From Deltaproteobacteria bacterium (GTDB taxonomy: Bacteria > Myxococcota_A > Polyangia > Polyangiales > Polyangiaceae), in NCBI GenBank assembly GCA_016218915.1, contig JACRCQ010000072.1:1-64000 (forward strand): 64,000 bases of DNA, written 5' to 3'. Positions 1 to 64,000 of the stretch are shown one piece after another. Position 1 is the stretch's first letter; every line of letters starts with the position of its first letter. The notes below the pieces were generated by a model. The model was not told the origin of the DNA, did not search any database, and was given only the letters and a program-made list of their open reading frames with translations. The translations under genes and the position numbers were made by a program.

Positions 1-126
1 CAGATGCAGGTGCCTCAACAGATGCAGGTGCCTCAACAGATGCAGGTGCCTCAACAGATGCAGGTGCCTCAACAGATGCAGGTGCCTCAACAGATGCAGG
101 TGCCTCAACAGATGCAGGTGCCTCAA
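1..126 (+). repeat. 18-bp tandem repeat, seven perfect copies
   Basis: Seven identical 18-bp units (cagatgcaggtgcctcaa) run from the left edge to 126, followed by half a unit. The array probably extends outside the window. The unit length is a multiple of three, so copy-number changes keep the reading frame. There are no spacers, so this is not a CRISPR array. It encodes QMQVPQ in the frame that leads to the zinc ribbon. Confidence 0.95.
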
Positions 127-432
127 CAGATGCAGGCCGCACTTGTGACGTCATCGCCGGCACCGCAGCAGGGAATCTCGTCGGGGCGCCGACAACGCAC
201 GGACCCAACCCCGGCTAACGTTCCGCCTGGCAAGTCCGCGGATGGTCGCTCGCACACGCTCGTGATCCCGACCCTAGAAGCATCGCTCGGCGCTGAATCG
301 CCAGGTGCTGCGCCCCACGACACGTTCGTTGACGATCTGGAGCGTGAGTTGTTCTGTTCCCGTTGTGGCGAGCCTCGGGCGGAGCGAAATACGTCCGCAT
401 GCCCGCGATGCGGCCATTTGTTCCGGTCATGA
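1..432 (+). CDS. C-terminal part of a Gln/Pro-repeat protein with a zinc-ribbon tail (5' end outside window)
   Basis: The open frame enters from the left edge, so the start is not visible. It begins with seven copies of the hexapeptide QMQVPQ, continues as a Pro/Ser/Thr-rich disordered stretch, and ends in a compact zinc ribbon with two Cys pairs (CSRCGEP and CPRCGHLF) close to the C-terminus. Third-position GC is high in this frame after the repeat, which favours it over the other two frames. Zinc ribbons like this usually bind zinc for structure in nucleic-acid or protein contacts, but nothing shows the partner. The function is unknown. The repeat is also open in another frame (DAGAST repeats), so the part upstream of residue 45 is less certain than the ribbon. 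Confidence 0.55.
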   Translation, partial: QMQVPQQMQVPQQMQVPQQMQVPQQMQVPQQMQVPQQMQVPQQMQAALVTSSPAPQQGISSGRRQRTDPTPANVPPGKSADGRSHTLVIPTLEASLGAESPGAAPHDTFVDDLERELFCSRCGEPRAERNTSACPRCGHLFRS

Positions 433-620
433 GATATCGCGTGCGCGTGCTCTTGGCGGCACGGGCGCGCGATGTGCTGGCGCAGTGGTCGCCCTCCAGT
501 TCTGAGCATGCCGGGGCTGTCAGTGCGTTCAGGATGGATCCTCCGGCTTCGTGAAAATTGGCAATAATTATGCCCTCTTGAGCGGCAATGCCGGATCTGA
601 CTACTTGACGCTTGAACCCA

Positions 621-637
621 TACCATCACCCATGGTA
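621..637. promoter_or_regulatory. Inverted repeat upstream of the XRE gene, candidate autoregulatory operator
   Basis: TACCAT (621-626) and ATGGTA (632-637) form a perfect 6-bp inverted repeat around a 5-bp spacer, 24 bp before the XRE start. HTH regulators of this kind commonly bind short palindromes in their own promoter. That it is an operator is inferred from position only. Nearby at 560-574 is a second AT-rich symmetric element (GGCA-N7-TGCC). Confidence 0.35.
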
Positions 638-661
638 CACGAGTACGTGGAGGCCCGATGA

Positions 662-1027
662 ATGGAGAGTTTTGGGAGCGTGCTTCGACGATGGAGAACA
701 GAGGCCGGCATGACCATGGGTCAGTTGGCGCGGCAGCTCGACGTCCCGATCACGTACCTGTCCGACGTTGAGCGCGACACCAGACCTGCCATGAGCGCCG
801 AGCGGATTGGGAGAGCAGCGGCAATCCTCGGCGCAAACGTAGAGGAAGGACTGAAGGCCGCTGCGGCTCGGGGAGGCTCATTCAAGCTGCCAGCTGGCGT
901 CAGCCCGATCGGGCAAGACGCTGGTGCTTCACTCATGCGCACCTGGGCCGCTTTGAGCGATGAGGATTTCTCGCAGCTCCGGGCGTGGCTCGATGAGCGA
1001 ACGAAGGGAGGATCGGGGTTGCGATGA
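662..1027 (+). CDS. XRE-family helix-turn-helix regulator
   Basis: A 121-residue protein with an N-terminal XRE/Cro-type HTH domain (about residues 5-60). MTMGQLARQLDVPITYLSDVE gives the expected helix-turn-helix with a recognition helix starting at the ITYLSDVE segment. The C-terminal half is short and helical. The ATG at 662 follows a tggagg ribosome-binding site by about 8 bases, which decides this start. The gene overlaps the next one by four bases, so the two are translationally coupled. XRE plus ImmA/IrrE pairs are a known architecture in which the peptidase cleaves or inactivates the repressor on a stress signal, in mobile elements and stress regulons. Here it probably controls itself and neighbouring island genes. 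Confidence 0.85.
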   Translation: MESFGSVLRRWRTEAGMTMGQLARQLDVPITYLSDVERDTRPAMSAERIGRAAAILGANVEEGLKAAAARGGSFKLPAGVSPIGQDAGASLMRTWAALSDEDFSQLRAWLDERTKGGSGLR

Positions 1028-1656
1028 AGAGGCCGAGCGGGTTCCGAACCGACGTTGGGCTGTCGTACGCCAGGATCGAGCATATTGCCGGCCGTGTGCG
1101 CAAGTGGCTTGGCATTGATGGTGCCTACCCCGTCCCAGGATTGAAGGTATTCGAAGGCCTCTACCGCTACGAAGTCGTGGTGGGAGACCGGCGGTACAAG
1201 CTCGACTGCGGCGTGGCCGAGCTACCGAGCGGATGCGAAGCTCGCACCCGGTATGACCGCGGGGCCGATCGCATTGTCGTGGAGTTGACACCGGATACGT
1301 ATAGCGATCTTGAGCTTGCGGATGGCGTTCGGGCGAGGAACACGCTGTTTCATGAGATCGGTCACGTGACCCTGCATCCCGCGCTCCTCGTGCGCATGTC
1401 CGAGATTCCGCACGCGAAGGCGGCGCTGATGCGGGAGTCGCAGGAACCATATCCGTTCTACTACGACACCGAATGGCAAGCCAATGCGCTTGCTGCCGCA
1501 GTCTTGATGCCGGCGCGCGAACTGGCGAAGATCGATGACAGCGGGAGCGCGCTCGACACGCGAACTATACGAAAAAGGTTTCGGGTCTCCGAGCTAGCAG
1601 CCGGGATTCGTCTGCAGAACTTCGAAAAGAGGAGGTGCGATCTCCTCGGCGGCTAG
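1024..1656 (+). CDS. ImmA/IrrE-family metallopeptidase
   Basis: A 210-residue protein with the zinc metallopeptidase signature HEIGH (residues 110-114; zinc ligands H110 and H114, catalytic E111). A third ligand candidate is E150, in EWQANALAAAVLMP, the conserved downstream motif of the ImmA/IrrE family. Known members cleave an XRE-type repressor (ImmA on ImmR in ICEBs1, IrrE on DdrO in Deinococcus). The ATG overlaps the stop of the upstream XRE gene (ATGA), so the two form one operon, and that XRE protein is the obvious substrate. The trigger cannot be read from the sequence. Assignment is firm at family level; the partner is inferred. Confidence 0.88.
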   Translation: MKRPSGFRTDVGLSYARIEHIAGRVRKWLGIDGAYPVPGLKVFEGLYRYEVVVGDRRYKLDCGVAELPSGCEARTRYDRGADRIVVELTPDTYSDLELADGVRARNTLFHEIGHVTLHPALLVRMSEIPHAKAALMRESQEPYPFYYDTEWQANALAAAVLMPARELAKIDDSGSALDTRTIRKRFRVSELAAGIRLQNFEKRRCDLLGG

Positions 1657-1742
1657 CACAGGTTCGAAAGGGAAAAGGCGTGACAGGTGGTGCTGCCACG
1701 CCTCGCGTTAGAGCGCTCGACCGATGGCCGAAATGCGCCCCA

Positions 1743-1770
1743 TTGACAAATGTCAACGTGTCACGTTGAC
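1743..1770. promoter_or_regulatory. Cluster of TTGAC/GTCAA half-sites with a 19-bp perfect palindrome
   Basis: Bases 1752-1770 form a perfect palindrome, GTCAACGTG-T-CACGTTGAC. A third half-site TTGAC at 1743-1747 forms a second inverted repeat with GTCAA at 1752-1756. Three regularly placed half-sites between the ImmA/IrrE gene and the next genes look like an operator for a dimeric regulator such as the nearby XRE protein. A role in termination or replication cannot be excluded. Confidence 0.5.
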
Positions 1771-1834
1771 CCCGCGCACGTCAAGCCTTCCCACCTAAGA
1801 GAGCGTCACAAACCCCGAAGACTGGAGGTGTCGA

Positions 1835-1975
1835 ATGCGAAAGTGCATCCGACGGCCACCTCCACCTGGCTTCAGATGGGTCTTCACCCCGTATTTCCGT
1901 CATTGGAGATCGGGGAAGATCCTCTGGGCGGTGGACTACGGCTACGACGCGTGGGCGTTTCTGACGCGCGCCTGA
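1835..1975 (+). CDS. Small basic-aromatic hypothetical protein (46 aa)
   Basis: An ATG at 1835 follows a ggaggtg ribosome-binding site by five bases and opens a 46-codon frame ending in TGA at 1973-1975. The product is rich in Arg, Trp, Tyr and Phe (FRWVFTPYFRHWRSGKILW then DYGYDAWAFLTRA). It has no membrane helix. It resembles the short conserved proteins often found on mobile elements in which a basic patch is followed by an acidic-aromatic tail, but no family can be named. It lies 77 bp upstream of the transglutaminase-like gene in the same direction, so the two are probably cotranscribed. Confidence 0.45.
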   Translation: MRKCIRRPPPPGFRWVFTPYFRHWRSGKILWAVDYGYDAWAFLTRA

Positions 1976-2052
1976 ACCGCGGACGGCCCCGCCGAGCAGT
2001 CGGCGGCGGGGCATCCGGCTATGCGATTTGCTCATTTTTCCCGGAGTTTGCG

Positions 2053-2562
2053 ATGGTTAACCACAACTTTTTCTGCGATGAATACGAGGTTGCTCCGAAC
2101 GTGCACTCCCGTTACGCGGCGGCGCAACGGCTCATCCGACCCAGCGAGGTTCGTCACCTGATCCGCATCGTCCCCCGCGGGCTGCTTCCGATTCTGCAGC
2201 CCGCTGCCGCGGTGGTCGCCAACGTGCTCACGCGTCGTTTTCGGACGAGAGAGCTGCGCTACATCAAGGATCCTCCCGGCCGCGACGTGTGGAGATCTCC
2301 CGCGGCCACGTTCAGGAGAGGTGGCGGCGATTGCGAGGATCTGGCGATCATTGGGATGTCGATCTTCGAGCTGGTGGGCATCCCCGCGGTGCTCGTGATC
2401 GGACAACTACCGACCGGCGGGCACGCGTGGGTCGAAGGCCAAGATGAGGCGGGCCGCTTCATGCTCGAAGCCACCGATGGGTCCGTCACCCGCGTCGTGC
2501 GCCCCGCCCAGTACCGTGCCGAGCAGTTCATCGGTCGGGACTTTTGTCAGCTCGCGGCTTGA
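2053..2562 (+). CDS. Transglutaminase-like cysteine protease
   Basis: The frame is open from 1750, but the ATG at 2053 has a ggag site six bases upstream and starts the recognisable domain, giving 169 residues. The papain/transglutaminase-fold triad is visible: C94 in GGGDCEDLAI, H124 in GGHAWVEG and D142 in EATDGS. This matches bacterial transglutaminase-like cysteine peptidases. There is no signal peptide or membrane segment, so it is cytoplasmic or delivered by the mobile element. Members cleave peptides or remodel amide bonds; the substrate here is unknown. Its place in the low-GC island beside XRE-ImmA suggests a mobile-element accessory or defence role, which is inference only. Confidence 0.75.
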   Translation: MVNHNFFCDEYEVAPNVHSRYAAAQRLIRPSEVRHLIRIVPRGLLPILQPAAAVVANVLTRRFRTRELRYIKDPPGRDVWRSPAATFRRGGGDCEDLAIIGMSIFELVGIPAVLVIGQLPTGGHAWVEGQDEAGRFMLEATDGSVTRVVRPAQYRAEQFIGRDFCQLAA

Positions 2563-2796
2563 CGTTCTGACGCCTTCACCGCGCCGCGAGGAGTGAGCTG
2601 CAGATTTTGCGGCCGGCGATCAGACGAACCGTAGACGCCCCCGCCGCGCCCACCCGATCTCGGCTCTGCTGCTCCGCCCGCTCCACGGGCTCTCTCGCAC
2701 GCCTTTTGTCGCCTCAGGCCGAGTCTGTTGCTGTTCCTCGTTTTCCTTGTTAACATCGCAACGCAGTCGGGGGGTTTGCTCAATCGTGGGGTTTGC

Positions 2797-4392
2797 ATGC
2801 CGAAGGCAATCATTCTTCTGGATCTGAAGGGCTTCAGTCGATTGCCTCCGGAGGGTCAAGCGGCGGTATTCGCCGAGTTTCTCCCGATGGTCCACGAGCT
2901 TCTGGTCAAAGAGGAAGTGGAAGTCGTGGACGCCAACACATGGGGCGATTCCGTTCTCGCCGTCGTGGAAAATGTGGGCAAAGCAGCCAGCGTCGCGCTG
3001 AGCATCAAGACAGAAGTGCAACGCCGCAGGTGGAAAGAGAAGACGCTCACCGGGCTCGGTGTTCGCATTGCGATCCATGTCGCAGATCTTCGGACCGGGA
3101 CGGACGCCGTGCGACAGATGTCAAAATCTGGGTCGCACGTCTACGGCAAAGCTCTGGTGATCCCAGCCCGGATTGAGCCGGTCGTTCCCGCCGACAACAT
3201 CTATGTGACCGCCGAGGCGGCGCCGCACGTCAGGGCTGCGATTGACGAAGGCAGCGAACTTCGAACCGACACGCAGCTCGTTCCTTTGGGGATGGTCAAG
3301 CTGGCGAAGCAGTATGGCGAGCTGGAACTGTTTTGGATCGGGGAGAAGGACGCGACCCCCCCCAAGCTCGATTGCCTTGCCTTGTCAACATTGAAAGACC
3401 CGTCGGCGGTCCATTTTGCGCCAGACGGGTCACAAGTCATCGACGCGAACGCGGGCGAGTTGGCTGTTCCACGCGCAACCTCAGGTCAACCCGGCGACCA
3501 CCCGACCTCCGCTACCGCCGGATGGAGACCCTCGCATGTTCTTCCTGTTCCATCCTCGCGGGAACCAGATAACCACGATCTGGAGATTTCGACACGGACA
3601 CTCAGCAGGCTCCATAGCCTGCGCGCGATAAACGAATACGTGGAAAAATTCCACATATTTGCCGCCTCATGCCGTAGCGCTAGGGAACTTGAGGAAGCGT
3701 CGAAGAGCTTCCATATGAGCATCCTTCGGACTCTGCGGTTCACTGAGGGCCAGTCTCAAGATCAAGGATTGGAAGCGGACGTTCTTGCGGCTGTGACGGA
3801 AGGCCAGGTAGTGCATTTTGATCTGGTGTTTCCGTCGACGGCGGAATCCCACGCCCGGCTCGTCCCCAAGATGCAACTGGTGTACGGGCCTTCGCGCCAG
3901 CTGCTGGAACCACAAGCTGGCGATGGAATTGCGCCGTATGCGTATTGGGCTGCGGTCCAGATCGGCTCAGGAGTTGCCCTGGCGCGCGACGTTCACAAGT
4001 CCGCGGACATCGAATATTGGAAACGGGAAATTAAGGAACCCAAAGGAGTGTACAGGCCTGTCAAAAAGGAGGGGATCTACGCGCCCGCTCGCGGGACTGA
4101 TTCGCCGCCTTACCGAACGGTATTGTCCACGATCATCCAGCTCACGAAGAAGGCGAGCGGCAAGCCATCAGACGTGGCATCGTGGGACTGCTTCGGCCTG
4201 CTCAACATCACCTCAAAAAAACCAGACGCTTTCGCCGTCCAAGACTTCGCATGGGCCGAGGCGGCCGCGTCTTTGATCGGCTCCTTCTACCAATCCTACC
4301 TCTGCTCATCGAAGCGAATAGTAAAAACTCTGCGGAATCGCAATGGTAGCGGCAAACGCAACAAGAAAACCGGAGGGAGAACACGGCCTTGA
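2797..4392 (+). CDS. Class III nucleotide cyclase-like protein with unrecognised C-terminal domain
   Basis: A 531-residue protein starting at MPKAIILLDLKGFSRL. The frame is open further upstream, but the domain begins here and a tgggg site precedes it. Residues 1-200 resemble the class III adenylate/guanylate cyclase fold. D9 in LLDLKGFS and D51 in NTWGDSVLAVVE sit where the two metal-binding aspartates belong, and HVYGKALVIPARIE matches the late-domain helix. Residues 270-531 form a helical/mixed domain I do not recognise, ending in a strongly basic tail. There is no signal peptide or membrane helix. Local GC is clearly below the rest of the window. Stand-alone cyclases on islands include defence cyclases (Pycsar), but no TIR or membrane effector of that system was recognised beside it. 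The product nucleotide is unknown. Confidence 0.6.
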   Translation: MPKAIILLDLKGFSRLPPEGQAAVFAEFLPMVHELLVKEEVEVVDANTWGDSVLAVVENVGKAASVALSIKTEVQRRRWKEKTLTGLGVRIAIHVADLRTGTDAVRQMSKSGSHVYGKALVIPARIEPVVPADNIYVTAEAAPHVRAAIDEGSELRTDTQLVPLGMVKLAKQYGELELFWIGEKDATPPKLDCLALSTLKDPSAVHFAPDGSQVIDANAGELAVPRATSGQPGDHPTSATAGWRPSHVLPVPSSREPDNHDLEISTRTLSRLHSLRAINEYVEKFHIFAASCRSARELEEASKSFHMSILRTLRFTEGQSQDQGLEADVLAAVTEGQVVHFDLVFPSTAESHARLVPKMQLVYGPSRQLLEPQAGDGIAPYAYWAAVQIGSGVALARDVHKSADIEYWKREIKEPKGVYRPVKKEGIYAPARGTDSPPYRTVLSTIIQLTKKASGKPSDVASWDCFGLLNITSKKPDAFAVQDFAWAEAAASLIGSFYQSYLCSSKRIVKTLRNRNGSGKRNKKTGGRTRP

Positions 4393-4601
4393 AGAGTAAG
4401 CGATTCGCATACCTGCTCTTTGGATCTGCACGGTGTTCGGTCAAACGATCAGACGAACTCGGCGCGATCGTCAGAAGCCACAAGAAGGTCGCCGACAACA
4501 CGCGGAAGCTCATTCAATACGCTCGCGCGAACCGATCCGACGAGGCTTGGCGAAGCATCTCATTCGTCTCAATAGAACCGACGCCCCAAAGTTGCGCCTG
4601 A
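4389..4601 (+). CDS. Small basic protein coupled to the cyclase-like gene
   Basis: A 70-residue frame with a TTG start overlapping the stop of the cyclase-like gene by four bases, preceded by a strong ggagggag site. The product is basic, with a Lys/Arg-rich N-terminus and a helical middle. It has no transmembrane segment and no motif I can name. The coupling suggests it works with the cyclase-like protein, for example as a regulator or part of its effector, but this is positional inference. Codon use is as weakly biased as in its neighbour. Confidence 0.5.
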   Translation: MKSKRFAYLLFGSARCSVKRSDELGAIVRSHKKVADNTRKLIQYARANRSDEAWRSISFVSIEPTPQSCA

Positions 4602-5183
4602 CCCACCAGGTCTAGCGCACGCAATTCATTCAGCATTCACTTCCTCTAGCAATGGATTCGGTTCCACACGGCGAGACGCAGTTTCGGGCCCACCAAGCAG
4701 AAGCGCGAGTCGTCCGCCGGAACCCGTCGAGGTACACGCGCTTGACGTTCGTGAGCGCGGACTATCCCGATCTGGTCGATCATCGGAGTGAGGCTACGGT
4801 GCACCGCGTCGCCGGCCCATCGTCGGGCTGGCCGCGCGATTTGGATCGCAGAGAAATCGAACGGGAAACCAGGGATGATGGGAGCAACGATCATGGGACC
4901 GCGTAGCTGCAACGAAGACGACGAAGTCGAGAACGGAAACGCCGACAGCCACGGCAACGATATCCTGATCGATCCCGAGGACGGCCACGAGCTGGATCTT
5001 GGGAACGAGGACGACCGACAGGTGTACTGGGACATCAACCACTGCACCTGACTCCGTCGATGCGCTCCCGCGGCGGTGAGGGAGCAACCAGTGCACGCCC
5101 CGAGATGCGATGAGTTCGATCGATCCACTCCGACATTGCCCGGCCATCGCCGCGTGATCCTCGAAAGGCAGCGGCCCACGGGT
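4602..5183. other. Island tail with no convincing gene apart from one weak small ORF
   Basis: About 580 bases separate the small basic gene from the minus-strand gene near the attachment site. Both strands hold open frames (4652-4906 on the plus strand, 4646-5206 on the minus strand), but none has a recognisable motif, a good ribosome-binding site and consistent codon bias together. The segment may hold decayed mobile-element DNA. One acidic small ORF within it is listed separately. Confidence 0.5.
4875..5051 (+). CDS. Possible small acidic protein (58 aa)
   Basis: ATG codons at 4875, 4878 and 4893 open a frame ending at 5051. The product is very acidic (clusters such as NEDDEVEN and LGNEDD) with no Lys. 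A gggag-like site precedes the 4893 ATG. Acidic small proteins on mobile elements are sometimes DNA mimics or antitoxins, but no relative is recognised. It could equally be a chance frame. Confidence 0.25.
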   Translation: MMGATIMGPRSCNEDDEVENGNADSHGNDILIDPEDGHELDLGNEDDRQVYWDINHCT

Positions 5184-5462
5184 TCACTTCTGATCGCGCC
5201 GCCCACGCTCCGACGCCAACGCGATCACCTCCGCGCCCTCACCCGCATCCGCCCCGAGACCCAGCAACCTTCCCGCCGCCTCGTGCAGCACTCGTGCAGC
5301 TGCCAGGTCCCCCTGCTCCAGCAACGCCTGCGCCTGGGCGTACAGGTCCCGCAACGCGGACGCCCTGACGTTTGGTCCAGGACCAATCGGATTGGTCTCG
5401 GGAGCCGTTTTCGGGCACTCGGGCGCACAACCTGACACGCCCTTCGAAGCGTCGCTTTGCAT
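5184..5462 (-). CDS. Small helical protein next to the attachment-site scar (92 aa)
   Basis: The minus-strand frame is open further upstream, but that part is the antisense of the tRNA fragment and not protein-like. The ATG at 5462 has aggag about eight bases before it, giving 92 residues. The N-terminal half is Pro/Ala-rich with two Cys. The C-terminal half is an amphipathic helix pair (LYAQAQALLEQGDLAAARVL, then EAAGRLLGL). I recall similar short proteins beside integrase or resolvase genes of myxobacteria, but no function is known. It is the last gene inside the putative element. Confidence 0.55.
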   Translation of the reverse strand: MQSDASKGVSGCAPECPKTAPETNPIGPGPNVRASALRDLYAQAQALLEQGDLAAARVLHEAAGRLLGLGADAGEGAEVIALASERGRRDQK

Positions 5463-5500
5463 GTTTTCTCGCTCCTGTGCCTGGGCGTTCGGCTCTTGCC

Positions 5501-5524
5501 GGGTTCGAATCCCTCCCTCTCCGC
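5501..5524 (+). other. tRNA-Ser 3'-end fragment, probable att site at the island boundary
   Basis: Bases 5501-5524 match the T-arm loop (GGGTTCGAATCCC) and 3' acceptor strand (CCTCTCCGC) of a typical bacterial tRNA-Ser. No GGAGAGG 5' acceptor or anticodon arm lies at the right distance upstream, so the tRNA is not complete. Integrases that use tRNA genes leave such a 3' copy at the far end of the inserted element. The plus orientation predicts an intact tRNA-Ser to the left, outside the window, and places the low-GC DNA up to here inside the element. Confidence 0.6.
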
Positions 5525-5611
5525 AAGACGCGCCCACGACAGCAGTCCCTCCTGCAAAGGAAGGCTGCTGTCGCGGGAGTGTGTTTCTGGAGAGGAATCG
5601 AAGGGGAGTCG

Positions 5612-8329
5612 CTACGGGGTCGTGCAGAGCACGAGCGCCCAGCTGTCCAGCGTGCCCGTGTCTCCGGACGAGTCGTCCGCGACCTTGAGCACCCAATCGC
5701 CGTTGGCTGTGGTGGTCGGGATCGTGTTCTCCGGCTTGTAGCATCCGGTGAACGGAGCTGTTCCGGAGGTGACGTTTGCAGAGCACGTGCTGTCGAGAAC
5801 GGTCTTCACGTAGTTGGCTCCGCTCGATCCGTTGTCCGTGCAGATGTCAACGGCCGTACCACCGGGCGGGGTGAGGAACATGTCCACGTCTGAGTCCCAC
5901 GTGTGCGTGACGTTGAGCACGACGGCAGCGCGCGTAACCGTGCCGGTCACACCCGCCACCGAGATCGTGTTGGTGATTCCCGCTGCGCTGTTGTCCGGGA
6001 TGGCCTGGGCAGCTCCAGTTGAACGGTAGACACGACGCGTGCTACCTGAGCCGCAGGGCGGGAAGTTCGCGGTTACGATACAATCGTCGTCGACCATGTC
6101 GATCTGGCCGTCGTTGTCGTTGTCGATGCTGTCGGAGCAGTTGCTCTCGAATGCGAAGCAAACGCTCGGCTGACCGTTGCAGGCAAAGCCGTTCTCGACG
6201 ACGCATACAGACGAGCAACCGTCCCCGTTGACGAGCGCGCCATCGTCGCACCCTTCGCCGGCCTCAATGGTGCCGTTGCCGCAGACAGGGGGGACAATCG
6301 TAACGTTGAGTGTGAAGCTGCCCTGAGCACCGCTGTATCCGTCCACGAAGATCCAGTAGTCGGTGTTTGCCGCGGCGGTGAACGACACGGTGTCGCCGCC
6401 CAGACCGGCGCCGTCGTTGCAGCCGACTTGCGTTCCTGGATTGCAGGCCCCGGATCGGACGTACAACACGCTGTCGAAGCTGGCCGCGGTGATCTTCACC
6501 GTGGCGGGCCCTGCAACGGTCGGGTGAATGAGGTACACAGCTTCCTTGGAAGTCGATGTGCTTCCGCACGTTCCGGAGTAAGTACCGGTGAGATTGACGG
6601 TCGTGCTCGAAACGGTTCCGGTCCAGCTCGAGCCCGACTGCGTGAGTGCGAGGGACGCCCCTGGGCAGGTGTCGTTGGGGCCGGGCGGCTCGAGCGCACA
6701 GAGATGGTCGCAGCCGTCGCCGTCTGTGGTGTTGCCGTCGTCGCAACCCTCTCCGGTCTCGACGATGCCGTTGCCGCACCCTGGCAGTGTCACCTGGACG
6801 TCGAGCGTGTACGTGCCTGACTCTGTAGATCCATAGCCATCGACAAACAGCCAGTACTGAGAATTGGCCGTGACGGGGAAGCTGATGTTCTCACCCCCGT
6901 CGCCTATGGCGTCGCTGCACTTCACTTGCGTGCCGGTCGCGCAATCTCCCTCGCGCGCGTACAGAACGGAGTCGTACGACGCGGTCGGTATCTTCACGGT
7001 CGCTGTGCCGGCCGCAGGCGCCGTGAACCGGTAGACCGCGTCGCGGCCCGCCGCCGAGCTTGTGACCGCGCAACTGCCTGTGGCGCTTCCATAGTCCGCG
7101 GTGAGCGTTGAGGTGTCACCCGACGCTGTACCATGCCACACGAAGGTGGATTGCTGGGTGAGCGCAACTCCGTTGCCCGGACAGGTATCAAGCACGTCCG
7201 TCACGCACGAGCCAGCCGAGCACTTGCCCGACATCCCACCGGATGTGCATGTGGTGCCGTCCGGCGCGTTCGGGTTGGAGCACACTCCTGTCCCCTGGTC
7301 GCACACGCCTACCACGTGGCAGGCGTCGAGCGCGGTGCAGGTGACGGGGTTGGCGCCGCCGCAGACCCCGGAAGCGCAGGTGTCGGTCTGGGTGCAGGCG
7401 TTGCCGTCGTTGCAGGCTGTTCCGTCTGCCAACACCGGATCCGAGCACACGCCGGTGCCAGTGTCGCAAACGCCGACGTCATGGCAGGTATCGATGGCTT
7501 TGCACACGATCGGATTGCTGCCCGTGCACACGCCGGCAGCACAGGTGTCGGTCTGGGTGCAGGCATTGGTGTCGTTGCAGGCGGTCCCATCCACTTCATT
7601 GGTGGTGCCGCACGTGCCCAGATCGCACGTGGCTACCTTGCAGGGTCCTGCCGTGCATTGCGAAGCCGCCGTGCAACCGACGCACTTGCCAGCGCCGTCG
7701 CAGAACATCGTTCCGCCGGTGCCGCAAGCCGCGTCCTTGTCCTTGGGCGGGTTGGACGGCGTGCCGCTCGTGCAAACGTCGTTCGTGCAGTCGTTGGCGT
7801 CATCCGGAAGATCGGCATCGTCGTTGACCGATTCGATGGCGCCCGCGCCGTCGCACTGGTTCTTCTTGCAGTCGAGCGCTGTCTGGCTGGCCGTCGCGGT
7901 GCCCTGCGCCTTGGGCGCGGTTCCGCACGTGCCGCTGGTGCAGGTACGATCCACGCACTCATTGGCCGGGTCAGGGCAGTCGGTGGGAGCCGAGCAGCCG
8001 CCGGTGCCGCCCGCGCCGGCCGTCCCGGCCGTCCCGGCCGTGCCGCCCTTGCCCGCAGTCCCGGCTGTGCCGCCCTTGCCCGCGGTCCCGGCCGTGCCGG
8101 CGGTTCCGCCCTTGCCCGCGGTCCCTGCCGTGCCGCCGGTTCCTGCCTTGCCGGCAGTCCCTCCAGTGCCGGCCATGCCGCCGGTCCCTCCTTTGCCCGC
8201 GGCGCCGCCCTTGCCGGCCTGACCACCTGCACCGCCTGTTTCCGTGGGTGTTTCATCGCTGCTTCCGCAGGCCGCGAGCGTCCCACCGAAGCACAGAACC
8301 GTTGCCAACAACCAAGCCGAATGCCTCAT
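5612..8329 (-). CDS. Large modular surface lipoprotein with DUF4215 repeats and a P-domain
   Basis: A 905-residue lipoprotein. The ATG at 8329 has a gggaggag site and opens a signal peptide ending in the lipobox LAAC (C21). Residues 31-111 are a Gly/Thr/Ala/Lys low-complexity stalk. Then come Cys-rich repeats with Cys spacing like the myxobacterial disulfide repeats, two domains resembling bacterial pre-peptidase C-terminal (PPC) modules, and two DUF4215-type motifs (NGIVETGEGCDDGNTTDGDG and NGTIEAGEGCDDG). The last 110 residues resemble a proprotein-convertase P-domain (THTWDSDVDMFL, then GDWVLKVADDSSGDTGTLDSW). No catalytic protease domain is present, so it is more likely an adhesive or scaffold surface protein than an enzyme. 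It is divergent from the lipoprotein gene at 8761. Confidence 0.85.
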   Translation of the reverse strand: MRHSAWLLATVLCFGGTLAACGSSDETPTETGGAGGQAGKGGAAGKGGTGGMAGTGGTAGKAGTGGTAGTAGKGGTAGTAGTAGKGGTAGTAGKGGTAGTAGTAGAGGTGGCSAPTDCPDPANECVDRTCTSGTCGTAPKAQGTATASQTALDCKKNQCDGAGAIESVNDDADLPDDANDCTNDVCTSGTPSNPPKDKDAACGTGGTMFCDGAGKCVGCTAASQCTAGPCKVATCDLGTCGTTNEVDGTACNDTNACTQTDTCAAGVCTGSNPIVCKAIDTCHDVGVCDTGTGVCSDPVLADGTACNDGNACTQTDTCASGVCGGANPVTCTALDACHVVGVCDQGTGVCSNPNAPDGTTCTSGGMSGKCSAGSCVTDVLDTCPGNGVALTQQSTFVWHGTASGDTSTLTADYGSATGSCAVTSSAAGRDAVYRFTAPAAGTATVKIPTASYDSVLYAREGDCATGTQVKCSDAIGDGGENISFPVTANSQYWLFVDGYGSTESGTYTLDVQVTLPGCGNGIVETGEGCDDGNTTDGDGCDHLCALEPPGPNDTCPGASLALTQSGSSWTGTVSSTTVNLTGTYSGTCGSTSTSKEAVYLIHPTVAGPATVKITAASFDSVLYVRSGACNPGTQVGCNDGAGLGGDTVSFTAAANTDYWIFVDGYSGAQGSFTLNVTIVPPVCGNGTIEAGEGCDDGALVNGDGCSSVCVVENGFACNGQPSVCFAFESNCSDSIDNDNDGQIDMVDDDCIVTANFPPCGSGSTRRVYRSTGAAQAIPDNSAAGITNTISVAGVTGTVTRAAVVLNVTHTWDSDVDMFLTPPGGTAVDICTDNGSSGANYVKTVLDSTCSANVTSGTAPFTGCYKPENTIPTTTANGDWVLKVADDSSGDTGTLDSWALVLCTTP
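7997..8239 (-). repeat. Low-complexity Gly/Thr/Ala/Lys-coding repeat
   Basis: An imperfect GC-rich tandem array coding TAGTAGKGG-type units (residues 31-111 of the lipoprotein). It forms the stalk between the lipid anchor and the folded modules. Opposite-strand frames here read as Val-Pro-Ala repeats and are shadows. Confidence 0.85.
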
Positions 8330-8760
8330 TGAACTCTCCTCCCAGATTCCATGACCTTCGATACTCTGTGGCTCGCACGACCGTCCGATCACGAAAACGA
8401 GACGTGATCGCATCGGGATAGTCGAGCACAGGACGCTCTCCGCTGTCCCGGGCCTGCGCACGAGCTGCGTTCGACGCTACACTCAACGCAGGGGAGAGGT
8501 CGACACATACCGTTGAGAACGCAACTCACGATTGTGTCCGGACGCCAGACCGCGGACCTGCTGCCCAGTCGCGCCTGAGGTTGTGTCACCATTCCGGGCA
8601 GGCGGATCGATGTCCGTCCTCGAATCCTTCAGGAAATCGCGGCTTCATCGGGGTGGCGGCCCTGGCGATCAGCCGAGCGCGCTCCACGTCCGCTCTGGTA
8701 CACTGAGCGAAGCGGCCTGGCGGCAGCGCGCTACCAGGCAGCGGAGGAGGCGGAGATCCC
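8330..8760. other. Divergent intergenic region between two surface lipoprotein genes
   Basis: About 430 bases with no supported gene. It must carry the promoters for the minus-strand gene starting at 8329 and the plus-strand gene at 8761. The only clear signals are the ribosome-binding sites at each end (gggaggag for the left gene, ggaggaggcggag for the right). A TACACT hexamer near 8699 could be a -10 element, but no good -35 partner is seen. Confidence 0.5.
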
Positions 8761-10962
8761 ATGAAGAAGCTCGACTTGCTTGGAAGTGGCTGGACCCTGG
8801 CCGCCGCAACTGCGTCGGTTCTGATTGTCGTTCCGTCCGTGATCGGCGGATGCGGCAGCAGCGGAGGCCCCACCGAGGTCGTGATCGCCGGAGGCAGCGG
8901 GGGCGCGGCCGGCGGTGATGGAGGCAAGCTCGATGGAGGCGGAACGGCGGGTGTTTCCGGCAAGGGTGGAACCGGCGGTGCTGCTGGCAAGGAGGCTGGC
9001 GCCGATGTCGGCGGCGATGCACCTACAGAAGCCGATGCAAAGAGCGGATGCAGCAAGGACGCGGATTGCTCTTCCACGACCGACACTCCCTGGTGCCAGA
9101 TCGCAACCGGCAAGTGCGTTCCATGCGAAGAGAACAACACCCAGCACGCCTGTTTGAACGGAAAGTCCTGCTGCGCCGGCCTGTGCTTCGACACTGCCAC
9201 CGATCCGGCGCATTGCGGCGGCTGCAACAAGCCGTGCGCCCTCGCCAACGCGGACAGCAGCTGCTCCGCGGGCAGCTGCGTGATCACAGGGTGCAAGGCG
9301 GGATTCGATGACTGCGACCTCAAAGCCGGAAACGGATGCGAGACACCCCAGGTCGACGGCGGTGCTGGCTGCGCTTGCCAGCCCGGCGCGTCGGAGGCCT
9401 GTTACACCGGCGCTCCTGGCACCGAGAACGTGGGGCCGTGCAAGGGCGGCACGCGCACCTGCAATGCTGATGGCACCACCTGGGGCCCGTGCGTCGGCGA
9501 AGTCATTCCACAGCCGGACACCTGCCTGGACGACGTCGACAACGACTGCAGCGGCGTGGTGAACGACGGTGTGGCCAGCGGGGCACCGGGATGCGTGTGC
9601 CTGCCGAACTCCAGCGCGCCCTGCTACGAAGGGCCGCCGGGAACGGACGGTGTGGGGGTCTGCCATGGCGGAACCCAGACCTGTGTCGCCTCTGGCCTCG
9701 GCTACGACCTGTGCCAGGGACAAGTGCTTCCAGGGTTCGAAATCTGCGCCAACTCGACAGACGACAACTGCAACGGCACGACGGACGAGAACCCGGATCA
9801 AGACGGTGACGGCTGGGGGGTGTGCGACGGCGACTGCTGCGACGTGGCAGGGCCGATCTGTGCGAGCCCGACCCTGGTCAACCCGGGCGCGTTCGAGGTG
9901 GGTGGCAACTCGGTCGACGACGACTGCGACGGAACGATCGACAACGTGCTGCTGCCTTGCGACACGGGGCTTGCGAGCAATTCTGCGAACGGCCTCGACT
10001 ACGCCAAGGCGATCGATCTGTGCCAGACCACGACCGAGACTCCACCGCTCGCGCAGAAGAAGTGGGGTGTGATCAGCGCAGCGTTCTCCCGAGCTGATGG
10101 AACTGGAGCTCCCAACGCGCTTTCGAGGTCGATCCGGTCAGGATTCGGAAACGCGATCATTCCGAAGGCAGGCGCAAGGCTCGCGGTGCTTTCGACAGGG
10201 CGGGCCGCTGACACCAACGACACGAATCCGGCGTTCGCGGCCTTCCAGGGCGGCCAGGACATGGCCACCAGCAGCGGAGTGCCGGCAGACTGGCTCGCGT
10301 CCAATGGCGGCGTGATCCCCAACGCTCCAGGATGTCCTGCACCCCAGGGCGGCAACGTGGCTCACGACCCGATCATGCTGAGGATTCGCATCCGCGTTCC
10401 CACCAACGCCAAGTCGTTCAGCGTAATGCCCTACTTCTTCTCGAGCGAGTATCCGGAGTGGGTCTGCAGCCCGTACAACGACTTCTTCGTGGCCCTGCTC
10501 ACGTCGAACTTCAACGGAAGCCCGCCGAACCCGGCTGACAAGAACCTCGCGTTCTACGATCCGCCTCCTGCAGGACCTCCGTACTACCCGGTCGGCGTGA
10601 ATCTCGCCTTCGGCAACACAGGGCTGTTCCGGCAGTGCCTCAACGGAGCGACCGGATGCGGCAGCGGCTCGGTCGCAGGCACCTGCAACACATGCCAGGG
10701 CATCACGGATCTGATGGGCACCGGGTTCGAGACCCTCAATCCGCCGCCGCAGTTCGGTGGCGATCCCGGCTACTGCGGCACGAGCAACCGTCTCGGCGGC
10801 GGCACCGGGTGGCTCACCACGAACGGCAACGTCACACCCGGCGAGACGATCGAGATCCGCTTTGCGACGTGGGACACGGGAGACCAGTGGTACGACTCGC
10901 TGGTCTTGCTCGACAACTGGCTCTGGTCGCTCAACGCTTCGCAGCCCGGTACGGGCGGGTAG
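8761..10962 (+). CDS. MopE-repeat lipoprotein with a choice-of-anchor L-like domain
   Basis: A 733-residue protein with a very strong ribosome-binding site. An N-terminal signal leads to Cys in VIGGCGSS (probable lipid anchor), then a Gly-rich stalk (about 40-85). A Cys-rich region follows, with metal-binding-like MopE motifs (LDDVDNDCSGVVNDG, NSTDDNCNGTTDEN and NSVDDDCDGTIDN). The C-terminal 300 residues carry a segment typical of choice-of-anchor L domains (IRIRVPTNAKSFSVMPYFFS, then EYPEWVCSPYNDFFVALL). Such proteins sit on the outer surface and probably bind calcium or copper through the DxDxDxC-like loops. The role is unknown; adhesion or matrix assembly is plausible. It is transcribed divergently from the lipoprotein to its left. 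Confidence 0.85.
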   Translation: MKKLDLLGSGWTLAAATASVLIVVPSVIGGCGSSGGPTEVVIAGGSGGAAGGDGGKLDGGGTAGVSGKGGTGGAAGKEAGADVGGDAPTEADAKSGCSKDADCSSTTDTPWCQIATGKCVPCEENNTQHACLNGKSCCAGLCFDTATDPAHCGGCNKPCALANADSSCSAGSCVITGCKAGFDDCDLKAGNGCETPQVDGGAGCACQPGASEACYTGAPGTENVGPCKGGTRTCNADGTTWGPCVGEVIPQPDTCLDDVDNDCSGVVNDGVASGAPGCVCLPNSSAPCYEGPPGTDGVGVCHGGTQTCVASGLGYDLCQGQVLPGFEICANSTDDNCNGTTDENPDQDGDGWGVCDGDCCDVAGPICASPTLVNPGAFEVGGNSVDDDCDGTIDNVLLPCDTGLASNSANGLDYAKAIDLCQTTTETPPLAQKKWGVISAAFSRADGTGAPNALSRSIRSGFGNAIIPKAGARLAVLSTGRAADTNDTNPAFAAFQGGQDMATSSGVPADWLASNGGVIPNAPGCPAPQGGNVAHDPIMLRIRIRVPTNAKSFSVMPYFFSSEYPEWVCSPYNDFFVALLTSNFNGSPPNPADKNLAFYDPPPAGPPYYPVGVNLAFGNTGLFRQCLNGATGCGSGSVAGTCNTCQGITDLMGTGFETLNPPPQFGGDPGYCGTSNRLGGGTGWLTTNGNVTPGETIEIRFATWDTGDQWYDSLVLLDNWLWSLNASQPGTGG

Positions 10963-10971
10963 AATCCAAAA

Positions 10972-12777
10972 TCACGGCAGGAGCCCGTGAACGTCGATCT
11001 GGTTGCCTTTGGAGTGCTCGAGTCGCTGCGCCATGTCGCGCACGAATAGATCGTTTTCGTCGAACGTGACAATGCGATCGAGCACGAGGCGGGTGGCCTT
11101 CTTGTCTCCGACCATGGCAGATGCGACCGCCTGCTGGCGCGCGCTTGCAAGGAGCACGGCCCCGGTGGCGCGATCGCGATCCTCTCCCACGCGAATCGAG
11201 GCAGCGAGCTTGTCGAAGGGTTTTCCTGCGGCCGCGATGGCGAGCTTGCGGTCCGGGGCGCCCCCAGGCTGGGGTGCGAGACGCAGCCAGAGCCCATCGG
11301 GAATGAGGTGGTTCGCGACCTTCGCGTTCCACGTGGGGTCCAGCTCCACGTAGAGCGTTCGCTTGTCCGCAAGCTGCGACACCGCGTGCTCTCCGGGCGT
11401 GCCGGAGATCGCGACGTCGCGAAGCAGCAGCGAAACCGCCGGCTCTGCAGCCATCAGCGTCGCTGCCACCTGCCCCCGGTGCAGCAAGGGGATCGGCACC
11501 ACGAGCACATCCGGTCGCGCACCAGCGACCACGCGGGCGCTGAGCAGCCGCCAGGCGAGGGCGTGCGATCGCACCAGCACCATCGACTCCGACTCGAGCT
11601 TCTCCAGCCCTTCGTCCGTGAACACCGCTGAGCCATGGAAGTCCGTGCGATCCACGGTGAAAGCCGATTGCTCGGATGCCACGGCCACGAGCGTGAGGTT
11701 GAACATGACCAGGAGCGCGGCGCCTGCGCGGGCCATGGGCAACCCCATGTCGATGAGCGTGGTGGCAGCAGTCTGCACTCCGAGCGCTGCTGCGATGGCG
11801 ACCGCCGCAACTGCGAGCATCCGGAGCGGCGTGAGAGGATCGCTCGAAAGCACGGCGCCCGTCGTGGCTGGGAAGATCGCATCTGCCGCTATGAACACCA
11901 CGCAGGGCAAGACCAGCGCACGTGTGCGCTTGCGCACCAGGCCAATCACCGAGCCAAGTCCCGCGAGCGCCAACGAGATCGTGCCGACCTCGTTGCGCCA
12001 CGCGGTCAACGCCGACGTTCGACGGGCGAGCGTGTCGAGCGCCACCAGCCCCTGGGTGCTGAGGCTACGCCCGAGGTTGAGCCAGACATGGGGCGCAGAG
12101 GGGCGAAGCACTGCGGGAAGGGCGAGCACGATCGCGGTCGCGAGGAACGTGGCAGCGACGATCTGCCGTCCGCGACGGTCCGGCACGTCGCGGGTGAGCC
12201 CGGCGAGGACTGCGATTCCCAAGGCAGTGGCGCCAGCGGCGATCATGCTCTCGCAAACGACGCCGGCCAGCGCCAGGGCCATCAGCAGCCAGCGCGTGGT
12301 CACGGGACGCCCGCGCCAAGCCAGCGCAACGAGCGCCGCGAGTGCGGCTGCCATGGTGAACGTGGAGCCTGCGCCGATCGTGGCTTCGCGCTGCAAGGCA
12401 GGCCCGAGCGCGGCCGTGAGCGCTGCGATCGCGGCAAGCGGCGCGTTGAGGAACGAACCTGGCACGTGGGCCTCGAGAACCATCCGGGCCAGCTTCTGGA
12501 TCAGCGCTGCGCACAAGCCGAGCGCGAGCGCGGAGCCGATGGCCAGGCGATAGGACATCGGGCCGATCGGAATCAGTGACGCCAGCTGCATGGCGACCGT
12601 GCTGAGCGAAGCCGGTGCGCCAATGGACACCAACCCCAACCCACGCACGGTAGGCATGTCGTCGCACCAAGCCGAATCGACCGCGACCCTTCCCATGGCC
12701 GCAAACGCGGGCACGAGAATGGCCGCGAGCGAGAAGAGCTGCTCGACCTTGAGCCTCAGCCACGCCCAGCGGTCCAC
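10972..12777 (-). CDS. Polytopic membrane protein resembling DUF2723/GT117 glycosyltransferases
   Basis: A 601-residue protein. The first 380 residues hold about ten hydrophobic segments and the last 200 form a soluble extracytoplasmic domain. The N-terminal layout (a DSAW acidic loop after the first helix, a small-residue loop, then SLIPIGPMSYRLAIGSALA) resembles the DUF2723 family, now classed as GT117 membrane glycosyltransferases that use lipid-linked donors. The acidic residues after helix 1 would be the catalytic site in that fold. The C-terminal region fits the variable binding domain. Substrate and donor are unknown. It is convergent with the preceding lipoprotein gene, with nine bases between stops, so surface glycosylation is a possible link. 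Confidence 0.6.
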   Translation of the reverse strand: MDRWAWLRLKVEQLFSLAAILVPAFAAMGRVAVDSAWCDDMPTVRGLGLVSIGAPASLSTVAMQLASLIPIGPMSYRLAIGSALALGLCAALIQKLARMVLEAHVPGSFLNAPLAAIAALTAALGPALQREATIGAGSTFTMAAALAALVALAWRGRPVTTRWLLMALALAGVVCESMIAAGATALGIAVLAGLTRDVPDRRGRQIVAATFLATAIVLALPAVLRPSAPHVWLNLGRSLSTQGLVALDTLARRTSALTAWRNEVGTISLALAGLGSVIGLVRKRTRALVLPCVVFIAADAIFPATTGAVLSSDPLTPLRMLAVAAVAIAAALGVQTAATTLIDMGLPMARAGAALLVMFNLTLVAVASEQSAFTVDRTDFHGSAVFTDEGLEKLESESMVLVRSHALAWRLLSARVVAGARPDVLVVPIPLLHRGQVAATLMAAEPAVSLLLRDVAISGTPGEHAVSQLADKRTLYVELDPTWNAKVANHLIPDGLWLRLAPQPGGAPDRKLAIAAAGKPFDKLAASIRVGEDRDRATGAVLLASARQQAVASAMVGDKKATRLVLDRIVTFDENDLFVRDMAQRLEHSKGNQIDVHGLLP

Positions 12778-12842
12778 TGCGACCAGCCGTGCCAGAGATG
12801 CGGCCGGAAAGCAAATTCTCGGTGGAAAACGGCGCGCGAATC

Positions 12843-13250
12843 CTACTTGTTGGCTTCCCGGGCCAGCAGCCCGGTGGTGATCTCTTCACCCAGCTCGTCG
12901 ATCATCACCCGGGTAACCCACGACTCCACCTGGCGGCGCTCCTTGTCGTCGCGGTACTGGAACTCGATCCCCATGCCCGCAGGTTGCTCGGCAGTCGCGG
13001 TCTCGGTGCTCACGATCCAGATCACTTTTCCGAGCAGACGCAAGGGTGCTTCCAGCTTGGGGACGACGAGGCAGAAGACGAACTCGGTGCCGATGGCAAG
13101 GGGGCGGTCGGTGCGGATGAAGGAGCCGCCCTTGGAGATATTGCGGGTGTAGTCGGAGAAGAACGAGTTCAGGCGCTTGTACTCCACGCGCAGCTCGATG
13201 GGCGCTCGGAGCGAAGTTCGCCGGTCACTCGGATGATCGGATTCGGCCAT
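12843..13250 (-). CDS. PilZ-domain protein (TIGR02266-like)
   Basis: A 135-residue single-domain protein. The c-di-GMP-binding elements are visible: an Arg pair at the N-terminus (DRRTSLRAPIELRVEYK) and the NISKGGSFI motif, which takes the place of the D/NxSxxG signature. The rest matches the beta-barrel of PilZ proteins and resembles the paralogous family common in myxobacteria. No output domain is attached, so it probably acts by protein contact in motility, exopolysaccharide or surface regulation. It lies 65 bp downstream of nothing on its own strand and is divergent from the acyl-CoA synthetase gene at 13408. Confidence 0.85.
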   Translation of the reverse strand: MAESDHPSDRRTSLRAPIELRVEYKRLNSFFSDYTRNISKGGSFIRTDRPLAIGTEFVFCLVVPKLEAPLRLLGKVIWIVSTETATAEQPAGMGIEFQYRDDKERRQVESWVTRVMIDELGEEITTGLLAREANK

Positions 13251-13407
13251 TGCATACGAGCCTACTCAACCCGAGGCACTTTGCTCAATATTTCGCAAAA
13301 CCGACCGGGCCGCCCGCGCAAGTCGCGCTGGAAAACCGGTCAGGCTGGCACGGCCCGCCCGAGGGCTGGTAGGGTGCACGAGCATCGATGACGAGGGGTT
13401 GGACGGC

Positions 13408-15081
13408 ATGTTTTCGAAGCTGAAGCAGTCCTCCAAGGACACGGCTCACACCATCCGCCTCGCCGTCCAGGTCGCCTGGAAGACCGGCCTGCTGCCGTAC
13501 ACCATCCCCAGCGCCGTGGTCATGCTGGTCGATTCGCTCGCGCGCGGTCGAGCCTCGCCCTCCACGCTCTACCGGCTGCAGGCGCTCTCGCAGCCCCGCA
13601 AGGTCGCGCTGCGGTGGCGCCATCGAACCTACACTTTTTGCCAGATCGACGACGAGATCGACAGGCTCGCCACAGGGTTGAAGGCGTGCGGCGTGCCCCG
13701 CGGCGCCAGCACCATCCTCATGCTCAAGAACCGCCCCGAGTTCATCCTCGCACAGCCTGCCATGAGCCGCATGGGCTCTGCCGGCGTGAGCATCTCCTGG
13801 CGATCGACCCCCGCGGAGCTCGCCTGGCTCGCGACGCACAGCCAGGCAAAGGCGATCCTCTTCGATCACGATGTGGCGGGCACGGTGCGCGACGCGTTGC
13901 CCGAGCTCAAGCAGATCCCCCGCGATCGCATGTTCTCGGTCGGCGGACGGGTGCAAGGATTCCCCACGTACGAGCAGCTGATCTCGGCTCGTGCGGGACG
14001 GCTGCCGGACGCGGGAGGAGAAGCTGCGGTCATCGTCTACACCTCGGGAACCACCGGACGTCCCAAGGCTGCGTTGCGCAAGTTTCCCCGCGATGTGGTG
14101 CAGGGCACGCTGAACGTGATCAGCGTGGCGCCGCTTCGCACAGACGACGTGCACCTTGCAGTGCTGCCGTTCTACCACTCGACCGCGTTCGCCTTCACGA
14201 GCTTCAGCCATCTGGTGGGGGCATGCGTGGTGATCCTCGACGAGTTCACGCCCGAGGGATTCCTGCGCGCAGTGCAGGAGCACCACGTCACGCAGACCGC
14301 CGTGGTCCCCACGCTGCTTCATCGCGTGTGCAGGCTGGGGGCGGATGTCGTACGTCGCTACGACACGACGAGCCTGCGGGCGATCATCACCGCGGGCGCG
14401 CCGCTGAGCGCACCGCTCGCGAGCGAGGCGATGGATCTGCTGGGCGAGGTTCTGTACAACTTCTATGGGGCGACCGAGACCGGGCTCAACACCATGGCAA
14501 GCCCCGCCGATCTCAGGCAATCACCGGGCACGATCGGAAGGCTGGTGCCTGGCAACGAGATCCGCCTGCTCGACGATGACGGCAGGGAAGTCGCGCCGGG
14601 CGAGGTGGGCGAGCTGTATGCGCGCAGCGGGTTGATGGTCAGCGGATACCTCGGCGATGAGGCGTCCACGCGGGCGTCCCAGCGCGACGGGTTCTTCTCG
14701 GTGGGGGACCTTGCGAGGGTGGACGCGCGGGGCTGCTATCACATCGCAGGTCGCAAGCGAGACATGATCATCTCCGGCGGGGTGAACGTGTATCCGGCCG
14801 AGGTCGAGGCGGTGGTGGAGTCGCATCCCGATGTGGCTGAAGCGGCTGTGGTGGGCGAGGCCGACGAGGAATGGGGAGAGCGGGTTCGCGCGTTCGTGGT
14901 GCTGCGGGACGGGGTCCATCCTGAGCATGCGATCACGCAGATCGACGCCTACTGCCGCAAGCACCTGATGGGGCCCAAACTGCCGCGCGAATTCGTGGTG
15001 CTCGAAGCGTTGCCCCGCAACCCCACGGGAAAGGTGTTGAAGGACACGCTTCGTCACCTGGGGATGCCGGCCGCGCGTTAG
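13408..15081 (+). CDS. AMP-forming acyl-CoA synthetase / ligase
   Basis: A 557-residue ANL-superfamily enzyme activating a carboxylic acid through an acyl-AMP to the CoA thioester. Motifs in order: the P-loop-like [15 protein letters not shown], the acid-binding [10 protein letters not shown], the hinge-region GDLARVD then [16 protein letters not shown], and the C-terminal catalytic Lys in [11 protein letters not shown]. The frame is open from a TTG at 13399, but ATG 13408 has gaggggt at a good distance. The N-terminal 60 residues are an extra segment with a hydrophobic stretch that may touch the membrane. Chain-length preference cannot be read. It could supply CoA esters for lipid turnover. 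It appears to be a single-gene unit. Confidence 0.88.
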
Positions 15082-15200
15082 GCGTACAACACCCGGTACA
15101 GCCCCGCACAGGGCCCGCTCACGACCAGACCGGAGCCCTGCACGGATCCCGCGACTCGGGCTGGCGCACCGCCAGCTGCAAACGTATGCTCAGAGGCGTC

Positions 15201-16067
15201 ATGAAGCCCAACCTTGTCGTGCCGACGATCTTTGCCGCAGCAGGTGCCGCTTGCGTGCTGCTCGCAGCGAGCGCTTCCTTTGCCCAGGGATATCCGCCAG
15301 GCTACGGGCAGCCACAGGGCTACCCGCCGCAGCAGGGCTACCCGCCGCAGCAGGGCTACCCGCCGCAGCAGGGCTACCCGCCGCAGCAGGGCTACCCGCC
15401 GCAGCAAGGCTACCCGCCGCAGCAGGGCTACCCGCCCCCGCAAGGCTACGGCTATCCGCCACAGCAGGGCTATCCGCCCCAACAAGGTTACCCGCCCCAG
15501 CAGCCGCCGCCGCCCCCTCCTCCGCCTCCAAAGAGCAACGAGCTGGAGTGGTCCATTCGGTTCAACCCGCTCGATCTCATCTGGGGCCGAGCCAACGGCA
15601 TCGTGGAATACGCGCCGTTCTACCCGCTCTCGATCGGCGTGGGGCCGAACTACATTTTCGGCGACGTCATGGCCAAGGAGCTGAACGCGGACGTGGCCGG
15701 CTACGGATTCTTCGGTGAGGTCGGCCTGTGGCTCGAGGGTCGTCCGTTGCGTGGCTGGTACATCAAGGGTCACTTCGAATACGAGTCGGTGACGATTCGC
15801 ACCAAGGATCAGCAAGGCGCCGAGGTCGACAAGCTGCGGATTCCCAAGCAGCTGCTCGGCGGACTGTTCGGCGCGCAACATCTGATCGGCGGAATCTTCA
15901 CCTACCAGTGGGGCATCGGCATCGTGTACGACGCGTTCGCCTCGAAGCGCGAGATTCGCTACAACGACGGCCCCGGACAGCAGGGGATTGCCATCGTTCC
16001 CAAGAGCGGTCCGCTCGGAAACGGCATCGACCTGATCACGCAGCTCGGCATCGGCGCCTCGTTCTGA
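15201..16067 (+). CDS. Outer-membrane-like protein with N-terminal YPPQQG repeats
   Basis: A 288-residue protein with a signal peptide (about residues 1-28, cleavage after ASFA). Residues 41-101 are nine YPPQQG-type repeats, followed by nine consecutive prolines. The remaining 180 residues alternate polar and hydrophobic in a beta-barrel-like pattern and end in Phe, as outer-membrane barrels do. The ATG at 15201 is preferred over 15186 because it starts the signal peptide and has agagg just before it. The Pro/Gln/Tyr arm probably spans the peptidoglycan or forms a disordered periplasmic tether, by analogy with other Pro-rich arms. The function is unknown. Confidence 0.7.
15321..15503 (+). repeat. 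18-bp repeat coding YPPQQG, about nine copies
   Basis: Six near-identical 18-bp units (taCCCGCCGCAGCAGGGC type) are followed by a variant YPPPQG-YG unit and three more units with different codon use (cag/caa, ccg/ccc), so the distal copies are older or converted less often. All units keep frame. Confidence 0.9.
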
Positions 16068-16302
16068 TCCCCCTCCCCGCTGATCGCTGACCCACTGTTC
16101 GTTGCCAGGCGTCACCGGATACGGTGTCAGGAACACCCGAACGGCGCCAACTCATCGAAATTCCACGACATCCTTGGGGCGGGCTGTTCGGGTCCTGTTC
16201 GGTGCTCCTCGCGAATATCAGCCACAAACAAGCTCGTGTCGCAATGGACCGACCGTTGCACTCGCTCCGCTTGTGCAATCCCCTTTCGCCAACCGATGCG
16301 AG

Positions 16303-18168
16303 ATGAACATGCTCCACGGCTCGACCCGTCTCCTGTGCGCCTGCCGCGCTCCGCTTCTCCGCTCCCTCGCCCTCGCTACCTTGATCGTTACGGGCGGATG
16401 TGCGGGCGGCTCTGACGCGGCCACGACCTCCAACGTGAAGCCGGCGATCCCCCTGCAGTTCGTCGACATGGCGCCAGCGCAGCTTCCTGACGCCGTCGAG
16501 ACCCGGGGCTTGATGGCGACGCTTGCAGACCTCGACAACGACAAGCGTGTCGACATCGTGCAAGCCACCGAAAGCGGTCTGCGGGTCTTCTTCAACCGCA
16601 GCTCTGGAGCGTTCGAGGCCGCAGCTTCCGACGCTGTTCCGAGAGCGGCGAAGGGCTACGCCGTTCAGCCGATCGGGGTGGATCTGGATGGCGACACACG
16701 CACGGATCTGCTGCTGGTCATGACCGGGAGCAGTGCGCCGCTCCGCGTGCTTCTGAGCAAGGGCGCGGGCAGCTTCCAGGAGGGTGCACCCGTCGCCGTG
16801 ACAGGCAACGGCATCCACGCCGCAGTCGCTGACCTGGATGGCGATCGCGATACCGACGTGGTGATGACGGTCGACGCTGGAACCCCGCCCACGGGTGGCT
16901 CGGTCCATGTGCTGATCAACGACGGCAAAGGGAAGCTGACCGACGAGACGGCGAAGCGGCTTGGGACCGCGACGTTCGCCGCAATCGGAGTCGGGCTCGG
17001 GGACGTGGACGGTGATGGAGCGATGGACGTACTGCTCGCAGGCGATGCAGAGAACCGTCTGTATCTCAACGACGGCAAGGGGATGTTCCAGGATGCGCCG
17101 GCTGACTCTCTCCCCGTGATTTCGCAGCCGCACGCGTTGTTTCCCGCGATGGGAGACCTGGATGGCGATGGCGCCATCGACATCTTCCTCTCCTCGTCGT
17201 CGCAGAACGTGGTGCTCTTGAACGACGGCACCGGGCGATTCCTGGATCAGACGCCGTACGTGATGGGGGCGAATCCAGGCACCGCTCGCAGCGCTCTCAT
17301 CGTGGACCTCGATCGCGATGGCGCGCGCGATCTGGTGGTTGCGAGCCCTGGCGGGCGATTTGTCGTGTACCGCAACGACGGCAGCGGGCGTCTGTTCGAC
17401 TACACCTCGACCGTGGTGCCGGTGCCGCCTGCTGTGTCAGACACCGTGTCGGCCGCAGCGGCGGACATGGACGGAGACGGGGATCTGGATCTGTTCGTGA
17501 GCCGGACCAACTTCGCGCGCGGCTGGCTGCTGATCAACAGGCAGTCCAAGAAGCTTGCGGATCAAGACGGCGATGGGATGCCGGACGACCTGGACGACTG
17601 CCCGGCCAAGGCAGATCCGGAGCAGAGCAACCAGGACGCGTGGCACTTCTCGTGCGCGTCCGGCGCAGACTGCAAGGCAGCGACCGGATGCGCGCTGGTG
17701 ATCTGGAAGGACGCCGAGCCGTTCCTGCTGTGCACCGAGACCAAGAAGAGCTGGGAGGAGGCGCGCGCGTTCTGCAAGTCGCGCGGTGCGGATCTGGTCA
17801 CGATCGACAGCAAGGAGAGAAACGACTTCCTTGCGACGCTCGGGCTGACCGACGCGTACATCGGAGCAAGCGACACTGCCAAGGAGGGGACGTGGCTGTG
17901 GGTCACGGGCAAGGCCTTGAGCTTCAAGAGCTGGAACGAGAGCGAGCCGAACAACTCGGGCGGCAAGGAGAATTGCGCGGTGTTCGGGGCTGCGGGAAAG
18001 TGGAACGACGTGCCCTGCGACGGGGAGCGTGCCTTCCTCTGCCAGGACGTGATGAAGCGGGCTCCGGCGGATCCCGGCGACGTCTGCGACAACTGCCCTG
18101 CGATCCACAATCCGGACCAGAAGGACACGGACAAGAACGGCAAGGGGGATGCGTGTGAATCCAAGTAG
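16303..18168 (+). CDS. FG-GAP/VCBS-repeat lipoprotein with a C-type lectin domain and TSP3 repeats
   Basis: A 621-residue lipoprotein starting at ATG 16303 (signal peptide ending VTGGC). Residues 55-415 hold about six FG-GAP/VCBS beta-propeller repeats with DxDxDG calcium loops (DLDGDTRTDLLLV, DVDGDGAMDVLL, DLDGDGAIDIFL). Residues 430-585 form a C-type lectin-like domain: four Cys in canonical places, EPN at 548-550 (the mannose/GlcNAc-type sugar signature) and WND at 567-569 (calcium site 2). Thrombospondin type 3 loops flank it (DQDGDGMPDDLDDCP and DTDKNGKGDACESK). The protein probably binds sugars at the cell surface in a calcium-dependent way, useful for prey, matrix or kin recognition. 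It leads a tandem of three surface-protein genes with overlapping ends. Confidence 0.85.
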   Translation: MNMLHGSTRLLCACRAPLLRSLALATLIVTGGCAGGSDAATTSNVKPAIPLQFVDMAPAQLPDAVETRGLMATLADLDNDKRVDIVQATESGLRVFFNRSSGAFEAAASDAVPRAAKGYAVQPIGVDLDGDTRTDLLLVMTGSSAPLRVLLSKGAGSFQEGAPVAVTGNGIHAAVADLDGDRDTDVVMTVDAGTPPTGGSVHVLINDGKGKLTDETAKRLGTATFAAIGVGLGDVDGDGAMDVLLAGDAENRLYLNDGKGMFQDAPADSLPVISQPHALFPAMGDLDGDGAIDIFLSSSSQNVVLLNDGTGRFLDQTPYVMGANPGTARSALIVDLDRDGARDLVVASPGGRFVVYRNDGSGRLFDYTSTVVPVPPAVSDTVSAAAADMDGDGDLDLFVSRTNFARGWLLINRQSKKLADQDGDGMPDDLDDCPAKADPEQSNQDAWHFSCASGADCKAATGCALVIWKDAEPFLLCTETKKSWEEARAFCKSRGADLVTIDSKERNDFLATLGLTDAYIGASDTAKEGTWLWVTGKALSFKSWNESEPNNSGGKENCAVFGAAGKWNDVPCDGERAFLCQDVMKRAPADPGDVCDNCPAIHNPDQKDTDKNGKGDACESK

Positions 18169-19723
18169 GCAAGACTCCAGCCCGGCCCTGGAAGGCAGCC
18201 TCGCGGCTGTGGGGCTGGCGCTCGTCTTGTCGATGGCTTCGTGCACGGTCCAGACCGAGTCTGCGGCGCTCGGGGGCGAGCCGGTCGCGACCGCGAGCCA
18301 GGAGATTCATTCGTCCCACGCCGGCCCTGCGCCGTGGAAGCACGTGCTGACCTGCTACGGAGGGTGCGAAGCGCCCCACTACGACTCTTCCGCGTGCAAC
18401 CACCACACGAGCTGCGGCCCGATCGCCAATGGCAAGTGGTGGTACGCCACGGAGCGCGCAGCGTTCCACTGCGGCGCAAAGCTCAAGATCGTCCGCGGAA
18501 ACAAGTGCGTCGTGGTCGACGTACAGGACAATGGCCCTGCGGATTGGGTCGAGTCCAATGCCGACGCGAAGTGCGGCACGCCTTACATCATTGATGCCTC
18601 TCCGCTGGTGGCCGACTACTTCGGAGGAGGCTGCGGCTGGGGGGAATGCTTTCTGGTGGATGTGTCCCCGGTTGCCGACGACACGCCGACCGGTCCGGAT
18701 GGCTGCAACACGTGCGATTGCACGCCAGGACAGGTGGACACGGCGGAATGTGGCAACTGCGGAACGCACAAGCGCACCTGCGGCGGAGATTGCCACTGGT
18801 CAGGATGGTCGGCGTGCGAGGGACAAGGCCCGTGCGCACCCGGTCAGAAGCAATCCCAGGGGTGCTGTGATTGCGGAAGTCAGGAGCGCACGTGCGGCGG
18901 CAATTGCCAGTGGAACGGCTGGAGCGCGTGCGAGGGGCCAGATCCGAACGGCGGAGCCGACGCGTGCGACACGGGCCAGAGCGGGCCGTGTGCGCAGGGG
19001 CGCAAGCGCTGCCAGCACGGGTGTCTCGGATGCGTGAGGATCTACGACCCTCAACCCGAGAAGTGCGACGCAATCGACAACGACTGCAACGGATCGGTCG
19101 ACGACGGCCATCCGACCGTGATGGGCGATTCTGCTCCTGCCTACGCAGCGAAGCTGGAGGACTTCTCGGCGCGCGCGTCGCTGGCTCCTGGGGAGATCGC
19201 CGAGGTGTGGGCCAGCTTCCGGAACGTGGGGAGCAAGCCCTGGCTCCGAGGCAAGGCGTGGATCGGCTCCGTGCAAGCGGCCAGCGGCTCCGCGAGCCCG
19301 CTGTACGCTGCAGATCACTGGCCTGCCTGGGATGTCGCCGGGGTGCTCGACAGCGACGTACCGGTCGGCGCAAGCGCGTACGTGAAGTTCTTCATCCAGG
19401 CGCCGAGCAAGGCTGGAGCCAAGGCACACGACGAGTTCCAGCTCGTTGCCCCTGATGGCACGCTTGTGAACTGCCCCACACCATCGGTGGAAGTCGACCT
19501 GTCCGTCTCGTCGATGCCAGCGAGCCGAACCCATGGCGAGGCAAAAGATGAACCCCAGGCCGCCTGCGGATGTCGTCAAGAGCGCGGGCGCTCTGCCGCT
19601 GCCAGTGGCTGGTGGATCGCGGCGCTCGCACTCTCGCTCTGGCAGGCGAGAAGAGCTCGATCGCAAGTGGCTGCTGGCACACGCACAACGCCAGCTGAAG
19701 GAAGTGAACACCATGTTGGATAG
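18149..19723 (+). CDS. Modular surface lipoprotein with MYXO-CTERM-like tag
   Basis: A 524-residue protein. The start overlaps the previous gene (ATG 18149; GTG 18155 has better spacing from the ggggg site). Module order: lipobox LSMASC; a domain around residues 65-170 resembling an expansin/RlpA-type double-psi beta-barrel (CVVVDVQDNGPADW, then PYIIDASPLVADYF); two Cys-rich WSGWSACEG and WNGWSACEG repeats like thrombospondin type 1; one MopE-type loop (CDAIDNDCNGSVDDG); an Ig-like domain similar to the NBR1 'FW' domain (FRNVGSKPW). The tail has CGC, one hydrophobic helix and RRARS, the layout of the MYXO-CTERM sorting signal. It is probably displayed on the cell surface. It overlaps the next gene by 11 bases. 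Confidence 0.8.
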   Translation: MRVNPSRQDSSPALEGSLAAVGLALVLSMASCTVQTESAALGGEPVATASQEIHSSHAGPAPWKHVLTCYGGCEAPHYDSSACNHHTSCGPIANGKWWYATERAAFHCGAKLKIVRGNKCVVVDVQDNGPADWVESNADAKCGTPYIIDASPLVADYFGGGCGWGECFLVDVSPVADDTPTGPDGCNTCDCTPGQVDTAECGNCGTHKRTCGGDCHWSGWSACEGQGPCAPGQKQSQGCCDCGSQERTCGGNCQWNGWSACEGPDPNGGADACDTGQSGPCAQGRKRCQHGCLGCVRIYDPQPEKCDAIDNDCNGSVDDGHPTVMGDSAPAYAAKLEDFSARASLAPGEIAEVWASFRNVGSKPWLRGKAWIGSVQAASGSASPLYAADHWPAWDVAGVLDSDVPVGASAYVKFFIQAPSKAGAKAHDEFQLVAPDGTLVNCPTPSVEVDLSVSSMPASRTHGEAKDEPQAACGCRQERGRSAAASGWWIAALALSLWQARRARSQVAAGTRTTPAEGSEHHVG

Positions 19724-21812
19724 CGGTACTTCGCGAACACGGCCGGGACGCTGGACCACTTCCCTTGCGGGCCTCGCGCTGTCCCTGCTTGCGGCATGCG
19801 CGTCGGAGTCGAGCATTACCGCGATCGAGCCTGGCAGCGGGTCGGCCCGGGGCGGGCAGAAGGTGACCATCGAAGGGAAGGGATTCGAGGACGGTGCGCA
19901 AGTGCTGTTCGGAGACAAGCCTGCGAGGGCCGTTCGCAAGCTCTCCGACAGCACCCTCGAAGCGACCACGCCGACCACGATCGCAGGCACCGTGGACGTG
20001 GCGATCAAGAGCGGCGGCGACACGGTCCTGGCGCCCGGAGGGTTCACCTTCTTGCCGCTGGACCTTCGTTTCGTGGAGGCGCCATCGCACTACCTCCCTT
20101 CCCTTGCAGAGGTGGATGCGATCGACGCAATCACCGCGGACTTCGATCGCGACGGGCATCCGGATCTGTTCGTGGCCGTGCGCGGTGCGCCCAGCCGCGT
20201 GATGCTCAACAGCGGGACCGGCAGCTTTGGTGGCTCGAAGGTGGTCGAGGTGGACGCTGGCGCGGCCGAAGCGGGCAAGGGGAGCGACGCCGGGGCCGAC
20301 GCCGCCCCTGCCAAAGACGCGGGGACGTCCGAAGGGACAGGCGTAGCCATTCATGAGGTCCGCAAGGCGCTCGTTGCAGACTTTGACCAGGATGGGAGCC
20401 CAGATGTGTTCCTGTGCAACGGCGCAGGAGAGGTGAACCAGGTTCTGCACAACGACGGCAAGGGCGAGCTTTCCGAGGCTCCGGCAGGTGCGGTCGCTCC
20501 GCTGTCCGATGCATGTCTGAGCGCCGAAATCCTGGACTTCAACAAGGACGGGCGCCCTGACGTAGCAGTGCTGGGCAAAGGGGCGGCCGGCTCAGGGCGC
20601 TCCTACGTGAGAATCTACCTGAACGACTCGAAGCCCGGCTCGATCCATCTTGCTCCGCTGGCGGACATGGAACCTGCTGCGAGCGTGCAGGGAAAGGCCG
20701 TAGGCAAGGTCGTGGCGAGCGACCCTGCGATCAAGGCCACGTTCACCATCGACCAGAAGCGCGCTTCCACCGGAAAGGGTTCAGGCAAGGTTTCCTACGA
20801 TGCAGGGACGGTTCAGGGAACGATCGCTCTGCAGCTCACCCCCCCGGGCCTGCGCCAGGTACCGGGCTCGATCGAGCTCGATCTCTACGGCGACAATGGG
20901 GGGCAGGGGCTCACGCTGCAGGTCACGGACGCGAAGGACGAGCTGTTCGAGATCGACCTGGGCGCCGCGAGCTGGACCGGCTGGAAGCACCTCAAGGCGG
21001 ACAAGCTCAAGAGCTGGAAGCACTCCGGAGAAGGTGCGGACGGCGTGGTGGACCTCCCGATCAAGTCCGTGACCTTGCAGATCGAAGCGAGCGGCAAGGC
21101 GGCCAAGGGCGAGCTGGCGATCGACGACCTGACCTTCGTTCTTGCGGGCGGCGCGGTGGCTGTAGGAGAGGACTTCGAGCGCATCGACTTTGCGGCATCC
21201 TGGGCCGGGACCTTGACGGACGTGAGGGCAGGCGACGTGGATGGCGACGGGTTCGCGGATGTCGTGGTCTCTTCGGCTGACAAGGCGAGCGGCGCTTTTG
21301 CAGGCATCTCGCTGAACAAGGCCGGGACCGCATCCACGACGCTGTCAGCTCCGGGCGCATCCCGGCTTCCCGTTCTGTCCGACCCCGTGTCTGCTCTTGC
21401 GATGGTGGACTCGGATCACGACGGCGATCTCGACATCGTGGCCATATCGGATCCCGGGCAGGATCGACTGCTGCTCAACGACGGCACAGGACACTTCTTC
21501 GACGACACGCTTGCGAGCCTTCCGCTGGATCACTCCTCGGGCCGATCCGTCTCCGTGGCGGACGTGGATCTGGACGGACGTCCTGACCTGATCATCTCGA
21601 ACGCCGGGACGGTCAACAGGCTGTACGTCAATCGCGGCATCGGCGGGTTCAGCGACGCCACGCCAGCGATGCCACTGCATCCGCTGAGCACGCGCGTGAT
21701 GGTGCCTCTGGACGTCGACGGTGACGGAGACACGGACTTTTTCGTGCTCAACGACAAGGGCGAAGCATCGAAGCTGTACATCTCGGTGGAGCCGGCAGCC
21801 AAGGATCGCTGA
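19713..21812 (+). CDS. IPT/TIG and FG-GAP/VCBS-repeat lipoprotein
   Basis: A 699-residue lipoprotein. ATG 19713, with an aggaag site eight bases upstream, overlaps the previous gene by 11 bases. The signal peptide ends at LLAAC. An IPT/TIG Ig-like domain follows (ITAIEPGSGSARGGQKVTIE). Then come FG-GAP/VCBS repeats with calcium loops (DFDRDGHPDLFVAV, DFDQDGSPDVFL, DVDGDGFADVVV, DSDHDGDLDIVA, DVDLDGRPDLII and DVDGDGDTDFFV) forming a beta-propeller. An insert of about 150 residues between propeller blades (residues 330-480) resembles a jelly-roll/carbohydrate-binding domain. It probably has an integrin-like adhesive role. It shares the repeat type with the lectin lipoprotein two genes upstream and is probably cotranscribed with it. 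Confidence 0.85.
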   Translation: MLDSGTSRTRPGRWTTSLAGLALSLLAACASESSITAIEPGSGSARGGQKVTIEGKGFEDGAQVLFGDKPARAVRKLSDSTLEATTPTTIAGTVDVAIKSGGDTVLAPGGFTFLPLDLRFVEAPSHYLPSLAEVDAIDAITADFDRDGHPDLFVAVRGAPSRVMLNSGTGSFGGSKVVEVDAGAAEAGKGSDAGADAAPAKDAGTSEGTGVAIHEVRKALVADFDQDGSPDVFLCNGAGEVNQVLHNDGKGELSEAPAGAVAPLSDACLSAEILDFNKDGRPDVAVLGKGAAGSGRSYVRIYLNDSKPGSIHLAPLADMEPAASVQGKAVGKVVASDPAIKATFTIDQKRASTGKGSGKVSYDAGTVQGTIALQLTPPGLRQVPGSIELDLYGDNGGQGLTLQVTDAKDELFEIDLGAASWTGWKHLKADKLKSWKHSGEGADGVVDLPIKSVTLQIEASGKAAKGELAIDDLTFVLAGGAVAVGEDFERIDFAASWAGTLTDVRAGDVDGDGFADVVVSSADKASGAFAGISLNKAGTASTTLSAPGASRLPVLSDPVSALAMVDSDHDGDLDIVAISDPGQDRLLLNDGTGHFFDDTLASLPLDHSSGRSVSVADVDLDGRPDLIISNAGTVNRLYVNRGIGGFSDATPAMPLHPLSTRVMVPLDVDGDGDTDFFVLNDKGEASKLYISVEPAAKDR

Positions 21813-21907
21813 CTTGGGTGCGGCCAGGATCGCCCCATCCGTCCAAATCCGGGCGACTCAACCTGACGCTTCCCTTGGCCGGCCGCCGTGCTACACGACT
21901 CGGTCCG

Positions 21908-24562
21908 ATGTCCACCTCGCTGTCCTTCCACGAGCATCCCTACGCCGGCTTTCTGCACACCGTGGAGAAGCCCGCGCGCTACGTGGGCGGGGAGTTCGGC
22001 CAGATCCGCAAGTCGTGGGACCAAGTCCGGGCGCACGTCTGCCTCGCCTTTCCTGACATCTACGACATCGGCATGAGCCACCTGGGCACGCGCATCCTGT
22101 ACAAGGTGCTCAATGCCGAGAGCGACATCCTGTGCGAGCGTGCGTTTGCGCCCTGGCACGACATGGAGAAAGAGCTGCGCGCCCGCAGCCTGCCCATCGT
22201 GTCGCTCGAGAGCGCACGTCCCCTTCGCGAATTCGACGTGGTCGGCATCTCGCTGCAGCACGAGCTGGTGTTCAGCAATGCCCTGACCCTGCTGGATCTC
22301 GGTGGCATCCCACTGCGCGCCAGCGAACGCGCGGAAAGCGATCCGCTGGTGCTTGGGGGAGGCTCGATCGCGACCCACCCTGAGCCGATGGCTCCCTTCT
22401 TCGACGCTTTCGTGGTGGGAGATGGCGAGCAGAAAGCGGTCGAGGTCGCGCGCAGGTGGGCCGAGGATCGGGATGCGGGTCTATCGCGCCAGGCGCGACT
22501 GCGCAGGCTCGCTGCCCTGGGCGGAGTGTACGTTCCCGCGCTCTACTCCACGCGCGCCGATCCCCAGACCGGCAGGATCGTGGTCGATCGTCCGTTGTTC
22601 GACGACGTCCCGTTGCCGGTCCGACGGGCGTTCGTGGCAGACCTCGATTCGTTTCCCTTTCCGGAGCAGTTTCCGGTGGGCGGGCCTGAAGCCGTGTTCG
22701 AGCGGCTCTCGATCGAGATCGCACGCGGGTGCATGCAGGGGTGCCGGTTCTGCCAGGCCGGCATGATCTTCCGGCCGCAGCGCGATCGCGACCCTGCGCG
22801 CCTGGCAGAGCTGATCGGACGCGCTGTGAGCTGGGCGGGGGAAGACGAGGTCGCGCTCACATCGCTGTCGACCGCAGACTATCCGCACGTCGGGGAGCTG
22901 ATCGGAGAGCTCTCGGATCGGCTCGGGCCCTGCAATGTCGCGCTGGGGGTGTCGTCGCTTCGCGCCTATGGTCTCACCGACGAGGTGCTCGATCAGATCA
23001 GGAAGGTGAGGGCAACCGGGCTGACGTTCGCGCCGGAAGCGGGCAGCCAGCGGATGCGCGACCTGATCAACAAGAACATCACAGAAGAGCAGATCTTCGC
23101 GACCGCCGAGCGCGTGCTGACCCGCGGATGGGATCGGCTCAAGTTCTACTTCATGATCGGGTTGCCCACGGAAACCGAGCAGGACGTGCTCGACATCGTG
23201 GAGACCACGGCTCGTGCGCGGGAAGCGGGGAGGCGCGGACGCGGCAAAGGGCGGCCCCCGAAAGTCACGGCGTCGGTATCGACCTTTGCTCCCAAGCCGC
23301 ACACGCCGCTGCAATGGGAGAGGATGCTCGGCCCGCAAGAGGTGATCGGTCGCCAGCACATGCTCAAGGACCGGGCGCGGGCTCGTAACGTGGATCTCAA
23401 GGTCCACCCGATGCACGGCAGCATCCTGGAGGGGCTTCTGTGTCGCGGCGATCGCAGGCTCGCGGACGTGATCGAGACGGCCTGGCGCAACGGGGCGCGC
23501 TTTGATGCCTGGGAGAGCGCCATGCCCTGGGACACCTGGATGGCTGCGGTCCGCGCGTGCGAGGTCGACCTGGATTCCTATCTCGCTGAGCTTCCGATCG
23601 ATTCGACCCTTCCCTGGGCGCACATCGACGTCGGTGTGGCGCACGACTTCCTGTTGAAGGAGCGAGACAAGGCAAGGAAGGGCAAGCTCACGCCGGTGTG
23701 CGGGCGCCCCTACAGCGCGGTCGAGGGGCGGGAGCCGAGCAACGACAAGCTCGTATGCTTCCATTGCGGCGCAGGCTGCGACCTGGAGACGATGGCCGTT
23801 GGCCGAAAGCGCAGCGGCGAGAAGCTGGCAGCGCTTCGGGCGCGCCCCCACGAGCAGGAGAAGGTGGAGCCCCCGCCGCAGATCGAGCCGGTGCGCTACC
23901 GCATCCGTTTCGAGAAGCTGGGCAAGGCTTCGCTGCTGGGCCATCTCGATCTGGTCCGCGAGCTGCCTCGCGTGCTGCGTCGTGCTGGAATGCCTCTCTG
24001 GTACTCGCAGGGATTCCACCCCAAGGCCGTGATGAGCTTCGCTCCGGCGCTTTCGCTCGGTGTGCCGAGCTTTGACGAGTACGTCGACGTGAAGACTTCG
24101 ACCGAGATCGACGTCGTGGACGTGGTGCAGCGGCTCGCGACCCTCAGCCAGGAAGGGTTGCGCTTCTTGGAGATCTCGCGTCTGCAGCCGGGCGCACCTG
24201 CGATCGGCGCAGAGATCGTCGCTGCCCGCTACCTGCTCGGATTGCCTCCAGAGCTGCAGTCGCGCGCGCTCGCGGTGGTGGGGGATCGCAGCTGGGAGCA
24301 GGTGGTCGCCACGCGGACCAAGGGTGATGTTGAACGATCTTTCCCTCTTCGTGAGTACGTCGAGAGCGTCGAGCCGGGGGACGCGAGTGACGTTGAAACG
24401 CTCGCCAGGGCCGGGATCCGCGGCACCTGGGCGCCGGTACGCGTCGTGCTCCGCGTGCTCCCCTCGGGTGTGGCTCGTTTGCAGGAAGTGGCTGATGCCC
24501 TGTGCGGGCAGGCGGAGACCGACTTCCGGGCGGTCCGGATGGAGCTGCGGCTGAAGAGCTAG
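21908..24562 (+). CDS. B12-binding-like radical SAM protein fused to a DUF2344 domain
   Basis: An 884-residue protein starting at ATG 21908. The N-terminal 250 residues resemble the B12-binding-like domain of TIGR03960 proteins. The radical SAM cluster motif CxxxCxxC is at residues 275-282 (GCMQGCRFCQAG). A segment with CFHCGAGC follows near residue 620 and may bind a metal. The last 270 residues match the DUF2344/TIGR03936 family (YRIRFEKLGKASLLGHLDLV, then QGFHPKAVMSFAPALSLG). In many bacteria the two parts are adjacent genes; here they are fused. The family often neighbours RNase E/G and ribosomal genes and has no settled reaction. It is convergent with the CAP protein gene, the stops overlapping by four bases. 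Confidence 0.88.
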   Translation: MSTSLSFHEHPYAGFLHTVEKPARYVGGEFGQIRKSWDQVRAHVCLAFPDIYDIGMSHLGTRILYKVLNAESDILCERAFAPWHDMEKELRARSLPIVSLESARPLREFDVVGISLQHELVFSNALTLLDLGGIPLRASERAESDPLVLGGGSIATHPEPMAPFFDAFVVGDGEQKAVEVARRWAEDRDAGLSRQARLRRLAALGGVYVPALYSTRADPQTGRIVVDRPLFDDVPLPVRRAFVADLDSFPFPEQFPVGGPEAVFERLSIEIARGCMQGCRFCQAGMIFRPQRDRDPARLAELIGRAVSWAGEDEVALTSLSTADYPHVGELIGELSDRLGPCNVALGVSSLRAYGLTDEVLDQIRKVRATGLTFAPEAGSQRMRDLINKNITEEQIFATAERVLTRGWDRLKFYFMIGLPTETEQDVLDIVETTARAREAGRRGRGKGRPPKVTASVSTFAPKPHTPLQWERMLGPQEVIGRQHMLKDRARARNVDLKVHPMHGSILEGLLCRGDRRLADVIETAWRNGARFDAWESAMPWDTWMAAVRACEVDLDSYLAELPIDSTLPWAHIDVGVAHDFLLKERDKARKGKLTPVCGRPYSAVEGREPSNDKLVCFHCGAGCDLETMAVGRKRSGEKLAALRARPHEQEKVEPPPQIEPVRYRIRFEKLGKASLLGHLDLVRELPRVLRRAGMPLWYSQGFHPKAVMSFAPALSLGVPSFDEYVDVKTSTEIDVVDVVQRLATLSQEGLRFLEISRLQPGAPAIGAEIVAARYLLGLPPELQSRALAVVGDRSWEQVVATRTKGDVERSFPLREYVESVEPGDASDVETLARAGIRGTWAPVRVVLRVLPSGVARLQEVADALCGQAETDFRAVRMELRLKS

Positions 24563-25674
24563 CTGCAATCCACCAGCGTGGTCTCGAACGTGGCGAACAC
24601 CGCGGAGGCGTCGTCCCAGAGCTCCACGCGATACGGCACATCGACCTCTGGCACCCACCCGTCAGGCGAGAAGGAGCTGAAGTCGTTGTAGTGGTGTCCG
24701 ACCTTCATCGGCTTTTCTTCGCTCGTGCTCACCACGAACACGCGAGCAGCAACCGGGGGCGTGGTGGCCGTGCCTTTCTGCACGAACCACACGCCAGGCA
24801 CAGCGCTGCGCACGTTGATGCCCGGCCCGGGATGGGCCACGAACGCGGGATCCGTAGCCAGGGCAGGGTAGGCTCCGCCGTAGTGCATGTCCGAGGAGCC
24901 GCCGCTCGCTCCGAACCAGACGCCCGCCCTGCCGACTGCCAGCACGTTGCGTCGGTGAATCAGGTTCTGGTCTGTCTCCATCGCATAGCCGTCCACCTGA
25001 CCCACCAGCCCGTAACCGCCTGCGATCAGCGATGCGCCGCACGCGGCGGCGCCTTCTGCGGTGTAGCACTTCACGCTGGGATCCGGGCTGTGCCCGAACG
25101 CATAGTTGAGAATCTTCGCGCACTGCTGCTCTGCGCTGGCCACCGACGGATCGACCTGCACCGGTCCGACGCCCAGCATCCATCGGTAGAAATCCAGATA
25201 GCGAAGCGCTGCGACCTGGCCATCGTAGGGCACCGTGCCTGGATCGCACTCGCCGCCCGAGCCAGGCACCCATTCGGTGTATCCCGGGGCCTTGGCTGCC
25301 TTGTACCGATCGCACACCTCCTGCTTGGCTCGAGTGGCAGGATTCGAGATGGCGCTGGCGACGCACTCTGCGCCTGCTGCTTCCCATCCCGGCGCACAAA
25401 CGCATTGCGCATTCGCGTCGCACATCTTGGTGCCAGTGCACGACGGGTCGCAGGGCGTCGGGGGTGTGGACCCGCCCGCTCCCGCTGCTCCAGCTGTGGC
25501 GCCCGTGCCCGACGCACCGGCGGCTCCGCCGGCACCGGACGCACCGCCGCCTCCGGACCCGGCTGCGTCGCCTCCTGCATCCGAGGGGGTCCAGGGCGTC
25601 GCAGCATCATCGCTGCAGCTGCAGAGCACCAGGAACAGCAACGAGGGCCATGCAATGCGCATGGGCCGGATCAT
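24559..25674 (-). CDS. CAP/SCP-PR1-like lipoprotein, third gene of the hem operon
   Basis: A 371-residue lipoprotein. ATG 25674 overlaps the hemH stop (ATGA) and has ggaag five bases upstream, so it is coupled to hemH. The signal peptide ends in LVLCSC, followed by a Gly/Ala-rich stalk and a short EGF-like Cys segment (CDPSCTGTKMCDANAQCVC). Residues 130-300 resemble a CAP domain: a start helix with ALRYLDFYRWMLGV, then GHSPDP and HRRNVLAVGRAGVWFG. CAP proteins act outside the cell and bind lipids or sugars; some have protease-like sites, but no clear catalytic pair can be assigned here. A secreted protein in a haem operon is odd and may simply be read-through transcription. Confidence 0.7.
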   Translation of the reverse strand: MIRPMRIAWPSLLFLVLCSCSDDAATPWTPSDAGGDAAGSGGGGASGAGGAAGASGTGATAGAAGAGGSTPPTPCDPSCTGTKMCDANAQCVCAPGWEAAGAECVASAISNPATRAKQEVCDRYKAAKAPGYTEWVPGSGGECDPGTVPYDGQVAALRYLDFYRWMLGVGPVQVDPSVASAEQQCAKILNYAFGHSPDPSVKCYTAEGAAACGASLIAGGYGLVGQVDGYAMETDQNLIHRRNVLAVGRAGVWFGASGGSSDMHYGGAYPALATDPAFVAHPGPGINVRSAVPGVWFVQKGTATTPPVAARVFVVSTSEEKPMKVGHHYNDFSSFSPDGWVPEVDVPYRVELWDDASAVFATFETTLVDCS

Positions 25675-26576
25675 AGCAACTTCCGCACAACCGCTTCCAG
25701 CGCATCGATCAGCCCCGAATGCGTTCCCGGACACGGCGTGCGACGAAACACCAGCCCCTGCTCAGCTGCGATCGCCTTGGCTTCGATGTCGAGGTCGTAA
25801 AGTGTCTCCACGTGCTCGGCCAGGAACCCGACCGGAGCCACCAGCACGCTCGTCGCTCCAGTCTGCTTGGCGCGCTGGAACACGGTTGGCAGATCCGGGC
25901 CGAGCCACGGCTCGCCCGTGAAACCCTGGCTCTGGAACGCCTGGATCGCCGGCAGCGCGTCGTTGCCCAGCCGCGCGATCACGCCCTGCGCGGTCTCGGC
26001 CACGAGCGTGGGATACGGATCGCCCGCTTCCACCACGCGCATGGGAAGCGAGTGGGCCGACGGAATGAGCACGGTGCGTGCAAGCTCCCTCGGGTCGAGT
26101 GCGCTGAGCTGGTCGCGAATCAGCGAAGCGAACGCGTCGAGCAGCGCGGGCTCGCTTCCGATGCACGGCGCCACCACGAGCTCGGGCACGGGCGTGCCGT
26201 TGGCAGCGAGCTTCGCAGCGGATTCGCGCAGCACTTGCTCGTAGACGAACGCGCTGTGAGGCGCCATCACCACGCTCACGAGCTTGCGCACTCCCTGGGC
26301 TGCGGCCTGCTCGAGCACTTCGTGCATGTAGGGGTGCCACATGCGCATCGCCACGAAGCACGGCAGCCCGATGCGCCCGGACAAGAGCTCAGCCTGCTGG
26401 CGCGTGGTGTCGACAAGGGGCGAGCGGCCTCCGATGGCGGTGTATCTTCGCTGCACCTCCTCGACGATCTCGGCTGGCGTAGGCCGACCCCTGCGAATGT
26501 TGTTCAGGAAAGCAGGGATCTGATCGATCGAGTCCGGGGTGCCATGCGCCACGAGCAGCAGGGCGACGTCGTTCAT
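25671..26576 (-). CDS. hemH: Ferrochelatase
   Basis: A 301-residue enzyme, close to the usual length for bacterial HemH, that inserts Fe2+ into the tetrapyrrole at the end of haem synthesis. Visible family features are the N-terminal LLVAHGTP, the SAHSLPMRVVEAGDPY segment with the metal-binding/catalytic His, and the GFLAEHVETLYDLDIEA segment with the conserved Glu. It lies 20 bases downstream of hemE and overlaps the CAP gene start. It could be the coproporphyrin-type or the protoporphyrin-type enzyme, which the sequence alone does not settle for me. It acts in the cytoplasm at the membrane surface. Confidence 0.9.
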   Translation of the reverse strand: MNDVALLLVAHGTPDSIDQIPAFLNNIRRGRPTPAEIVEEVQRRYTAIGGRSPLVDTTRQQAELLSGRIGLPCFVAMRMWHPYMHEVLEQAAAQGVRKLVSVVMAPHSAFVYEQVLRESAAKLAANGTPVPELVVAPCIGSEPALLDAFASLIRDQLSALDPRELARTVLIPSAHSLPMRVVEAGDPYPTLVAETAQGVIARLGNDALPAIQAFQSQGFTGEPWLGPDLPTVFQRAKQTGATSVLVAPVGFLAEHVETLYDLDIEAKAIAAEQGLVFRRTPCPGTHSGLIDALEAVVRKLL

Positions 26577-26596
26577 GAGCTTGCCTCGATAGCTTC

Positions 26597-27667
26597 TCAG
26601 TCCTTGGGGCCCGAAGAGCCGCGCGGAGAGCTTCCCACGCGTGAATGCGGTCCGGAGGTCTCGGTGTGCACGAAGTCGACCAGGGCTTCGACCTCTTCGA
26701 CCGGGGTTCCGGGCAGGATTCCATGCCCGAGGTTGAAGATGTGCCCGGGGCGGGTTGCGGCCTGCAGAAGCACAGCGCGGGCCTGCTCCTGGATCACGCT
26801 GCGCGGAGCAAAGAGCACCGTCGGATCGAGGTTGCCTTGCACCGCCTTGTCGTAGCCCACCCGTCCCCAGGCTTCGCCCAGACGATCTCGCCAGTCGACT
26901 CCGATCACAGTGCCTCCGGCCTGTGCCATCAGCTCGAGCAACGTGGAAGTCCCGGTGCCGAAGTGGATCACAGGCACGCCCGTGGACTGCACGTCGGACA
27001 GGATTGCTCGCATGTGGGGCGCGATGAACCGCGTGTAGTCGTCCGGGCCCAGCTGCCCGACCCAGGAATCGAACACCTGCAATGCCTGCGCGCCAGCAGC
27101 GACCTGGGCTCGCAAGAAGCGACGAACGACCTCAGCGAGCTTTCCCATGAGGCGGTGCCAGGCTTCGGGCTCGGCGTACATCAACCGCTTGGTGGCCGTG
27201 AAGTGCGCCGACTTTCCCCCTTCGATCAGGTAGCTGGCCAGGGTGAAGGGCGCTCCCGCAAAGCCGATCAGGGGTACCTTGAGCTCGCGCCGGAGCATGC
27301 GGATCGCTTCGAGGCAGTAGCCGAGAGATTCTTCTGGGTCGATCAGGCGAAGCTTATCGATGTCCGCGGATGTGCGGATCGGCTCGTGAACGACCGGGCC
27401 CTCGCCTTTCGCGAAGTCGAAGGGAGCGCCCATGGGCTCCAGGGGCAGCAGGATATCGGCGAAGAGGATGGCCGCATCGACGCCGAAGCGCAGGGGCTGG
27501 AGCGTGACCTGCGTGGCGAGCTCGGGCGTGCGGCAGACCTCGAGCATCGAATACTTTGCGCGAATTTCGAGGTATTCGGCCATGTACCGGCCAGCCTGGC
27601 GCATGAACCAGACCGGCGTTGCATCCACAGGTTCGCGTCGGCAGGCGCGCAGGAAGCGATCGTTCAT
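26597..27667 (-). CDS. hemE: Uroporphyrinogen III decarboxylase
   Basis: A 356-residue cytoplasmic enzyme converting uroporphyrinogen III to coproporphyrinogen III by four decarboxylations. The N-terminal signature FMRQAGRYMAEY carries the two substrate-binding Arg, and ILFADILLPLEPMG contains the catalytic Asp. VIHFGTGTSTLLELM, GVDWRDRLGEAW and NLGHGILPGTP match the family C-terminal half. The last 20 residues (Ser/Gly/Pro-rich) are an extra tail. It is the first gene of a hemE-hemH-CAP operon and divergent from the FHA gene at 27848. Confidence 0.93.
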   Translation of the reverse strand: MNDRFLRACRREPVDATPVWFMRQAGRYMAEYLEIRAKYSMLEVCRTPELATQVTLQPLRFGVDAAILFADILLPLEPMGAPFDFAKGEGPVVHEPIRTSADIDKLRLIDPEESLGYCLEAIRMLRRELKVPLIGFAGAPFTLASYLIEGGKSAHFTATKRLMYAEPEAWHRLMGKLAEVVRRFLRAQVAAGAQALQVFDSWVGQLGPDDYTRFIAPHMRAILSDVQSTGVPVIHFGTGTSTLLELMAQAGGTVIGVDWRDRLGEAWGRVGYDKAVQGNLDPTVLFAPRSVIQEQARAVLLQAATRPGHIFNLGHGILPGTPVEEVEALVDFVHTETSGPHSRVGSSPRGSSGPKD

Positions 27668-27803
27668 CCAGGGACCTCTTCGGAGGGGTTTTCTCGATCA
27701 GGGTGAGGCAGGGCGCAATCTGGTACGAAGCCGCCCCGGCGGCTACGGGGGGGCATCGGTTTTGTGCTGATCGCTGACGAATCGGGCTGCTCTTGGGACC
27801 GGC

Positions 27804-27833
27804 TTGACCGGGCCGCGGCGCCGCGGCTACAAG
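27804..27833 (+). promoter_or_regulatory. Candidate promoter of the FHA gene
   Basis: TTGACC (27804-27809) and TACAAG (27828-27833) are spaced 18 bp, 14 bp before the FHA start codon, so the transcript would have almost no leader. A GC-only 16-bp palindrome (27812-27827) fills the spacer. At this GC content it may be chance. Confidence 0.3.
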
Positions 27834-27847
27834 TGTGGTCGGGCGCA

Positions 27848-29071
27848 ATGGATTTTGAAATCGGCATCGTCTGCGGACGCTGTGACCTGTTCAACCCCAT
27901 GGGCGCGAAACGCTGCTCATGTGGCAACGAGCTCAGCCTGCCCTCCGAGGCCGAAGCCCGCGCATCGTCGCGTCCCGCCGTGCTGGCCGCACTTCAACCC
28001 AGGCCGACCCCGCCTCCTCGCCCCCCGTCGCGTCCGGCCGCCCCGCGCCCTGGCAAAGGCTCGTCCCAGGCCACGGCTGCGATTCGAGACAAAGGCAAGC
28101 CGATAGCCACTCCGGCCAGCCGCCTGGCAGCCCCCCCGCTTTCAGCATGGGTCCCTGACCCTGAACCCCTGGTGCGTGGTCCAGCAATCCCTGGCCCCGC
28201 GCCCAGCAAAGAAGTGGTAGCGTCAACGCCTGCAGCTTCCGCTGCTGCAGGCAAAAGCCCTTTCGCGCATCTTTCCCAGGAGGAGCTCATGGAGCAAGCA
28301 CGCAACTACATCTGCCGGTCGTGCTCGGCATCCGTTCCCGTTGCCCATAAGTTCTGCGGACGCTGCGGCGCCGCGGTTCCGCCCGAGATCTTGAATGCGC
28401 GCACGCTGTTCTTCAGCGACATGCAGAACCCCTCCAAGGCCAAGCTCGTGCTCATCCGAGGAGAGGGCATGGAAGGGCTTTCCTATCACCTGCGCGCTGA
28501 TCAGCACATCGCAGGGCGCAACGGCAACCTGCAATTCCCCGACGACCCCTTTGTGTCGCCGCGTCACGCCAACTTCTACTACCGCGGCGAAAAGCTCGTG
28601 GTCCGTGATGAAGGCTCGCTCAATGGCGTGTACGTCCGCGTGCGCGGCACCGTCGAGCTTGCGATCGGCGACACCTTCCTCGCTGGCGAGCAGCTCTTCC
28701 GTGTCGAGCACAACACGATATCCCCTGACACACCCGAGCGCGACGGCACCTACTTCTACTCGTCGCCCAAGCACCCCGGACCCTTCCGCATCGTGCAGAT
28801 CTTCGAGGGAGGAGCTGCCGGCATGACCGTCTGCGCGCGCTCGGCATCTCTGCAGATCGGACGCGAGGGTGGCGATCTGAACTTCCCCGGCGACCCCTTC
28901 ATGTCCGGCACCCACTGCCGCATCGAAGACTCGGGCGGCAAGATCCTGCTGACCGACCTCAACAGCCGCAATGGCTCGTACATCCGCATCAAGGATGAGC
29001 GCGAGCTGGCTCACGGCGACTACCTGTTCATCGGTCGCAAGCTGCTGCGCGTCGAGCTGAACACCAACTGA
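27848..29071 (+). CDS. Double FHA-domain protein with two zinc ribbons
   Basis: A 407-residue cytoplasmic protein. It starts with a rubredoxin-like ribbon (CGRCDLFNPMGAKRCSCG), then a Pro/Ala-rich linker of about 100 residues. A second zinc ribbon follows (CRSCSASVPVAHKFCGRCG). Then come two FHA domains: the first around residues 200-285 (IAGRNGNLQF, SPRHANFYY, DEGSLNGVYVRV), the second around 325-400 (IGREGGDLNF, SGTHCRIE, DLNSRNGSYIRI). Both keep the GR, SxxH and NG phosphothreonine-recognition residues. It should bind Thr-phosphorylated partners of Ser/Thr kinases such as the one at 52210. It appears to be a single gene divergent from hemE. The role is otherwise unknown. Confidence 0.88.
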   Translation: MDFEIGIVCGRCDLFNPMGAKRCSCGNELSLPSEAEARASSRPAVLAALQPRPTPPPRPPSRPAAPRPGKGSSQATAAIRDKGKPIATPASRLAAPPLSAWVPDPEPLVRGPAIPGPAPSKEVVASTPAASAAAGKSPFAHLSQEELMEQARNYICRSCSASVPVAHKFCGRCGAAVPPEILNARTLFFSDMQNPSKAKLVLIRGEGMEGLSYHLRADQHIAGRNGNLQFPDDPFVSPRHANFYYRGEKLVVRDEGSLNGVYVRVRGTVELAIGDTFLAGEQLFRVEHNTISPDTPERDGTYFYSSPKHPGPFRIVQIFEGGAAGMTVCARSASLQIGREGGDLNFPGDPFMSGTHCRIEDSGGKILLTDLNSRNGSYIRIKDERELAHGDYLFIGRKLLRVELNTN

Positions 29072-29507
29072 CGCCATCCGCTTTCCCGCCTCCGGACGCT
29101 CCAGATCCATCGCGCCCTTCGCTGCGGAACCGGTGAACTTCACCTCAAGAAAATCCCTCGGCAGCCGTGCTTTCTGCTCATGCGAGCGAGAAACCACCGG
29201 TTCAGCAGCGCCTCCCTCGGCACAGCATCGCCTGATCGCGCAGGACGAGCTGAAGCACAGCGCCCAATGCGGCGGCCCAGCATTCCTCCTGCTGCAGGCA
29301 TCGACTGCGATGAGCTCTCATGCGGACGATTTCCGCTCGATGAGCTTGGCGACGACGATGAAGCAACGATGAGCGACGCCTCGCGCAACACGCTGGCGCG
29401 CAGCTCGGCCATGCTGGACCCGGACCTGGCTTGTCTCGACGAGCTGACGACTGCGACGATCCCCGCCCCCAGCCCCTGGGAGGAGTGCGCCGCGCGCTCC
29501 TAGCCCC
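29072..29507. other. Gap with two weak overlapping small ORFs
   Basis: A 436-base stretch between the FHA gene and the minus-strand AgmX-like gene. Two frames show coding-like third-position GC: 29133-29372 (GTG start, 79 codons) and 29369-29503 (ATG, 44 codons), sharing ATGA at 29369-29372. Neither has a clear ribosome-binding site or motif. They may be a decayed gene or a pair of very small genes. No RNA structure was recognised. Confidence 0.35.
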
Positions 29508-30488
29508 TCAACGAATCAAGAACGACTTGTGAACCGTCACGGGCTGACCCTCGAACGGGTCCACGCGCAGGGTTCGGAACACCTTCGCCACGCAGCTCCC
29601 TGTCTTGGTCCCAGCGTAGGGCGCACCATCCACCCGCGCGATCGTCACAGACCCTGACGACGCAAAGGTCACGGACACTCGAGCCACTGCAGCGGGGTCA
29701 TCGTCGGTCCTGCAACCGGACGCGGCACCGACCGCTGCCTGCATGGCGGCCAGAGCGCTGCGGCTGTCGAACGGGGGCAAGACGGGCGCCGGTGCAGGCG
29801 GTGGCTCCGGATCCGGGAGCGCATCGGCCGGCGAGCTCGATGGAGCATCGCTCTTGGGCGACGACTGTCTGGCGAGTCTGCCTGAGGTGACCACCGGAGG
29901 CGCGCTCTTTTCCAGTGGCTGCGCTGCCGCTGCCTCGACCGGGGACTGCGTGGGTCCAATGAAGACTGCTTCAGTGGTCGCTGCTCTCGTCTCCTGAATC
30001 TGAGTCGGCGACGGGCCAGGCGCTGCCGCCGGAGAAGCCGCTTGAGAATGGAACGCTGCGATGGGATGGATCATGGCCAGACCAGCTGCCACGGTCGCCA
30101 AGGCACCGAGCACGAACGAGGAAGCACGCCGCGCGCCGTATCGCAGTCTCGCGGGTGCAGGCTGGGTGAGCGCAGTGGGAAGGATCGTGGTGATGGTCTC
30201 CACCGGCGGCGGGAATGCGAATGTGTCTGGCCCTTCGTCGACGGTGGCAACCCGTCCCATCAGCGACTTCAGATCCACAGTCTCGTTTGTTGCCGGTCGC
30301 ATCGACGGAGGTGGGGGCCGCAGCGTTGCCGCTGCAAGACGTCTACGTGGGGACACGAGCGGGATCGCGTCCGGCACGGTCACCACTTCAACGTCGTCGT
30401 CGAACAGGCTGCACACGCCGGGGGCGGAGTCGAACGCGTCGCGGCAGCAGTCGAAGCTCGGGAGGCTGTTGGGAGCGGTCTTGTTCAT
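29508..30488 (-). CDS. Single-pass protein with a TonB/AgmX-like C-terminal domain
   Basis: A 326-residue protein with an N-terminal cytoplasmic segment of about 115 residues (two Cys pairs near the start), one membrane helix (about 120-145: ASSFVLGALATVAAGLAMIH), a Pro/Ala/Ser-rich periplasmic linker, and a C-terminal 80-residue domain (VSVTFASSGSVTIARVDGAP, then GSCVAKVFRTLRVDPF). That domain has the layout of TonB/AgmX-PglI C-terminal domains, including the GTxxGxCVA motif frequent in myxobacterial paralogues. It probably links inner-membrane energy or signalling to an outer-membrane partner, perhaps in gliding motility, but the partner is unknown. Confidence 0.7.
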   Translation of the reverse strand: MNKTAPNSLPSFDCCRDAFDSAPGVCSLFDDDVEVVTVPDAIPLVSPRRRLAAATLRPPPPSMRPATNETVDLKSLMGRVATVDEGPDTFAFPPPVETITTILPTALTQPAPARLRYGARRASSFVLGALATVAAGLAMIHPIAAFHSQAASPAAAPGPSPTQIQETRAATTEAVFIGPTQSPVEAAAAQPLEKSAPPVVTSGRLARQSSPKSDAPSSSPADALPDPEPPPAPAPVLPPFDSRSALAAMQAAVGAASGCRTDDDPAAVARVSVTFASSGSVTIARVDGAPYAGTKTGSCVAKVFRTLRVDPFEGQPVTVHKSFLIR

Positions 30489-30832
30489 GGCGCCGGACAG
30501 CCTGGCTGCAAGATTCTGACCAGGGGCGACGGCGCGGGCCGTAGGCAGAGCTCCTCATCCCGGAGCCGACAGACAACGCCGATCGCACGTGTTTACGCGC
30601 TCCCAAGCTGCACAGGCTGGCAGCGTGCCGCTGCGAGCACGACATGGTCGCACAACACCCACAGGGCCAGCGCCGATCCAGCTGGATCCTTCGCGATCCA
30701 TCCCTTTGGACGCGACCGAGAGACGATGGATGCTCCGAGCGCATTGACGCTGTGCGAGCGGGACCTTACGTGCACTCGGCTGGGACCGGCCGGTCCCGCA
30801 GCAGAAGGCAGACAAAACGGGGGGATCTGATC
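30489..30832. other. Divergent intergenic region
   Basis: 344 bases between the divergent AgmX-like gene and the cupin gene. No gene is supported. The right half holds the promoter-like and palindromic elements listed separately; the left half shows nothing recognisable beyond short GC-rich dyads. Confidence 0.5.
30744..30797 (+). promoter_or_regulatory. Candidate promoter plus 16-bp perfect palindrome upstream of the cupin gene
   Basis: TTGACG (30744-30749) is followed after 17 bp by TACGTG (30767-30772). A perfect 16-bp palindrome, GGGACCGGCCGGTCCC, lies at 30782-30797, where transcription would begin and 35 bp before the cupin ATG. It may be an operator or a 5'-leader hairpin. Confidence 0.4.
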
Positions 30833-31219
30833 ATGCATGTGGCGAAAAACGACGTAGAGGTTCGGATGCAAATCCCAGGTGCGGTGATCCGTCAGCGCAC
30901 CGAGTTTGGCGATGTGAACGGATTCGACAAGATCAGCGGCGAGTACTTCACCCTTTCAGCAGGTGTCGACACCACGCCACTGTTCGAAGGATTGGAGGGC
31001 GGTCAGTGCCAGTGTCCCCACTGGGGGTTCGTGTTGCGCGGCCAGATCACGACGACGGACGCCAAGGGTGTTCGCGAGACCGTCAAGGCGAACGACCTGT
31101 TCTACTGGCCGCCAGGTCACAACGTGAAGGTCGACGACGACGCAGAGATCGTCATGTTCAGCCCCCAGCGCGAGCACAGCCACGTCATCGATCACATGCT
31201 CGAGAAGGTGAAGGGCTAG
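30833..31219 (+). CDS. Small cupin-domain protein
   Basis: A 128-residue single cupin. The ATG at 30833 follows a ggggga site; the frame upstream is not protein-like. The two cupin motifs are CQCPHWGFVLRGQITT with PGHNVKVDDDAEIVMFSP, so metal ligands could be the His residues of PHWG and PGH plus an upstream Cys or Glu. The Cys-Gln-Cys before the first His is notable. Such small cupins act as isomerases, dioxygenases or sugar-binding sensors, and the substrate cannot be read. It is monocistronic and convergent with the DUF3160 gene. Confidence 0.8.
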   Translation: MHVAKNDVEVRMQIPGAVIRQRTEFGDVNGFDKISGEYFTLSAGVDTTPLFEGLEGGQCQCPHWGFVLRGQITTTDAKGVRETVKANDLFYWPPGHNVKVDDDAEIVMFSPQREHSHVIDHMLEKVKG

Positions 31220-31242
31220 CGCCTTCGCGATTCCTACTGGCT

Positions 31243-33993
31243 CTACAGCTCTGCGGGCTCCTGCCCTTCCTGCTCGGCTTTGCGCATCTCGCCAATCGCA
31301 AAGTCCTGCAGGGGGCGATATTCACTCGCTCCGCGCACCAGGTCGAACTCTCCGATCTTCACGTGCAGCCCTTCCACGGAGGGCGCATGCCACCCGAACC
31401 CTTCCATCGGGGACCCTGCAGTGCTCTTTCGCACAGGGATCGAGAAGGTGAAGCGCACCTCGGCTGCGCCCACGCTCTGCGTTCGCGAAGCCGTGGGAGC
31501 ACCGTGGTGGTTCAGAAGCTCGACGGTGACCGGGCCCAGCGCGCGCGTGCTCTTGGCAACGACCTCGAATTTCCCCTTGCCGTCATCCATCATGCGCAAC
31601 GACAGCGGCGGCTCGGCGACAGCTCGGGCGGTGTAGCTCGACTCCCAGGGCGCAGAGCTTATGCTCAGCTTTGCCGCGTCCGAATCGTCCAGCCTCCGGC
31701 TCGTGGACCCGACGTGCTCCCAGCCGCGCGCCACAGGTCCGGCCATCACTCTGGGCTGGCCGCCGGCATCTACGACGAACAAGCCGAGCCGCGGTGGGGA
31801 AGCGCCGATATAGGCTACTTTCTGCAGGTTCGTGGAGGTGTACCAGTCCGCGATGAATGCGCCGGTGCCTTTGGAATCGTTGTCCCGATGCAGGAACAGG
31901 TCGAAGTACCAACCCGTGTACTGAGGGGGGCCGCCTGTGTCGACGTTGTGCGCGGGAATGTGCTCGGCCACCATGGCGAGCCAGCGCTTCTGCGGCTCGC
32001 TGAGCGCCTTGCCCGCTAGCTCGTCTGCTGCGATGGCCCGCAACACCTTGAGTACCTGTCCGAGACGCTGGAAGTAGACGCCCGCTCCGGAGGCATCCGC
32101 AGGATCCAGCTCTGCGAGTGCAGCTTTCGCACGCTGCGTGTACTCGCTGAGCCCTTCGTACACGCCGAGCGCAGGCTCCACGTAGCCGTCCGGGATCTCG
32201 CAGCCGTACGCGTCGTAGCCCTGCCCTGCAACGAGCACGTAGTTGTGCCGCAGCTGCCCGAAAGCCGTGATCGCGGTGTTCATCCGGAGGTCCTGGAACG
32301 CGGGACCATCCATGAACGACGGCACAGTGCCTTTCGGTGGCTCGGCTGCGCGCAGGATCGCTCCGAGCCAGGCGCCGTACATGCCCTCCCCACGGCGCGA
32401 AGACTCCATCATCTCGGAACGCGCCTTGTCGAGCTGCCCGCCCAGCCCTGGAAATTCCTTGCGATCGTCTGCGAGCATCGACTTGGCCCGATCGTGCCCG
32501 AGCACGTAGGCGATGTCCGCAGCGTGCACCATCATGCGGCCTGGCAGCTCGTCGTGCACCAGGCGACGGCTGATCGCGGCATCATCGACCACCCTGGGGC
32601 CGAGCATGGTGGCGATGGCAGGAAGCTCGTTCGAGCCTTGCGGCATGAAGTGCAGCCGTGCGGTCCGGCGGAAGCTCGAGCCGATCGCAGCGCGCAGGCG
32701 CGCATCCACCCCGGCTTGCCTGAGATCCGTGATTCCCGCTTTGGCGCGCAGCTCGTTGAGCTGCCGAAGGCTCACATCCTCGCGACGGCCCGCGAACAGG
32801 CTCCAGGCCCGATTCAGGCGCTCGATGTTGGCCGAAGCGCCGGTACGTGCAGCGAGATCCGCGAGGGCGAGCGCGAGCACAGCCTCGCGCGGCGTCTCGC
32901 GCGGATCGACTGCGGCATCCGGGTGCGAGCTTCGACAGGAGCGCGACACCAGGTTGAACTCCAGACGCGACAGCCACATGCTCGCGCGGAAGTAGGTCGT
33001 GAGCGTTGCGCCGGGAACGTCGGATACGAACGCGTTCGGGCTCGCGTAGCCCGCGCCGTCGCCGTAGTGACCTCGCGGCCTGAACTGCGAGAAGTCGATC
33101 ATGCGCGGCCTTCCGAACAGCTCGACCTGCGACATCCCTTCCGCCGCTGTGGCGAGATCTACCAGGCTCTTCGCCTGCTCATCGGTCCCGAGAAAGCCAT
33201 GCACCTCCGGTTCTCCCAAGAGCAAAGTGAGAGCCACGGACAGGTACAGATCCAGATCCTGTGCGGTCTCCGCGGGGTAGCTGCCTGCCATCGAAGGCAG
33301 CGCGCAGTGCATGGCCAGCAGCGCCTTGTGGAGCGCCGGGGCGAGCGTCCTGGCTTCGACGGTCGCGATGACCGTATCGTTGGACGCGAACACAGCGTGG
33401 AAGATCGAGTCCGCGGTCACGTAGACGGGCAGCTCGGTCTGGAAGACGTCGTGATAGGCCGTGGCGTAGGAGTCGAGGGGGCGGCCTGCGAGGACCACGA
33501 ATCCGTTGCGACGCAGCATTCCCAGCTCGGAGCGGTTGACATGGACGCGCTCGAGGATCCGATCGAGGTACTGGGGATTGGAGACGCGATCCCAGGCTTG
33601 TCTGGGTGCAGGCGCAGCAGCGTTCTTCGAGGCCAGGATTTCACGCTCTGCGCGCGCGAGGTTGTTGTCCGCGACCTCACAGGTATCCGACGTCCTGGGC
33701 TTGCGCTTGTGGTTGAGCCACCCTTCGTCCGAGGCGGGATCCTCCGGGGGCGCAGCTTCCACAGCGGGGATGGGCTCGCGGGGCGCGCATCGTTCTGCCA
33801 GGGGATCTGCGGTCCGAGGCGGCGAAGGCGCCGCCGACGCCCGGGCGACGGTACGATGGGGTCTTGGAGCGGCACGGCGAGCTGGTGGGGGATTCGCGCC
33901 AAGGCAAGCGGTCAGGCCTGCTGCAAGGAGGAGGAAGGCTGCGGAGCGGCTTCGCACGTGGGTAGGTCGGCCCGAGCCACGATTGTGTGACAA
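31243..33993 (-). CDS. DUF3160-family lipoprotein
   Basis: A 916-residue lipoprotein using a TTG start (33993) or the GTG at 33957. A signal peptide ends at AGLTAC. A Pro/Ala-rich stalk of about 90 residues leads to a large domain of about 700 residues that matches the DUF3160 family of secreted proteins (VYVTADSIFHAVFASNDTV, DLDLYLSVALTLLLGEPEVH, then VAGQGYDAYGCEIPDGYVEP). The fold is mostly helical and no catalytic motif is known. The end of the protein is a beta-rich segment of about 100 residues. DUF3160 proteins are frequent in myxobacteria and their role is unknown. Confidence 0.82.
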   Translation of the reverse strand: MSHNRGSGRPTHVRSRSAAFLLLAAGLTACLGANPPPARRAAPRPHRTVARASAAPSPPRTADPLAERCAPREPIPAVEAAPPEDPASDEGWLNHKRKPRTSDTCEVADNNLARAEREILASKNAAAPAPRQAWDRVSNPQYLDRILERVHVNRSELGMLRRNGFVVLAGRPLDSYATAYHDVFQTELPVYVTADSIFHAVFASNDTVIATVEARTLAPALHKALLAMHCALPSMAGSYPAETAQDLDLYLSVALTLLLGEPEVHGFLGTDEQAKSLVDLATAAEGMSQVELFGRPRMIDFSQFRPRGHYGDGAGYASPNAFVSDVPGATLTTYFRASMWLSRLEFNLVSRSCRSSHPDAAVDPRETPREAVLALALADLAARTGASANIERLNRAWSLFAGRREDVSLRQLNELRAKAGITDLRQAGVDARLRAAIGSSFRRTARLHFMPQGSNELPAIATMLGPRVVDDAAISRRLVHDELPGRMMVHAADIAYVLGHDRAKSMLADDRKEFPGLGGQLDKARSEMMESSRRGEGMYGAWLGAILRAAEPPKGTVPSFMDGPAFQDLRMNTAITAFGQLRHNYVLVAGQGYDAYGCEIPDGYVEPALGVYEGLSEYTQRAKAALAELDPADASGAGVYFQRLGQVLKVLRAIAADELAGKALSEPQKRWLAMVAEHIPAHNVDTGGPPQYTGWYFDLFLHRDNDSKGTGAFIADWYTSTNLQKVAYIGASPPRLGLFVVDAGGQPRVMAGPVARGWEHVGSTSRRLDDSDAAKLSISSAPWESSYTARAVAEPPLSLRMMDDGKGKFEVVAKSTRALGPVTVELLNHHGAPTASRTQSVGAAEVRFTFSIPVRKSTAGSPMEGFGWHAPSVEGLHVKIGEFDLVRGASEYRPLQDFAIGEMRKAEQEGQEPAEL

Positions 33994-34046
33994 GGGACCG
34001 CCGAAGAATACCAGCTCCCCTCATGCACGATCGACGTCCAGTTGGT

Positions 34047-34811
34047 ATGCTTGCCAGGATGGATCGGTGGCTCGCACGCTGGGCAAGCTGGCTCGGGTCG
34101 GCAATCGTCGCTTCGTCCGCTGCCTGCGCAGCGAGTGCGCCCCCGCTCGACCCACAGGCGCCAGCCACGGTCGTGCAGCTCCAGCCCGTGCCGACATCCG
34201 TGCCAGTGATGGCCACAGAGCCTGTTGCCGCTGAGCCGCAACCTCCGGTCTTGGCGGGAGCGGTGCTCGAAGTCGGAGGCGTGCGCCCTGGCATGACGAT
34301 CGACGCGCTTCGCCAGGTCCTCGGGCCTGAGGCGAAGTCGGAACCGTACGATGCCGTCAGGGCGACCTGGGAGGCTGCGGGCTACGACACGACCGCGCAG
34401 ATCGAGTTCCTCGTCGGGTTCGACACCGTGCTCACCTACAACGAAGGAAACGCGAGGACGACCCATCCGTTCTGGAGCATTTTTGCCCAGGACGGCCGCG
34501 TGTCGGTGATGAAGCTCACGAAGTACGTTCCGGGCACCGGCCCCTTGTCCAACACCGGGTTTCCTCCATCGTGCTTTCTGACGCGCGATCCGAGGGGAAT
34601 CCAGGAGACGTTCGGAAGCCGATTCATCCAGGTCGAGAGCAACACGAGCGGGCACACGTCGTTCCACTTCCTGGAGCGCGGAATCACCGTCCTGACCAAG
34701 GACCGGCAGATCGCGGTCTTCGACATCTACCTGCCCATCGTCGGCCCGAGACGCGACTTTGTCGCTCAGTCGTTGGAGCCGTCCAGCGGACAGAGTCCCG
34801 GCACACCCTAG
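34047..34811 (+). CDS. Putative lipoprotein of unknown function
   Basis: A 254-residue protein with a signal peptide ending in the lipobox-like VASSAAC, a Pro/Val-rich linker of about 45 residues and one globular domain (about 75-240). The segment VGGVRPGMTIDALRQVLGPE resembles the start of small beta-rich periplasmic domains in which a Gly-Met-Thr turn precedes a helix, but I cannot name the family. The start is ATG 34047 or 34059. It lies 43 bp upstream of the RND gene on the same strand and could be its accessory lipoprotein. Confidence 0.6.
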   Translation: MLARMDRWLARWASWLGSAIVASSAACAASAPPLDPQAPATVVQLQPVPTSVPVMATEPVAAEPQPPVLAGAVLEVGGVRPGMTIDALRQVLGPEAKSEPYDAVRATWEAAGYDTTAQIEFLVGFDTVLTYNEGNARTTHPFWSIFAQDGRVSVMKLTKYVPGTGPLSNTGFPPSCFLTRDPRGIQETFGSRFIQVESNTSGHTSFHFLERGITVLTKDRQIAVFDIYLPIVGPRRDFVAQSLEPSSGQSPGTP

Positions 34812-34854
34812 CAGCGCGTCTGGCGCTTCTGCGTTGTAGCCCTAGGCTCCGTGA

Positions 34855-37362
34855 ATGGTTCCTCCTGCAGTGAGCGCCTACGTGGGTTGGGTGCTGCGTC
34901 ACGGACGCGCGATCTGGACCGTAGCGCTGCTGTTGTCGATTCTGTCGTTCTGGCGGACCGCCCAGGTTTTTCAGGGGCTACGCAGCGACCTCGAGAGCCT
35001 TCTTCCGTCCGACGCCCCAGCCGTGCTGGCGCTGCAGGAGCTCCGTCAGCGGATGAACGGAATCCGGGTTCTCGCCGTGGTGGTCGATGCAGGCAGCGAG
35101 CAGAATCTTCCCGCGGCCGAACGAATGCTCGGTGATCTCGCGACCAGGGTCCGCACGCTCGGGCCACCGCTGGTCGCTTCGGCTCGGGTCGACATCATCG
35201 AGGAACGATCATTCTTCGAGAAGTACGCTCCGCTCTACGTGGACCCGGCCGACCTGCAGGAGATCCGTCGTCGGATCCAGGCACGAAAGGATTGGCAAGC
35301 AGCAGAATCCGCCGGCGCCAATCTGGATGACGAGCCTGCGCCATCCGTGGATCTGTCAGACATCGAAGGGCGGTATCGGGGCAGGGACCCTTCCCGTCGC
35401 CTGCCCGCGAATGGCCGCTTGTCGAGCCCCTCCGCTCACGTATCGCTCCTGCTCATCGATGTGCCCGGCTATTCGACCGGGACCCGGCAGTACGAGGCGT
35501 TGATGGGAGCCGTGCGAAGAGAGCTGACAGCCATCGGCGGAACCGAAGCCTACGCGCCTGGCATGACCTATGGGTTTGCAGGGACTCCAGCGCTCGCAGT
35601 CGAGGAGCTGCGCTCGATCGAGGGGGACCTGACGATTTCCACCGTGCTGGTGGTGCTGGCCGTGATCCTGGCCCTCCTTGCTTTCTATCGATGGTGGCGC
35701 GCGGTTCCGGCTCTGGGCCTGCCGCTGCTGATCGGCGTTTCGTTTGCCTTCTCCGTGGCGAGCCTGCCCCCCTTCCACGTGACCTGGGTGAACTCGAACA
35801 CGGCATTCCTCGGGTCGATCATCATCGGCAACGGGATCAACTTCGGGATCATTCTGCTTGCACGCTACCTGGAGGAGCGGCGTCGCGGGATGTCCGTGCA
35901 GTCAGCCCTGGAAATCGCCATCTACGCAACGAGAGTGGGGACTGCCACTGCGGCCGCGGCCGCGGCCATCGCCTACGGCTCCCTGGTCACCACGCACTTT
36001 CGAGGGTTCTGGCAGTTCGGCGTGATTGGCGGGTTGGGCATGGCGATCTGCTGGGCGACGTCGTTCGTGCTGCTTCCGCCCCTGGTGGCTGCGCTGGACC
36101 GAGCAGGCGCTCCCAAGCAGCGACGGCGACGCGCGGGCTCGCTGACCTCGCTCCTTGCCTCGCTCGTGGTGAGCTACCCCCGAGGCGTTGCTGCCGTGGG
36201 CGTCGCGGCCACGCTCGCGGCATTGTTCGCAAGCCGGCACTTTGGCCCTTCTCGCCTGGAGACGGACTTCTCCAAGCTGCGCAGAATCGATGATACCTCT
36301 GCAGGCGCCCGGTACTGGGGACAGAAGATGGAAGCTGTCCTGGGACAACGCCTCACTCCGATCGCGCTGTTGACGCATTCGGCCCAGGAGACGAGGGCGC
36401 TGAAGAAAGCGCTGCAGGAAGAGAGAGGGCGCGACGGGCTCCTCGAATCCTGGATCGAGTCGATTCAGACGTTCGAGGACGTGCTCCCCTCGGATCAGGA
36501 GGCAAAGCTCGCGGAGCTGGAGCGGATTCGCCTTCTGGTGACCCCGGCGATGCGAGCCAAGCTGCCACCCGATCGACTCTCGCTGTTCGATCGCTTCCTT
36601 GGCGACAAGAACCCGTCGACCGTGGTGCCGTCGGACCTGCCAGCCACGCTGGTCGCCGGGCTCCAGGAACGCAACGGCGCAATCGACCGGACGGTGCTCG
36701 TGTATCCCAAGCCGGGACAGAATCGTTGGCAAGGGACGAGCATTGCAGCGTTCACGCGCAAGCTGCGCGCTGTGGCTGAGAGGGTCGCGGGGGCAGGCGA
36801 GGCGCCTGCTTTCGTGGCGGGGCAGGTCCCGTTGTCGGCAGATATCACGGAGGTGGTATTGCAGGACGCGCCCCGAGCGCTGGGGGTCGCCCTGGCAGGC
36901 GTGCTGCTGCTCGTGATCGCGGCATTTCGCTGGAGCCGCGAGACAGCGCTGGTCCTCGGCTCTCTCGCGACCGGAGTGCTGTGGTTGGTGGCTCTCACCA
37001 TGATCTTCGACATCCCGATCCACTTCGCGAACTTCATCGGATTCCCGATAGCGTTCGGGATCGGAGTGGATTACGCGGTCAATGTCGCGTGGCGACACCG
37101 TCTGGACGGCGCCCGTGACGTGGCAGAAACGATTCAATCGACCGGCGGAGCCGTGGGGCTCTGCTCGCTCACTACGATCATCGGGTATGGTTCGCTGCTG
37201 CTAGCCGACAATCGTGGATTGTATTCGTTCGGCCTGCTCTCCGTACTGGGGGAGCTGACCTGCCTGACGAGCGCAGTGGTGCTCATGCCAGCGGTGATGC
37301 TGCTACTCGAAAAGGAGATTGTGAATGGCACGCCAGCGCCGGCCGGGCCTGGGCGCGGCTGA
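34855..37362 (+). CDS. RND/MMPL-family transporter, hopanoid HpnN-like
   Basis: An 835-residue inner-membrane protein with the RND/MMPL duplicated layout: one N-terminal helix, a periplasmic domain of about 230 residues, five helices with GSIIIGNGINFGIILLARYL in helix 4, then a second periplasmic domain and five more helices with GFPIAFGIGVDYAVNVAWRH. That polar-Gly segment is the proton-relay helix region of MMPL proteins. The length and layout fit the lipid-exporting HpnN/MMPL3-type branch more than drug pumps. Downstream genes concern phospholipid headgroups, so it probably moves a lipid to the outer membrane. The specific lipid is unknown. Confidence 0.82.
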   Translation: MVPPAVSAYVGWVLRHGRAIWTVALLLSILSFWRTAQVFQGLRSDLESLLPSDAPAVLALQELRQRMNGIRVLAVVVDAGSEQNLPAAERMLGDLATRVRTLGPPLVASARVDIIEERSFFEKYAPLYVDPADLQEIRRRIQARKDWQAAESAGANLDDEPAPSVDLSDIEGRYRGRDPSRRLPANGRLSSPSAHVSLLLIDVPGYSTGTRQYEALMGAVRRELTAIGGTEAYAPGMTYGFAGTPALAVEELRSIEGDLTISTVLVVLAVILALLAFYRWWRAVPALGLPLLIGVSFAFSVASLPPFHVTWVNSNTAFLGSIIIGNGINFGIILLARYLEERRRGMSVQSALEIAIYATRVGTATAAAAAAIAYGSLVTTHFRGFWQFGVIGGLGMAICWATSFVLLPPLVAALDRAGAPKQRRRRAGSLTSLLASLVVSYPRGVAAVGVAATLAALFASRHFGPSRLETDFSKLRRIDDTSAGARYWGQKMEAVLGQRLTPIALLTHSAQETRALKKALQEERGRDGLLESWIESIQTFEDVLPSDQEAKLAELERIRLLVTPAMRAKLPPDRLSLFDRFLGDKNPSTVVPSDLPATLVAGLQERNGAIDRTVLVYPKPGQNRWQGTSIAAFTRKLRAVAERVAGAGEAPAFVAGQVPLSADITEVVLQDAPRALGVALAGVLLLVIAAFRWSRETALVLGSLATGVLWLVALTMIFDIPIHFANFIGFPIAFGIGVDYAVNVAWRHRLDGARDVAETIQSTGGAVGLCSLTTIIGYGSLLLADNRGLYSFGLLSVLGELTCLTSAVVLMPAVMLLLEKEIVNGTPAPAGPGRG

Positions 37363-37460
37363 AGCGCGCAGCAGAGAATCGTTGTCAGGGTATTGACCGG
37401 ACGACCCCTGCGTCCCCACGGATGACTTCCATTGTGTATCCAATGGGAGGGGAGGGCTGG

Positions 37461-39155
37461 ATGAGCTACGCAGACGTCGATTGGCGCCGCCTGTTTCCGT
37501 CCCTGTTGCTTGTGGCGATATCGCTCGGATCCGTCTCGTTCTACGCATTCCGATCTTCGCGCGTCGGCCTCTGGCACGATCACGAGATCGAGTCGCGCGG
37601 CGCAAGCCACTTGTTGGGAATGCGCCTGCGCAACGGCTTTGCCCTGGTCATGCGTCCGATCGTCCATGCGTTGATTCGCGCGAAGGTCCGACCCGACGCT
37701 CTGACGATCGCTTCGCTGGTGCTGTCCATTGGCGCTGGCGTCGCCATCGCACTGGGTGCCTTCCCCATCGGCGGCTGGCTCTATCTCATGTCGGGAGTCC
37801 TCGACTTCCTCGACGGGCGTGTCGCGCGGCTGACAGGCTCGGCATCCGCTGCCGGCGCTGCCCTCGACTCCGTGCTGGACCGTTATGGCGAGACGGCCGT
37901 GCTCATCGGACTCGCCTGGGCGTTTCACGACAGCTGGGTCCTGCTCGCAGTGCTGGGCACCCTGGCAGGCTCCCTGCTCGTGTCCTACGTGCGGGCGCGA
38001 GGCGAAACGCTGGGCGTGTCGTTTCTCAACATCGGATTGATGCAGCGACCCGAGCGGATCGTGCTGCTCGGTGGGACCCTGGCCTTGGGCCCTCTGCTCG
38101 AGACGCTCACCACGGATCCGCGCCAGCACCTGACCACGGTGGCGGTTCTGTGCGTGCTGGCGATTTCGACCAACTGGACAGCCTTGGTTCGCCTGCTGCA
38201 CGTGCTGTCATCGCTGCGCAAGGACGCTCCGGCGTCACAGACTTCCGCGCGCACACAGCCGGATTCCACGGCCTGGTGGAGGTGGGCATCGCTGCTGGTG
38301 GTCCCCGGAGCTGCGGGGCTGCTGTCCGTGGTAACGCCGCTGAGGGCCGAGCACTACATCGGAGCAGGCGCGTTCCTGGTGCTGGCGTGGCTCGGGCCTG
38401 GCGCGAGACGCTTCAGCTGGCTCATCTCGCCCTTCGTGGCCAGCGCACTTCTCTACGACATGTTCCGACTCGTGGCCCCCTTGCGTGGACCCATCCAGGC
38501 TGATGACCTGCATGACCTGGAGCTGGCGCTGTTCCCGATCGCAATGAACGAGACCGTGGTGACGCCGAGCCGGTTTTTTGCCGCTCACCGCGTTGGCTGG
38601 GTCGACGCGGCGGGAGGCGCTGCCTACTTCCTGGCGACGTTCCAGGGGATCGTGGTGGCCGCCTGGCTATTCTTTCGCGATCCGAAGGCGATGCGTGTGC
38701 TCGGGCTGAGCGTCCTTGCGGTGTGTGTAGCCGCAATTACCATCCGGCTCCTGTACCCGACGGCGCCACCCTGGTACTTCGATGTCCCAGTCAACTCACC
38801 GTGGCCCACGGCTCTGGGCGCAGAGTCCGGTGCAGCAGCGCGCGGCTCGGGCCTGCTCGGAGCGATGCCTTCGTTGCAGGTTTCCTTCTCAGTCCTGGTC
38901 CTCTGCGCCACCTGGAGGCAGGGCGCGCTCTGGAGATTGGGGACCGCGACGCTGGCTGCGGCCATCGCCTTCGCATCCGTGTACCTTGGAAATCACTACG
39001 TCGTAGATGTCCTGGCCGCGGCGAGCCTGGCAATCGTGGCGCATCTCGCGGTCAGCTGGCTGCTGGAGGAACGCTCGACCGGCCTGCACGTGTACACGAG
39101 CGCCCACACTCCCTCGTCCGCCCACCAGCACCACGGCCCCCTGATCGGCTCCTAG
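37461..39155 (+). CDS. CDP-alcohol phosphatidyltransferase fused to a PAP2/IPC-synthase-like domain
   Basis: A 564-residue polytopic membrane protein with a ggaggggagg site before ATG 37461. The N-terminal half (1-240) is a CDP-alcohol phosphatidyltransferase with the full signature D118-G-x2-A-R-x8-G-x3-D136-x3-D140, so it should transfer a phosphatidyl-like group from a CDP-lipid to an alcohol. The C-terminal half (about 270-540) resembles the PAP2/inositol-phosphorylceramide synthase fold (AMPSLQVSF at about 468-476, GNHYVVDVLA around 511-519). The usual first catalytic His of AMPSLH is Gln473 here, while H512 and D516 are kept. The fusion suggests two consecutive steps on one lipid, but the second half may be inactive. 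Confidence 0.85.
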   Translation: MSYADVDWRRLFPSLLLVAISLGSVSFYAFRSSRVGLWHDHEIESRGASHLLGMRLRNGFALVMRPIVHALIRAKVRPDALTIASLVLSIGAGVAIALGAFPIGGWLYLMSGVLDFLDGRVARLTGSASAAGAALDSVLDRYGETAVLIGLAWAFHDSWVLLAVLGTLAGSLLVSYVRARGETLGVSFLNIGLMQRPERIVLLGGTLALGPLLETLTTDPRQHLTTVAVLCVLAISTNWTALVRLLHVLSSLRKDAPASQTSARTQPDSTAWWRWASLLVVPGAAGLLSVVTPLRAEHYIGAGAFLVLAWLGPGARRFSWLISPFVASALLYDMFRLVAPLRGPIQADDLHDLELALFPIAMNETVVTPSRFFAAHRVGWVDAAGGAAYFLATFQGIVVAAWLFFRDPKAMRVLGLSVLAVCVAAITIRLLYPTAPPWYFDVPVNSPWPTALGAESGAAARGSGLLGAMPSLQVSFSVLVLCATWRQGALWRLGTATLAAAIAFASVYLGNHYVVDVLAAASLAIVAHLAVSWLLEERSTGLHVYTSAHTPSSAHQHHGPLIGS

Positions 39156-40039
39156 CGCTCGCAGCTCCTCGGGTCGATCTCGTAGAGCTTGTCCGTGAGA
39201 TCCTTCGCCATGTGTCCTGACTTGCCGAATCTTCCTTCTCCCCAGGGGTCGAACCGCTGGAGCTGCGGCTCGGTCCACCCAAGCTCCGGGCGCACGAATC
39301 CACTCGTCGTCAAGTCAGCGACCATCGAATTGCCCGGCTCTCCCGCGTTCGTCATGGGCGGGGCGGCCGCGACCGCCTGACGGGAGCAACCGCCGAAGTC
39401 GCACACGAAGCTGAAGCTGCAGATCTCTTCTGACAGATAGCTGCCGTGCTTGTTGGCGGAGGAGAACACGACCGGGTAGCGCTGCCCGTCTCGCAGCGCC
39501 CAGGAGCAGGACTTGCACCCTGGCAGCCTGCCACAGGTCATCACAGACTCGCAAAGCGTGCCGTGATGCGCGACCGTGCGCACGGCGAGAATGCCTTGGG
39601 GCGCCGGCACGGAAGGGTCTGCGAGCACGGAGAAGAGCTCGCTGTCGCCAACGTGCCCCCGCAAGCCGCAATCATGCTGGTAGAGAACATCGTAGCGGAT
39701 CAGGATCTTGTCCGGCGACCGCGGATGAGGGCTGAGGCGGTAGAGCACGCCGTGCAACGGGCAGCGATCGTGCGCGGACAACGAGTAGAAGGGGAAGTAG
39801 GCGTGCGCCAGCTCGTCCTCCAGGTCGTCCGGAATCCCGTCAGCGTCCGAGTCCTTCAATCGCTCGCCCGCCGCTGCAGCGTAGGAGCGCACGAAGTGAG
39901 GCGGGCGAGGCGAAAGCGCTCCAGCCTCGATGTCAGGCCCTCGATCCGCGAAAGGGCTCGAGGAGACGAGGCAGGAGAGGTGAGCGAAGAACAGGGCAGC
40001 GACAGGGAGCAGCGATGCGCGCGAAACAACAGCGTGCAT
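39152..40039 (-). CDS. Secreted protein resembling VPS62/DUF946-type surface proteins
   Basis: A 295-residue protein starting at ATG 40039 with a hydrophobic signal peptide. A mature-region DSDADGIPDDLED loop is a thrombospondin-3-like calcium site. The following part (LAHAYFPFYSLSAHDRCPLH, RYDVLYQHDCGLRGHVGDSE) recalls the VPS62/DUF946 family, where a GHxGDxE segment is conserved. Ten Cys in the mature part suggest disulfides and an extracellular location. The function is unknown. It sits on the opposite strand inside the lipid locus, its stop overlapping the fusion-enzyme stop, so it is probably unrelated to it. Confidence 0.6.
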   Translation of the reverse strand: MHAVVSRASLLPVAALFFAHLSCLVSSSPFADRGPDIEAGALSPRPPHFVRSYAAAAGERLKDSDADGIPDDLEDELAHAYFPFYSLSAHDRCPLHGVLYRLSPHPRSPDKILIRYDVLYQHDCGLRGHVGDSELFSVLADPSVPAPQGILAVRTVAHHGTLCESVMTCGRLPGCKSCSWALRDGQRYPVVFSSANKHGSYLSEEICSFSFVCDFGGCSRQAVAAAPPMTNAGEPGNSMVADLTTSGFVRPELGWTEPQLQRFDPWGEGRFGKSGHMAKDLTDKLYEIDPRSCER

Positions 40040-40202
40040 GGCATGCGACTGTACACGAGCGTGATCACGACACCAACTCAAATGAGAGCATCCGCGCCTG
40101 TCCGCTGATCAATTGTCTCACTTGTAACGATATTGTCGCCAAGGGCCCATTGCCGAACCGACCTCGCGTGCACCATGGTCGCAACGGAGGGGAGTGTGCT
40201 GC

Positions 40203-41252
40203 ATGGTAGCGGATGATCCGCCCGTCGGGTGGCGAGCACGCACTCACGTGCGGCCCGGTCCTCGCGGGAGGTGGCTGCAGATTGCGCTGGTGAGCGCGTG
40301 CTGGATCAGCTGTCTGGCAGCCGCGATCCTGTACGGAGACTCGCTGACCGATGCCTGGCACCGGGCGATTCGCGTTCACTGGGCAGCTCTGGCCATGGTT
40401 CTGCCCATGTTCCTCGTATGGAATCACGCAGCGGCGATCGGCTGGCGCGTGCTGCTCGAAAGGCTCGCGCCTGGCGACGCTCCCTCCGCGATCCGGCTCA
40501 CGCTCATCCGGATCCAGGGGCAGGCGGTCAATCTCGTTCTTCCGCTCTTCGGGCTTGGCGGAGATCTGACGCGGACGATGCTCCTGACCCGGGAGAGCAC
40601 GCGGCTCGGGGTTGGGGCGCCCTCGGTGGCACTCGACTCCATGACCTCGCTGACAGCCGGATTGATATTCAGCATAGTGGGCGTTTCGCTGGGGAGCGCA
40701 GCGCTGCCCGGAGGTGCGATCTCGCTCGCAACCCTTGTCGGCGTGGCCGCCGTGGCTCTCGTGGGGCTGTACGCCGTACCATCCATGGCACGGCGTGCCG
40801 CGCGCTGGCCGCTTCCCGAATCCTGGTCCCCGGTCCGCTCCACACTGCGTCACCTCGCAGGCGCGAGCGTGTCTCTGCGCGCGTCGTTCCGATGGAGCAT
40901 CGTCTGGCATCTCGTGGAGCGGTGCCTCATGGCAGCCGAGATCTGGGTGCTTTCCTGGGGATTGGGCCTTCATCTTGGCGTGTCGCAGACGCTGTTCGTC
41001 GCCGGCGTGCTGACAGCGTCGTCCTTCGTCTTGTTCTTCGTGCCCGGGCAGCTCGGCGTGGCAGAGGGTGGCCTCTCCGTCGGCTTCGCAGCGCTGGGGC
41101 TGCCTGCAGAAATCGGCCTGGGCGCTGCGTTGATTCGACGGGCTCGGCAGCTGCTCTTCATGTGTGCGGGGCTTGCTTGGCTTGCGTTGTCACAGTCACG
41201 CGCGACGGTCCGGGCCAGGAGTCCGCGTCCTGCCTCCAGTGCAGGAGGCTGA
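40203..41252 (+). CDS. UPF0104/lysylphosphatidylglycerol-synthase-type integral membrane protein
   Basis: A 349-residue protein with about eight hydrophobic segments and no soluble catalytic domain, like HpnL and the flippase half of LPG synthases (AglD-like family). The conserved family elements GWRVLLERL, NLVLPLFGLGGDLTRTMLL and SFVLFFVPGQLGVAEGGLSVGF are present. ATG 40203 is preferred over the GTG at 40194 because of ribosome-site spacing. Such proteins are thought to flip or help transfer lipid-linked groups. It is 17 bp upstream of a GT4 glycosyltransferase and so likely coupled to glycolipid formation. Confidence 0.82.
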   Translation: MVADDPPVGWRARTHVRPGPRGRWLQIALVSACWISCLAAAILYGDSLTDAWHRAIRVHWAALAMVLPMFLVWNHAAAIGWRVLLERLAPGDAPSAIRLTLIRIQGQAVNLVLPLFGLGGDLTRTMLLTRESTRLGVGAPSVALDSMTSLTAGLIFSIVGVSLGSAALPGGAISLATLVGVAAVALVGLYAVPSMARRAARWPLPESWSPVRSTLRHLAGASVSLRASFRWSIVWHLVERCLMAAEIWVLSWGLGLHLGVSQTLFVAGVLTASSFVLFFVPGQLGVAEGGLSVGFAALGLPAEIGLGAALIRRARQLLFMCAGLAWLALSQSRATVRARSPRPASSAGG

Positions 41253-41269
41253 TCGGTTTCGGGGGAGAC

Positions 41270-42448
41270 ATGCGCATACTCTATCTGCAACAGGCGGAGC
41301 GATTCGGCGGGGCTGAGCGTCAGGCTCTGGTCGCCATGCGGCTGCTACCCGAGTACGGCGTGGAGGTCTTGCCCGTCGTGGGCCCTGGGAAGCCTCTGTG
41401 CCGCGCTCTCGACGAAGCACGAACGAAGTACGTGTACTGCCCGGAGCTACCTGACGGCTTCGAGGGACCGGCGAGCTATCGAGCGCGGGTCGCGCGAACG
41501 GCTGGGTACGTTCGTTCCTACTTCCAGCTGCGGGACCGCGTGGCAGGGCTGGCAAAGGAGTTCGACGCTGATCTGATCTACGCAAGCCGGCCTTTTGGAT
41601 GGGTGGTAGGAGGGGGCGCCGCGCGACGCGCGGGGCTTCCGGTGGTGTGGCGCACAGGCTCCCGCACCACGACGCTGCATCAGCGCTTGTGGCTGAAGAT
41701 CGGAGCCTGGCGCTATCGTCCCACCGCGCTGGTGGGCAACTGCCAGGCAGTCATCGACAGCCTGGCGCCGCTGATGAGCTGCCCGACGTTCGTGGTTCGC
41801 AATGGCGTGGACTTGGCGGTGTTCGACCCGCGTCGCGTGCGCCCCTGGTTCCGCTCGCTTCCAGGCATCGGCGACTCGCCTGTGATCGGCGTGGTCGCCC
41901 GACCAGCCCCAGAGAAGGGCTTCGACAGCCTGGTGGCAGCCATGAGCATGCTCGTGGAGCGTGTCCCGTCGGTCAAGCTGCTGATCGCCGGCGACTATCC
42001 GTGGCGTGCCCAGTACGAGGAAGCCCTGGCGCGGACCTCCAAGGGTGCGACCCACTTCGTGGGGCACACCGACGACATTGCGAGCTTCTACGCGAGCTGC
42101 GACGTCGTCTGCCTGGCGTCGCGGGAGCGCTCCGTCGAAGGCTCCTCCAACGCAGTCCTCGAAGCCATGGCGATGAAGCGCGCCGTGGTCGCAACGCGCG
42201 TCGGTGGCATTCCCGAAGCGGTGACTCACGGCATCCACGGCTATCTCGTGCCGCCCGACGATCCGTACTCGCTCTCTCACTACCTGACGAGCCTGCTCGT
42301 GTCCCCGCTGTTGCGGCAACGCATGGGCAACGCGGGTCGAGCCTTGATTGAATCGAGCTACTCTGAGCGCGAGTCGGTCCGACGCCTTGCGGAGGTGCTC
42401 GGCCACATCAGCGGCAAGCAGACGGTGATGGCAGAAGCAGCGGAGTAG
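41270..42448 (+). CDS. GT4-family glycosyltransferase
   Basis: A 392-residue cytoplasmic/peripheral glycosyltransferase with the GT-B fold. An N-terminal Gly-rich loop (ERFGGAERQA) binds near the sugar acceptor. The donor-side motifs VIGVVARPAPEKGFDSLVAA and RERSVEGSSNAVLEAMAMKR hold the conserved Lys and the E-x7-E retaining-GT4 motif. VRNGVDLAVFDPRR is also typical. ATG 41270 has a gggggag site; the frame upstream is only the shadow of the membrane protein. Donor and acceptor are unknown. Its position suggests glycosylation of the lipid made by the locus. Confidence 0.9.
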   Translation: MRILYLQQAERFGGAERQALVAMRLLPEYGVEVLPVVGPGKPLCRALDEARTKYVYCPELPDGFEGPASYRARVARTAGYVRSYFQLRDRVAGLAKEFDADLIYASRPFGWVVGGGAARRAGLPVVWRTGSRTTTLHQRLWLKIGAWRYRPTALVGNCQAVIDSLAPLMSCPTFVVRNGVDLAVFDPRRVRPWFRSLPGIGDSPVIGVVARPAPEKGFDSLVAAMSMLVERVPSVKLLIAGDYPWRAQYEEALARTSKGATHFVGHTDDIASFYASCDVVCLASRERSVEGSSNAVLEAMAMKRAVVATRVGGIPEAVTHGIHGYLVPPDDPYSLSHYLTSLLVSPLLRQRMGNAGRALIESSYSERESVRRLAEVLGHISGKQTVMAEAAE

Positions 42449-42459
42449 GCCCCGAACGC

Positions 42460-43647
42460 CTACTTCCAGGCGCAATGGAGCTTGAGCAGGAACACGTCTG
42501 CAGCGGGCACCCTGCGTAGCGAGCCCTGATGTGCGTCCGCCGGCTGCATGGGAAGCTGCTGGTAGTTCGGAGCCTGCCCCCGGAGGTACTCGAAGTAGAA
42601 CGAGGCCTCTCGAACGATCTCCCATCGCACCGCGAGGTCGAGGTTCCAGACCGCCTGCTCGAAGTCGGGATTCGCCTGCGGAGGCTCGCTCGAGGGCGCC
42701 AGCCGTCGTAGCTCGATGTTCTGCCACCGACTGTTGGGATTGGCCTGGAACACGCTCGTGCTGTCGTAGTCTCCCACGGTCATCAGCAGGCGCGCCGAAG
42801 CCAGCATGGACAGACGGGGCAGCACCTTTGCCGTGGACCGGACCGCAGCGCCCATGCCCCGCGCGGTCAGCTGGCCGAACAAGTAGTCTCCAGGGGTTTC
42901 GCCCCAGCCCAGGTAGCGCGGCTCGCCCGTGGTGTAGTAGGCACCCGGCACGACATCGACCTGCCACTGCGGGAGGGCCCGCCACGACAGCACGGCTTCG
43001 GCGTTCAAGTTGTGGCCTCCGGTGATTCGCTGCGCCTGGCCGCTGAGCTTCAAGGACACCGCGGAGCCGGGGTCCGACGATACGCCGGCCTCGAAGCCCG
43101 CGGCCGACGAGCGCTGCACCGAGGCCGCACCGGCCAGCTCGCGGTCATCGTAGCGGGATGGGCGGAACTGCAGGGCTGCGGAAGCGCGCCAGTCGTTGCC
43201 GAGCCCCACGGAGGCGCTCACCTGGCCGCCTTTCTGCTTGGAGACGCCCCCTACGTTGTTTTTCATGAAGGCGCTCAGGAAGTCGCCGGAGTCCGAGTCA
43301 GCCCTGCGCCCACGGACGGGCGCCAGCACGAGCGCCGGGGAGGCGCCGCCCGCTTGCGCAGCGGGCATCAGCACGCGGAGCTCCAGCCGCGTCGGCAATA
43401 CTGACATAGCGTGCGTTGGAGTCCTGCCCGGCCCGTACCCTGGCGAAACGTGCATGATCGGGGATTCGGCCTCTGGGCCCGGGCTGGCCGGCGGCTCGCG
43501 ACGGTACCGAATGGGCGCCAGCGATTCGATGGTACGGCGCTGCAGCATGGAAGCTTCCACCGCCCTTTGCACCGTCGAAACGACGTGCGCGTGGGCATGC
43601 TGCATGATGACGCTGGGCTCCAGCGGAAGTCCGGCCAGGAAAAGCAA
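42460..43647 (-). CDS. C-terminal DUF5916-like beta-barrel fragment, possibly a 5'-truncated gene
   Basis: A 395-codon frame, open back to a stop at 43720, without an ATG near its start, ribosome-binding site or signal peptide. The TTG at 43647 is only the furthest recognisable start. The C-terminal 280 residues alternate like an outer-membrane barrel and end in VFLLKLHCAWK. Together with VRWEIVREASFYFEYLRGQ they resemble the C-terminal part of DUF5916 proteins, which are normally twice as long and begin with a CBM9-like domain. The first 80 residues show no domain. It is most likely a decayed gene, or a barrel whose real start I cannot see. Confidence 0.5.
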   Translation of the reverse strand: MLFLAGLPLEPSVIMQHAHAHVVSTVQRAVEASMLQRRTIESLAPIRYRREPPASPGPEAESPIMHVSPGYGPGRTPTHAMSVLPTRLELRVLMPAAQAGGASPALVLAPVRGRRADSDSGDFLSAFMKNNVGGVSKQKGGQVSASVGLGNDWRASAALQFRPSRYDDRELAGAASVQRSSAAGFEAGVSSDPGSAVSLKLSGQAQRITGGHNLNAEAVLSWRALPQWQVDVVPGAYYTTGEPRYLGWGETPGDYLFGQLTARGMGAAVRSTAKVLPRLSMLASARLLMTVGDYDSTSVFQANPNSRWQNIELRRLAPSSEPPQANPDFEQAVWNLDLAVRWEIVREASFYFEYLRGQAPNYQQLPMQPADAHQGSLRRVPAADVFLLKLHCAWK

Positions 43648-43879
43648 CGTGCTGCGTGCTCCGGGGGCTCGAGGACCGGCCGCAAAGGGGCCAATCCGAG
43701 CGTCATCCTGACATGGGAGTCACGAACACGTATAGAGGGAACTGACACGTTGCGGTCGTTTGGTGCGATGATGTCTGCAACCCGATGCGAGTGTGAGAGC
43801 GCGAATCCCGGGCTCCTGCCGCGACCCTCCAATAACGCATAAAGAGTGGCAGAACGATTGACCCGGCCGAAGGCTTGTC

Positions 43880-45442
43880 TCAGCCCGCTCTCATCCGGTC
43901 CTCGAATGCGGTCAACGCTGCCTTGGCACCTTCGCCGATGGCAATGACGATCTGCTTGAAGGGAACGTTGGTGACGTCTCCTGCAGCATAGACGCCCTTG
44001 GCACTCGTCCGGCCGTGGGCGTCCACCAGGATCTCGCCCATGCGGTTCGTCTCGACCACGTCCTTGATGACCGCGCTGTTGGGCACAAGCCCGATCTGGA
44101 CGAATACGCCTGCGAGCGCCACCTCACGCGCTTCGTCCGTCTCGCGGTCGCGATAGCGAATCGACTGGACCCCGTTCGCGTCCCCCACGATCTCCGTCGT
44201 GCGAGCGTTGGTGATCACCGTCACGTTCGGAAGCGAGGACAGCTTCTTGACCAGGACGTCGTCGGCCTTGAGCTTGTCGAGGAACTCCAGGAGCGTGACG
44301 TGCGAGCAGATTCCCGCGAGGTCGATGGCGGCCTCGACGCCGGAGTTGCCGCCGCCCACCACGGCGACCGGGCGCCCCTTGTAGAACGGCCCGTCGCAAT
44401 GCGGGCAGAAAGCAACGCCGCGACCGAGGAACTCCTTTTCGCCCGGAATGCCCAGCTCGCGCCAGCGAGCACCGGTTGCGACGATCAGGCGATCTGCCAG
44501 GACGAGCTCGCCGCCCTTGAGGTGCAGGCGTTTCTGGGTGCCGTCCTCCACGGACTCCACCCGTCGGTGCTCGAGCACCTCCACCGGGTAGCCGCGTACA
44601 TGGCGCTCGAGATCCGCAGCCAGCCTGGCGCCTTCGGTGTAGGTCACGGAAATGAGATTTTCGATGCCGAGCGTTTCCTGAACCTGTCCACCCATGCGCT
44701 CGGTGATCAGCGCGGTCTTGAGGCCCTTTCGGGCGCTGTAGATCGCCGCGGATGCGCCTGCTGGGCCGCCGCCCAGGACCACCACGTCGTACGCCCGTGG
44801 CTCGTCCAGCTTCGTCTCCTCGCCCGCACCACGGGCCTGGCTCGAGCCGAACCTCTCCTCCAGCGCATCCAGGAGCTCCGCCAGGGAAGCGCGTCCCACG
44901 TGAAGGACCTCGTCGCCCGCGTAGACCGTCGGCACGGCCTGGATGCCGAGCCGCTGGACCTCCTCGGCAACCAACGCCCCGTCGATCATCTCATGCCGGA
45001 AGTCGCCATGCATGATCGCCATGAGGTTCAGGGCCTGAACCACGTCAGGGCAGTTCGTGCAGGAGAGTGAAACATAGGTGCGCAGCGCGATCGGGCCTCG
45101 CAGCCTCTTCACGCGCGAGAGCACGGATTCGTCCGGGAGCTTTCCCCGGCCGTCGGCATTCAGAATCGCCAGAACGACCGAGGAGAATTCGTGGCCTCCG
45201 GGCACTCCCCGGAAGTTCACGCCGGTCGGCACGCCGTTCTTGAGCAGGGCGAAGTGCACCTCGCTCGACTCCGGCCCTGTCTCCACCACGCGCAGCCGCG
45301 GGCTGGCAGAGGCGAGCGAGTCGAGCATGTCCCGAAGCTCGCCCTGTCGAGCGTGATGGCTCGGCGAGATGGCAAGCACGTAGTCGTCCTGGAGCTCCTT
45401 GAAAAGTCCTCGAAGCTGCTCGATGAGCTCATTGTCCAACAT
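43880..45442 (-). CDS. ahpF: Alkyl hydroperoxide reductase subunit F
   Basis: A 520-residue flavoprotein. ATG 45442 follows a textbook aggagg site. The N-terminal domain carries the thioredoxin-like CxxC (C128, C131 in SCTNCPDV). The FAD/NADH domains hold VVLGGGPAGASAAIYSARKG (FAD dinucleotide fold), VAVVGGGNSGVEAAIDLAG (NADH fold), and the second redox pair C346/C349 in FCPHCDGPF. The length equals that of E. coli AhpF. It passes electrons from NADH to AhpC for peroxide reduction. It is the third gene of a perR-ahpC-ahpF operon, with 117 bp between ahpC and ahpF. Confidence 0.95.
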   Translation of the reverse strand: MLDNELIEQLRGLFKELQDDYVLAISPSHHARQGELRDMLDSLASASPRLRVVETGPESSEVHFALLKNGVPTGVNFRGVPGGHEFSSVVLAILNADGRGKLPDESVLSRVKRLRGPIALRTYVSLSCTNCPDVVQALNLMAIMHGDFRHEMIDGALVAEEVQRLGIQAVPTVYAGDEVLHVGRASLAELLDALEERFGSSQARGAGEETKLDEPRAYDVVVLGGGPAGASAAIYSARKGLKTALITERMGGQVQETLGIENLISVTYTEGARLAADLERHVRGYPVEVLEHRRVESVEDGTQKRLHLKGGELVLADRLIVATGARWRELGIPGEKEFLGRGVAFCPHCDGPFYKGRPVAVVGGGNSGVEAAIDLAGICSHVTLLEFLDKLKADDVLVKKLSSLPNVTVITNARTTEIVGDANGVQSIRYRDRETDEAREVALAGVFVQIGLVPNSAVIKDVVETNRMGEILVDAHGRTSAKGVYAAGDVTNVPFKQIVIAIGEGAKAALTAFEDRMRAG

Positions 45443-45559
45443 GGTCAGCCTCCTGATGCAACGGCCCGCAGGTGCCCGCGGATGCGCGTGGAGCACCCGA
45501 CTCCGACGAATCGGTGCTCCAGCGCAGGCGGACCTCGGTCCGAGAACGCTACGCGCGAC

Positions 45560-46126
45560 TCAGATCTTGCCTACCAGCTCGAGTCCGGGCTTGAGCGTCG
45601 CAGCGCCCGGCGTCCACTTGGCCGGGCAGACTTCGCCCGGATGTGATGCGACGAACTGGGCAGCCTGCACCTTGCGCAGAAGCTCGCCTGCGTCGCGTCC
45701 GATGCTGTTGTCATGCATCTCCGCAAGCTTGATGCGTCCTTCGGGATCCACGAGGAACGTGCCGCGGTAGGCGAGCCCCTCCTCTTCGATGTACACGCCA
45801 AACGCCTTGGAGAGCTCGCCCGTCGGATCCGCGAGCATCGGATACTTCACCTTCTTGATCGTCTCGGACGCGTCGGCCCACGCCTTGTGCACGAAGTGCG
45901 TGTCCGTGCTCACCGAGTAGATCTCGACGCCCATGGACTTGAACTTCTCGTAGCTGTCCGCCATGTCGCCGAGCTCGGTGGGGCAGATGAACGTGAAGTC
46001 AGCCGGGTAGAAGAAGAACACGGACCACTTGCCCGCGAGATCCTCGCTGGACACGGTCTTGAACTTGCCATTGTGATAGGCCTGGACCTTGAAGGACTGC
46101 AGCTTGGAATTGATGATGGTAGGCAT
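45560..46126 (-). CDS. ahpC: Alkyl hydroperoxide reductase subunit C (peroxiredoxin)
   Basis: A 188-residue 2-Cys peroxiredoxin. The peroxidatic Cys is C48 in FTFICPTE, the resolving Cys is C167 in HPGEVCPAKW, and the catalytic Arg/Thr contexts (YPADFTFICP, PLADPTGELS-like) are in place. The open frame extends far upstream, but the ATG at 46126, with an aggaag site, gives the standard AhpC length. It lies 20 bases after perR and is presumably induced by peroxide with it. It reduces H2O2 and organic hydroperoxides with AhpF as partner. Confidence 0.95.
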   Translation of the reverse strand: MPTIINSKLQSFKVQAYHNGKFKTVSSEDLAGKWSVFFFYPADFTFICPTELGDMADSYEKFKSMGVEIYSVSTDTHFVHKAWADASETIKKVKYPMLADPTGELSKAFGVYIEEEGLAYRGTFLVDPEGRIKLAEMHDNSIGRDAGELLRKVQAAQFVASHPGEVCPAKWTPGAATLKPGLELVGKI

Positions 46127-46146
46127 GAGAAGCTTCCTGTTCTGAA

Positions 46147-46650
46147 CTACGATGGAGTTCGGGTTGTCTTGGTTCGCGCGGCCTTGGATGGGGGCCGCTT
46201 TGCCTTGTCCGTCTTTTCGCAATCGGTGCAGACGCCCTGGACCTCCAGACGGACCTCCTGGATGGTTCCGAGCTTGGTTGCCTCGCCAGGCGGGGCGAAA
46301 GCGGTCGGGTTGTGTTCCATCAGATCCCAGACCCTCTGGCACCGCCTGCAGACGTAGTGATGATGTGGCCGGGATTCCGCGTCGAAGCGCACGCTGTCCC
46401 GACGCCCCAGGGTTCCCACGAGACCCAAGTCGTTGAGCATCCAGAGCGTGCGATAGACCGTGTCGAGCGACACGTTCGGGAATCGTTTCTGCACGCCCCG
46501 AAGGACCATCTCGGCGTCGGGGTGCGCGGAGCTGGCTGCGACGGCCCGGAACACCTCGAGGCGCTGCGGAGTGAGCCGCACGCCCCGGGTTCGACACAGC
46601 TCTTGAAACCGGTCGATGCGCTTCTGGAGCTCGATGGCTTGGACTTGCAT
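46147..46650 (-). CDS. perR: Fur-family regulator, PerR-like
   Basis: A 167-residue protein with the Fur fold: winged helix (LTPQRLEVFRAV, DTVYRTLWMLNDLGLVGTL) followed by a metal-sensing domain with RPHHHYVCRRC. Two Cys pairs (C101/C104 and C141/C144) make the structural zinc site of PerR/Fur proteins. H43 in SAHPDAEMV and the HHH cluster are candidate regulatory Fe/Mn ligands. Its position as first gene of an ahpCF operon favours PerR over Fur, which is the reason for the symbol. The C-terminal 25 residues are an extra Lys/Arg-rich tail. An inverted repeat at 46658-46689, just upstream, is the likely operator. Confidence 0.85.
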   Translation of the reverse strand: MQVQAIELQKRIDRFQELCRTRGVRLTPQRLEVFRAVAASSAHPDAEMVLRGVQKRFPNVSLDTVYRTLWMLNDLGLVGTLGRRDSVRFDAESRPHHHYVCRRCQRVWDLMEHNPTAFAPPGEATKLGTIQEVRLEVQGVCTDCEKTDKAKRPPSKAARTKTTRTPS

Positions 46651-46657
46651 AGGAGAA

Positions 46658-46689
46658 GTTCCTAGGTAGTAACAATTCCTATCTGGAAC
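46658..46689. promoter_or_regulatory. AT-rich inverted repeat before perR, candidate PerR operator
   Basis: GTTCCTAGG (46658-46666) is matched by CCTA (46678-46681) and GGAAC (46685-46689), an interrupted inverted repeat around an AT-rich centre, in an otherwise GC-rich region and eight bases from the perR start. It does not match the Bacillus PerR consensus closely, so binding by PerR is inferred from position. Confidence 0.4.
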
Positions 46690-46777
46690 CTGGGGGGCCC
46701 ACGGCGACTTGTCCAGCCCCCCCCGATCACTTTTTCTGACCCGGGCCGGCCAACGCGAAGGCGTCAGGAGCGGACCA

Positions 46778-48070
46778 TCAGCCGCGACGGTATTCCCACT
46801 CGCTCAGCACATTGAAGACCGCGTCCACGAGCCACGCGGCGCCTCGAAACCCCATCCAGGGAGCCTCGAACAGCGCATGGCGCACATGGCTGGGAAACCC
46901 GAGCTCCAGGAACGGAATCGGCAAGCTCCGGGCCGCATCCCTGACCTTGCCTGACCCGATCACCAGATCGAGCTCCCCGGCCTGCACAAGCTCAGCGAAA
47001 CGGGCCTCGAGCTGCGCAATCGCTGGATCCACCAGCAGCTCGGGTTCCTCCGCATCCTCGCCAGGCGCGCCCAACGCCTCATCTCTCCGCGCATGCAGCG
47101 CCATCAGCACGACCCGCATGCCCAGCTCGCGGAGCATCGCGCTGAGCCCTCGCGCCATTGCCGGCTCCGCTGCGATCGCCACGCAGCGTCCCGCCAGGTG
47201 CCGTCGCACAACCCATTCGAGCCGGGGCACCAGCGCATCCAGCTCGGCCCGGATGAACGCCTCTGCGCGCTCCTGCTGCCCGCAGCGCCCTGCGATCGTC
47301 CGCAACCACGCGCAAGTGCCTTGCAGACCGATGGGGAGGCCCATCTCGATCGCCTCGCAGCCCAGCCTGCCGGCCAGATGCTTCGCTGCCTGGGTGCCGT
47401 ACGGCAGCGCAAGGATGAGCTCGGCCCTGGCAACATCCGACAGTCGTGCATACGAGCTTCCGTCAAGCCAGGTGCAGGCCACATCCAACGAGAGCGCCCC
47501 GAGCATCCGCTTCAGCTCGGCGAGGTTGGCCATCTGATCCTGCTCGAGGCGATCCATCAAGTGTCCGACGATCGCCACGCCCTTGCGCGCTGCGCTCTGT
47601 GGCAGCAGCGGGATCTTGCGAGCCAGCGCCAGCAGCGCGGCCTGGTATCCGTCGAGCCAGTCCTTGGACAGCGGACCCGTCGGGATCACGCACACCGGCA
47701 CCTCGAGCTCTGCTTCCAAGAGCTCTGCCAGCGGCTCGGCATCGACTCCGATCAGCTGGATGGCGCTGGACTGCACCGTGAGCATCACGGAGCAGCGTCG
47801 AGCCGCGACCATCTCGCGCACGCGGCGGTCCAGCTTGCGCTCGGTGCCCATCACGTAGTCGTTGGCGTCGAGGTTCGTGTATTGCACCCGATGCTGGCCG
47901 TCGGCGCGCGTCAGCGTGGACATCAGGTCGTGGTTGACCCCGACGTTGCCTGCCCGGTCCTCGCCGCAGCTGGCGCAATCGATCACGAGGGATGCATCGG
48001 AGATCGCGTTGACGGCGAGGGATACGCCGTCCAGGTAGCTTGGGGTCGTGGGGAGGCTGTGGCCGCTCAC
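46778..48070 (-). CDS. Nitrogenase component-1-like subunit with altered cluster ligands
   Basis: A 430-residue protein of the NifD/NifK/BchN/BchB fold class. The GTG start overlaps the upstream gene stop (GTGA). The N-terminus DGVSLAVNAISDASLVIDCASCG aligns by eye with the GAxxAxxGIxDAxxLxHGPxGC region. ANDYVMGTERKLDRRV aligns with the exDvvfGgekkL helix, and VQSSAIQLIGVDAE with the STCxxxLIGDD region. C35 seems to keep the second ligand. The first (position 11) and third (position 102) ligand positions are Ser. It is about as long as BchN/NflD-type subunits. It probably pairs with the 48067-50121 product and receives electrons from the NifH-like protein. The substrate is unknown. Confidence 0.75.
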   Translation of the reverse strand: MSGHSLPTTPSYLDGVSLAVNAISDASLVIDCASCGEDRAGNVGVNHDLMSTLTRADGQHRVQYTNLDANDYVMGTERKLDRRVREMVAARRCSVMLTVQSSAIQLIGVDAEPLAELLEAELEVPVCVIPTGPLSKDWLDGYQAALLALARKIPLLPQSAARKGVAIVGHLMDRLEQDQMANLAELKRMLGALSLDVACTWLDGSSYARLSDVARAELILALPYGTQAAKHLAGRLGCEAIEMGLPIGLQGTCAWLRTIAGRCGQQERAEAFIRAELDALVPRLEWVVRRHLAGRCVAIAAEPAMARGLSAMLRELGMRVVLMALHARRDEALGAPGEDAEEPELLVDPAIAQLEARFAELVQAGELDLVIGSGKVRDAARSLPIPFLELGFPSHVRHALFEAPWMGFRGAAWLVDAVFNVLSEWEYRRG

Positions 48071-50121
48071 GGTTTCCAGTCCGCCGGTGGAAGGTGTTGG
48101 TGATACCGCTGGAAGAAGGGAGTCTCCGCGAGGTTCAGCAGCCGGCGCAGCGTTCGCAAGCCGCCCTGGAATCCCATCTCGAAGTCAAAGGGAGACACCG
48201 GGACCTTGCCTGCTGTCGTGACGCGCCGATCCTGCGCCACTTCCGTGTACACGAGCTCGAACTTCCCCTTGCGAAGCAGGTCTCCGAGCGCGTCGAGGGC
48301 GTCGACCTTGGTCACGCTGAGCCCGGAATGGGACCGAAGCACCTCGCCCAGCCGCTGGCGTGCATGCTGGAAATCACGCTCGTGGCTGCCGGCGTGCGCA
48401 TGCGTGCGAACCACCATCACCTCCAGCGCAAATCCCATCTCGTCGAGACACCCGAGCCAAGGCACTCCCATCCTCACCATGCAATCGGGCTCTCGGAAGT
48501 GGCAATCGAGCAGGACAACCCCGACGCGATGGCCAGCCGCGCGCCGGGCAAGTGCATCCCAGCGCGCGCGCAGCGACGACATCCTTTGCTGGAAGAACGG
48601 CTCGCCCGGGGGCTCGACCGCGAGGAGGTTTGCCACCTCGAGCAGCCACGCTCGCGTGCCTTCGAGCCCAAAGGGGGCTGCTGCCTCGGCGCCCACCACG
48701 CCGCATTCCGGCTGCGCAAGTTCGAAGGCTTCCCGCACGTGCTTTGCGGGAAAGACGAGGTTGAGATCCGCATCCCGGAATCGACGCATCTCGTCGATGT
48801 CAAAGGTCGGCACCACGCATGCGTTGGTGCGGACGCTCATGCTCGAGAGCAGCTCCTGGAGCTCGGGCAGCGAGCGCGTGCGCGGCGAGCCGAAGCCGAT
48901 CAGGTTCACCGCCTTGCCAGGGGTGCGCGCCTTGGACTGGCTCAGCTCACGGACCAGATCGCGCCAGAACGCTCGCTGATTGTCCGCTTCGTCGAGGCGG
49001 ATCTCCACGTTGATCGTGGGCAGATTCCTGTGCTCGCGCCGCGCCTGCTGCACGACCGCAACCGAGTCGTCGCCGATCAGCCGAGGTACGCAGGAATCGA
49101 TCGCGACCAGGAGCGCGGGCTCATCCTGCTCGATGGTTTCCTGCAGCAGGCTTGCCAGGGCACCTTCCCCGCCGGACATGATCACAGCCTGCTCGCTGAG
49201 GTCGGTCAATCGAAGGCGTCGCAGGAACTCGAGGTTCGGGCGAAGCTCGGGTCGCGTCAGATAGAGCGATTGCGACGGGCCGGTCATGAGCGGGCAGTAG
49301 CTCAGGCACTCGCGATCCGAGTGGGCCACCATGCTGAGCCCCCCGGAGCAGCCTTGCAGAGCGTTCATGAGGCTGATGTCCGCAGGAACCGCATCATGCA
49401 GGAACGGGTTGATGAGCCGCTGTGCGCCCGCATCGCTTCGGGCGGAGCCCGCCGCGTCCTCGATGAAGCGCATCTGGGGATGCATGCTGAGTGCAAGCAC
49501 ATAGCCCACGAAATCGAGGATGGACCGCTCAGCGTCCGACGCCGGCATCCTGGCAGTGCACAGGGCGCACGGGCCGTAGTCGCGCACGACCTCTCCCTTC
49601 GCAGGTGCTCCGCGCGGGACCAGGTGCATCAAGAGCTCGGAGCCGGAAGAGCGAAAGCGAAGCTCGAACGCCCTGTCGCGGTGGGTCGCTTCGGCGAGGA
49701 GGTGATCGGCCCGGCGGGTCTGCCCCACGCAGAGAATCTCACCGCACAGCGACTCCAGCAGCCCAGGGCCGAATCGAACGTCGACCAGCTCCCGATTGCG
49801 CCGGGTCAGCAAGGCAGGCGTATGCTTGTGGAACATCGCAGTCAGCCTCGCCGCGACATGCCGCAGCGCTGCCTTGCCGAGCCTGGGATCGGTCGACGAC
49901 GCACGCTCCACCCACAGGCTTCCGCCGCGGAAGGTGGGCTTGTCCTCGCGCGGCGTGCCCACGTCCCACATCAGGTCGACCTGCTGTCCGGCTCCTGTGA
50001 GGTGCAGGCAGAGCGTGCCGTCCAGCCCAACCGTCGTTCCATCACAACCCCACGGACTGCCGGCAGCGACGAATCGCTCGAGCCAAGGGAAGAAGAAGTC
50101 GGGTTGGTTCGCCTTGATCAA
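48067..50121 (-). CDS. Nitrogenase component-1-like subunit with a long N-terminal extension
   Basis: A 684-residue protein with a TTG start and a gggag site six bases before it. Residues 1-240 are an extra region I do not recognise, with Cys at 26, 38, 126 and 131 and a CALC pair at 185-188. Residues 245-684 are a component-1-like domain: HSDREC (267-272) replaces HGPxGC, RLTDLSEQAVIMSGGEGAL aligns with the exDvifGgeekL helix, and SCVPRLIGDD (343-352) keeps the third cluster Cys (C344). C272 and C344 are candidate ligands, with D248 or C258 as a possible third, as Asp replaces one Cys in BchB. It probably forms a hetero-oligomer with the next gene product. Confidence 0.75.
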   Translation of the reverse strand: MIKANQPDFFFPWLERFVAAGSPWGCDGTTVGLDGTLCLHLTGAGQQVDLMWDVGTPREDKPTFRGGSLWVERASSTDPRLGKAALRHVAARLTAMFHKHTPALLTRRNRELVDVRFGPGLLESLCGEILCVGQTRRADHLLAEATHRDRAFELRFRSSGSELLMHLVPRGAPAKGEVVRDYGPCALCTARMPASDAERSILDFVGYVLALSMHPQMRFIEDAAGSARSDAGAQRLINPFLHDAVPADISLMNALQGCSGGLSMVAHSDRECLSYCPLMTGPSQSLYLTRPELRPNLEFLRRLRLTDLSEQAVIMSGGEGALASLLQETIEQDEPALLVAIDSCVPRLIGDDSVAVVQQARREHRNLPTINVEIRLDEADNQRAFWRDLVRELSQSKARTPGKAVNLIGFGSPRTRSLPELQELLSSMSVRTNACVVPTFDIDEMRRFRDADLNLVFPAKHVREAFELAQPECGVVGAEAAAPFGLEGTRAWLLEVANLLAVEPPGEPFFQQRMSSLRARWDALARRAAGHRVGVVLLDCHFREPDCMVRMGVPWLGCLDEMGFALEVMVVRTHAHAGSHERDFQHARQRLGEVLRSHSGLSVTKVDALDALGDLLRKGKFELVYTEVAQDRRVTTAGKVPVSPFDFEMGFQGGLRTLRRLLNLAETPFFQRYHQHLPPADWKP

Positions 50122-50142
50122 CGCATGCTCCCGGAGCGACGA

Positions 50143-50964
50143 CTACGCCACCATGGCATTGAGCACGAACTGCTCGAACTCGGTATCCTCGAGCGGGCGA
50201 GGGATGCAGCAGTCTTCCTGGGTCGTGGCCTGGATCTCCCCGAACAGAGCCGTGTAGTCGTGTGCGATCGCGCAGTCCGGCGCATGCTCGATCACGGTCC
50301 TGGAATGCCGCTCCGCCTCCTGCACCGCCTCGTGTTGCGGGATGGGGTGGAGCAGACGTGATCCGATTCTCGCGGCAAAGGCTTGGAGGGTTGCGAGCTC
50401 CTTGGACGATCCCCGCAAGTTGGCGACGACCCCTGCCAGGGCAACGCCGTTGCGCGCGTGGGTGACGATCGCCCGGCAGATGTTGTTTGCCGCGTACAGC
50501 GCCATGATCTCCCCAGAGGCCACGACATAGACCTCCCGGGCAAAGCCGCGCCGCAGGGGAGCTGCGAAGCCGCCGCACACGACGTCGCCGAGCACGTCGT
50601 AGACAACGACATCGTATCCGGACTCCAGGACCTTGGCCTCGCCGAGCACCTCGAACATGCGGGTGATTCCCCGACCGGCGCAGCCGACGCCAGGCTCAGG
50701 GCCGCCGGTCTCGACGCAGTCCACGCCCATGCGTCCGTGCATCACCACCTGCTCGCGCGTGAGCGTCTGGGTGCCCGGCACCTGCAGGAGACCCATGACC
50801 GTGCGGACCTGCTCGCGCGCAACCAGCTTGTAGGAGGAATCGTGCTTGGGATCGCAGCCCACCTGCAGCACGCGACGGCCATCCTTCGCGAACAACACGC
50901 TGATGTTCGTTGCGACGGTGGTCTTCCCAATGCCCCCTTTACCGTAGAACGCCAGGGTCCGCAT
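50143..50964 (-). CDS. NifH/BchL-like ATP-dependent reductase iron protein
   Basis: A 273-residue P-loop iron protein. ATG 50964 has aaggag five bases upstream; the frame open to 51033 runs into the promoter. It keeps the Walker A motif GKGGIGKTT (8-16), switch I VGCDPKHDSS (36-44; BchL-like His rather than the NifH Ala), the two cluster Cys C95 (GVGCAGRGI) and C130 (DVVCGGF), and R98. These define a homodimer holding one [4Fe-4S] cluster that gives electrons to a component-1 partner with ATP hydrolysis. Family members include NifH, BchL, BchX, CfbC and MarH. The partners encoded downstream match none of their systems, so the substrate is open. Confidence 0.92.
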   Translation of the reverse strand: MRTLAFYGKGGIGKTTVATNISVLFAKDGRRVLQVGCDPKHDSSYKLVAREQVRTVMGLLQVPGTQTLTREQVVMHGRMGVDCVETGGPEPGVGCAGRGITRMFEVLGEAKVLESGYDVVVYDVLGDVVCGGFAAPLRRGFAREVYVVASGEIMALYAANNICRAIVTHARNGVALAGVVANLRGSSKELATLQAFAARIGSRLLHPIPQHEAVQEAERHSRTVIEHAPDCAIAHDYTALFGEIQATTQEDCCIPRPLEDTEFEQFVLNAMVA

Positions 50965-50980
50965 GCATGCTCCTTGCGGC

Positions 50981-50999
50981 CGTCCCGTGCTTCGGGACG
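50981..50999 (-). promoter_or_regulatory. Stem-loop in the leader of the nitrogenase-like operon
   Basis: CGTCCCG (50981-50987) and CGGGACG (50993-50999) are perfectly complementary around a 5-base loop. In the minus-strand transcript the hairpin lies just before the aaggag ribosome-binding site, where it could stabilise the 5' end or adjust translation. Confidence 0.45.
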
Positions 51000-51005
51000 C
51001 ATGCG

Positions 51006-51033
51006 AGCGTACCGTTGGGCAAACGAGTGTCAA
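51006..51033 (-). promoter_or_regulatory. Candidate sigma-70-type promoter of the nitrogenase-like operon
   Basis: On the minus strand a perfect -35 TTGACA (51033-51028) is followed after 16 bp by TACGCT (51011-51006), a half-conserved -10. Transcription would start near 50999, at the foot of the leader hairpin, about 35 bases before the ATG. The flanking bases 51034-51044 are AT-richer than average. Confidence 0.5.
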
Positions 51034-51094
51034 TAGAACCCGTTTTTCACCTCGCTGCTTCCCTCACCCGAGACCGGTGCAGGGACCCCGTGGA

Positions 51095-51505
51095 TCAGGG
51101 GCACTTGCCGCGCAGACGTTCGAGCCAGCCCGTGCACGCCTGCGGCAGCCCGGGCGCTTCAGGCGTGCTCTGCAGGTACTTCAGCCGAGCGGCTTCGTTC
51201 TGGTAGCGGATCGCGTTGCCCGCAGCGATCTCAGCCTCCATGCGCTTCTCGCAACGCTTGTAGAGATCGAGGTACTCGTCGCACTGCTGGATACCCGTGA
51301 TCGGCTCCCCTATCGATGGGACCACGGGCCGCGCAGGCGCGGCTTCCTCGCGCGTCGCAGATGCCTCGGCCAAGGCAGGCCTGTCCGAGGGTGCTGCCGC
51401 TGGAACCACTGCCGCTGCGGAGGGCTCTCTTGCGGGCTGTTGCCCGCTGCCGCACGCGCCCGTTGCCACCGAAATCGACACCGCGATCATCCACCTGCTT
51501 CCCAT
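51095..51505 (-). CDS. Small lipoprotein of unknown function
   Basis: A 136-residue protein with a signal peptide ending in VATGAC (lipid anchor), an Ala/Pro-rich linker and a C-terminal segment with four Cys (GIQQCDEYLDLYKRCEKRME, then QACTGWLERLRGKCP). I recall this CDxYLxxYxxC pattern in many myxobacterial lipoproteins of unknown role. The start may instead be the TTG at 51541. It is 60 bp upstream of the nitrogenase-like promoter on the same strand, so it is probably not part of that operon. Confidence 0.6.
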   Translation of the reverse strand: MGSRWMIAVSISVATGACGSGQQPAREPSAAAVVPAAAPSDRPALAEASATREEAAPARPVVPSIGEPITGIQQCDEYLDLYKRCEKRMEAEIAAGNAIRYQNEAARLKYLQSTPEAPGLPQACTGWLERLRGKCP

Positions 51506-51581
51506 CACATGGGCATAACCCTGAACCTTGGGGATAGGCAATGCGACCCATCCTGGGATCCGTTAGAATCCATCCACGAAC

Positions 51582-52202
51582 ATGAAGATCGCCTCCTGCC
51601 GCCGCTCCATTCTCCTTCTTCTCGCCATGGCTCCGGCCGGGCTGTGCATTGCCTGCTCCGACAGCTCGGAGGCGCCCGCGAGCAACCCGGTCGATGCCGC
51701 GATCGATTCGTCGGCCGAGGTCGGGACCGACGCCTTGGCCGAAGAGGCGACCAAGGATGCCGGCCCAGAGGCAGCCCCGCAGGATGCTGCGTCCGACGAG
51801 CAGGATGCTGCCGTGGACACCAGCGGCGAAGACCAGGTTGCGCAGGATGGCAACGCGGATGCCCAGGAAGCAGCTCCGGCCCAGCTTGGCGTGGTTTCGG
51901 TCGCCGAGCTCGCCATCGAGCTCCAGAGCAAGGACTTCCTGCTCATCAATGTGCACGTGCCCTATGCAGGGGAGATCCCGCAGACCGACGCGAACCTGAC
52001 CTACGAGAACGTTCCGGCGATCGAGGCCTTTGTCGGCACCAAGCTCGACACCAAGGTCGTGCTCTACTGCTACTCGAACTACATGAGCGGAATCGCCGGC
52101 AATGCGATGGTCAAGGACGGGTATACGAACGTTCGATATCTCGACGGAGGGCTGTCTGCCTGGCAAGGCGCAGGGCAGCCGGTCGAGTGGCACGATCAGT
52201 AG
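51582..52202 (+). CDS. Exported lipoprotein with a rhodanese-like domain
   Basis: A 206-residue lipoprotein: signal peptide ending in LCIAC, an Asp/Glu/Ala-rich acidic linker of about 75 residues, then a rhodanese fold (about 100-205). The segment DFLLINVHVPYAGEIP is the start of the rhodanese core, and VVLYCYSNYMSGIAGNAM is the active-site loop with the catalytic Cys. NVRYLDGGLSAWQGAG is the usual C-terminal signature. It would bind or transfer sulfane sulfur in the periplasm. Its partner is unknown. It is convergent with the kinase gene. Confidence 0.85.
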   Translation: MKIASCRRSILLLLAMAPAGLCIACSDSSEAPASNPVDAAIDSSAEVGTDALAEEATKDAGPEAAPQDAASDEQDAAVDTSGEDQVAQDGNADAQEAAPAQLGVVSVAELAIELQSKDFLLINVHVPYAGEIPQTDANLTYENVPAIEAFVGTKLDTKVVLYCYSNYMSGIAGNAMVKDGYTNVRYLDGGLSAWQGAGQPVEWHDQ

Positions 52203-52209
52203 GCGAGCA

Positions 52210-53280
52210 TCATCTCCACACCCAGATGACCCCGAGCGTGGTGGCCGCGGCGATCACGACGAACCCGACGGCCACGATCGCGACGGTCTTCCACTTCGAG
52301 GGCTTTTGCATGGGCGGAATGACCAGCGCGGCCATGTCGACCGTGGGAGCTGGCAGCGGCGCCTTGACGTCCATGTCAAGGGTGACAGGCGCGGGCCTCT
52401 GGCTGGGTCTTCCCATGACCGCGAGAAGGGCTTCGTGCACCTGCATCGCGCTGATGTAGCGACGGCTCAGGGAGAACTCCAGGCTACGGTAGAGCACAGG
52501 GAGCAGTCCGGGCACCGACGCTTGAACCTCCTCGGCGCGTTGCGGGTCAGGCACTACGAACGATCCGCCGCGGTACTTGTCGAGGAACTCCTGGAAGTCG
52601 GCTGACATCGGCAGTCCCGTGGGGTGCTTTCGGAACAGCAGCAACCAGATCAGCACACCCAGGGAGAAGACGTCGACCGCGCAGGAAGGGCCGATTTCGC
52701 CTGTGAAGAACAGCAGCTCCGGGGCCACGTAGGGGGCGCTTCCCACCAGCGAGCCGGGGGCGGTGTACGCGGTTGCGGCATTGCTCTCGAGCCCCCGGGC
52801 AATCCCGAGGTCCACGAGCACGATCGTTCCCGGGCTTCCGGTCTCCCAACCGGGACGCAGGACGACGTTGGCCATCTTGACGTCCCTGTGCACCACGCCG
52901 CGTGCGTGCAGCACGGAAAGGATCCGGGCCAGCTCGCATCCGATCAGGGCAATTTCCTTGGGGCTGAGAATCCTCTCGCGCAGCGCTTGATGCAGGGCAA
53001 TTCCCTCCACGTACTGCATCACGAAGCCGTAGACACGCTGGGTGCCATCCTCGATCACGCCGATGCCGGCCGGCAGCCCGGGGTCCGAGAAGGTCAGGAG
53101 CAGCCTCGATTCCCGGCGCAGCCTGGCGAGCTCGATGGCACCCCAGGTTCCGGGAGGCAGGACCTTGATCGCGACCTTGACCCCGTTGCGGGTATCGGTT
53201 GCCAGCCACACCGAGCCCTGCCCGCCACTTCCGAGCGGGTTGAGGAACTCATAGGGGCCGACGCGCAGGTTCTCCTTCAT
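52210..53280 (-). CDS. Membrane-anchored Ser/Thr protein kinase
   Basis: A 356-residue Hanks-type kinase. The frame is open far upstream, but the domain begins at ATG 53280. Glycine-rich loop GSGGQGSVW (17-25), catalytic Lys K39 in VAIKVL, E57, HRDVKMANV (131-139) and DLGIA (157-161, Leu for the usual Phe of DFG), then APELL. The activation loop is Thr-rich. One membrane helix (about 331-351) sits at the C-terminus with only a few residues beyond, so there is no extracellular sensor domain. It can phosphorylate targets recognised by FHA proteins such as the one at 27848. It is divergent from the sigma-factor gene. Confidence 0.88.
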   Translation of the reverse strand: MKENLRVGPYEFLNPLGSGGQGSVWLATDTRNGVKVAIKVLPPGTWGAIELARLRRESRLLLTFSDPGLPAGIGVIEDGTQRVYGFVMQYVEGIALHQALRERILSPKEIALIGCELARILSVLHARGVVHRDVKMANVVLRPGWETGSPGTIVLVDLGIARGLESNAATAYTAPGSLVGSAPYVAPELLFFTGEIGPSCAVDVFSLGVLIWLLLFRKHPTGLPMSADFQEFLDKYRGGSFVVPDPQRAEEVQASVPGLLPVLYRSLEFSLSRRYISAMQVHEALLAVMGRPSQRPAPVTLDMDVKAPLPAPTVDMAALVIPPMQKPSKWKTVAIVAVGFVVIAAATTLGVIWVWR

Positions 53281-53376
53281 GCAGATGCCGGATTCGACAG
53301 GCAACCGGGTGACAGAACCGCCATCCTTGCCGTCCTGGAAACGTAGCGGCAAGGTCGTGCTGCTCCAAGGACGATT

Positions 53377-54024
53377 GTGGAAGCCCTGCTCCAAAAGGTC
53401 GTGAACGGCGACGCCGCCTCGTGGCAAGCGCTCTGGGAAGCTGTTCAGCCTTCGGTCTGGGCGATTACCGGCAAGTGGCAGATCACCGGTCCGATCGCCA
53501 GGCGCGAGGACGATCGGCGGAACATCGTGCTCCAGGTCATGGATCGGCTGCGCGCGGATGACTTCCGTCGCATCCGCTGCTTCCTGGAGTCGACTCGTAC
53601 GCGGCAGCCTGGGTCGTCGTTTCGCACCTGGCTCGCCACGGTCACTGCGCGCGTGGCGATTGACTACGTGCGCGCGCACCCGGAATACCTGGACCGCCGA
53701 GCACATGGTGCCGGCGAGCGCTGGGTACGGGTGGTGTCCGCGTCCGAGTTCCCGCAGGACCTTGACGGCCCGAGCCCGCACGACGTCGCGACGGCCGCCG
53801 AGCTGCTCGACAGCGCGCGGCGCGTGCTCCGGGCCGAGCAGCTCACAGCGTTGTGCCTTTGGCTGCAGGGCGATGACGAAGCCGGGATCTCGAAGGCGCT
53901 GGAGCTGGGCGAGCCGGCAGACGGGCGGCGGCTGCTTCGCTCTGCGCTCAAGCGTCTGCGCGACCGATATGCAGCCCCGGTGGCTGACGCCGACTCCGTG
54001 GCCGATGGGGAGAAGATCGCATGA
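53377..54024 (+). CDS. ECF-like RNA polymerase sigma factor
   Basis: A 215-residue protein from a GTG start with an aagga site six bases upstream. The region 2-like part carries DDRRNIVLQVMDRLRADDFR and SSFRTWLATVTARVAIDYVR, the usual 2.1-2.4 layout. The region 4-like part is at about 140-195 (LCLWLQGDDEAGISKALELG). The HTH of region 4 is less regular than in typical ECF factors. The gene ends in ATGA shared with the next gene, a zinc-motif membrane protein, which fits a sigma/anti-sigma pair. The kinase on the other side is divergent. Confidence 0.72.
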   Translation: MEALLQKVVNGDAASWQALWEAVQPSVWAITGKWQITGPIARREDDRRNIVLQVMDRLRADDFRRIRCFLESTRTRQPGSSFRTWLATVTARVAIDYVRAHPEYLDRRAHGAGERWVRVVSASEFPQDLDGPSPHDVATAAELLDSARRVLRAEQLTALCLWLQGDDEAGISKALELGEPADGRRLLRSALKRLRDRYAAPVADADSVADGEKIA

Positions 54025-55082
54025 GCGGGTGTCCGGAAGTCGACGTGTGGATCGATGGATTGCCGGGCAAGGGCAGCGACCACGAAGCGTCGTGCGCCGC
54101 ATGCCGGTCGTTGTCGAGCCTCTGCAGGGTGCGCCGCGTGGCGTCCGAAGCGCCTAGGGCTGACGAGCAGTGCGCGCGATTCGAGCCGTATGTGGGCGCG
54201 ATGATCGACGGCACGATGCAGGCGAGCGAGGTGCCGGGGTTGTGCGAGCACCTGGCGCAATGCGCGTCGTGCAGCGACATTGCTGCGAGCCTGACCATGC
54301 TGCAGGCACAGTGGGGCGACGTCCCGGATCCGCGCCTGGTGCTCCGCGGTCGGGAGCGCAATCTCGCGCCGCGAACGCAGCCGGCGAGAGGGCTGGGTCG
54401 CGCAGCTTCGGCACGTCTGCGGGCCGGTCTGCAAGTCGGATTGCTGGTGGGTGGTGCGCTGGCGCTGGGGGTCTGGCTCGGACATCGTGCGTCGACGCGC
54501 ACGGCTGTCGTGGTGGCCAGCGCCCCTTCGTCGAGCGCTGCGGGCTCCGCACCCAGCCAGCCTCCGCCGGAGTCGGCATCCGTCGCAGTCCTTCCGGCGG
54601 CGCCGTCCCAGGAGCCAGCCTCGTCGTCGCGCCCCCCGCCTCTCGCAGCCTCGGGCAAGGGATACGTGTCAATCCAGTGTCAGCCGTCGTGCGAGTCCGT
54701 GCTCATCGATGGCGTGAACGCAGGCCCTTCCCCGGTGATTCGACGGGAGGTGGCAGCGGGCGAGCGGCGCATCACGCTCCATCGCGGAACCGTGTCACGC
54801 GACCGTGTGCTCAAGGTCAAAGCGGGTGAGACAATCCGTCTGAGCGTGAAGATGGACGAAGAAGCCGCCGCAGAATCGGGGTATCTCACGGTCGTGTGCT
54901 CGCCGTTTTGCGACGAAGTGCTCGTGGACGGCAGGAGCGTGGGACCCTCGCCCGTGGTCCACGTTCCAGTGCCGGCAGGAGTCCACACGGTGACGCTCAA
55001 GCGGAGCGGGGTGGTCAAGACGCTTTCGGCAACGATCAGGAGCGGCGAGGTCACGTCATGGCGGGTATCGATGGCGCCGTGA
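54021..55082 (+). CDS. Anti-sigma-like membrane protein with two HxxxCxxC motifs and PEGA repeats
   Basis: A 353-residue protein overlapping the sigma gene by four bases. The cytoplasmic part has two ZAS-type zinc motifs, H21-x3-C25-x2-C28 and H77-x3-C81-x2-C84. One is usual; the duplication is unusual. A membrane helix at 136-155 is followed by a Pro/Ser/Ala-rich linker, then two PEGA-like beta repeats in the periplasm (SVLIDGVNAGPSPVIRREVA and EVLVDGRSVGPSPVVHVPVP). The zinc part would hold the sigma factor until an envelope signal reaches the PEGA part. It lies two bases from the stop of the convergent peptidase gene. Confidence 0.8.
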   Translation: MSGCPEVDVWIDGLPGKGSDHEASCAACRSLSSLCRVRRVASEAPRADEQCARFEPYVGAMIDGTMQASEVPGLCEHLAQCASCSDIAASLTMLQAQWGDVPDPRLVLRGRERNLAPRTQPARGLGRAASARLRAGLQVGLLVGGALALGVWLGHRASTRTAVVVASAPSSSAAGSAPSQPPPESASVAVLPAAPSQEPASSSRPPPLAASGKGYVSIQCQPSCESVLIDGVNAGPSPVIRREVAAGERRITLHRGTVSRDRVLKVKAGETIRLSVKMDEEAAAESGYLTVVCSPFCDEVLVDGRSVGPSPVVHVPVPAGVHTVTLKRSGVVKTLSATIRSGEVTSWRVSMAP

Positions 55083-55083
55083 C

Positions 55084-58053
55084 TCAATACGGCGCAGAGA
55101 TGACCATGTACTTCTGCCCGCCTTCTTCCGCATACTGCCCGAATCCCTTGGCGTAGCCGAATCGCACGTTGATCGTGGTGTAGTACCCGATCTGCAGCTC
55201 GGTCCACAGCTCCGCGCCCACGCCCGTGTGGAACTGCCCATGCCAATTCTGCGCGCGCATCGTGTCGAACGAGCCGCCGTAGTCCAGGAACAAGTTCCCA
55301 TTCACCCGCTGCAGGAACACCGGGAGGGTGGACGGGCCATGGTCCACGGTGATGATCGGGAACCGGTACTCGACGTTGTACAGGTGATACTGGCTGCCGA
55401 TGAAGCTGACCGGCTTGTAGCCGCGCAGCACGTAGCTTCCCTGGAATACCTGATAGCGGATCGCCTGCATCAGGTCCGTATCGGTGAAACCTCCAACATA
55501 GTACAAGCCGCGACGTGGATAGTCACCGGTAGCGGCGGCGCCGGCACCGTGGATTGCCACGGTGTGGCTGGCTCCCCAGGGCATTGGAACGTAGAGATTG
55601 CCGTTCCAGCCGACCGCGTACACGCTCCACTGGCTCGCCGTGTACTGGTCTCCCACGTCGGCGCTCGCCCCCAGGCTGAATCCCCGGCTCGGACCCACGC
55701 CGCGTACCGTGTATTCGACGTTCGAGTAGGCCCATCCGCCGTGCACGACCCCGATGAACCCGCGTGGAGGGTCGTAGCCGACTTGCGCATACGGATCGAG
55801 CTTGCTCCCTACGGGCAGCTGCCCGGTGAAGCGCGCTACCGAGTAGTTGAGCGCCCAGGTCTGCGCGTCGAACGGGGTTGCCTTGGTATAGGAGACCCCG
55901 TTGCTCAGCCCGACGGTGTTCTCCAGCCACAAGGGCTCGGTGTCGCTGAAGCGGTAGTCCTTGCGTGGGGACAGCGCGCGAAAAAGGGTCGAGGTGAAGT
56001 TGAAGGGAAGACGGTAGTAGCCATAGGAGATCCCGGCGTAGGGGACACCCTCGGTGGTCTCCACGGCGACGGCAGCCGCCAGCCCATGGTGCAGGAGCGC
56101 ATCCTGCGCGGTCGTGCGAATGGTGAGCGCTTGTCCCCAGGTTCCGGGCCCGTACTCGAACTGCCAGGCGCGCGGGCGGAACGAAGGCAGCGGATTGTAT
56201 GGGACGGTCTCGTACTGCCGGTGTGGAGGCCCTGGGGGCACGTCGGGACGCGTGTTCACGTAGGGCAGGGCCGGCAGGAAGCTCGCGGGGTCGAACGGCA
56301 TCGAGAACAGATCGAAGCCCCAGGTCGTGTAGCCCACGTACACCAGCGTGCTTCCGTCCGGCGAGACCACGGGCTGGTAGGCGCCCGTTCTCACGTTCGT
56401 CACCTGCCAGAGCTTTCCGTTCGCAAGCTCGAAGGCATAGATGTTCGCGATCCCCGTCCGATCCGAGCTGAACAGCAGGTATCGGCCGTCCGGCGTGAAG
56501 CTCGGCTGCGCGTCAAAGGCCCGATCGTGCATCAGCTCGCGGAAACGTCCGGTTGCCACGTCCACGATGCGGATGTCCCTGTATCCGCCGCGCGTCCAGG
56601 CGCTGTAGGCGACCTGGGTTCCATCCGGCGAAAACCTCGGGGTGTACGCCTGATCGAAGCGTGCGCTGCCCACCAGCACCCGCTCTGCGTCCAGGCCCCC
56701 TTCCGCCGTGAGATTCGCCACCTCGAGCACCGTGGTTCCGCGGTGATTGACCGTGAACGTGATATGCCTTCCATCCGGGCTCACGTCCGGGTCCTGGGTT
56801 CGGTGACCCCAGGTCAGCCGTTGGCGCTCCGGCTCGAGCCCTGAAGGGGCACGTGTGCGAGGCGGAAGCCGCACGATGTCGTTGTAGGAGTAGACGCGGC
56901 GGTGGATCTCGGAGGAGTTGAAGAACAGGCTGCCGTCCGGCGCAAAGGAGGCGGAGCCGTTGCCCGAAACCCGCGCGACCAGCTGCGAGCTGCCCGAGCG
57001 CACATGGGTCGGATCCTCGAGGATCGATCGGTAGAATCCCGCCCGTCCGTCGGTGGGTTGCCGGTAGTACAGCAGCTCTGCCCAGCCGTCCGATGTGCGC
57101 GCACTTCGAGGGAAGAACCTCGGGCGTCCGACCCACTGCCCGTAGCTCGTCAGCTGCACGCCTTCGCGCAGCCCCCGCGCCTGCGCCGGCGCCAGCTGCT
57201 CCGCATAGTGCTTTCGCAGGTAGGTCAGCCAGCCTGCGTACAGCTCCTCGTAGGTCTTGCCGGTCGCGCGGCGGACGATGCGGTTGATGCCGTACGGGAA
57301 GACCTCGTCGCTGGTGTCGGTCGTGATCGCCGTGATCACGTCGAAGCCATAGGTGTCGGTGATCCACCCCAGGAACCGCGAGCCGTACAAGTACCAGATG
57401 TTCCCCTGGGGCCAGCGGCGCGTGTAGTTCGACATCTGGTCGAGGGGCACGATGCGATCCGCGAGCACGTCGGCACGCAGGTACATGTCGAACATGCTAG
57501 AGCGCATGCGGCCTGCGGAGCTGTGCCGCGATTCGTTGAGCGTGGCGACCCCTTCGAGGATCCACCGCGGCTGCGCCTGGTTCGGCACCAACGTCTTGCC
57601 GAGCACGGCGTTGATGATCGCAGGCACACCCCGGACGTGGTCCGTCTGCAGGATGTGCGTGTACTCGTGGGACACCAGGTTCAGCTGCCAGTCGTCGTTG
57701 TCCCCCAGCGGCGACATGTCGTCCGGCGCCGTGATGTACAGACGCAGCGTGTTGTAGGGAATTGCCGTGGCCGACCCGTTCGCGTCATCGGTGTCGTCGG
57801 TCAGCACCACCTCGGTGACCTCGCGCGGCGACCAGCCCATCTCCCGCGCCATGCCCTGGTGCAGATTCTCGATCAAGTCGGCCACGCGCTGCGCGATCGA
57901 GTCGCAGCCCTTGTAGTAGTGCACGCGCGCGTGCGGAGTGCGGATCGTCCACCACTGCAGGTAGGGGTCGCCTTCGGCGCGCGACGGCAGGGCAATCAGG
58001 CTGAGGGCGAGCCCGACCAGGACCGCGAGCAGACGCTGGCACCTTGGTGACAC
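55084..58053 (-). CDS. Secreted metallopeptidase / beta-propeller / surface-antigen barrel fusion
   Basis: A 989-residue protein starting with GTG 58053, five bases after the start of the PilZ gene stop. The signal peptide is about 26 residues. Residues 35-320 are a gluzincin peptidase MA-like domain with H129-E-Y-T-H133 and E167. Residues 340-600 hold TolB/PD40-type propeller blades (DPDVSPDGRHITFT, TPRFSPDGTQVAYS, QPSFTPDGRYLLFS, QPVVSPDGSTLVYV). Residues 640-989 are a beta-barrel like the Omp85/surface-antigen C-terminus (YNVEYRFPIITVD, then NGNLFLDYGGSF). It appears to be an outer-membrane-anchored protease with its own propeller. The cleaved substrate is unknown. Confidence 0.82.
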   Translation of the reverse strand: MSPRCQRLLAVLVGLALSLIALPSRAEGDPYLQWWTIRTPHARVHYYKGCDSIAQRVADLIENLHQGMAREMGWSPREVTEVVLTDDTDDANGSATAIPYNTLRLYITAPDDMSPLGDNDDWQLNLVSHEYTHILQTDHVRGVPAIINAVLGKTLVPNQAQPRWILEGVATLNESRHSSAGRMRSSMFDMYLRADVLADRIVPLDQMSNYTRRWPQGNIWYLYGSRFLGWITDTYGFDVITAITTDTSDEVFPYGINRIVRRATGKTYEELYAGWLTYLRKHYAEQLAPAQARGLREGVQLTSYGQWVGRPRFFPRSARTSDGWAELLYYRQPTDGRAGFYRSILEDPTHVRSGSSQLVARVSGNGSASFAPDGSLFFNSSEIHRRVYSYNDIVRLPPRTRAPSGLEPERQRLTWGHRTQDPDVSPDGRHITFTVNHRGTTVLEVANLTAEGGLDAERVLVGSARFDQAYTPRFSPDGTQVAYSAWTRGGYRDIRIVDVATGRFRELMHDRAFDAQPSFTPDGRYLLFSSDRTGIANIYAFELANGKLWQVTNVRTGAYQPVVSPDGSTLVYVGYTTWGFDLFSMPFDPASFLPALPYVNTRPDVPPGPPHRQYETVPYNPLPSFRPRAWQFEYGPGTWGQALTIRTTAQDALLHHGLAAAVAVETTEGVPYAGISYGYYRLPFNFTSTLFRALSPRKDYRFSDTEPLWLENTVGLSNGVSYTKATPFDAQTWALNYSVARFTGQLPVGSKLDPYAQVGYDPPRGFIGVVHGGWAYSNVEYTVRGVGPSRGFSLGASADVGDQYTASQWSVYAVGWNGNLYVPMPWGASHTVAIHGAGAAATGDYPRRGLYYVGGFTDTDLMQAIRYQVFQGSYVLRGYKPVSFIGSQYHLYNVEYRFPIITVDHGPSTLPVFLQRVNGNLFLDYGGSFDTMRAQNWHGQFHTGVGAELWTELQIGYYTTINVRFGYAKGFGQYAEEGGQKYMVISAPY

Positions 58054-58057
58054 GAAC

Positions 58058-59191
58058 TCACAGATCGTCGTGGAAAATCGGCTCCCGGTTGCGCACGTAC
58101 CGGTACACGAGGTTGCGCGCCTCTGGCGAGATCTTGGTGAACTGCAGGCCGAAGCCGGGCGGCGAGATGTCCGAGGCCATCGACTCGCGTGCCTCGCGCG
58201 TCCATCGCACCACCCCGATCGCCTCGAATTCGTAGCCACCCGGCAGCGTCACGTGCACCTTCAACGTCTGGCCAATCTGCGGGATGTTGTAGGTCGAGAT
58301 GAAGATGCCGCCAAAGTCGACGACGTCGTTGCCGCTCAGGCCCTTGTAGAAGTTGCTCACGCTGTGGGTGCCCAGCTCGGCCTCCACGGTCGGCACCTTC
58401 TCGTTCTTGATCTCGTCGGGCGTGGGAGGACGCTGCGAGGCGATCGGAGCAGCACCGCGTGAGACGGGCTGTTGAATGACTTGGGGCGGAGGCTGCTGCG
58501 CGGGCTGAACCGGATGCTGCGGCGAGGCCATGGTGGACGGCGACCAGGGGGGCGCCTGGTGCGCAGGCTGCTGGGGAGCAGCAAAGGGCGCTGGCTGCGG
58601 CGGCGCGTAGGGCTGAGCCGCGGGCTGCTGTTGTTGAGGCGGCGCGTACGGCTGCTGCGGAGGCACGTACGGTTGCGGCGCTGGCTGCGCGAAAGCGGGC
58701 GCAGGGGGCGGCGCGTAGGGCTGAGGCGCGGCCTGCGGTGCGAACTGCGCAGGCTGCGCTACCGGGGGCGGTGCATACGGCGCGGGTTGCGCTGCTACGA
58801 CCGGTGCCGCAGGCGGTGCGTAGGGCTGCGCCGCGGGTGCTGCCGCTGCGGGTTGCGGAGGCGGTCCGTACTTCGCGGCCTTGGTCAGGCTGAAGACCAT
58901 TCCCAGCGAGCCCGCGATCATCTCGAGCACCGCGTTCAGACGCGGGTCGGTCGCCGCCTGGGTCTGCAGGATCCCCAACGCCTGCCGCACGGCATCGAGC
59001 GCCTGGGGCGCAGCGGCTGCGAGCTCTCCTCCCCCACTCTTTTCGATGCGGTGCAGTGCTCCCATGGCCATCGCGATGGGCTCTGCTGCTTGCAGGTAGT
59101 TCGCGGAGACGTTGGGATCGGCCTGCAGCGCGTTCAAGCCCTTTGCCAGGTTCTCGCGAGCAGTTCGTGCGGTACTGATGATCTCGGACAT
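58058..59191 (-). CDS. PilZ-domain protein with a long Pro/Ala/Gln linker
   Basis: A 377-residue protein: a helical N-terminal domain (1-110), a low-complexity linker of about 140 residues (repeated AQPYAPP and AQPAPYAPP units), and a C-terminal PilZ-like domain (about 280-377) with VVDFGGIFISTYNIPQIGQT taking the place of the NxSxGG signature. The Arg pair normally before it is not clear (the segment reads SQRPPTPDEIKNEKVPTVEA), so c-di-GMP binding is uncertain. It resembles the myxobacterial PilZ paralogues. It is immediately upstream of the peptidase-barrel gene and probably cotranscribed, so it may regulate that export or surface function. Confidence 0.78.
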   Translation of the reverse strand: MSEIISTARTARENLAKGLNALQADPNVSANYLQAAEPIAMAMGALHRIEKSGGGELAAAAPQALDAVRQALGILQTQAATDPRLNAVLEMIAGSLGMVFSLTKAAKYGPPPQPAAAAPAAQPYAPPAAPVVAAQPAPYAPPPVAQPAQFAPQAAPQPYAPPPAPAFAQPAPQPYVPPQQPYAPPQQQQPAAQPYAPPQPAPFAAPQQPAHQAPPWSPSTMASPQHPVQPAQQPPPQVIQQPVSRGAAPIASQRPPTPDEIKNEKVPTVEAELGTHSVSNFYKGLSGNDVVDFGGIFISTYNIPQIGQTLKVHVTLPGGYEFEAIGVVRWTREARESMASDISPPGFGLQFTKISPEARNLVYRYVRNREPIFHDDL

Positions 59192-59218
59192 GAAGTCACT
59201 CCCGGCCCTACGTTAGCA

Positions 59219-60103
59219 TCATTTTTCCCTCGCTCGTGCCACCAGCATCGCGAGGTCGCTTCCTGTGATCGTTTGATTCCCTACCTCGGCCTCGAGCAAG
59301 GCTACCCCGTTGTCGCCCGCCTTGACCACTGCAAGCCCGTGCACCATTGCCGCTTCTCCAGGGAGCAGGACCTGAGGCACGTCGCGGTGCACCGAGGCCT
59401 TGAGCACTACGATTTCCGTCTCTCCGACCCACGCCAGGGCACCAGGGCATGGCGCCAGCGCCCGAATCCGGCGTACCAGCGCCTCCGCCGGCCGGTCCCA
59501 AACAAGCACCCGGCTATCCTCATCCGGCTGCGGTGCCAAGGTCGCCTCCTGCTCGTCTTGCGCCTCGCCCTCGAGAGGATCGCCGTTCGACGCCCTCTGT
59601 ACGACCTGCCTCAACAAAGCCAGGGAGGGGCGATCCAGGGCGCGAGCCAGGTCCCAGGCGTTCCAATCCGGCTCGATCCGAAGCGCCCTGCGGCCGAGGA
59701 TGGCTCCGGTGTCGTATTCGCGCTCGATGCGGTGCGCCGTGACCCCTGTCTCCTCGTCGCCTGCGTTGATCGCAGCGAAGAAGGGGTCTGGGCCCCGGTG
59801 CCTGGGCAGCAGCGATGGGTGCACCCCTATGCCGCCGAGCCGACAGGTCTGGCACAGCTCGATCGGAATGCGCCGGGTGAAGAACCAGCTGACGAGCAGG
59901 TCGGCGCGCAGCTCCAGCGCCAGGGCCACGAATGCCTCCCACTGCTCTTGCGGATCGATCAATACCCGGGCGTTGCCCAGGGTGCGCCGAAGCCGCCGCT
60001 CGCCCAGGGTCAGCCCGCTTCGCAGCCCGGCCAGAACCACTTCGTGCCCATCCGCAACGAGCAGCAACGCAGCAAGCGGCAATCCTAGAAACACGATGCG
60101 CAT
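59219..60103 (-). CDS. Methionyl-tRNA formyltransferase-like protein
   Basis: A 294-residue formyltransferase-family protein starting at ATG 60103. The signature HPSLLPRHRGPDPFFAAIN is present (H95). D131 of REYDTGAIL matches the catalytic Asp. The first catalytic residue, Asn in the NxH motif of Fmt and ArnA, is Gly93 here (GIGVHPS). The C-terminal 120 residues match the Fmt C-terminal domain only loosely. It could act on a sugar nucleotide or amino group other than Met-tRNA, or have lost activity. The neighbours (PilZ, zinc ribbon) give no pathway. Confidence 0.75.
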   Translation of the reverse strand: MRIVFLGLPLAALLLVADGHEVVLAGLRSGLTLGERRLRRTLGNARVLIDPQEQWEAFVALALELRADLLVSWFFTRRIPIELCQTCRLGGIGVHPSLLPRHRGPDPFFAAINAGDEETGVTAHRIEREYDTGAILGRRALRIEPDWNAWDLARALDRPSLALLRQVVQRASNGDPLEGEAQDEQEATLAPQPDEDSRVLVWDRPAEALVRRIRALAPCPGALAWVGETEIVVLKASVHRDVPQVLLPGEAAMVHGLAVVKAGDNGVALLEAEVGNQTITGSDLAMLVARAREK

Positions 60104-60228
60104 TGGGATGGCCTCGAAGGAGGCGAAGGATAGCACTGCCTGCGGCAAGGGCTGACATCAGCGCGCAAGACAAGCTAGGCTGCGCCACCCACAAGGGCCA
60201 CGAAGGCTCAACCGAATCGAGGAGACGC

Positions 60229-60444
60229 ATGCCTGCCTACACGATCGATGACACGCGCGCCAAGCGACCCTTGACCTGTGACGTCTGCACGAAGCCGGTC
60301 GAGCCGACCTCGCTGGTGCGTGTCTGCAAACGTTGCGGGCGTGTGCGACACGAGGCGTGCGCCACCTCGCCCTGCCCGAACTGCCAGGGGGAAGTCCAGC
60401 GACCGGCCCGCTTCGGCGGCGCCAAGCTGATGCGCTACCTCTGA
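60229..60444 (+). CDS. Small zinc-ribbon/RING-like protein
   Basis: A 71-residue protein with a strong gaggaga site before ATG 60229; the open frame upstream is non-coding. The Cys/His spacing CDVC-x13-CKRC-GRVRHEAC then CPNC gives two zinc sites with a RING/PHD-like cross-brace spacing. No membrane segment. Small treble-clef proteins like this mediate protein or nucleic-acid contacts. It is monocistronic with a 224-bp gap before ftsE. The function is unknown. Confidence 0.75.
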   Translation: MPAYTIDDTRAKRPLTCDVCTKPVEPTSLVRVCKRCGRVRHEACATSPCPNCQGEVQRPARFGGAKLMRYL

Positions 60445-60668
60445 GCGGGAGGCTACAGGCTACAGGATCGGATCGAATGCCGAAGCCTGCGTCCGAGCTC
60501 GAGCTCGGCGCGACCGCACGGCCGCGGGTCGTCATGGAGCCGCGACCGTCGTGGAGCGAGCCGTCCATGGATCAGGGCTGCTGAATCCCGCAGCCTGAAC
60601 CCGTCCAAGAGCCGAAATTCTCTGCCGAAAACTTGGTCGTCGTCCAAACGCGCTGATAGGGCATCCGT

Positions 60669-61523
60669 ATGGCACCCGGCCGCCCGAGCCCTTTTCGCCC
60701 TGCTCTGCGCGCAGGACAACGCTTCGACGCAAGCGCATCGAATCGACCCATCCTGGTGTTCGACAACGTCTACAAGTCCTACCGGGCCGACAAGCCGGTC
60801 CTGCGTGGCACTTGCCTGACCATCGAGCGCGGTGAGTTCGTGTTCATCACAGGGCCGTCGGGCGCTGGCAAGAGCACCATGCTTCGCCTGCTGTACCGCG
60901 CAGAGACGGTTGACGACGGGCGCATCCTGTTTCTCGGCCGCGACATTGCACGGCTCACAGCGGATTCGGTGCCGATGCTCCGACGAAACGTCGGGATTGT
61001 CTTCCAGGACTTCAAGCTCGTTCCGAACTGGAGCGTGTACGACAACGTGGCCGTCACTCTCGAGGTGCTCGGCATCCAGGAGCGCATCATCCACACGCGC
61101 GTCGGCGAAGCGCTCGAGCGCGTCGGCCTCGCTGGCCGCGGCCAGGACCGCGCTTGCGTGCTGAGCGGTGGCGAGCAGCAGCGCGTCGCGATCGCTCGCG
61201 CAATCGTGGGCGAGCCCGCCCTGATCCTCGCCGACGAGCCCACAGGCAACCTGGACCCCCTGCTGGCGACGGACATCCTCGGCCTGTTCGAGGACATCCA
61301 CGAGACAGGGACCACGGTGATTTTTGCCACGCACGATCGAACGCTGCTCGACGTCCGCCCGCGACGCGTGGTGGTTCTCGACGAAGGCAAGGCGGTCGAC
61401 GTGCCGAACGGCCTGAACGTGGAGCAGGACTACGATCAGGTCGAGACGAGCGACGAACTACCCACAGGGGCGCACTACGAAGAGGCGTTACCGACGCCGA
61501 CCGAGCGCCTTGCGGTGGCCTGA
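60669..61523 (+). CDS. ftsE: Cell-division ATP-binding protein FtsE
   Basis: A 284-residue ABC ATPase of the FtsEX cell-division complex at the inner membrane. Walker [10 protein letters not shown] (62-70), Q-loop VFQDF, signature [14 protein letters not shown] and Walker [10 protein letters not shown] are all present. FDNVYKSY and the [13 protein letters not shown] segment are typical FtsE. It carries an extra N-terminal segment of about 27 residues and a C-terminal tail of about 45 acidic residues beyond usual FtsE length. It is followed after 17 bp by ftsX and then by an EnvC-like gene, a classical functional triad. Confidence 0.93.
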
Positions 61524-61540
61524 GCGCGGAGACCCGGGGG

Positions 61541-62425
61541 ATGAAGGCTGAAACGATGTCGACTGCAAGTAGAGCGTGGCGCGGTGGACGCGCCGATTGG
61601 AAGCTGCACCTCCTGTCGTCGTTCTCGTCGGCAGTTGCGTTCGTTTGCCTCGCCTCCGCGCTCCTGGTCGTCTTCAACCTCGACTCGGTGCGCGAGCGCT
61701 GGGCTCGAAGCGGCCGCGCCACCATCTTCCTGAGGGAAGGCACGTCCGAGGAGGCGGTCACGGATCTGCGGCGCGCGCTCGAGCAAACGCCTGGCATCCA
61801 GGCGGTACGCTACATCTCCCAGGCCGATGCGCGCCACGAGGTGATCGCGGACAAGACCGAATCCGCCCTTGCAGCGCTGCCGGTCGAAGCTTTCCCGGCC
61901 TCGATCGAGATCGAAGTCGCCAGCACCACCTCCGATGCCGAGATCGCTTCGATCACCGAGAAGATCGGCAAGCTCGCGCCAGTCGAATCGATCGAGACCT
62001 ACCAGCGCTACACCGACAAGCTCAAGTCGCTGCTGCACGCTGGTGTTGCCGCCAGCCTCGTCCTGGCCCTCGTCGTGCTCGCGGCCGTCGTGTCCGTCGT
62101 GGCCTCCACCGTGCGCCTCGCGCTGCAGCGTCGAAAGATCGAGATCGAGGTCCTGCACCTCGTTGGGGCAACCGAGCAGTACGTACGACGCCCGTTCGTC
62201 GTGGAAGGTTGCGTGCAGGGAGCAGCAGGTGCGGCTGCCGCGGTGATCCTGCTCGGTGTGCTGTACCTGGTCGTGCGCGAGCACGTGGCTGACGTGCTCC
62301 GTGTGCTGATCGGAGTCCCACCGACCTTCCTGCCCTGGTATGCGGTGGGCGGGCTCGTGGCCCTCGGGGCCATTCTGGGCGCGACAGCTTCGCACTTCAG
62401 CCTCAAGCGGTTGGTGACGGTCTGA
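61541..62425 (+). CDS. ftsX: Cell-division membrane protein FtsX
   Basis: A 294-residue membrane protein starting at ATG 61541 (or 61556). One N-terminal helix (about 27-47) is followed by a periplasmic domain with the FtsX features FLREGTSEEAVTDLRRALEQ and PGIQAVRYISQADARHEVIA, then three C-terminal helices including LVLALVVLAAVVSVVASTVR and the RRKIEIEVLHLVGATEQYVR coupling loop. It transmits FtsE ATPase cycles to a periplasmic murein-hydrolase activator. It ends two bases before the EnvC-like gene. Confidence 0.92.
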   Translation: MKAETMSTASRAWRGGRADWKLHLLSSFSSAVAFVCLASALLVVFNLDSVRERWARSGRATIFLREGTSEEAVTDLRRALEQTPGIQAVRYISQADARHEVIADKTESALAALPVEAFPASIEIEVASTTSDAEIASITEKIGKLAPVESIETYQRYTDKLKSLLHAGVAASLVLALVVLAAVVSVVASTVRLALQRRKIEIEVLHLVGATEQYVRRPFVVEGCVQGAAGAAAAVILLGVLYLVVREHVADVLRVLIGVPPTFLPWYAVGGLVALGAILGATASHFSLKRLVTV

Positions 62426-62427
62426 TC

Positions 62428-63423
62428 ATGCGCGCCCATCGCCTGCAGCTGCTCTCTGTCGCAATCCTCGCGGTGGCAACCGCGGTAGGACCGGTTCTGG
62501 CCGACACGCCGACCGCGACCACCTCCAACGTGGAGGTCGCTGCGTCCGAGGTCGATCGAACTTTGGATCGGATCACCCGAGAGCTGACCGCCACCGAGAG
62601 CGAGATCGACAAGACCCGGAGCCAGGCCGAGACGGTCCGGCGGCGGATGCTCGCGCGGGGACGGGCCTACTACAAGGCGACGCACGTGGGGCTGTTGCCC
62701 ATGGGTGCCGGATTCGACACGTTGATCGCGCACTCCACGCGGGCAGAGCGGCTGCGCAAGTCGGTCGAGCGCGACGTGACGCTGGTGCAGGAGCTCGATC
62801 AGTCGCGCACGGCCCTGCTGGAGCGCAAGCAGAAGCTGATCGCGCGCAAGGTGCCGCTGGAGATGCAGGTCAAGGCCATGGCGCAGGCTCGTGCCGCCTT
62901 GCAGGAAGCGGATGATCGGACCCGCGCATTTGACCGCGCCTTCGCATCGTCCACAGGCACAGACCACGTCGCCATCTACGGCGCCCTGGCTCAGAACGGG
63001 CCCGCCTCCCCGGACGAGGGGCTGGCCGCCGGGATGAACGGGTTCCGAAGCATGAAGGGCAAGCTGCCGTTCCCGCTCGCTGGGCGCGCCGAGGTCAGGA
63101 TGGTCAACCGGGCCGGCGCCGGTGGGCCTGGTGTCGAGATGCGATCGCCGCCCGGCACCCCGGTCCGCGCCGTGTTCGCAGGACGCGTTGCATTCTCCGA
63201 CGAGTACGCGAACTACGGGCGGGTCGTGATCCTGGATCACGGAGAGCACTACTTCACGGTCAGCGGGAACCTCGGCACGATCGAGGTGAAGGTTGGCGAC
63301 GATCTGGCGGCGGGCAACCGCATCGGTACGGTCGGCGGCAACGGCTTGAATCGGGGAGCGCTGTACTTCGAGCTTCGGCACGGGGGAGATACGCTCGATC
63401 CCGCCCCTTGGTTTGGGCTCTAG
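62428..63423 (+). CDS. EnvC-like murein hydrolase activator (degenerate LytM)
   Basis: A 331-residue secreted protein: signal peptide (about 1-26, cleavage after VLAD-type site), two coiled-coil segments (about 35-90 and 100-170) and a C-terminal LytM/M23 domain (about 220-331). The M23 zinc ligands are not intact: the HxGxD motif reads VEMRSPPGTPV, and the HxH motif reads HGEHYFTV. It is therefore probably not an active peptidase, as for EnvC, which activates amidases on contact with FtsEX. Position directly after ftsX supports that role. Its activated amidase is outside the window. Confidence 0.9.
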   Translation: MRAHRLQLLSVAILAVATAVGPVLADTPTATTSNVEVAASEVDRTLDRITRELTATESEIDKTRSQAETVRRRMLARGRAYYKATHVGLLPMGAGFDTLIAHSTRAERLRKSVERDVTLVQELDQSRTALLERKQKLIARKVPLEMQVKAMAQARAALQEADDRTRAFDRAFASSTGTDHVAIYGALAQNGPASPDEGLAAGMNGFRSMKGKLPFPLAGRAEVRMVNRAGAGGPGVEMRSPPGTPVRAVFAGRVAFSDEYANYGRVVILDHGEHYFTVSGNLGTIEVKVGDDLAAGNRIGTVGGNGLNRGALYFELRHGGDTLDPAPWFGL

Positions 63424-63429
63424 ACGACG

Positions 63430-64000
63430 TCACTGCGCGCACTGCGCGTGAAGCGACTCGCACTGCTCCTTGGTCTCGGTGAGCTTGTCGCAGTCCGTGC
63501 CCGTGCAGGTGCACGAGTCGCCAAGCCCCACGCAGCTGTGGCCGTCCCATTTGTACCCCAGCCAGGCGCAGTTGCAGATCTGATCGCTGCCAGTCGCGTC
63601 CATCGCCGTGCACTTCTCGTGCGCGTGGATCATGACCACCGCAGGCCCGCAATGGCCCGGCGAGGGGGCTGCGCACGACCCGTGCTTCTGCTGGCACTCC
63701 TCGATCGTCTGGGTGAGCTTGTCGCAGTCGGTGCCCACGCAGCGGCAGTTGCCCAGCCCCTCGCACGCAGTGCCGTTCCACGCATAGCCGAGCATGCAGT
63801 AGCAGCCGCTGCCGTTCTCGTCGGGTGCAGCCTTGGCATCCATGGCCTCGCACGCCTCGTGCTTCGAGGAGAACAGCTTGCTGCTGCCGCACGCGTAGGA
63901 CGGCGGCTCGGTGATGCAGGCAGCGTGCTTCTGCTGGCATTCCTCGATCGTCTTGGTGAGCTTGTCGCAATCTGCTCCGGTGCACTGGCAATCGCCGAGC
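63430..64000 (-). CDS. Cys-rich tandem-repeat protein, cut by the right edge
   Basis: The minus-strand frame is open from the right edge; the start lies outside. At least 190 residues are built of units of about 70 residues, each with CxGxDCDKLTxTxEECQxKHxxC, a YxWDGxxC/YAWNGTAC segment and a CxCxGxxC segment. At least two and a half units are visible. The even spacing suggests disulfide-bonded extracellular modules, like other secreted repeat proteins in this window. No function is recognised. It is convergent with the EnvC-like gene, six bases apart. Confidence 0.75.
   Translation of the reverse strand, partial: LGDCQCTGADCDKLTKTIEECQQKHAACITEPPSYACGSSKLFSSKHEACEAMDAKAAPDENGSGCYCMLGYAWNGTACEGLGNCRCVGTDCDKLTQTIEECQQKHGSCAAPSPGHCGPAVVMIHAHEKCTAMDATGSDQICNCAWLGYKWDGHSCVGLGDSCTCTGTDCDKLTETKEQCESLHAQCAQ

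Follow-up and report, generated by a model that had tools for sequence, protein, structure and literature searches.

A nitrogenase-like three-gene operon in a Polyangiaceae genome and its possible link to His-Xaa-Ser peptide maturation

What does a nitrogenase relative reduce if its substrate is probably not N2? The question is raised by a locus in Deltaproteobacteria bacterium (Polyangiaceae, Myxococcota_A; assembly GCA_016218915.1, contig JACRCQ010000072.1), of which we analysed positions 1-64,000, hereafter the window. A sequence-only reading had described a three-gene operon with coupled starts of two component-1-like subunits, and this description holds: the H, alpha and beta ORFs all lie on the minus strand (Table 1), a 21-nt spacer separates H from alpha, and alpha shares 4 nt with beta. 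H carries the intact Walker A motif (GKGGIGKT) and both [4Fe-4S] cysteines (C95, C130) ascribed to it; the end of its region at 51033 reflects an upstream TTG extension. PF00148 is present in both component-1-like subunits, with the correction that profile matches make the 684-aa protein alpha and the 430-aa protein beta. Alpha, in which PF00148 spans residues 262-664 (E 1.9e-30), matches a NifE-type profile, and the profile matches of beta (residues 14-422) are AnfK, NifK and NifN. Relatives start no more than about two residues from the TTG codon assigned to alpha, which supports this start.

Table 1. Features of the operon, in window positions
Feature	Position	Strand	Description
H	50143..50964	-	NifH-like ATP-dependent reductase, 273 aa; PF00142 (Fer4_NifH), E 1.5e-87
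alpha	48067..50121	-	NifD/NifE-type subunit, 684 aa, ~260-aa N-terminal extension
beta	46778..48070	-	NifK/NifN-type subunit, 430 aa; PF00148, E 2.3e-61
r1, alpha residues 12-97	49831..50088	-	first divergent domain copy; limits from AF2 model
r2, alpha residues 119-212	49486..49767	-	second divergent domain copy; limits from AF2 model
alpha E271-C272	49306..49311	-	invariant pair, 65/65 alpha sequences
alpha C344	49090..49092	-	65/65; aligns with NifE Cys of CVPxxIGDD motif
beta C35	47966..47968	-	80/82; sole Cys conserved across most beta sequences
beta D173-R-L-E-Q-D178	47537..47554	-	signature; R174, E176 and D178 invariant, 82/82

None of the three proteins reaches the NCBIfam cut-offs for NifH, BchL, BchX, CfbC or the component-1 families, which separates them from the DPOR (BchLNB) and COR (BchXYZ) equivalogs. 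H scores 208 bits with BchL (cut-off 345) and 170 with BchX (cut-off 331), and beta scores 89.5 with BchB (cut-off 490). With the CfbC model H reaches 307.8 bits, a resemblance to CfbCD that lies below the cut-off of 402, and the alpha and beta of the operon are separate chains. The nearly equal score of H with the nifH model (308.1) would suit a nitrogenase, or a relative of nitrogenase-cofactor proteins, still acting in N2 fixation. Two observations speak against such a role: the cysteine that ligates the nitrogenase cofactor is missing, and two H/alpha/beta sets, this one and a second made up of one more full-length NifH-like gene and one more alpha/beta pair, account for all full-length NifH-like and PF00148 genes of the genome. 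The absence of nifENB, chlorophyll and F430 genes from the vicinity, as first reported, is borne out: the annotated neighbours include no further gene of nif, chlorophyll or F430 type. A role in N2 fixation is close to refuted, and the operon probably encodes a nitrogenase relative of another function.

The operon had also been thought to match no known subclass. This is not supported: of 377 Myxococcota genomes sampled, 25 encode alpha relatives (E<=1e-12), a result that led us to reject the idea of a lone orphan enzyme, and a contig scan with eight beta sequences recovered beta relatives from Elusimicrobia and other MAGs. We take this family to be the "group VI" nitrogenase paralogs, nitrogenase-like H and component-1 genes that fall outside groups I-V, reportedly defined by Meheust et al. 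in 2020 with Myxococcales among their members. Both comprise H-alpha-beta sets, sometimes several per genome and often near radical-SAM genes, in Elusimicrobia and Myxococcota MAGs. The window set differs in lacking a related radical-SAM neighbour, in the two tandem divergent domain copies at the N-terminus of its alpha, and in an H that lies closer to nifH than do most H proteins of the family. Neither the window H nor the window alpha falls clearly within the family; in H and alpha trees whose references were without CfbC, CfbD and labelled group IV or group VI sequences, family and window are not placed in one clade, and the alpha family itself is not one clade.

Genes neighbouring the family loci were called with our own codon-usage caller, and the neighbour counts are lower bounds because it left beta uncalled in 16 of 75 named loci and HxsB in 4 of 20 Hxs loci. 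Radical-SAM genes are co-located in 45 of the 59 named loci with a called beta, and one also lies beside the closest relative of the window set (genome G398, locus L186). No related radical-SAM gene lies beside the window operon. The sole radical-SAM match in the window (21908-24562), 24 kb from the operon, is of another kind: its Pfam domains are Radical_SAM_N2 and DUF2344, and we rejected it as a partner, taking it to be an unrelated housekeeping-type enzyme.

The NifD/NifE cofactor-cysteine column holds proline in 42 of 65 family members, glutamate in 11 and cysteine in one, so that the ligand is missing from 64, the window alpha included; a cysteine lies within three columns of this position in 16 of the 65. 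The first conserved alpha cysteine is found in 0/65 family members and is likewise absent from the window alpha, and the NifK cysteine of column 102 is serine in the window beta and cysteine in 0/82 beta sequences. The window proteins therefore have neither the cofactor cysteine of NifD nor the P-cluster cysteine set of nitrogenase. Alpha C272 occupies the column of the second conserved NifD/NifE cysteine, and with cysteines at two conserved NifD positions and a reductase serving an alpha-beta complex, the family resembles DPOR and COR. It differs from them in the loss of the first alpha cysteine and in its beta C35 and beta DRxExD motif; R174, E176 and D178 occur together in none of six Nif/Bch references.

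An ATP-driven reductase of organic substrates that uses only [4Fe-4S] clusters fits the operon because of these conserved alpha and beta residues and the absent cofactor cysteine, while cluster, assembly and chemistry are inferred. In such a two-component ATP-dependent enzyme, an H dimer would pass electrons to the alpha-beta complex. There, alpha C272, alpha C344 and beta C35, together with one non-cysteine residue for which alpha E271 is the candidate, may ligate a [4Fe-4S] cluster. The enzyme would contain no FeMo-type cofactor and would reduce its organic substrate directly, as in DPOR, COR and CfbCD.

The missing cysteine also bears on a catabolic or assimilatory reductase of C-S bonds or other small molecules, like Mar or Isr. 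In single-sequence searches of the PDB, alpha and beta both have their best match in 9fmg/9d9u (E 1e-6 and 7.8e-18, respectively), an entry named 'Nitrogenase' whose chain we take to be MarD of the methylthio-alkane reductase MarHDK. In the printed alignments, no cysteine of either window subunit lies opposite its presumed cofactor-ligand cysteine. The title of PMC12552129 ascribes nitrogenase metalloclusters to Mar enzymes, whereas 64 of 65 alpha sequences are without the cofactor cysteine. The surroundings might also suit such an enzyme, since the solitary window operon is flanked by PerR-AhpC-AhpF downstream and by a rhodanese-domain lipoprotein (51582-52202) on the other side; rhodanese apart, however, the annotated neighbours include no sulfur gene. 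We rejected PerR-AhpC-AhpF as functional partners and take their adjacency as chance, because, among the remaining genes called at the fetched loci, PerR and AhpC of the window have no relatives (E<=1e-3) and AhpF has one weak match (L113). We consider a reductase of this kind, for which any link to Hxs genes would be a by-product of genome type, improbable.

A stronger competitor is the published prediction for group VI, that of a tetrapyrrole reductase: the enzyme would reduce a double bond in the ring of a sirohydrochlorin- or chlorin-like macrocycle, neighbouring radical-SAM enzymes would modify the same macrocycle, and the product would be an uncharacterised cofactor. DPOR, COR and CfbCD are without the cofactor cysteine and act on tetrapyrroles, so its absence from 64 of 65 alpha sequences agrees with this proposal. 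For the B12 radical-SAM gene next to the closest relative, BchE also gives the better score (77 bits, against 59 for the RiPP model ApyD), both scores lying far below cut-off (481 for BchE). Yet the B12 radical-SAM enzymes beside alpha at two other loci (L009 and L042) prefer the ApyD or PhpK models to BchE, and the 25 most frequent families listed for the 119 neighbours scanned (149 selected) include no tetrapyrrole family. The prediction is repeated in passages of two citing papers that describe group VI genes as putative tetrapyrrole genes (PMC9391474, PMC11257099). We judge it a serious possibility, though rather unlikely to be correct; it leaves a tie to HxsB and HXS peptides unexplained.

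This tie is clearest in gene co-occurrence. In the phylum sample, HxsB (E<=1e-60) is found in 24 of 25 genomes with alpha and in 102 of 352 without (p 1.4e-11); the class sample gives 16/16 against 88/301 (p 8e-9) and one family 6/6 against 34/102 (p 0.002), p-values that overstate the evidence because the sampled genomes are related. All alpha-family genomes combined, HxsB is present in 36 of 37, and a separate nitrogenase-like set of eight weaker matches, dropped from these counts, is HxsB-positive throughout (8/8). HxsB, HxsD or His-Xaa-Ser peptide genes also lie at 8 of 75 named family loci (on seven contigs, as L079 and L105 overlap), with HxsB in five, HxsD in five and poly-HXS peptides in five; at the other 67, where counts are lower bounds, no Hxs gene was seen. 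In one genome (G522), alpha matches lie 1.5 kb (a contig also listed as L088) and 5 kb from HxsB. Within the 64 kb of the window, HxsB, HxsD and any HXS run of at least four are all absent. The window genome encodes HxsB (564 bits) and HxsD (54 bits) on another contig, and no HXS repeat was found at that locus.

A second line of evidence is an unnamed domain of about 100 residues, found in alpha, in some radical-SAM enzymes and in small proteins encoded at Hxs loci. By hhalign, the alpha core matches the N-termini of HxsC-like proteins (P 2.6e-8), the C-termini of B12 radical-SAM enzymes (P 3.7e-10) and five stand-alone Hxs-locus proteins (P 3.7e-6), and the HxsC-like and B12 radical-SAM termini match each other (P 2.8e-7). 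The two window copies, r1 (of low-confidence AF2 topology) and r2, match one another (probability 66.5, P 5.4e-5), with a score of 31.5 against a maximum of 13.3 in 60 column permutations. For r2 and the alpha core (probability 39, P 3.2e-4) the score is 27.2 against a permuted maximum of 13.7; r2 also matches the C-terminal domains of B12 radical-SAM enzymes (probability 69.4, P 4.3e-5, a comparison made without a permutation control). Window-type copies reach only 13% and 3% probability against the stand-alone Hxs proteins. The stand-alone form is present at the window genome's own Hxs locus and at 3 of 12 Hxs loci in genomes without alpha. A 175-aa stand-alone protein at L186 was rejected as a window-type copy (1.4% against r2, with a score of 17.5 inside the permuted range, and 2.5% against r1); it reaches 22% against the core and 33% against the B12 type. 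The fold of the shared domain is confidently modelled, yet Foldseek found nothing convincing in the PDB (best E 0.34).

Co-occurrence, some gene neighbourhoods and the shared domain, all new here, suggest a role in peptide maturation, and they narrow what the sequence-only reading had left as an unknown substrate. The likeliest substrate would be a ribosomal His-Xaa-Ser-type peptide, or one of related type modified by radical-SAM enzymes, which the N-terminal domain of alpha may hold. We give an even chance to H-alpha-beta being a [4Fe-4S]-only reductase with a likely substrate of this kind, and prefer peptide maturation to tetrapyrrole reduction with about the same confidence. Somewhat less probable, at a little under even, is the wider proposal that group-VI-type enzymes are peptide maturases, whose ATP-driven Fe-protein/alpha-beta pair would reduce residues of a ribosomal peptide that radical-SAM enzymes have already modified; a docking domain shared by several of the pathway's enzymes would provide the recruitment. 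We know of no nitrogenase-like enzyme whose substrate is a peptide or protein. Our literature search found no nitrogenase-like member of the Hxs system and no publication naming both 'His-Xaa-Ser' and 'nitrogenase', and 'nitrogenase-like' with 'ripp' gave unrelated titles among the matches listed.

The characterised nitrogenase-like enzymes known to us reduce hard bonds of small molecules. A tie to radical-SAM peptide systems gives an uncharacterised branch of these enzymes a testable substrate class, and the Hxs system gains a possible further redox catalyst. The peptide hypothesis stands beside the published tetrapyrrole prediction, and mass spectrometry of one peptide could settle the matter.

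The three same-strand genes proposed in the sequence-only reading are all present as ORFs, and the H protein, a NifH-like reductase, retains an intact Walker A motif together with C95 and C130. The proposed span of 46778-51033 does contain the three genes, but H itself reaches only to 50964 and the rest is an extension upstream to a TTG. H and alpha are separated by 21 nt, and the alpha and beta ORFs share 4 nt. The best PDB profile matches of alpha are NifE and other alpha chains, and those of beta are NifE-N, AnfK, NifK and NifN chains, which places the genes in nifHDK order. The operon is flanked by PerR-AhpC-AhpF on one side and a rhodanese lipoprotein on the other; in the fetched loci, none of the remaining called genes is a PerR or AhpC relative. 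The sole radical-SAM match in the 64 kb lies 24 kb from the operon.

Coordinates of the operon, the second set and related features (L numbers are fetched loci)
Feature	Locus	Position	Strand	Remark
H	window	50143-50964	minus	longer ORF, reaching 51033, starts from an upstream TTG
alpha	window	48067-50121	minus	684 aa
beta	window	46778-48070	minus	430 aa
PerR, AhpC, AhpF	window	43880-46650	minus	127 bp downstream of operon
Second H/alpha/beta set, contig C12	L009	7348-12036		set split over two contigs
Second H/alpha/beta set, contig C18	L010	6596-10039		set split over two contigs
H-alpha fusion	L042	5361-8240		959 aa; a B12 radical-SAM gene carrying the shared domain precedes it
Two H/alpha/beta sets	L048	5795-14523		f27 genome; back to back, divergent transcription
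Two H/alpha/beta sets	L051	5756-14394		second f27 genome; back to back, divergent transcription
HXS-repeat ORF	L080	15816
HXS-repeat ORF	L087	15670
HXS-repeat ORF	L103	5681
HXS-repeat ORF	L107	6297
HXS-repeat ORF	L128	1898
HXS-repeat ORF	L050	17

None of the three proteins passes an NCBIfam cut-off; H scores 308.1 bits with nifH (cut-off 394), 307.8 with CfbC (402), 208 with BchL (345) and 170 with BchX (331). The cut-offs agree with the earlier reading, but its view that the operon matches no known subclass is not supported: relatives exist, and we regard the family as the group VI paralogs described by Meheust et al. 2020. Of 377 Myxococcota genomes, 33 have an alpha match, at E<=1e-12 in 25; the eight weaker ones, all from family f23, were removed and counted among the "others". 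This one family carries a separate nitrogenase-like set (L036-L040; L147-L153, L155, L156), with an alpha-like protein of mostly ~460 aa and an H that forms its own clade. Scanning contigs with eight beta sequences returned 75 loci. Most belong to MAGs titled Myxococcales, Deltaproteobacteria or Elusimicrobia, and a few to others, among them Bdellovibrio and Spirochaetes. Meheust et al. 2020 reportedly include Myxococcales in group VI. Closest to the window alpha are sequences from genomes G398 (37%), G575 (37%) and G289 (34%), and the three-gene order recurs in G398 with a B12-type radical-SAM gene 1.2 kb away.

The window genome (9.2 Mb, 81 contigs) also has one more full-length NifH-like gene and one more alpha/beta pair, on separate contigs. 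This second set is 32% (alpha), 33% (beta) and 49% (H) identical to the window set. Its H is adjoined by two radical-SAM genes, one of which reaches 303 bits with HxsC4, short of the 500 cut-off, and its alpha by a B12-type radical-SAM gene. Five radical-SAM-like genes lie in the 20 kb around the second alpha/beta pair; genome-wide there are 110 radical-SAM matches, which seems high.

Trees of H (60 rows) and alpha (76 rows, quick method) used references without CfbC, CfbD, Mar or Isr. In the H tree, six bchX-type rows form one clade and three nif rows another. The window H falls, with its G289 relative, inside a 20-member set (support 99/93) containing nifH and other Myxococcota proteins, and the family H proteins do not make one clade. 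In the alpha tree, four Myxococcota sequences join the window alpha in one group (SH-aLRT 89), which adjoins the reference clade (82), and the alpha family requires two changes relative to the references and f23 set, partly because one row is very long. Since the trees give no single family clade, it is by their residues, gene order and domain content that these proteins are grouped as a family.

Conserved residues were counted over the family sequences retained, 65 of alpha and 82 of beta, non-identical and picked by score and length. E271, C272 and C344 of alpha are invariant (65/65), as are R174, E176 and D178 of beta (82/82), and beta C35 is present in 80 of 82. The NifD/NifE cofactor-Cys column holds P in 42 of the 65 alpha sequences, E in 11 and Cys in one (16 have a Cys within 3 columns), and none has Cys in the column of NifD's first alpha Cys. 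We infer a subunit-bridging [4Fe-4S] cluster with two Cys ligands from alpha, one from beta and a fourth ligand other than Cys; it would resemble the DPOR cluster, given as 1 Asp + 3 Cys in a reference title (PMC11423573). The operon very probably encodes an ATP-driven two-component reductase lacking a FeMo-type cofactor.

The alpha proteins share a domain of ~100 residues with radical-SAM enzymes. Iterated searches from the second-set alpha N-terminus (residues 1-215 and 10-118) reached the N-termini of HxsC-like and the C-termini of B12 radical-SAM proteins at family loci. In profile comparisons, the alpha core matched HxsC-like N-termini at 95% probability (P 2.6e-8) and B12-type C-termini at 96.7% (P 3.7e-10), and the latter two matched each other at 93% (P 2.8e-7), the least circular pair because the compared sets were picked by search. 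The domain is confidently modelled (pLDDT block means 91-98, residues 21-130 of the L077 alpha) and consists mainly of a helix, four strands and two helices. Foldseek found no convincing relative in the PDB (best E 0.34); eight sequences (five stand-alone proteins, L186 and two alpha N-termini) had no Pfam match at E<=0.1, and the seven domain-type ones had just one in NCBIfam, at 17.7 bits (cut-off 100). The window alpha carries two divergent copies of the domain in tandem, r1 and r2. These match each other at 66.5% (P 5.4e-5; score 31.5 against at most 13.3 in 60 column permutations); r2 matches the B12-type at 69.4% (P 4.3e-5, no permutation control) and the core at 39% (P 3.2e-4; 27.2 against at most 13.7 in 60 column permutations), and r1 matches the core at 22%. 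In an AF2 model of the window alpha the domain topology appears twice, with low confidence (block means 33-70, residues 1-240).

The domain also occurs at loci of Hxs, the His-Xaa-Ser radical-SAM peptide system. With calls by any of three profiles at E<1e-3, a small-protein form was found at 3 of 12 Hxs loci from alpha-less genomes (L239, L243 and L247, where it also begins a 396-aa protein), at 1 of 8 from seven alpha genomes (L253), and at the window genome's own as a 164-aa protein (E 7e-7). The first three place the domain at Hxs loci in genomes that lack the nitrogenase-like enzyme. The five stand-alone proteins match the alpha core (P 3.7e-6), B12-type (3.5e-8) and HxsC-type (1.4e-7) alignments, the profiles with which they were found, and match window-type copies weakly (13% and 3%).

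Hxs genes occur at 8 of the 75 named family loci (7 contigs), with HxsB at five, HxsD at five and runs of at least four HXS at five. Such runs were absent from eight control stretches, and HxsB and HxsD from the three searched; 0.29 HxsB would be expected per 1173 kb, assuming 1.5 per 6 Mb (P 1.4e-5). One of the neighbour enzymes tested is HxsB (490 bits, cut-off 370), HxsD-like neighbours score 52.7, 50.0 and 32.9 bits (above, at and below the cut-off of 50), and at six loci ORFs ending in long His-Xaa-Ser runs lie close to the nitrogenase-like genes. In the window genome, HxsB (564 bits) and HxsD (54 bits) are both on contig C52.

In the phylum sample, 24 of 25 genomes with alpha carry HxsB (E<=1e-60), compared with 102 of 352 others (p 1.4e-11). 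The corresponding counts are 16 of 16 (12 of them new) and 88 of 301 in the class sample (p 8e-9), and 6 of 6 and 34 of 102 within family f1 (p 0.002, assuming the class set contains all 108 f1 genomes). These p-values overstate the evidence because genomes are not independent. The exception in the phylum sample is G237, a genome only 68% complete; elimination leaves G209 as the alpha genome whose HxsB falls below the curated cut-off. HxsB is also found in each of the four window-subclade genomes and in all eight f23 genomes with weaker alpha matches; none of 14 control genomes has it above the cut-off. In contrast, it occurs in one of five genomes with a BchX-type H, assigned once by NCBIfam and otherwise by tree position. 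These BchX-type proteins (L139-L142, L144; the one tested passes the NCBIfam cut-off) point to bacteriochlorophyll genes in Myxococcota.

According to passages in PMC9391474 and, for Elusimicrobiota, PMC11257099, group VI comprises putative tetrapyrrole genes. We consider this prediction plausible but less likely than a peptide substrate: among 119 neighbours scanned (of 149 selected) the 25 most frequent families listed include none for tetrapyrroles, but the closest relative's neighbouring radical-SAM gene leans toward lipid- and BchE-type models. In the literature searched (most subscription papers and preprints lie outside it), 'His-Xaa-Ser' and 'nitrogenase' never occur together, and 'nitrogenase-like' with 'ripp' words gave unrelated titles among the matches listed. 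Because the window operon's own locus has no Hxs gene, we put the chance only at about even, but the leading reading is that its reductase would act on a radical-SAM-modified ribosomal peptide.
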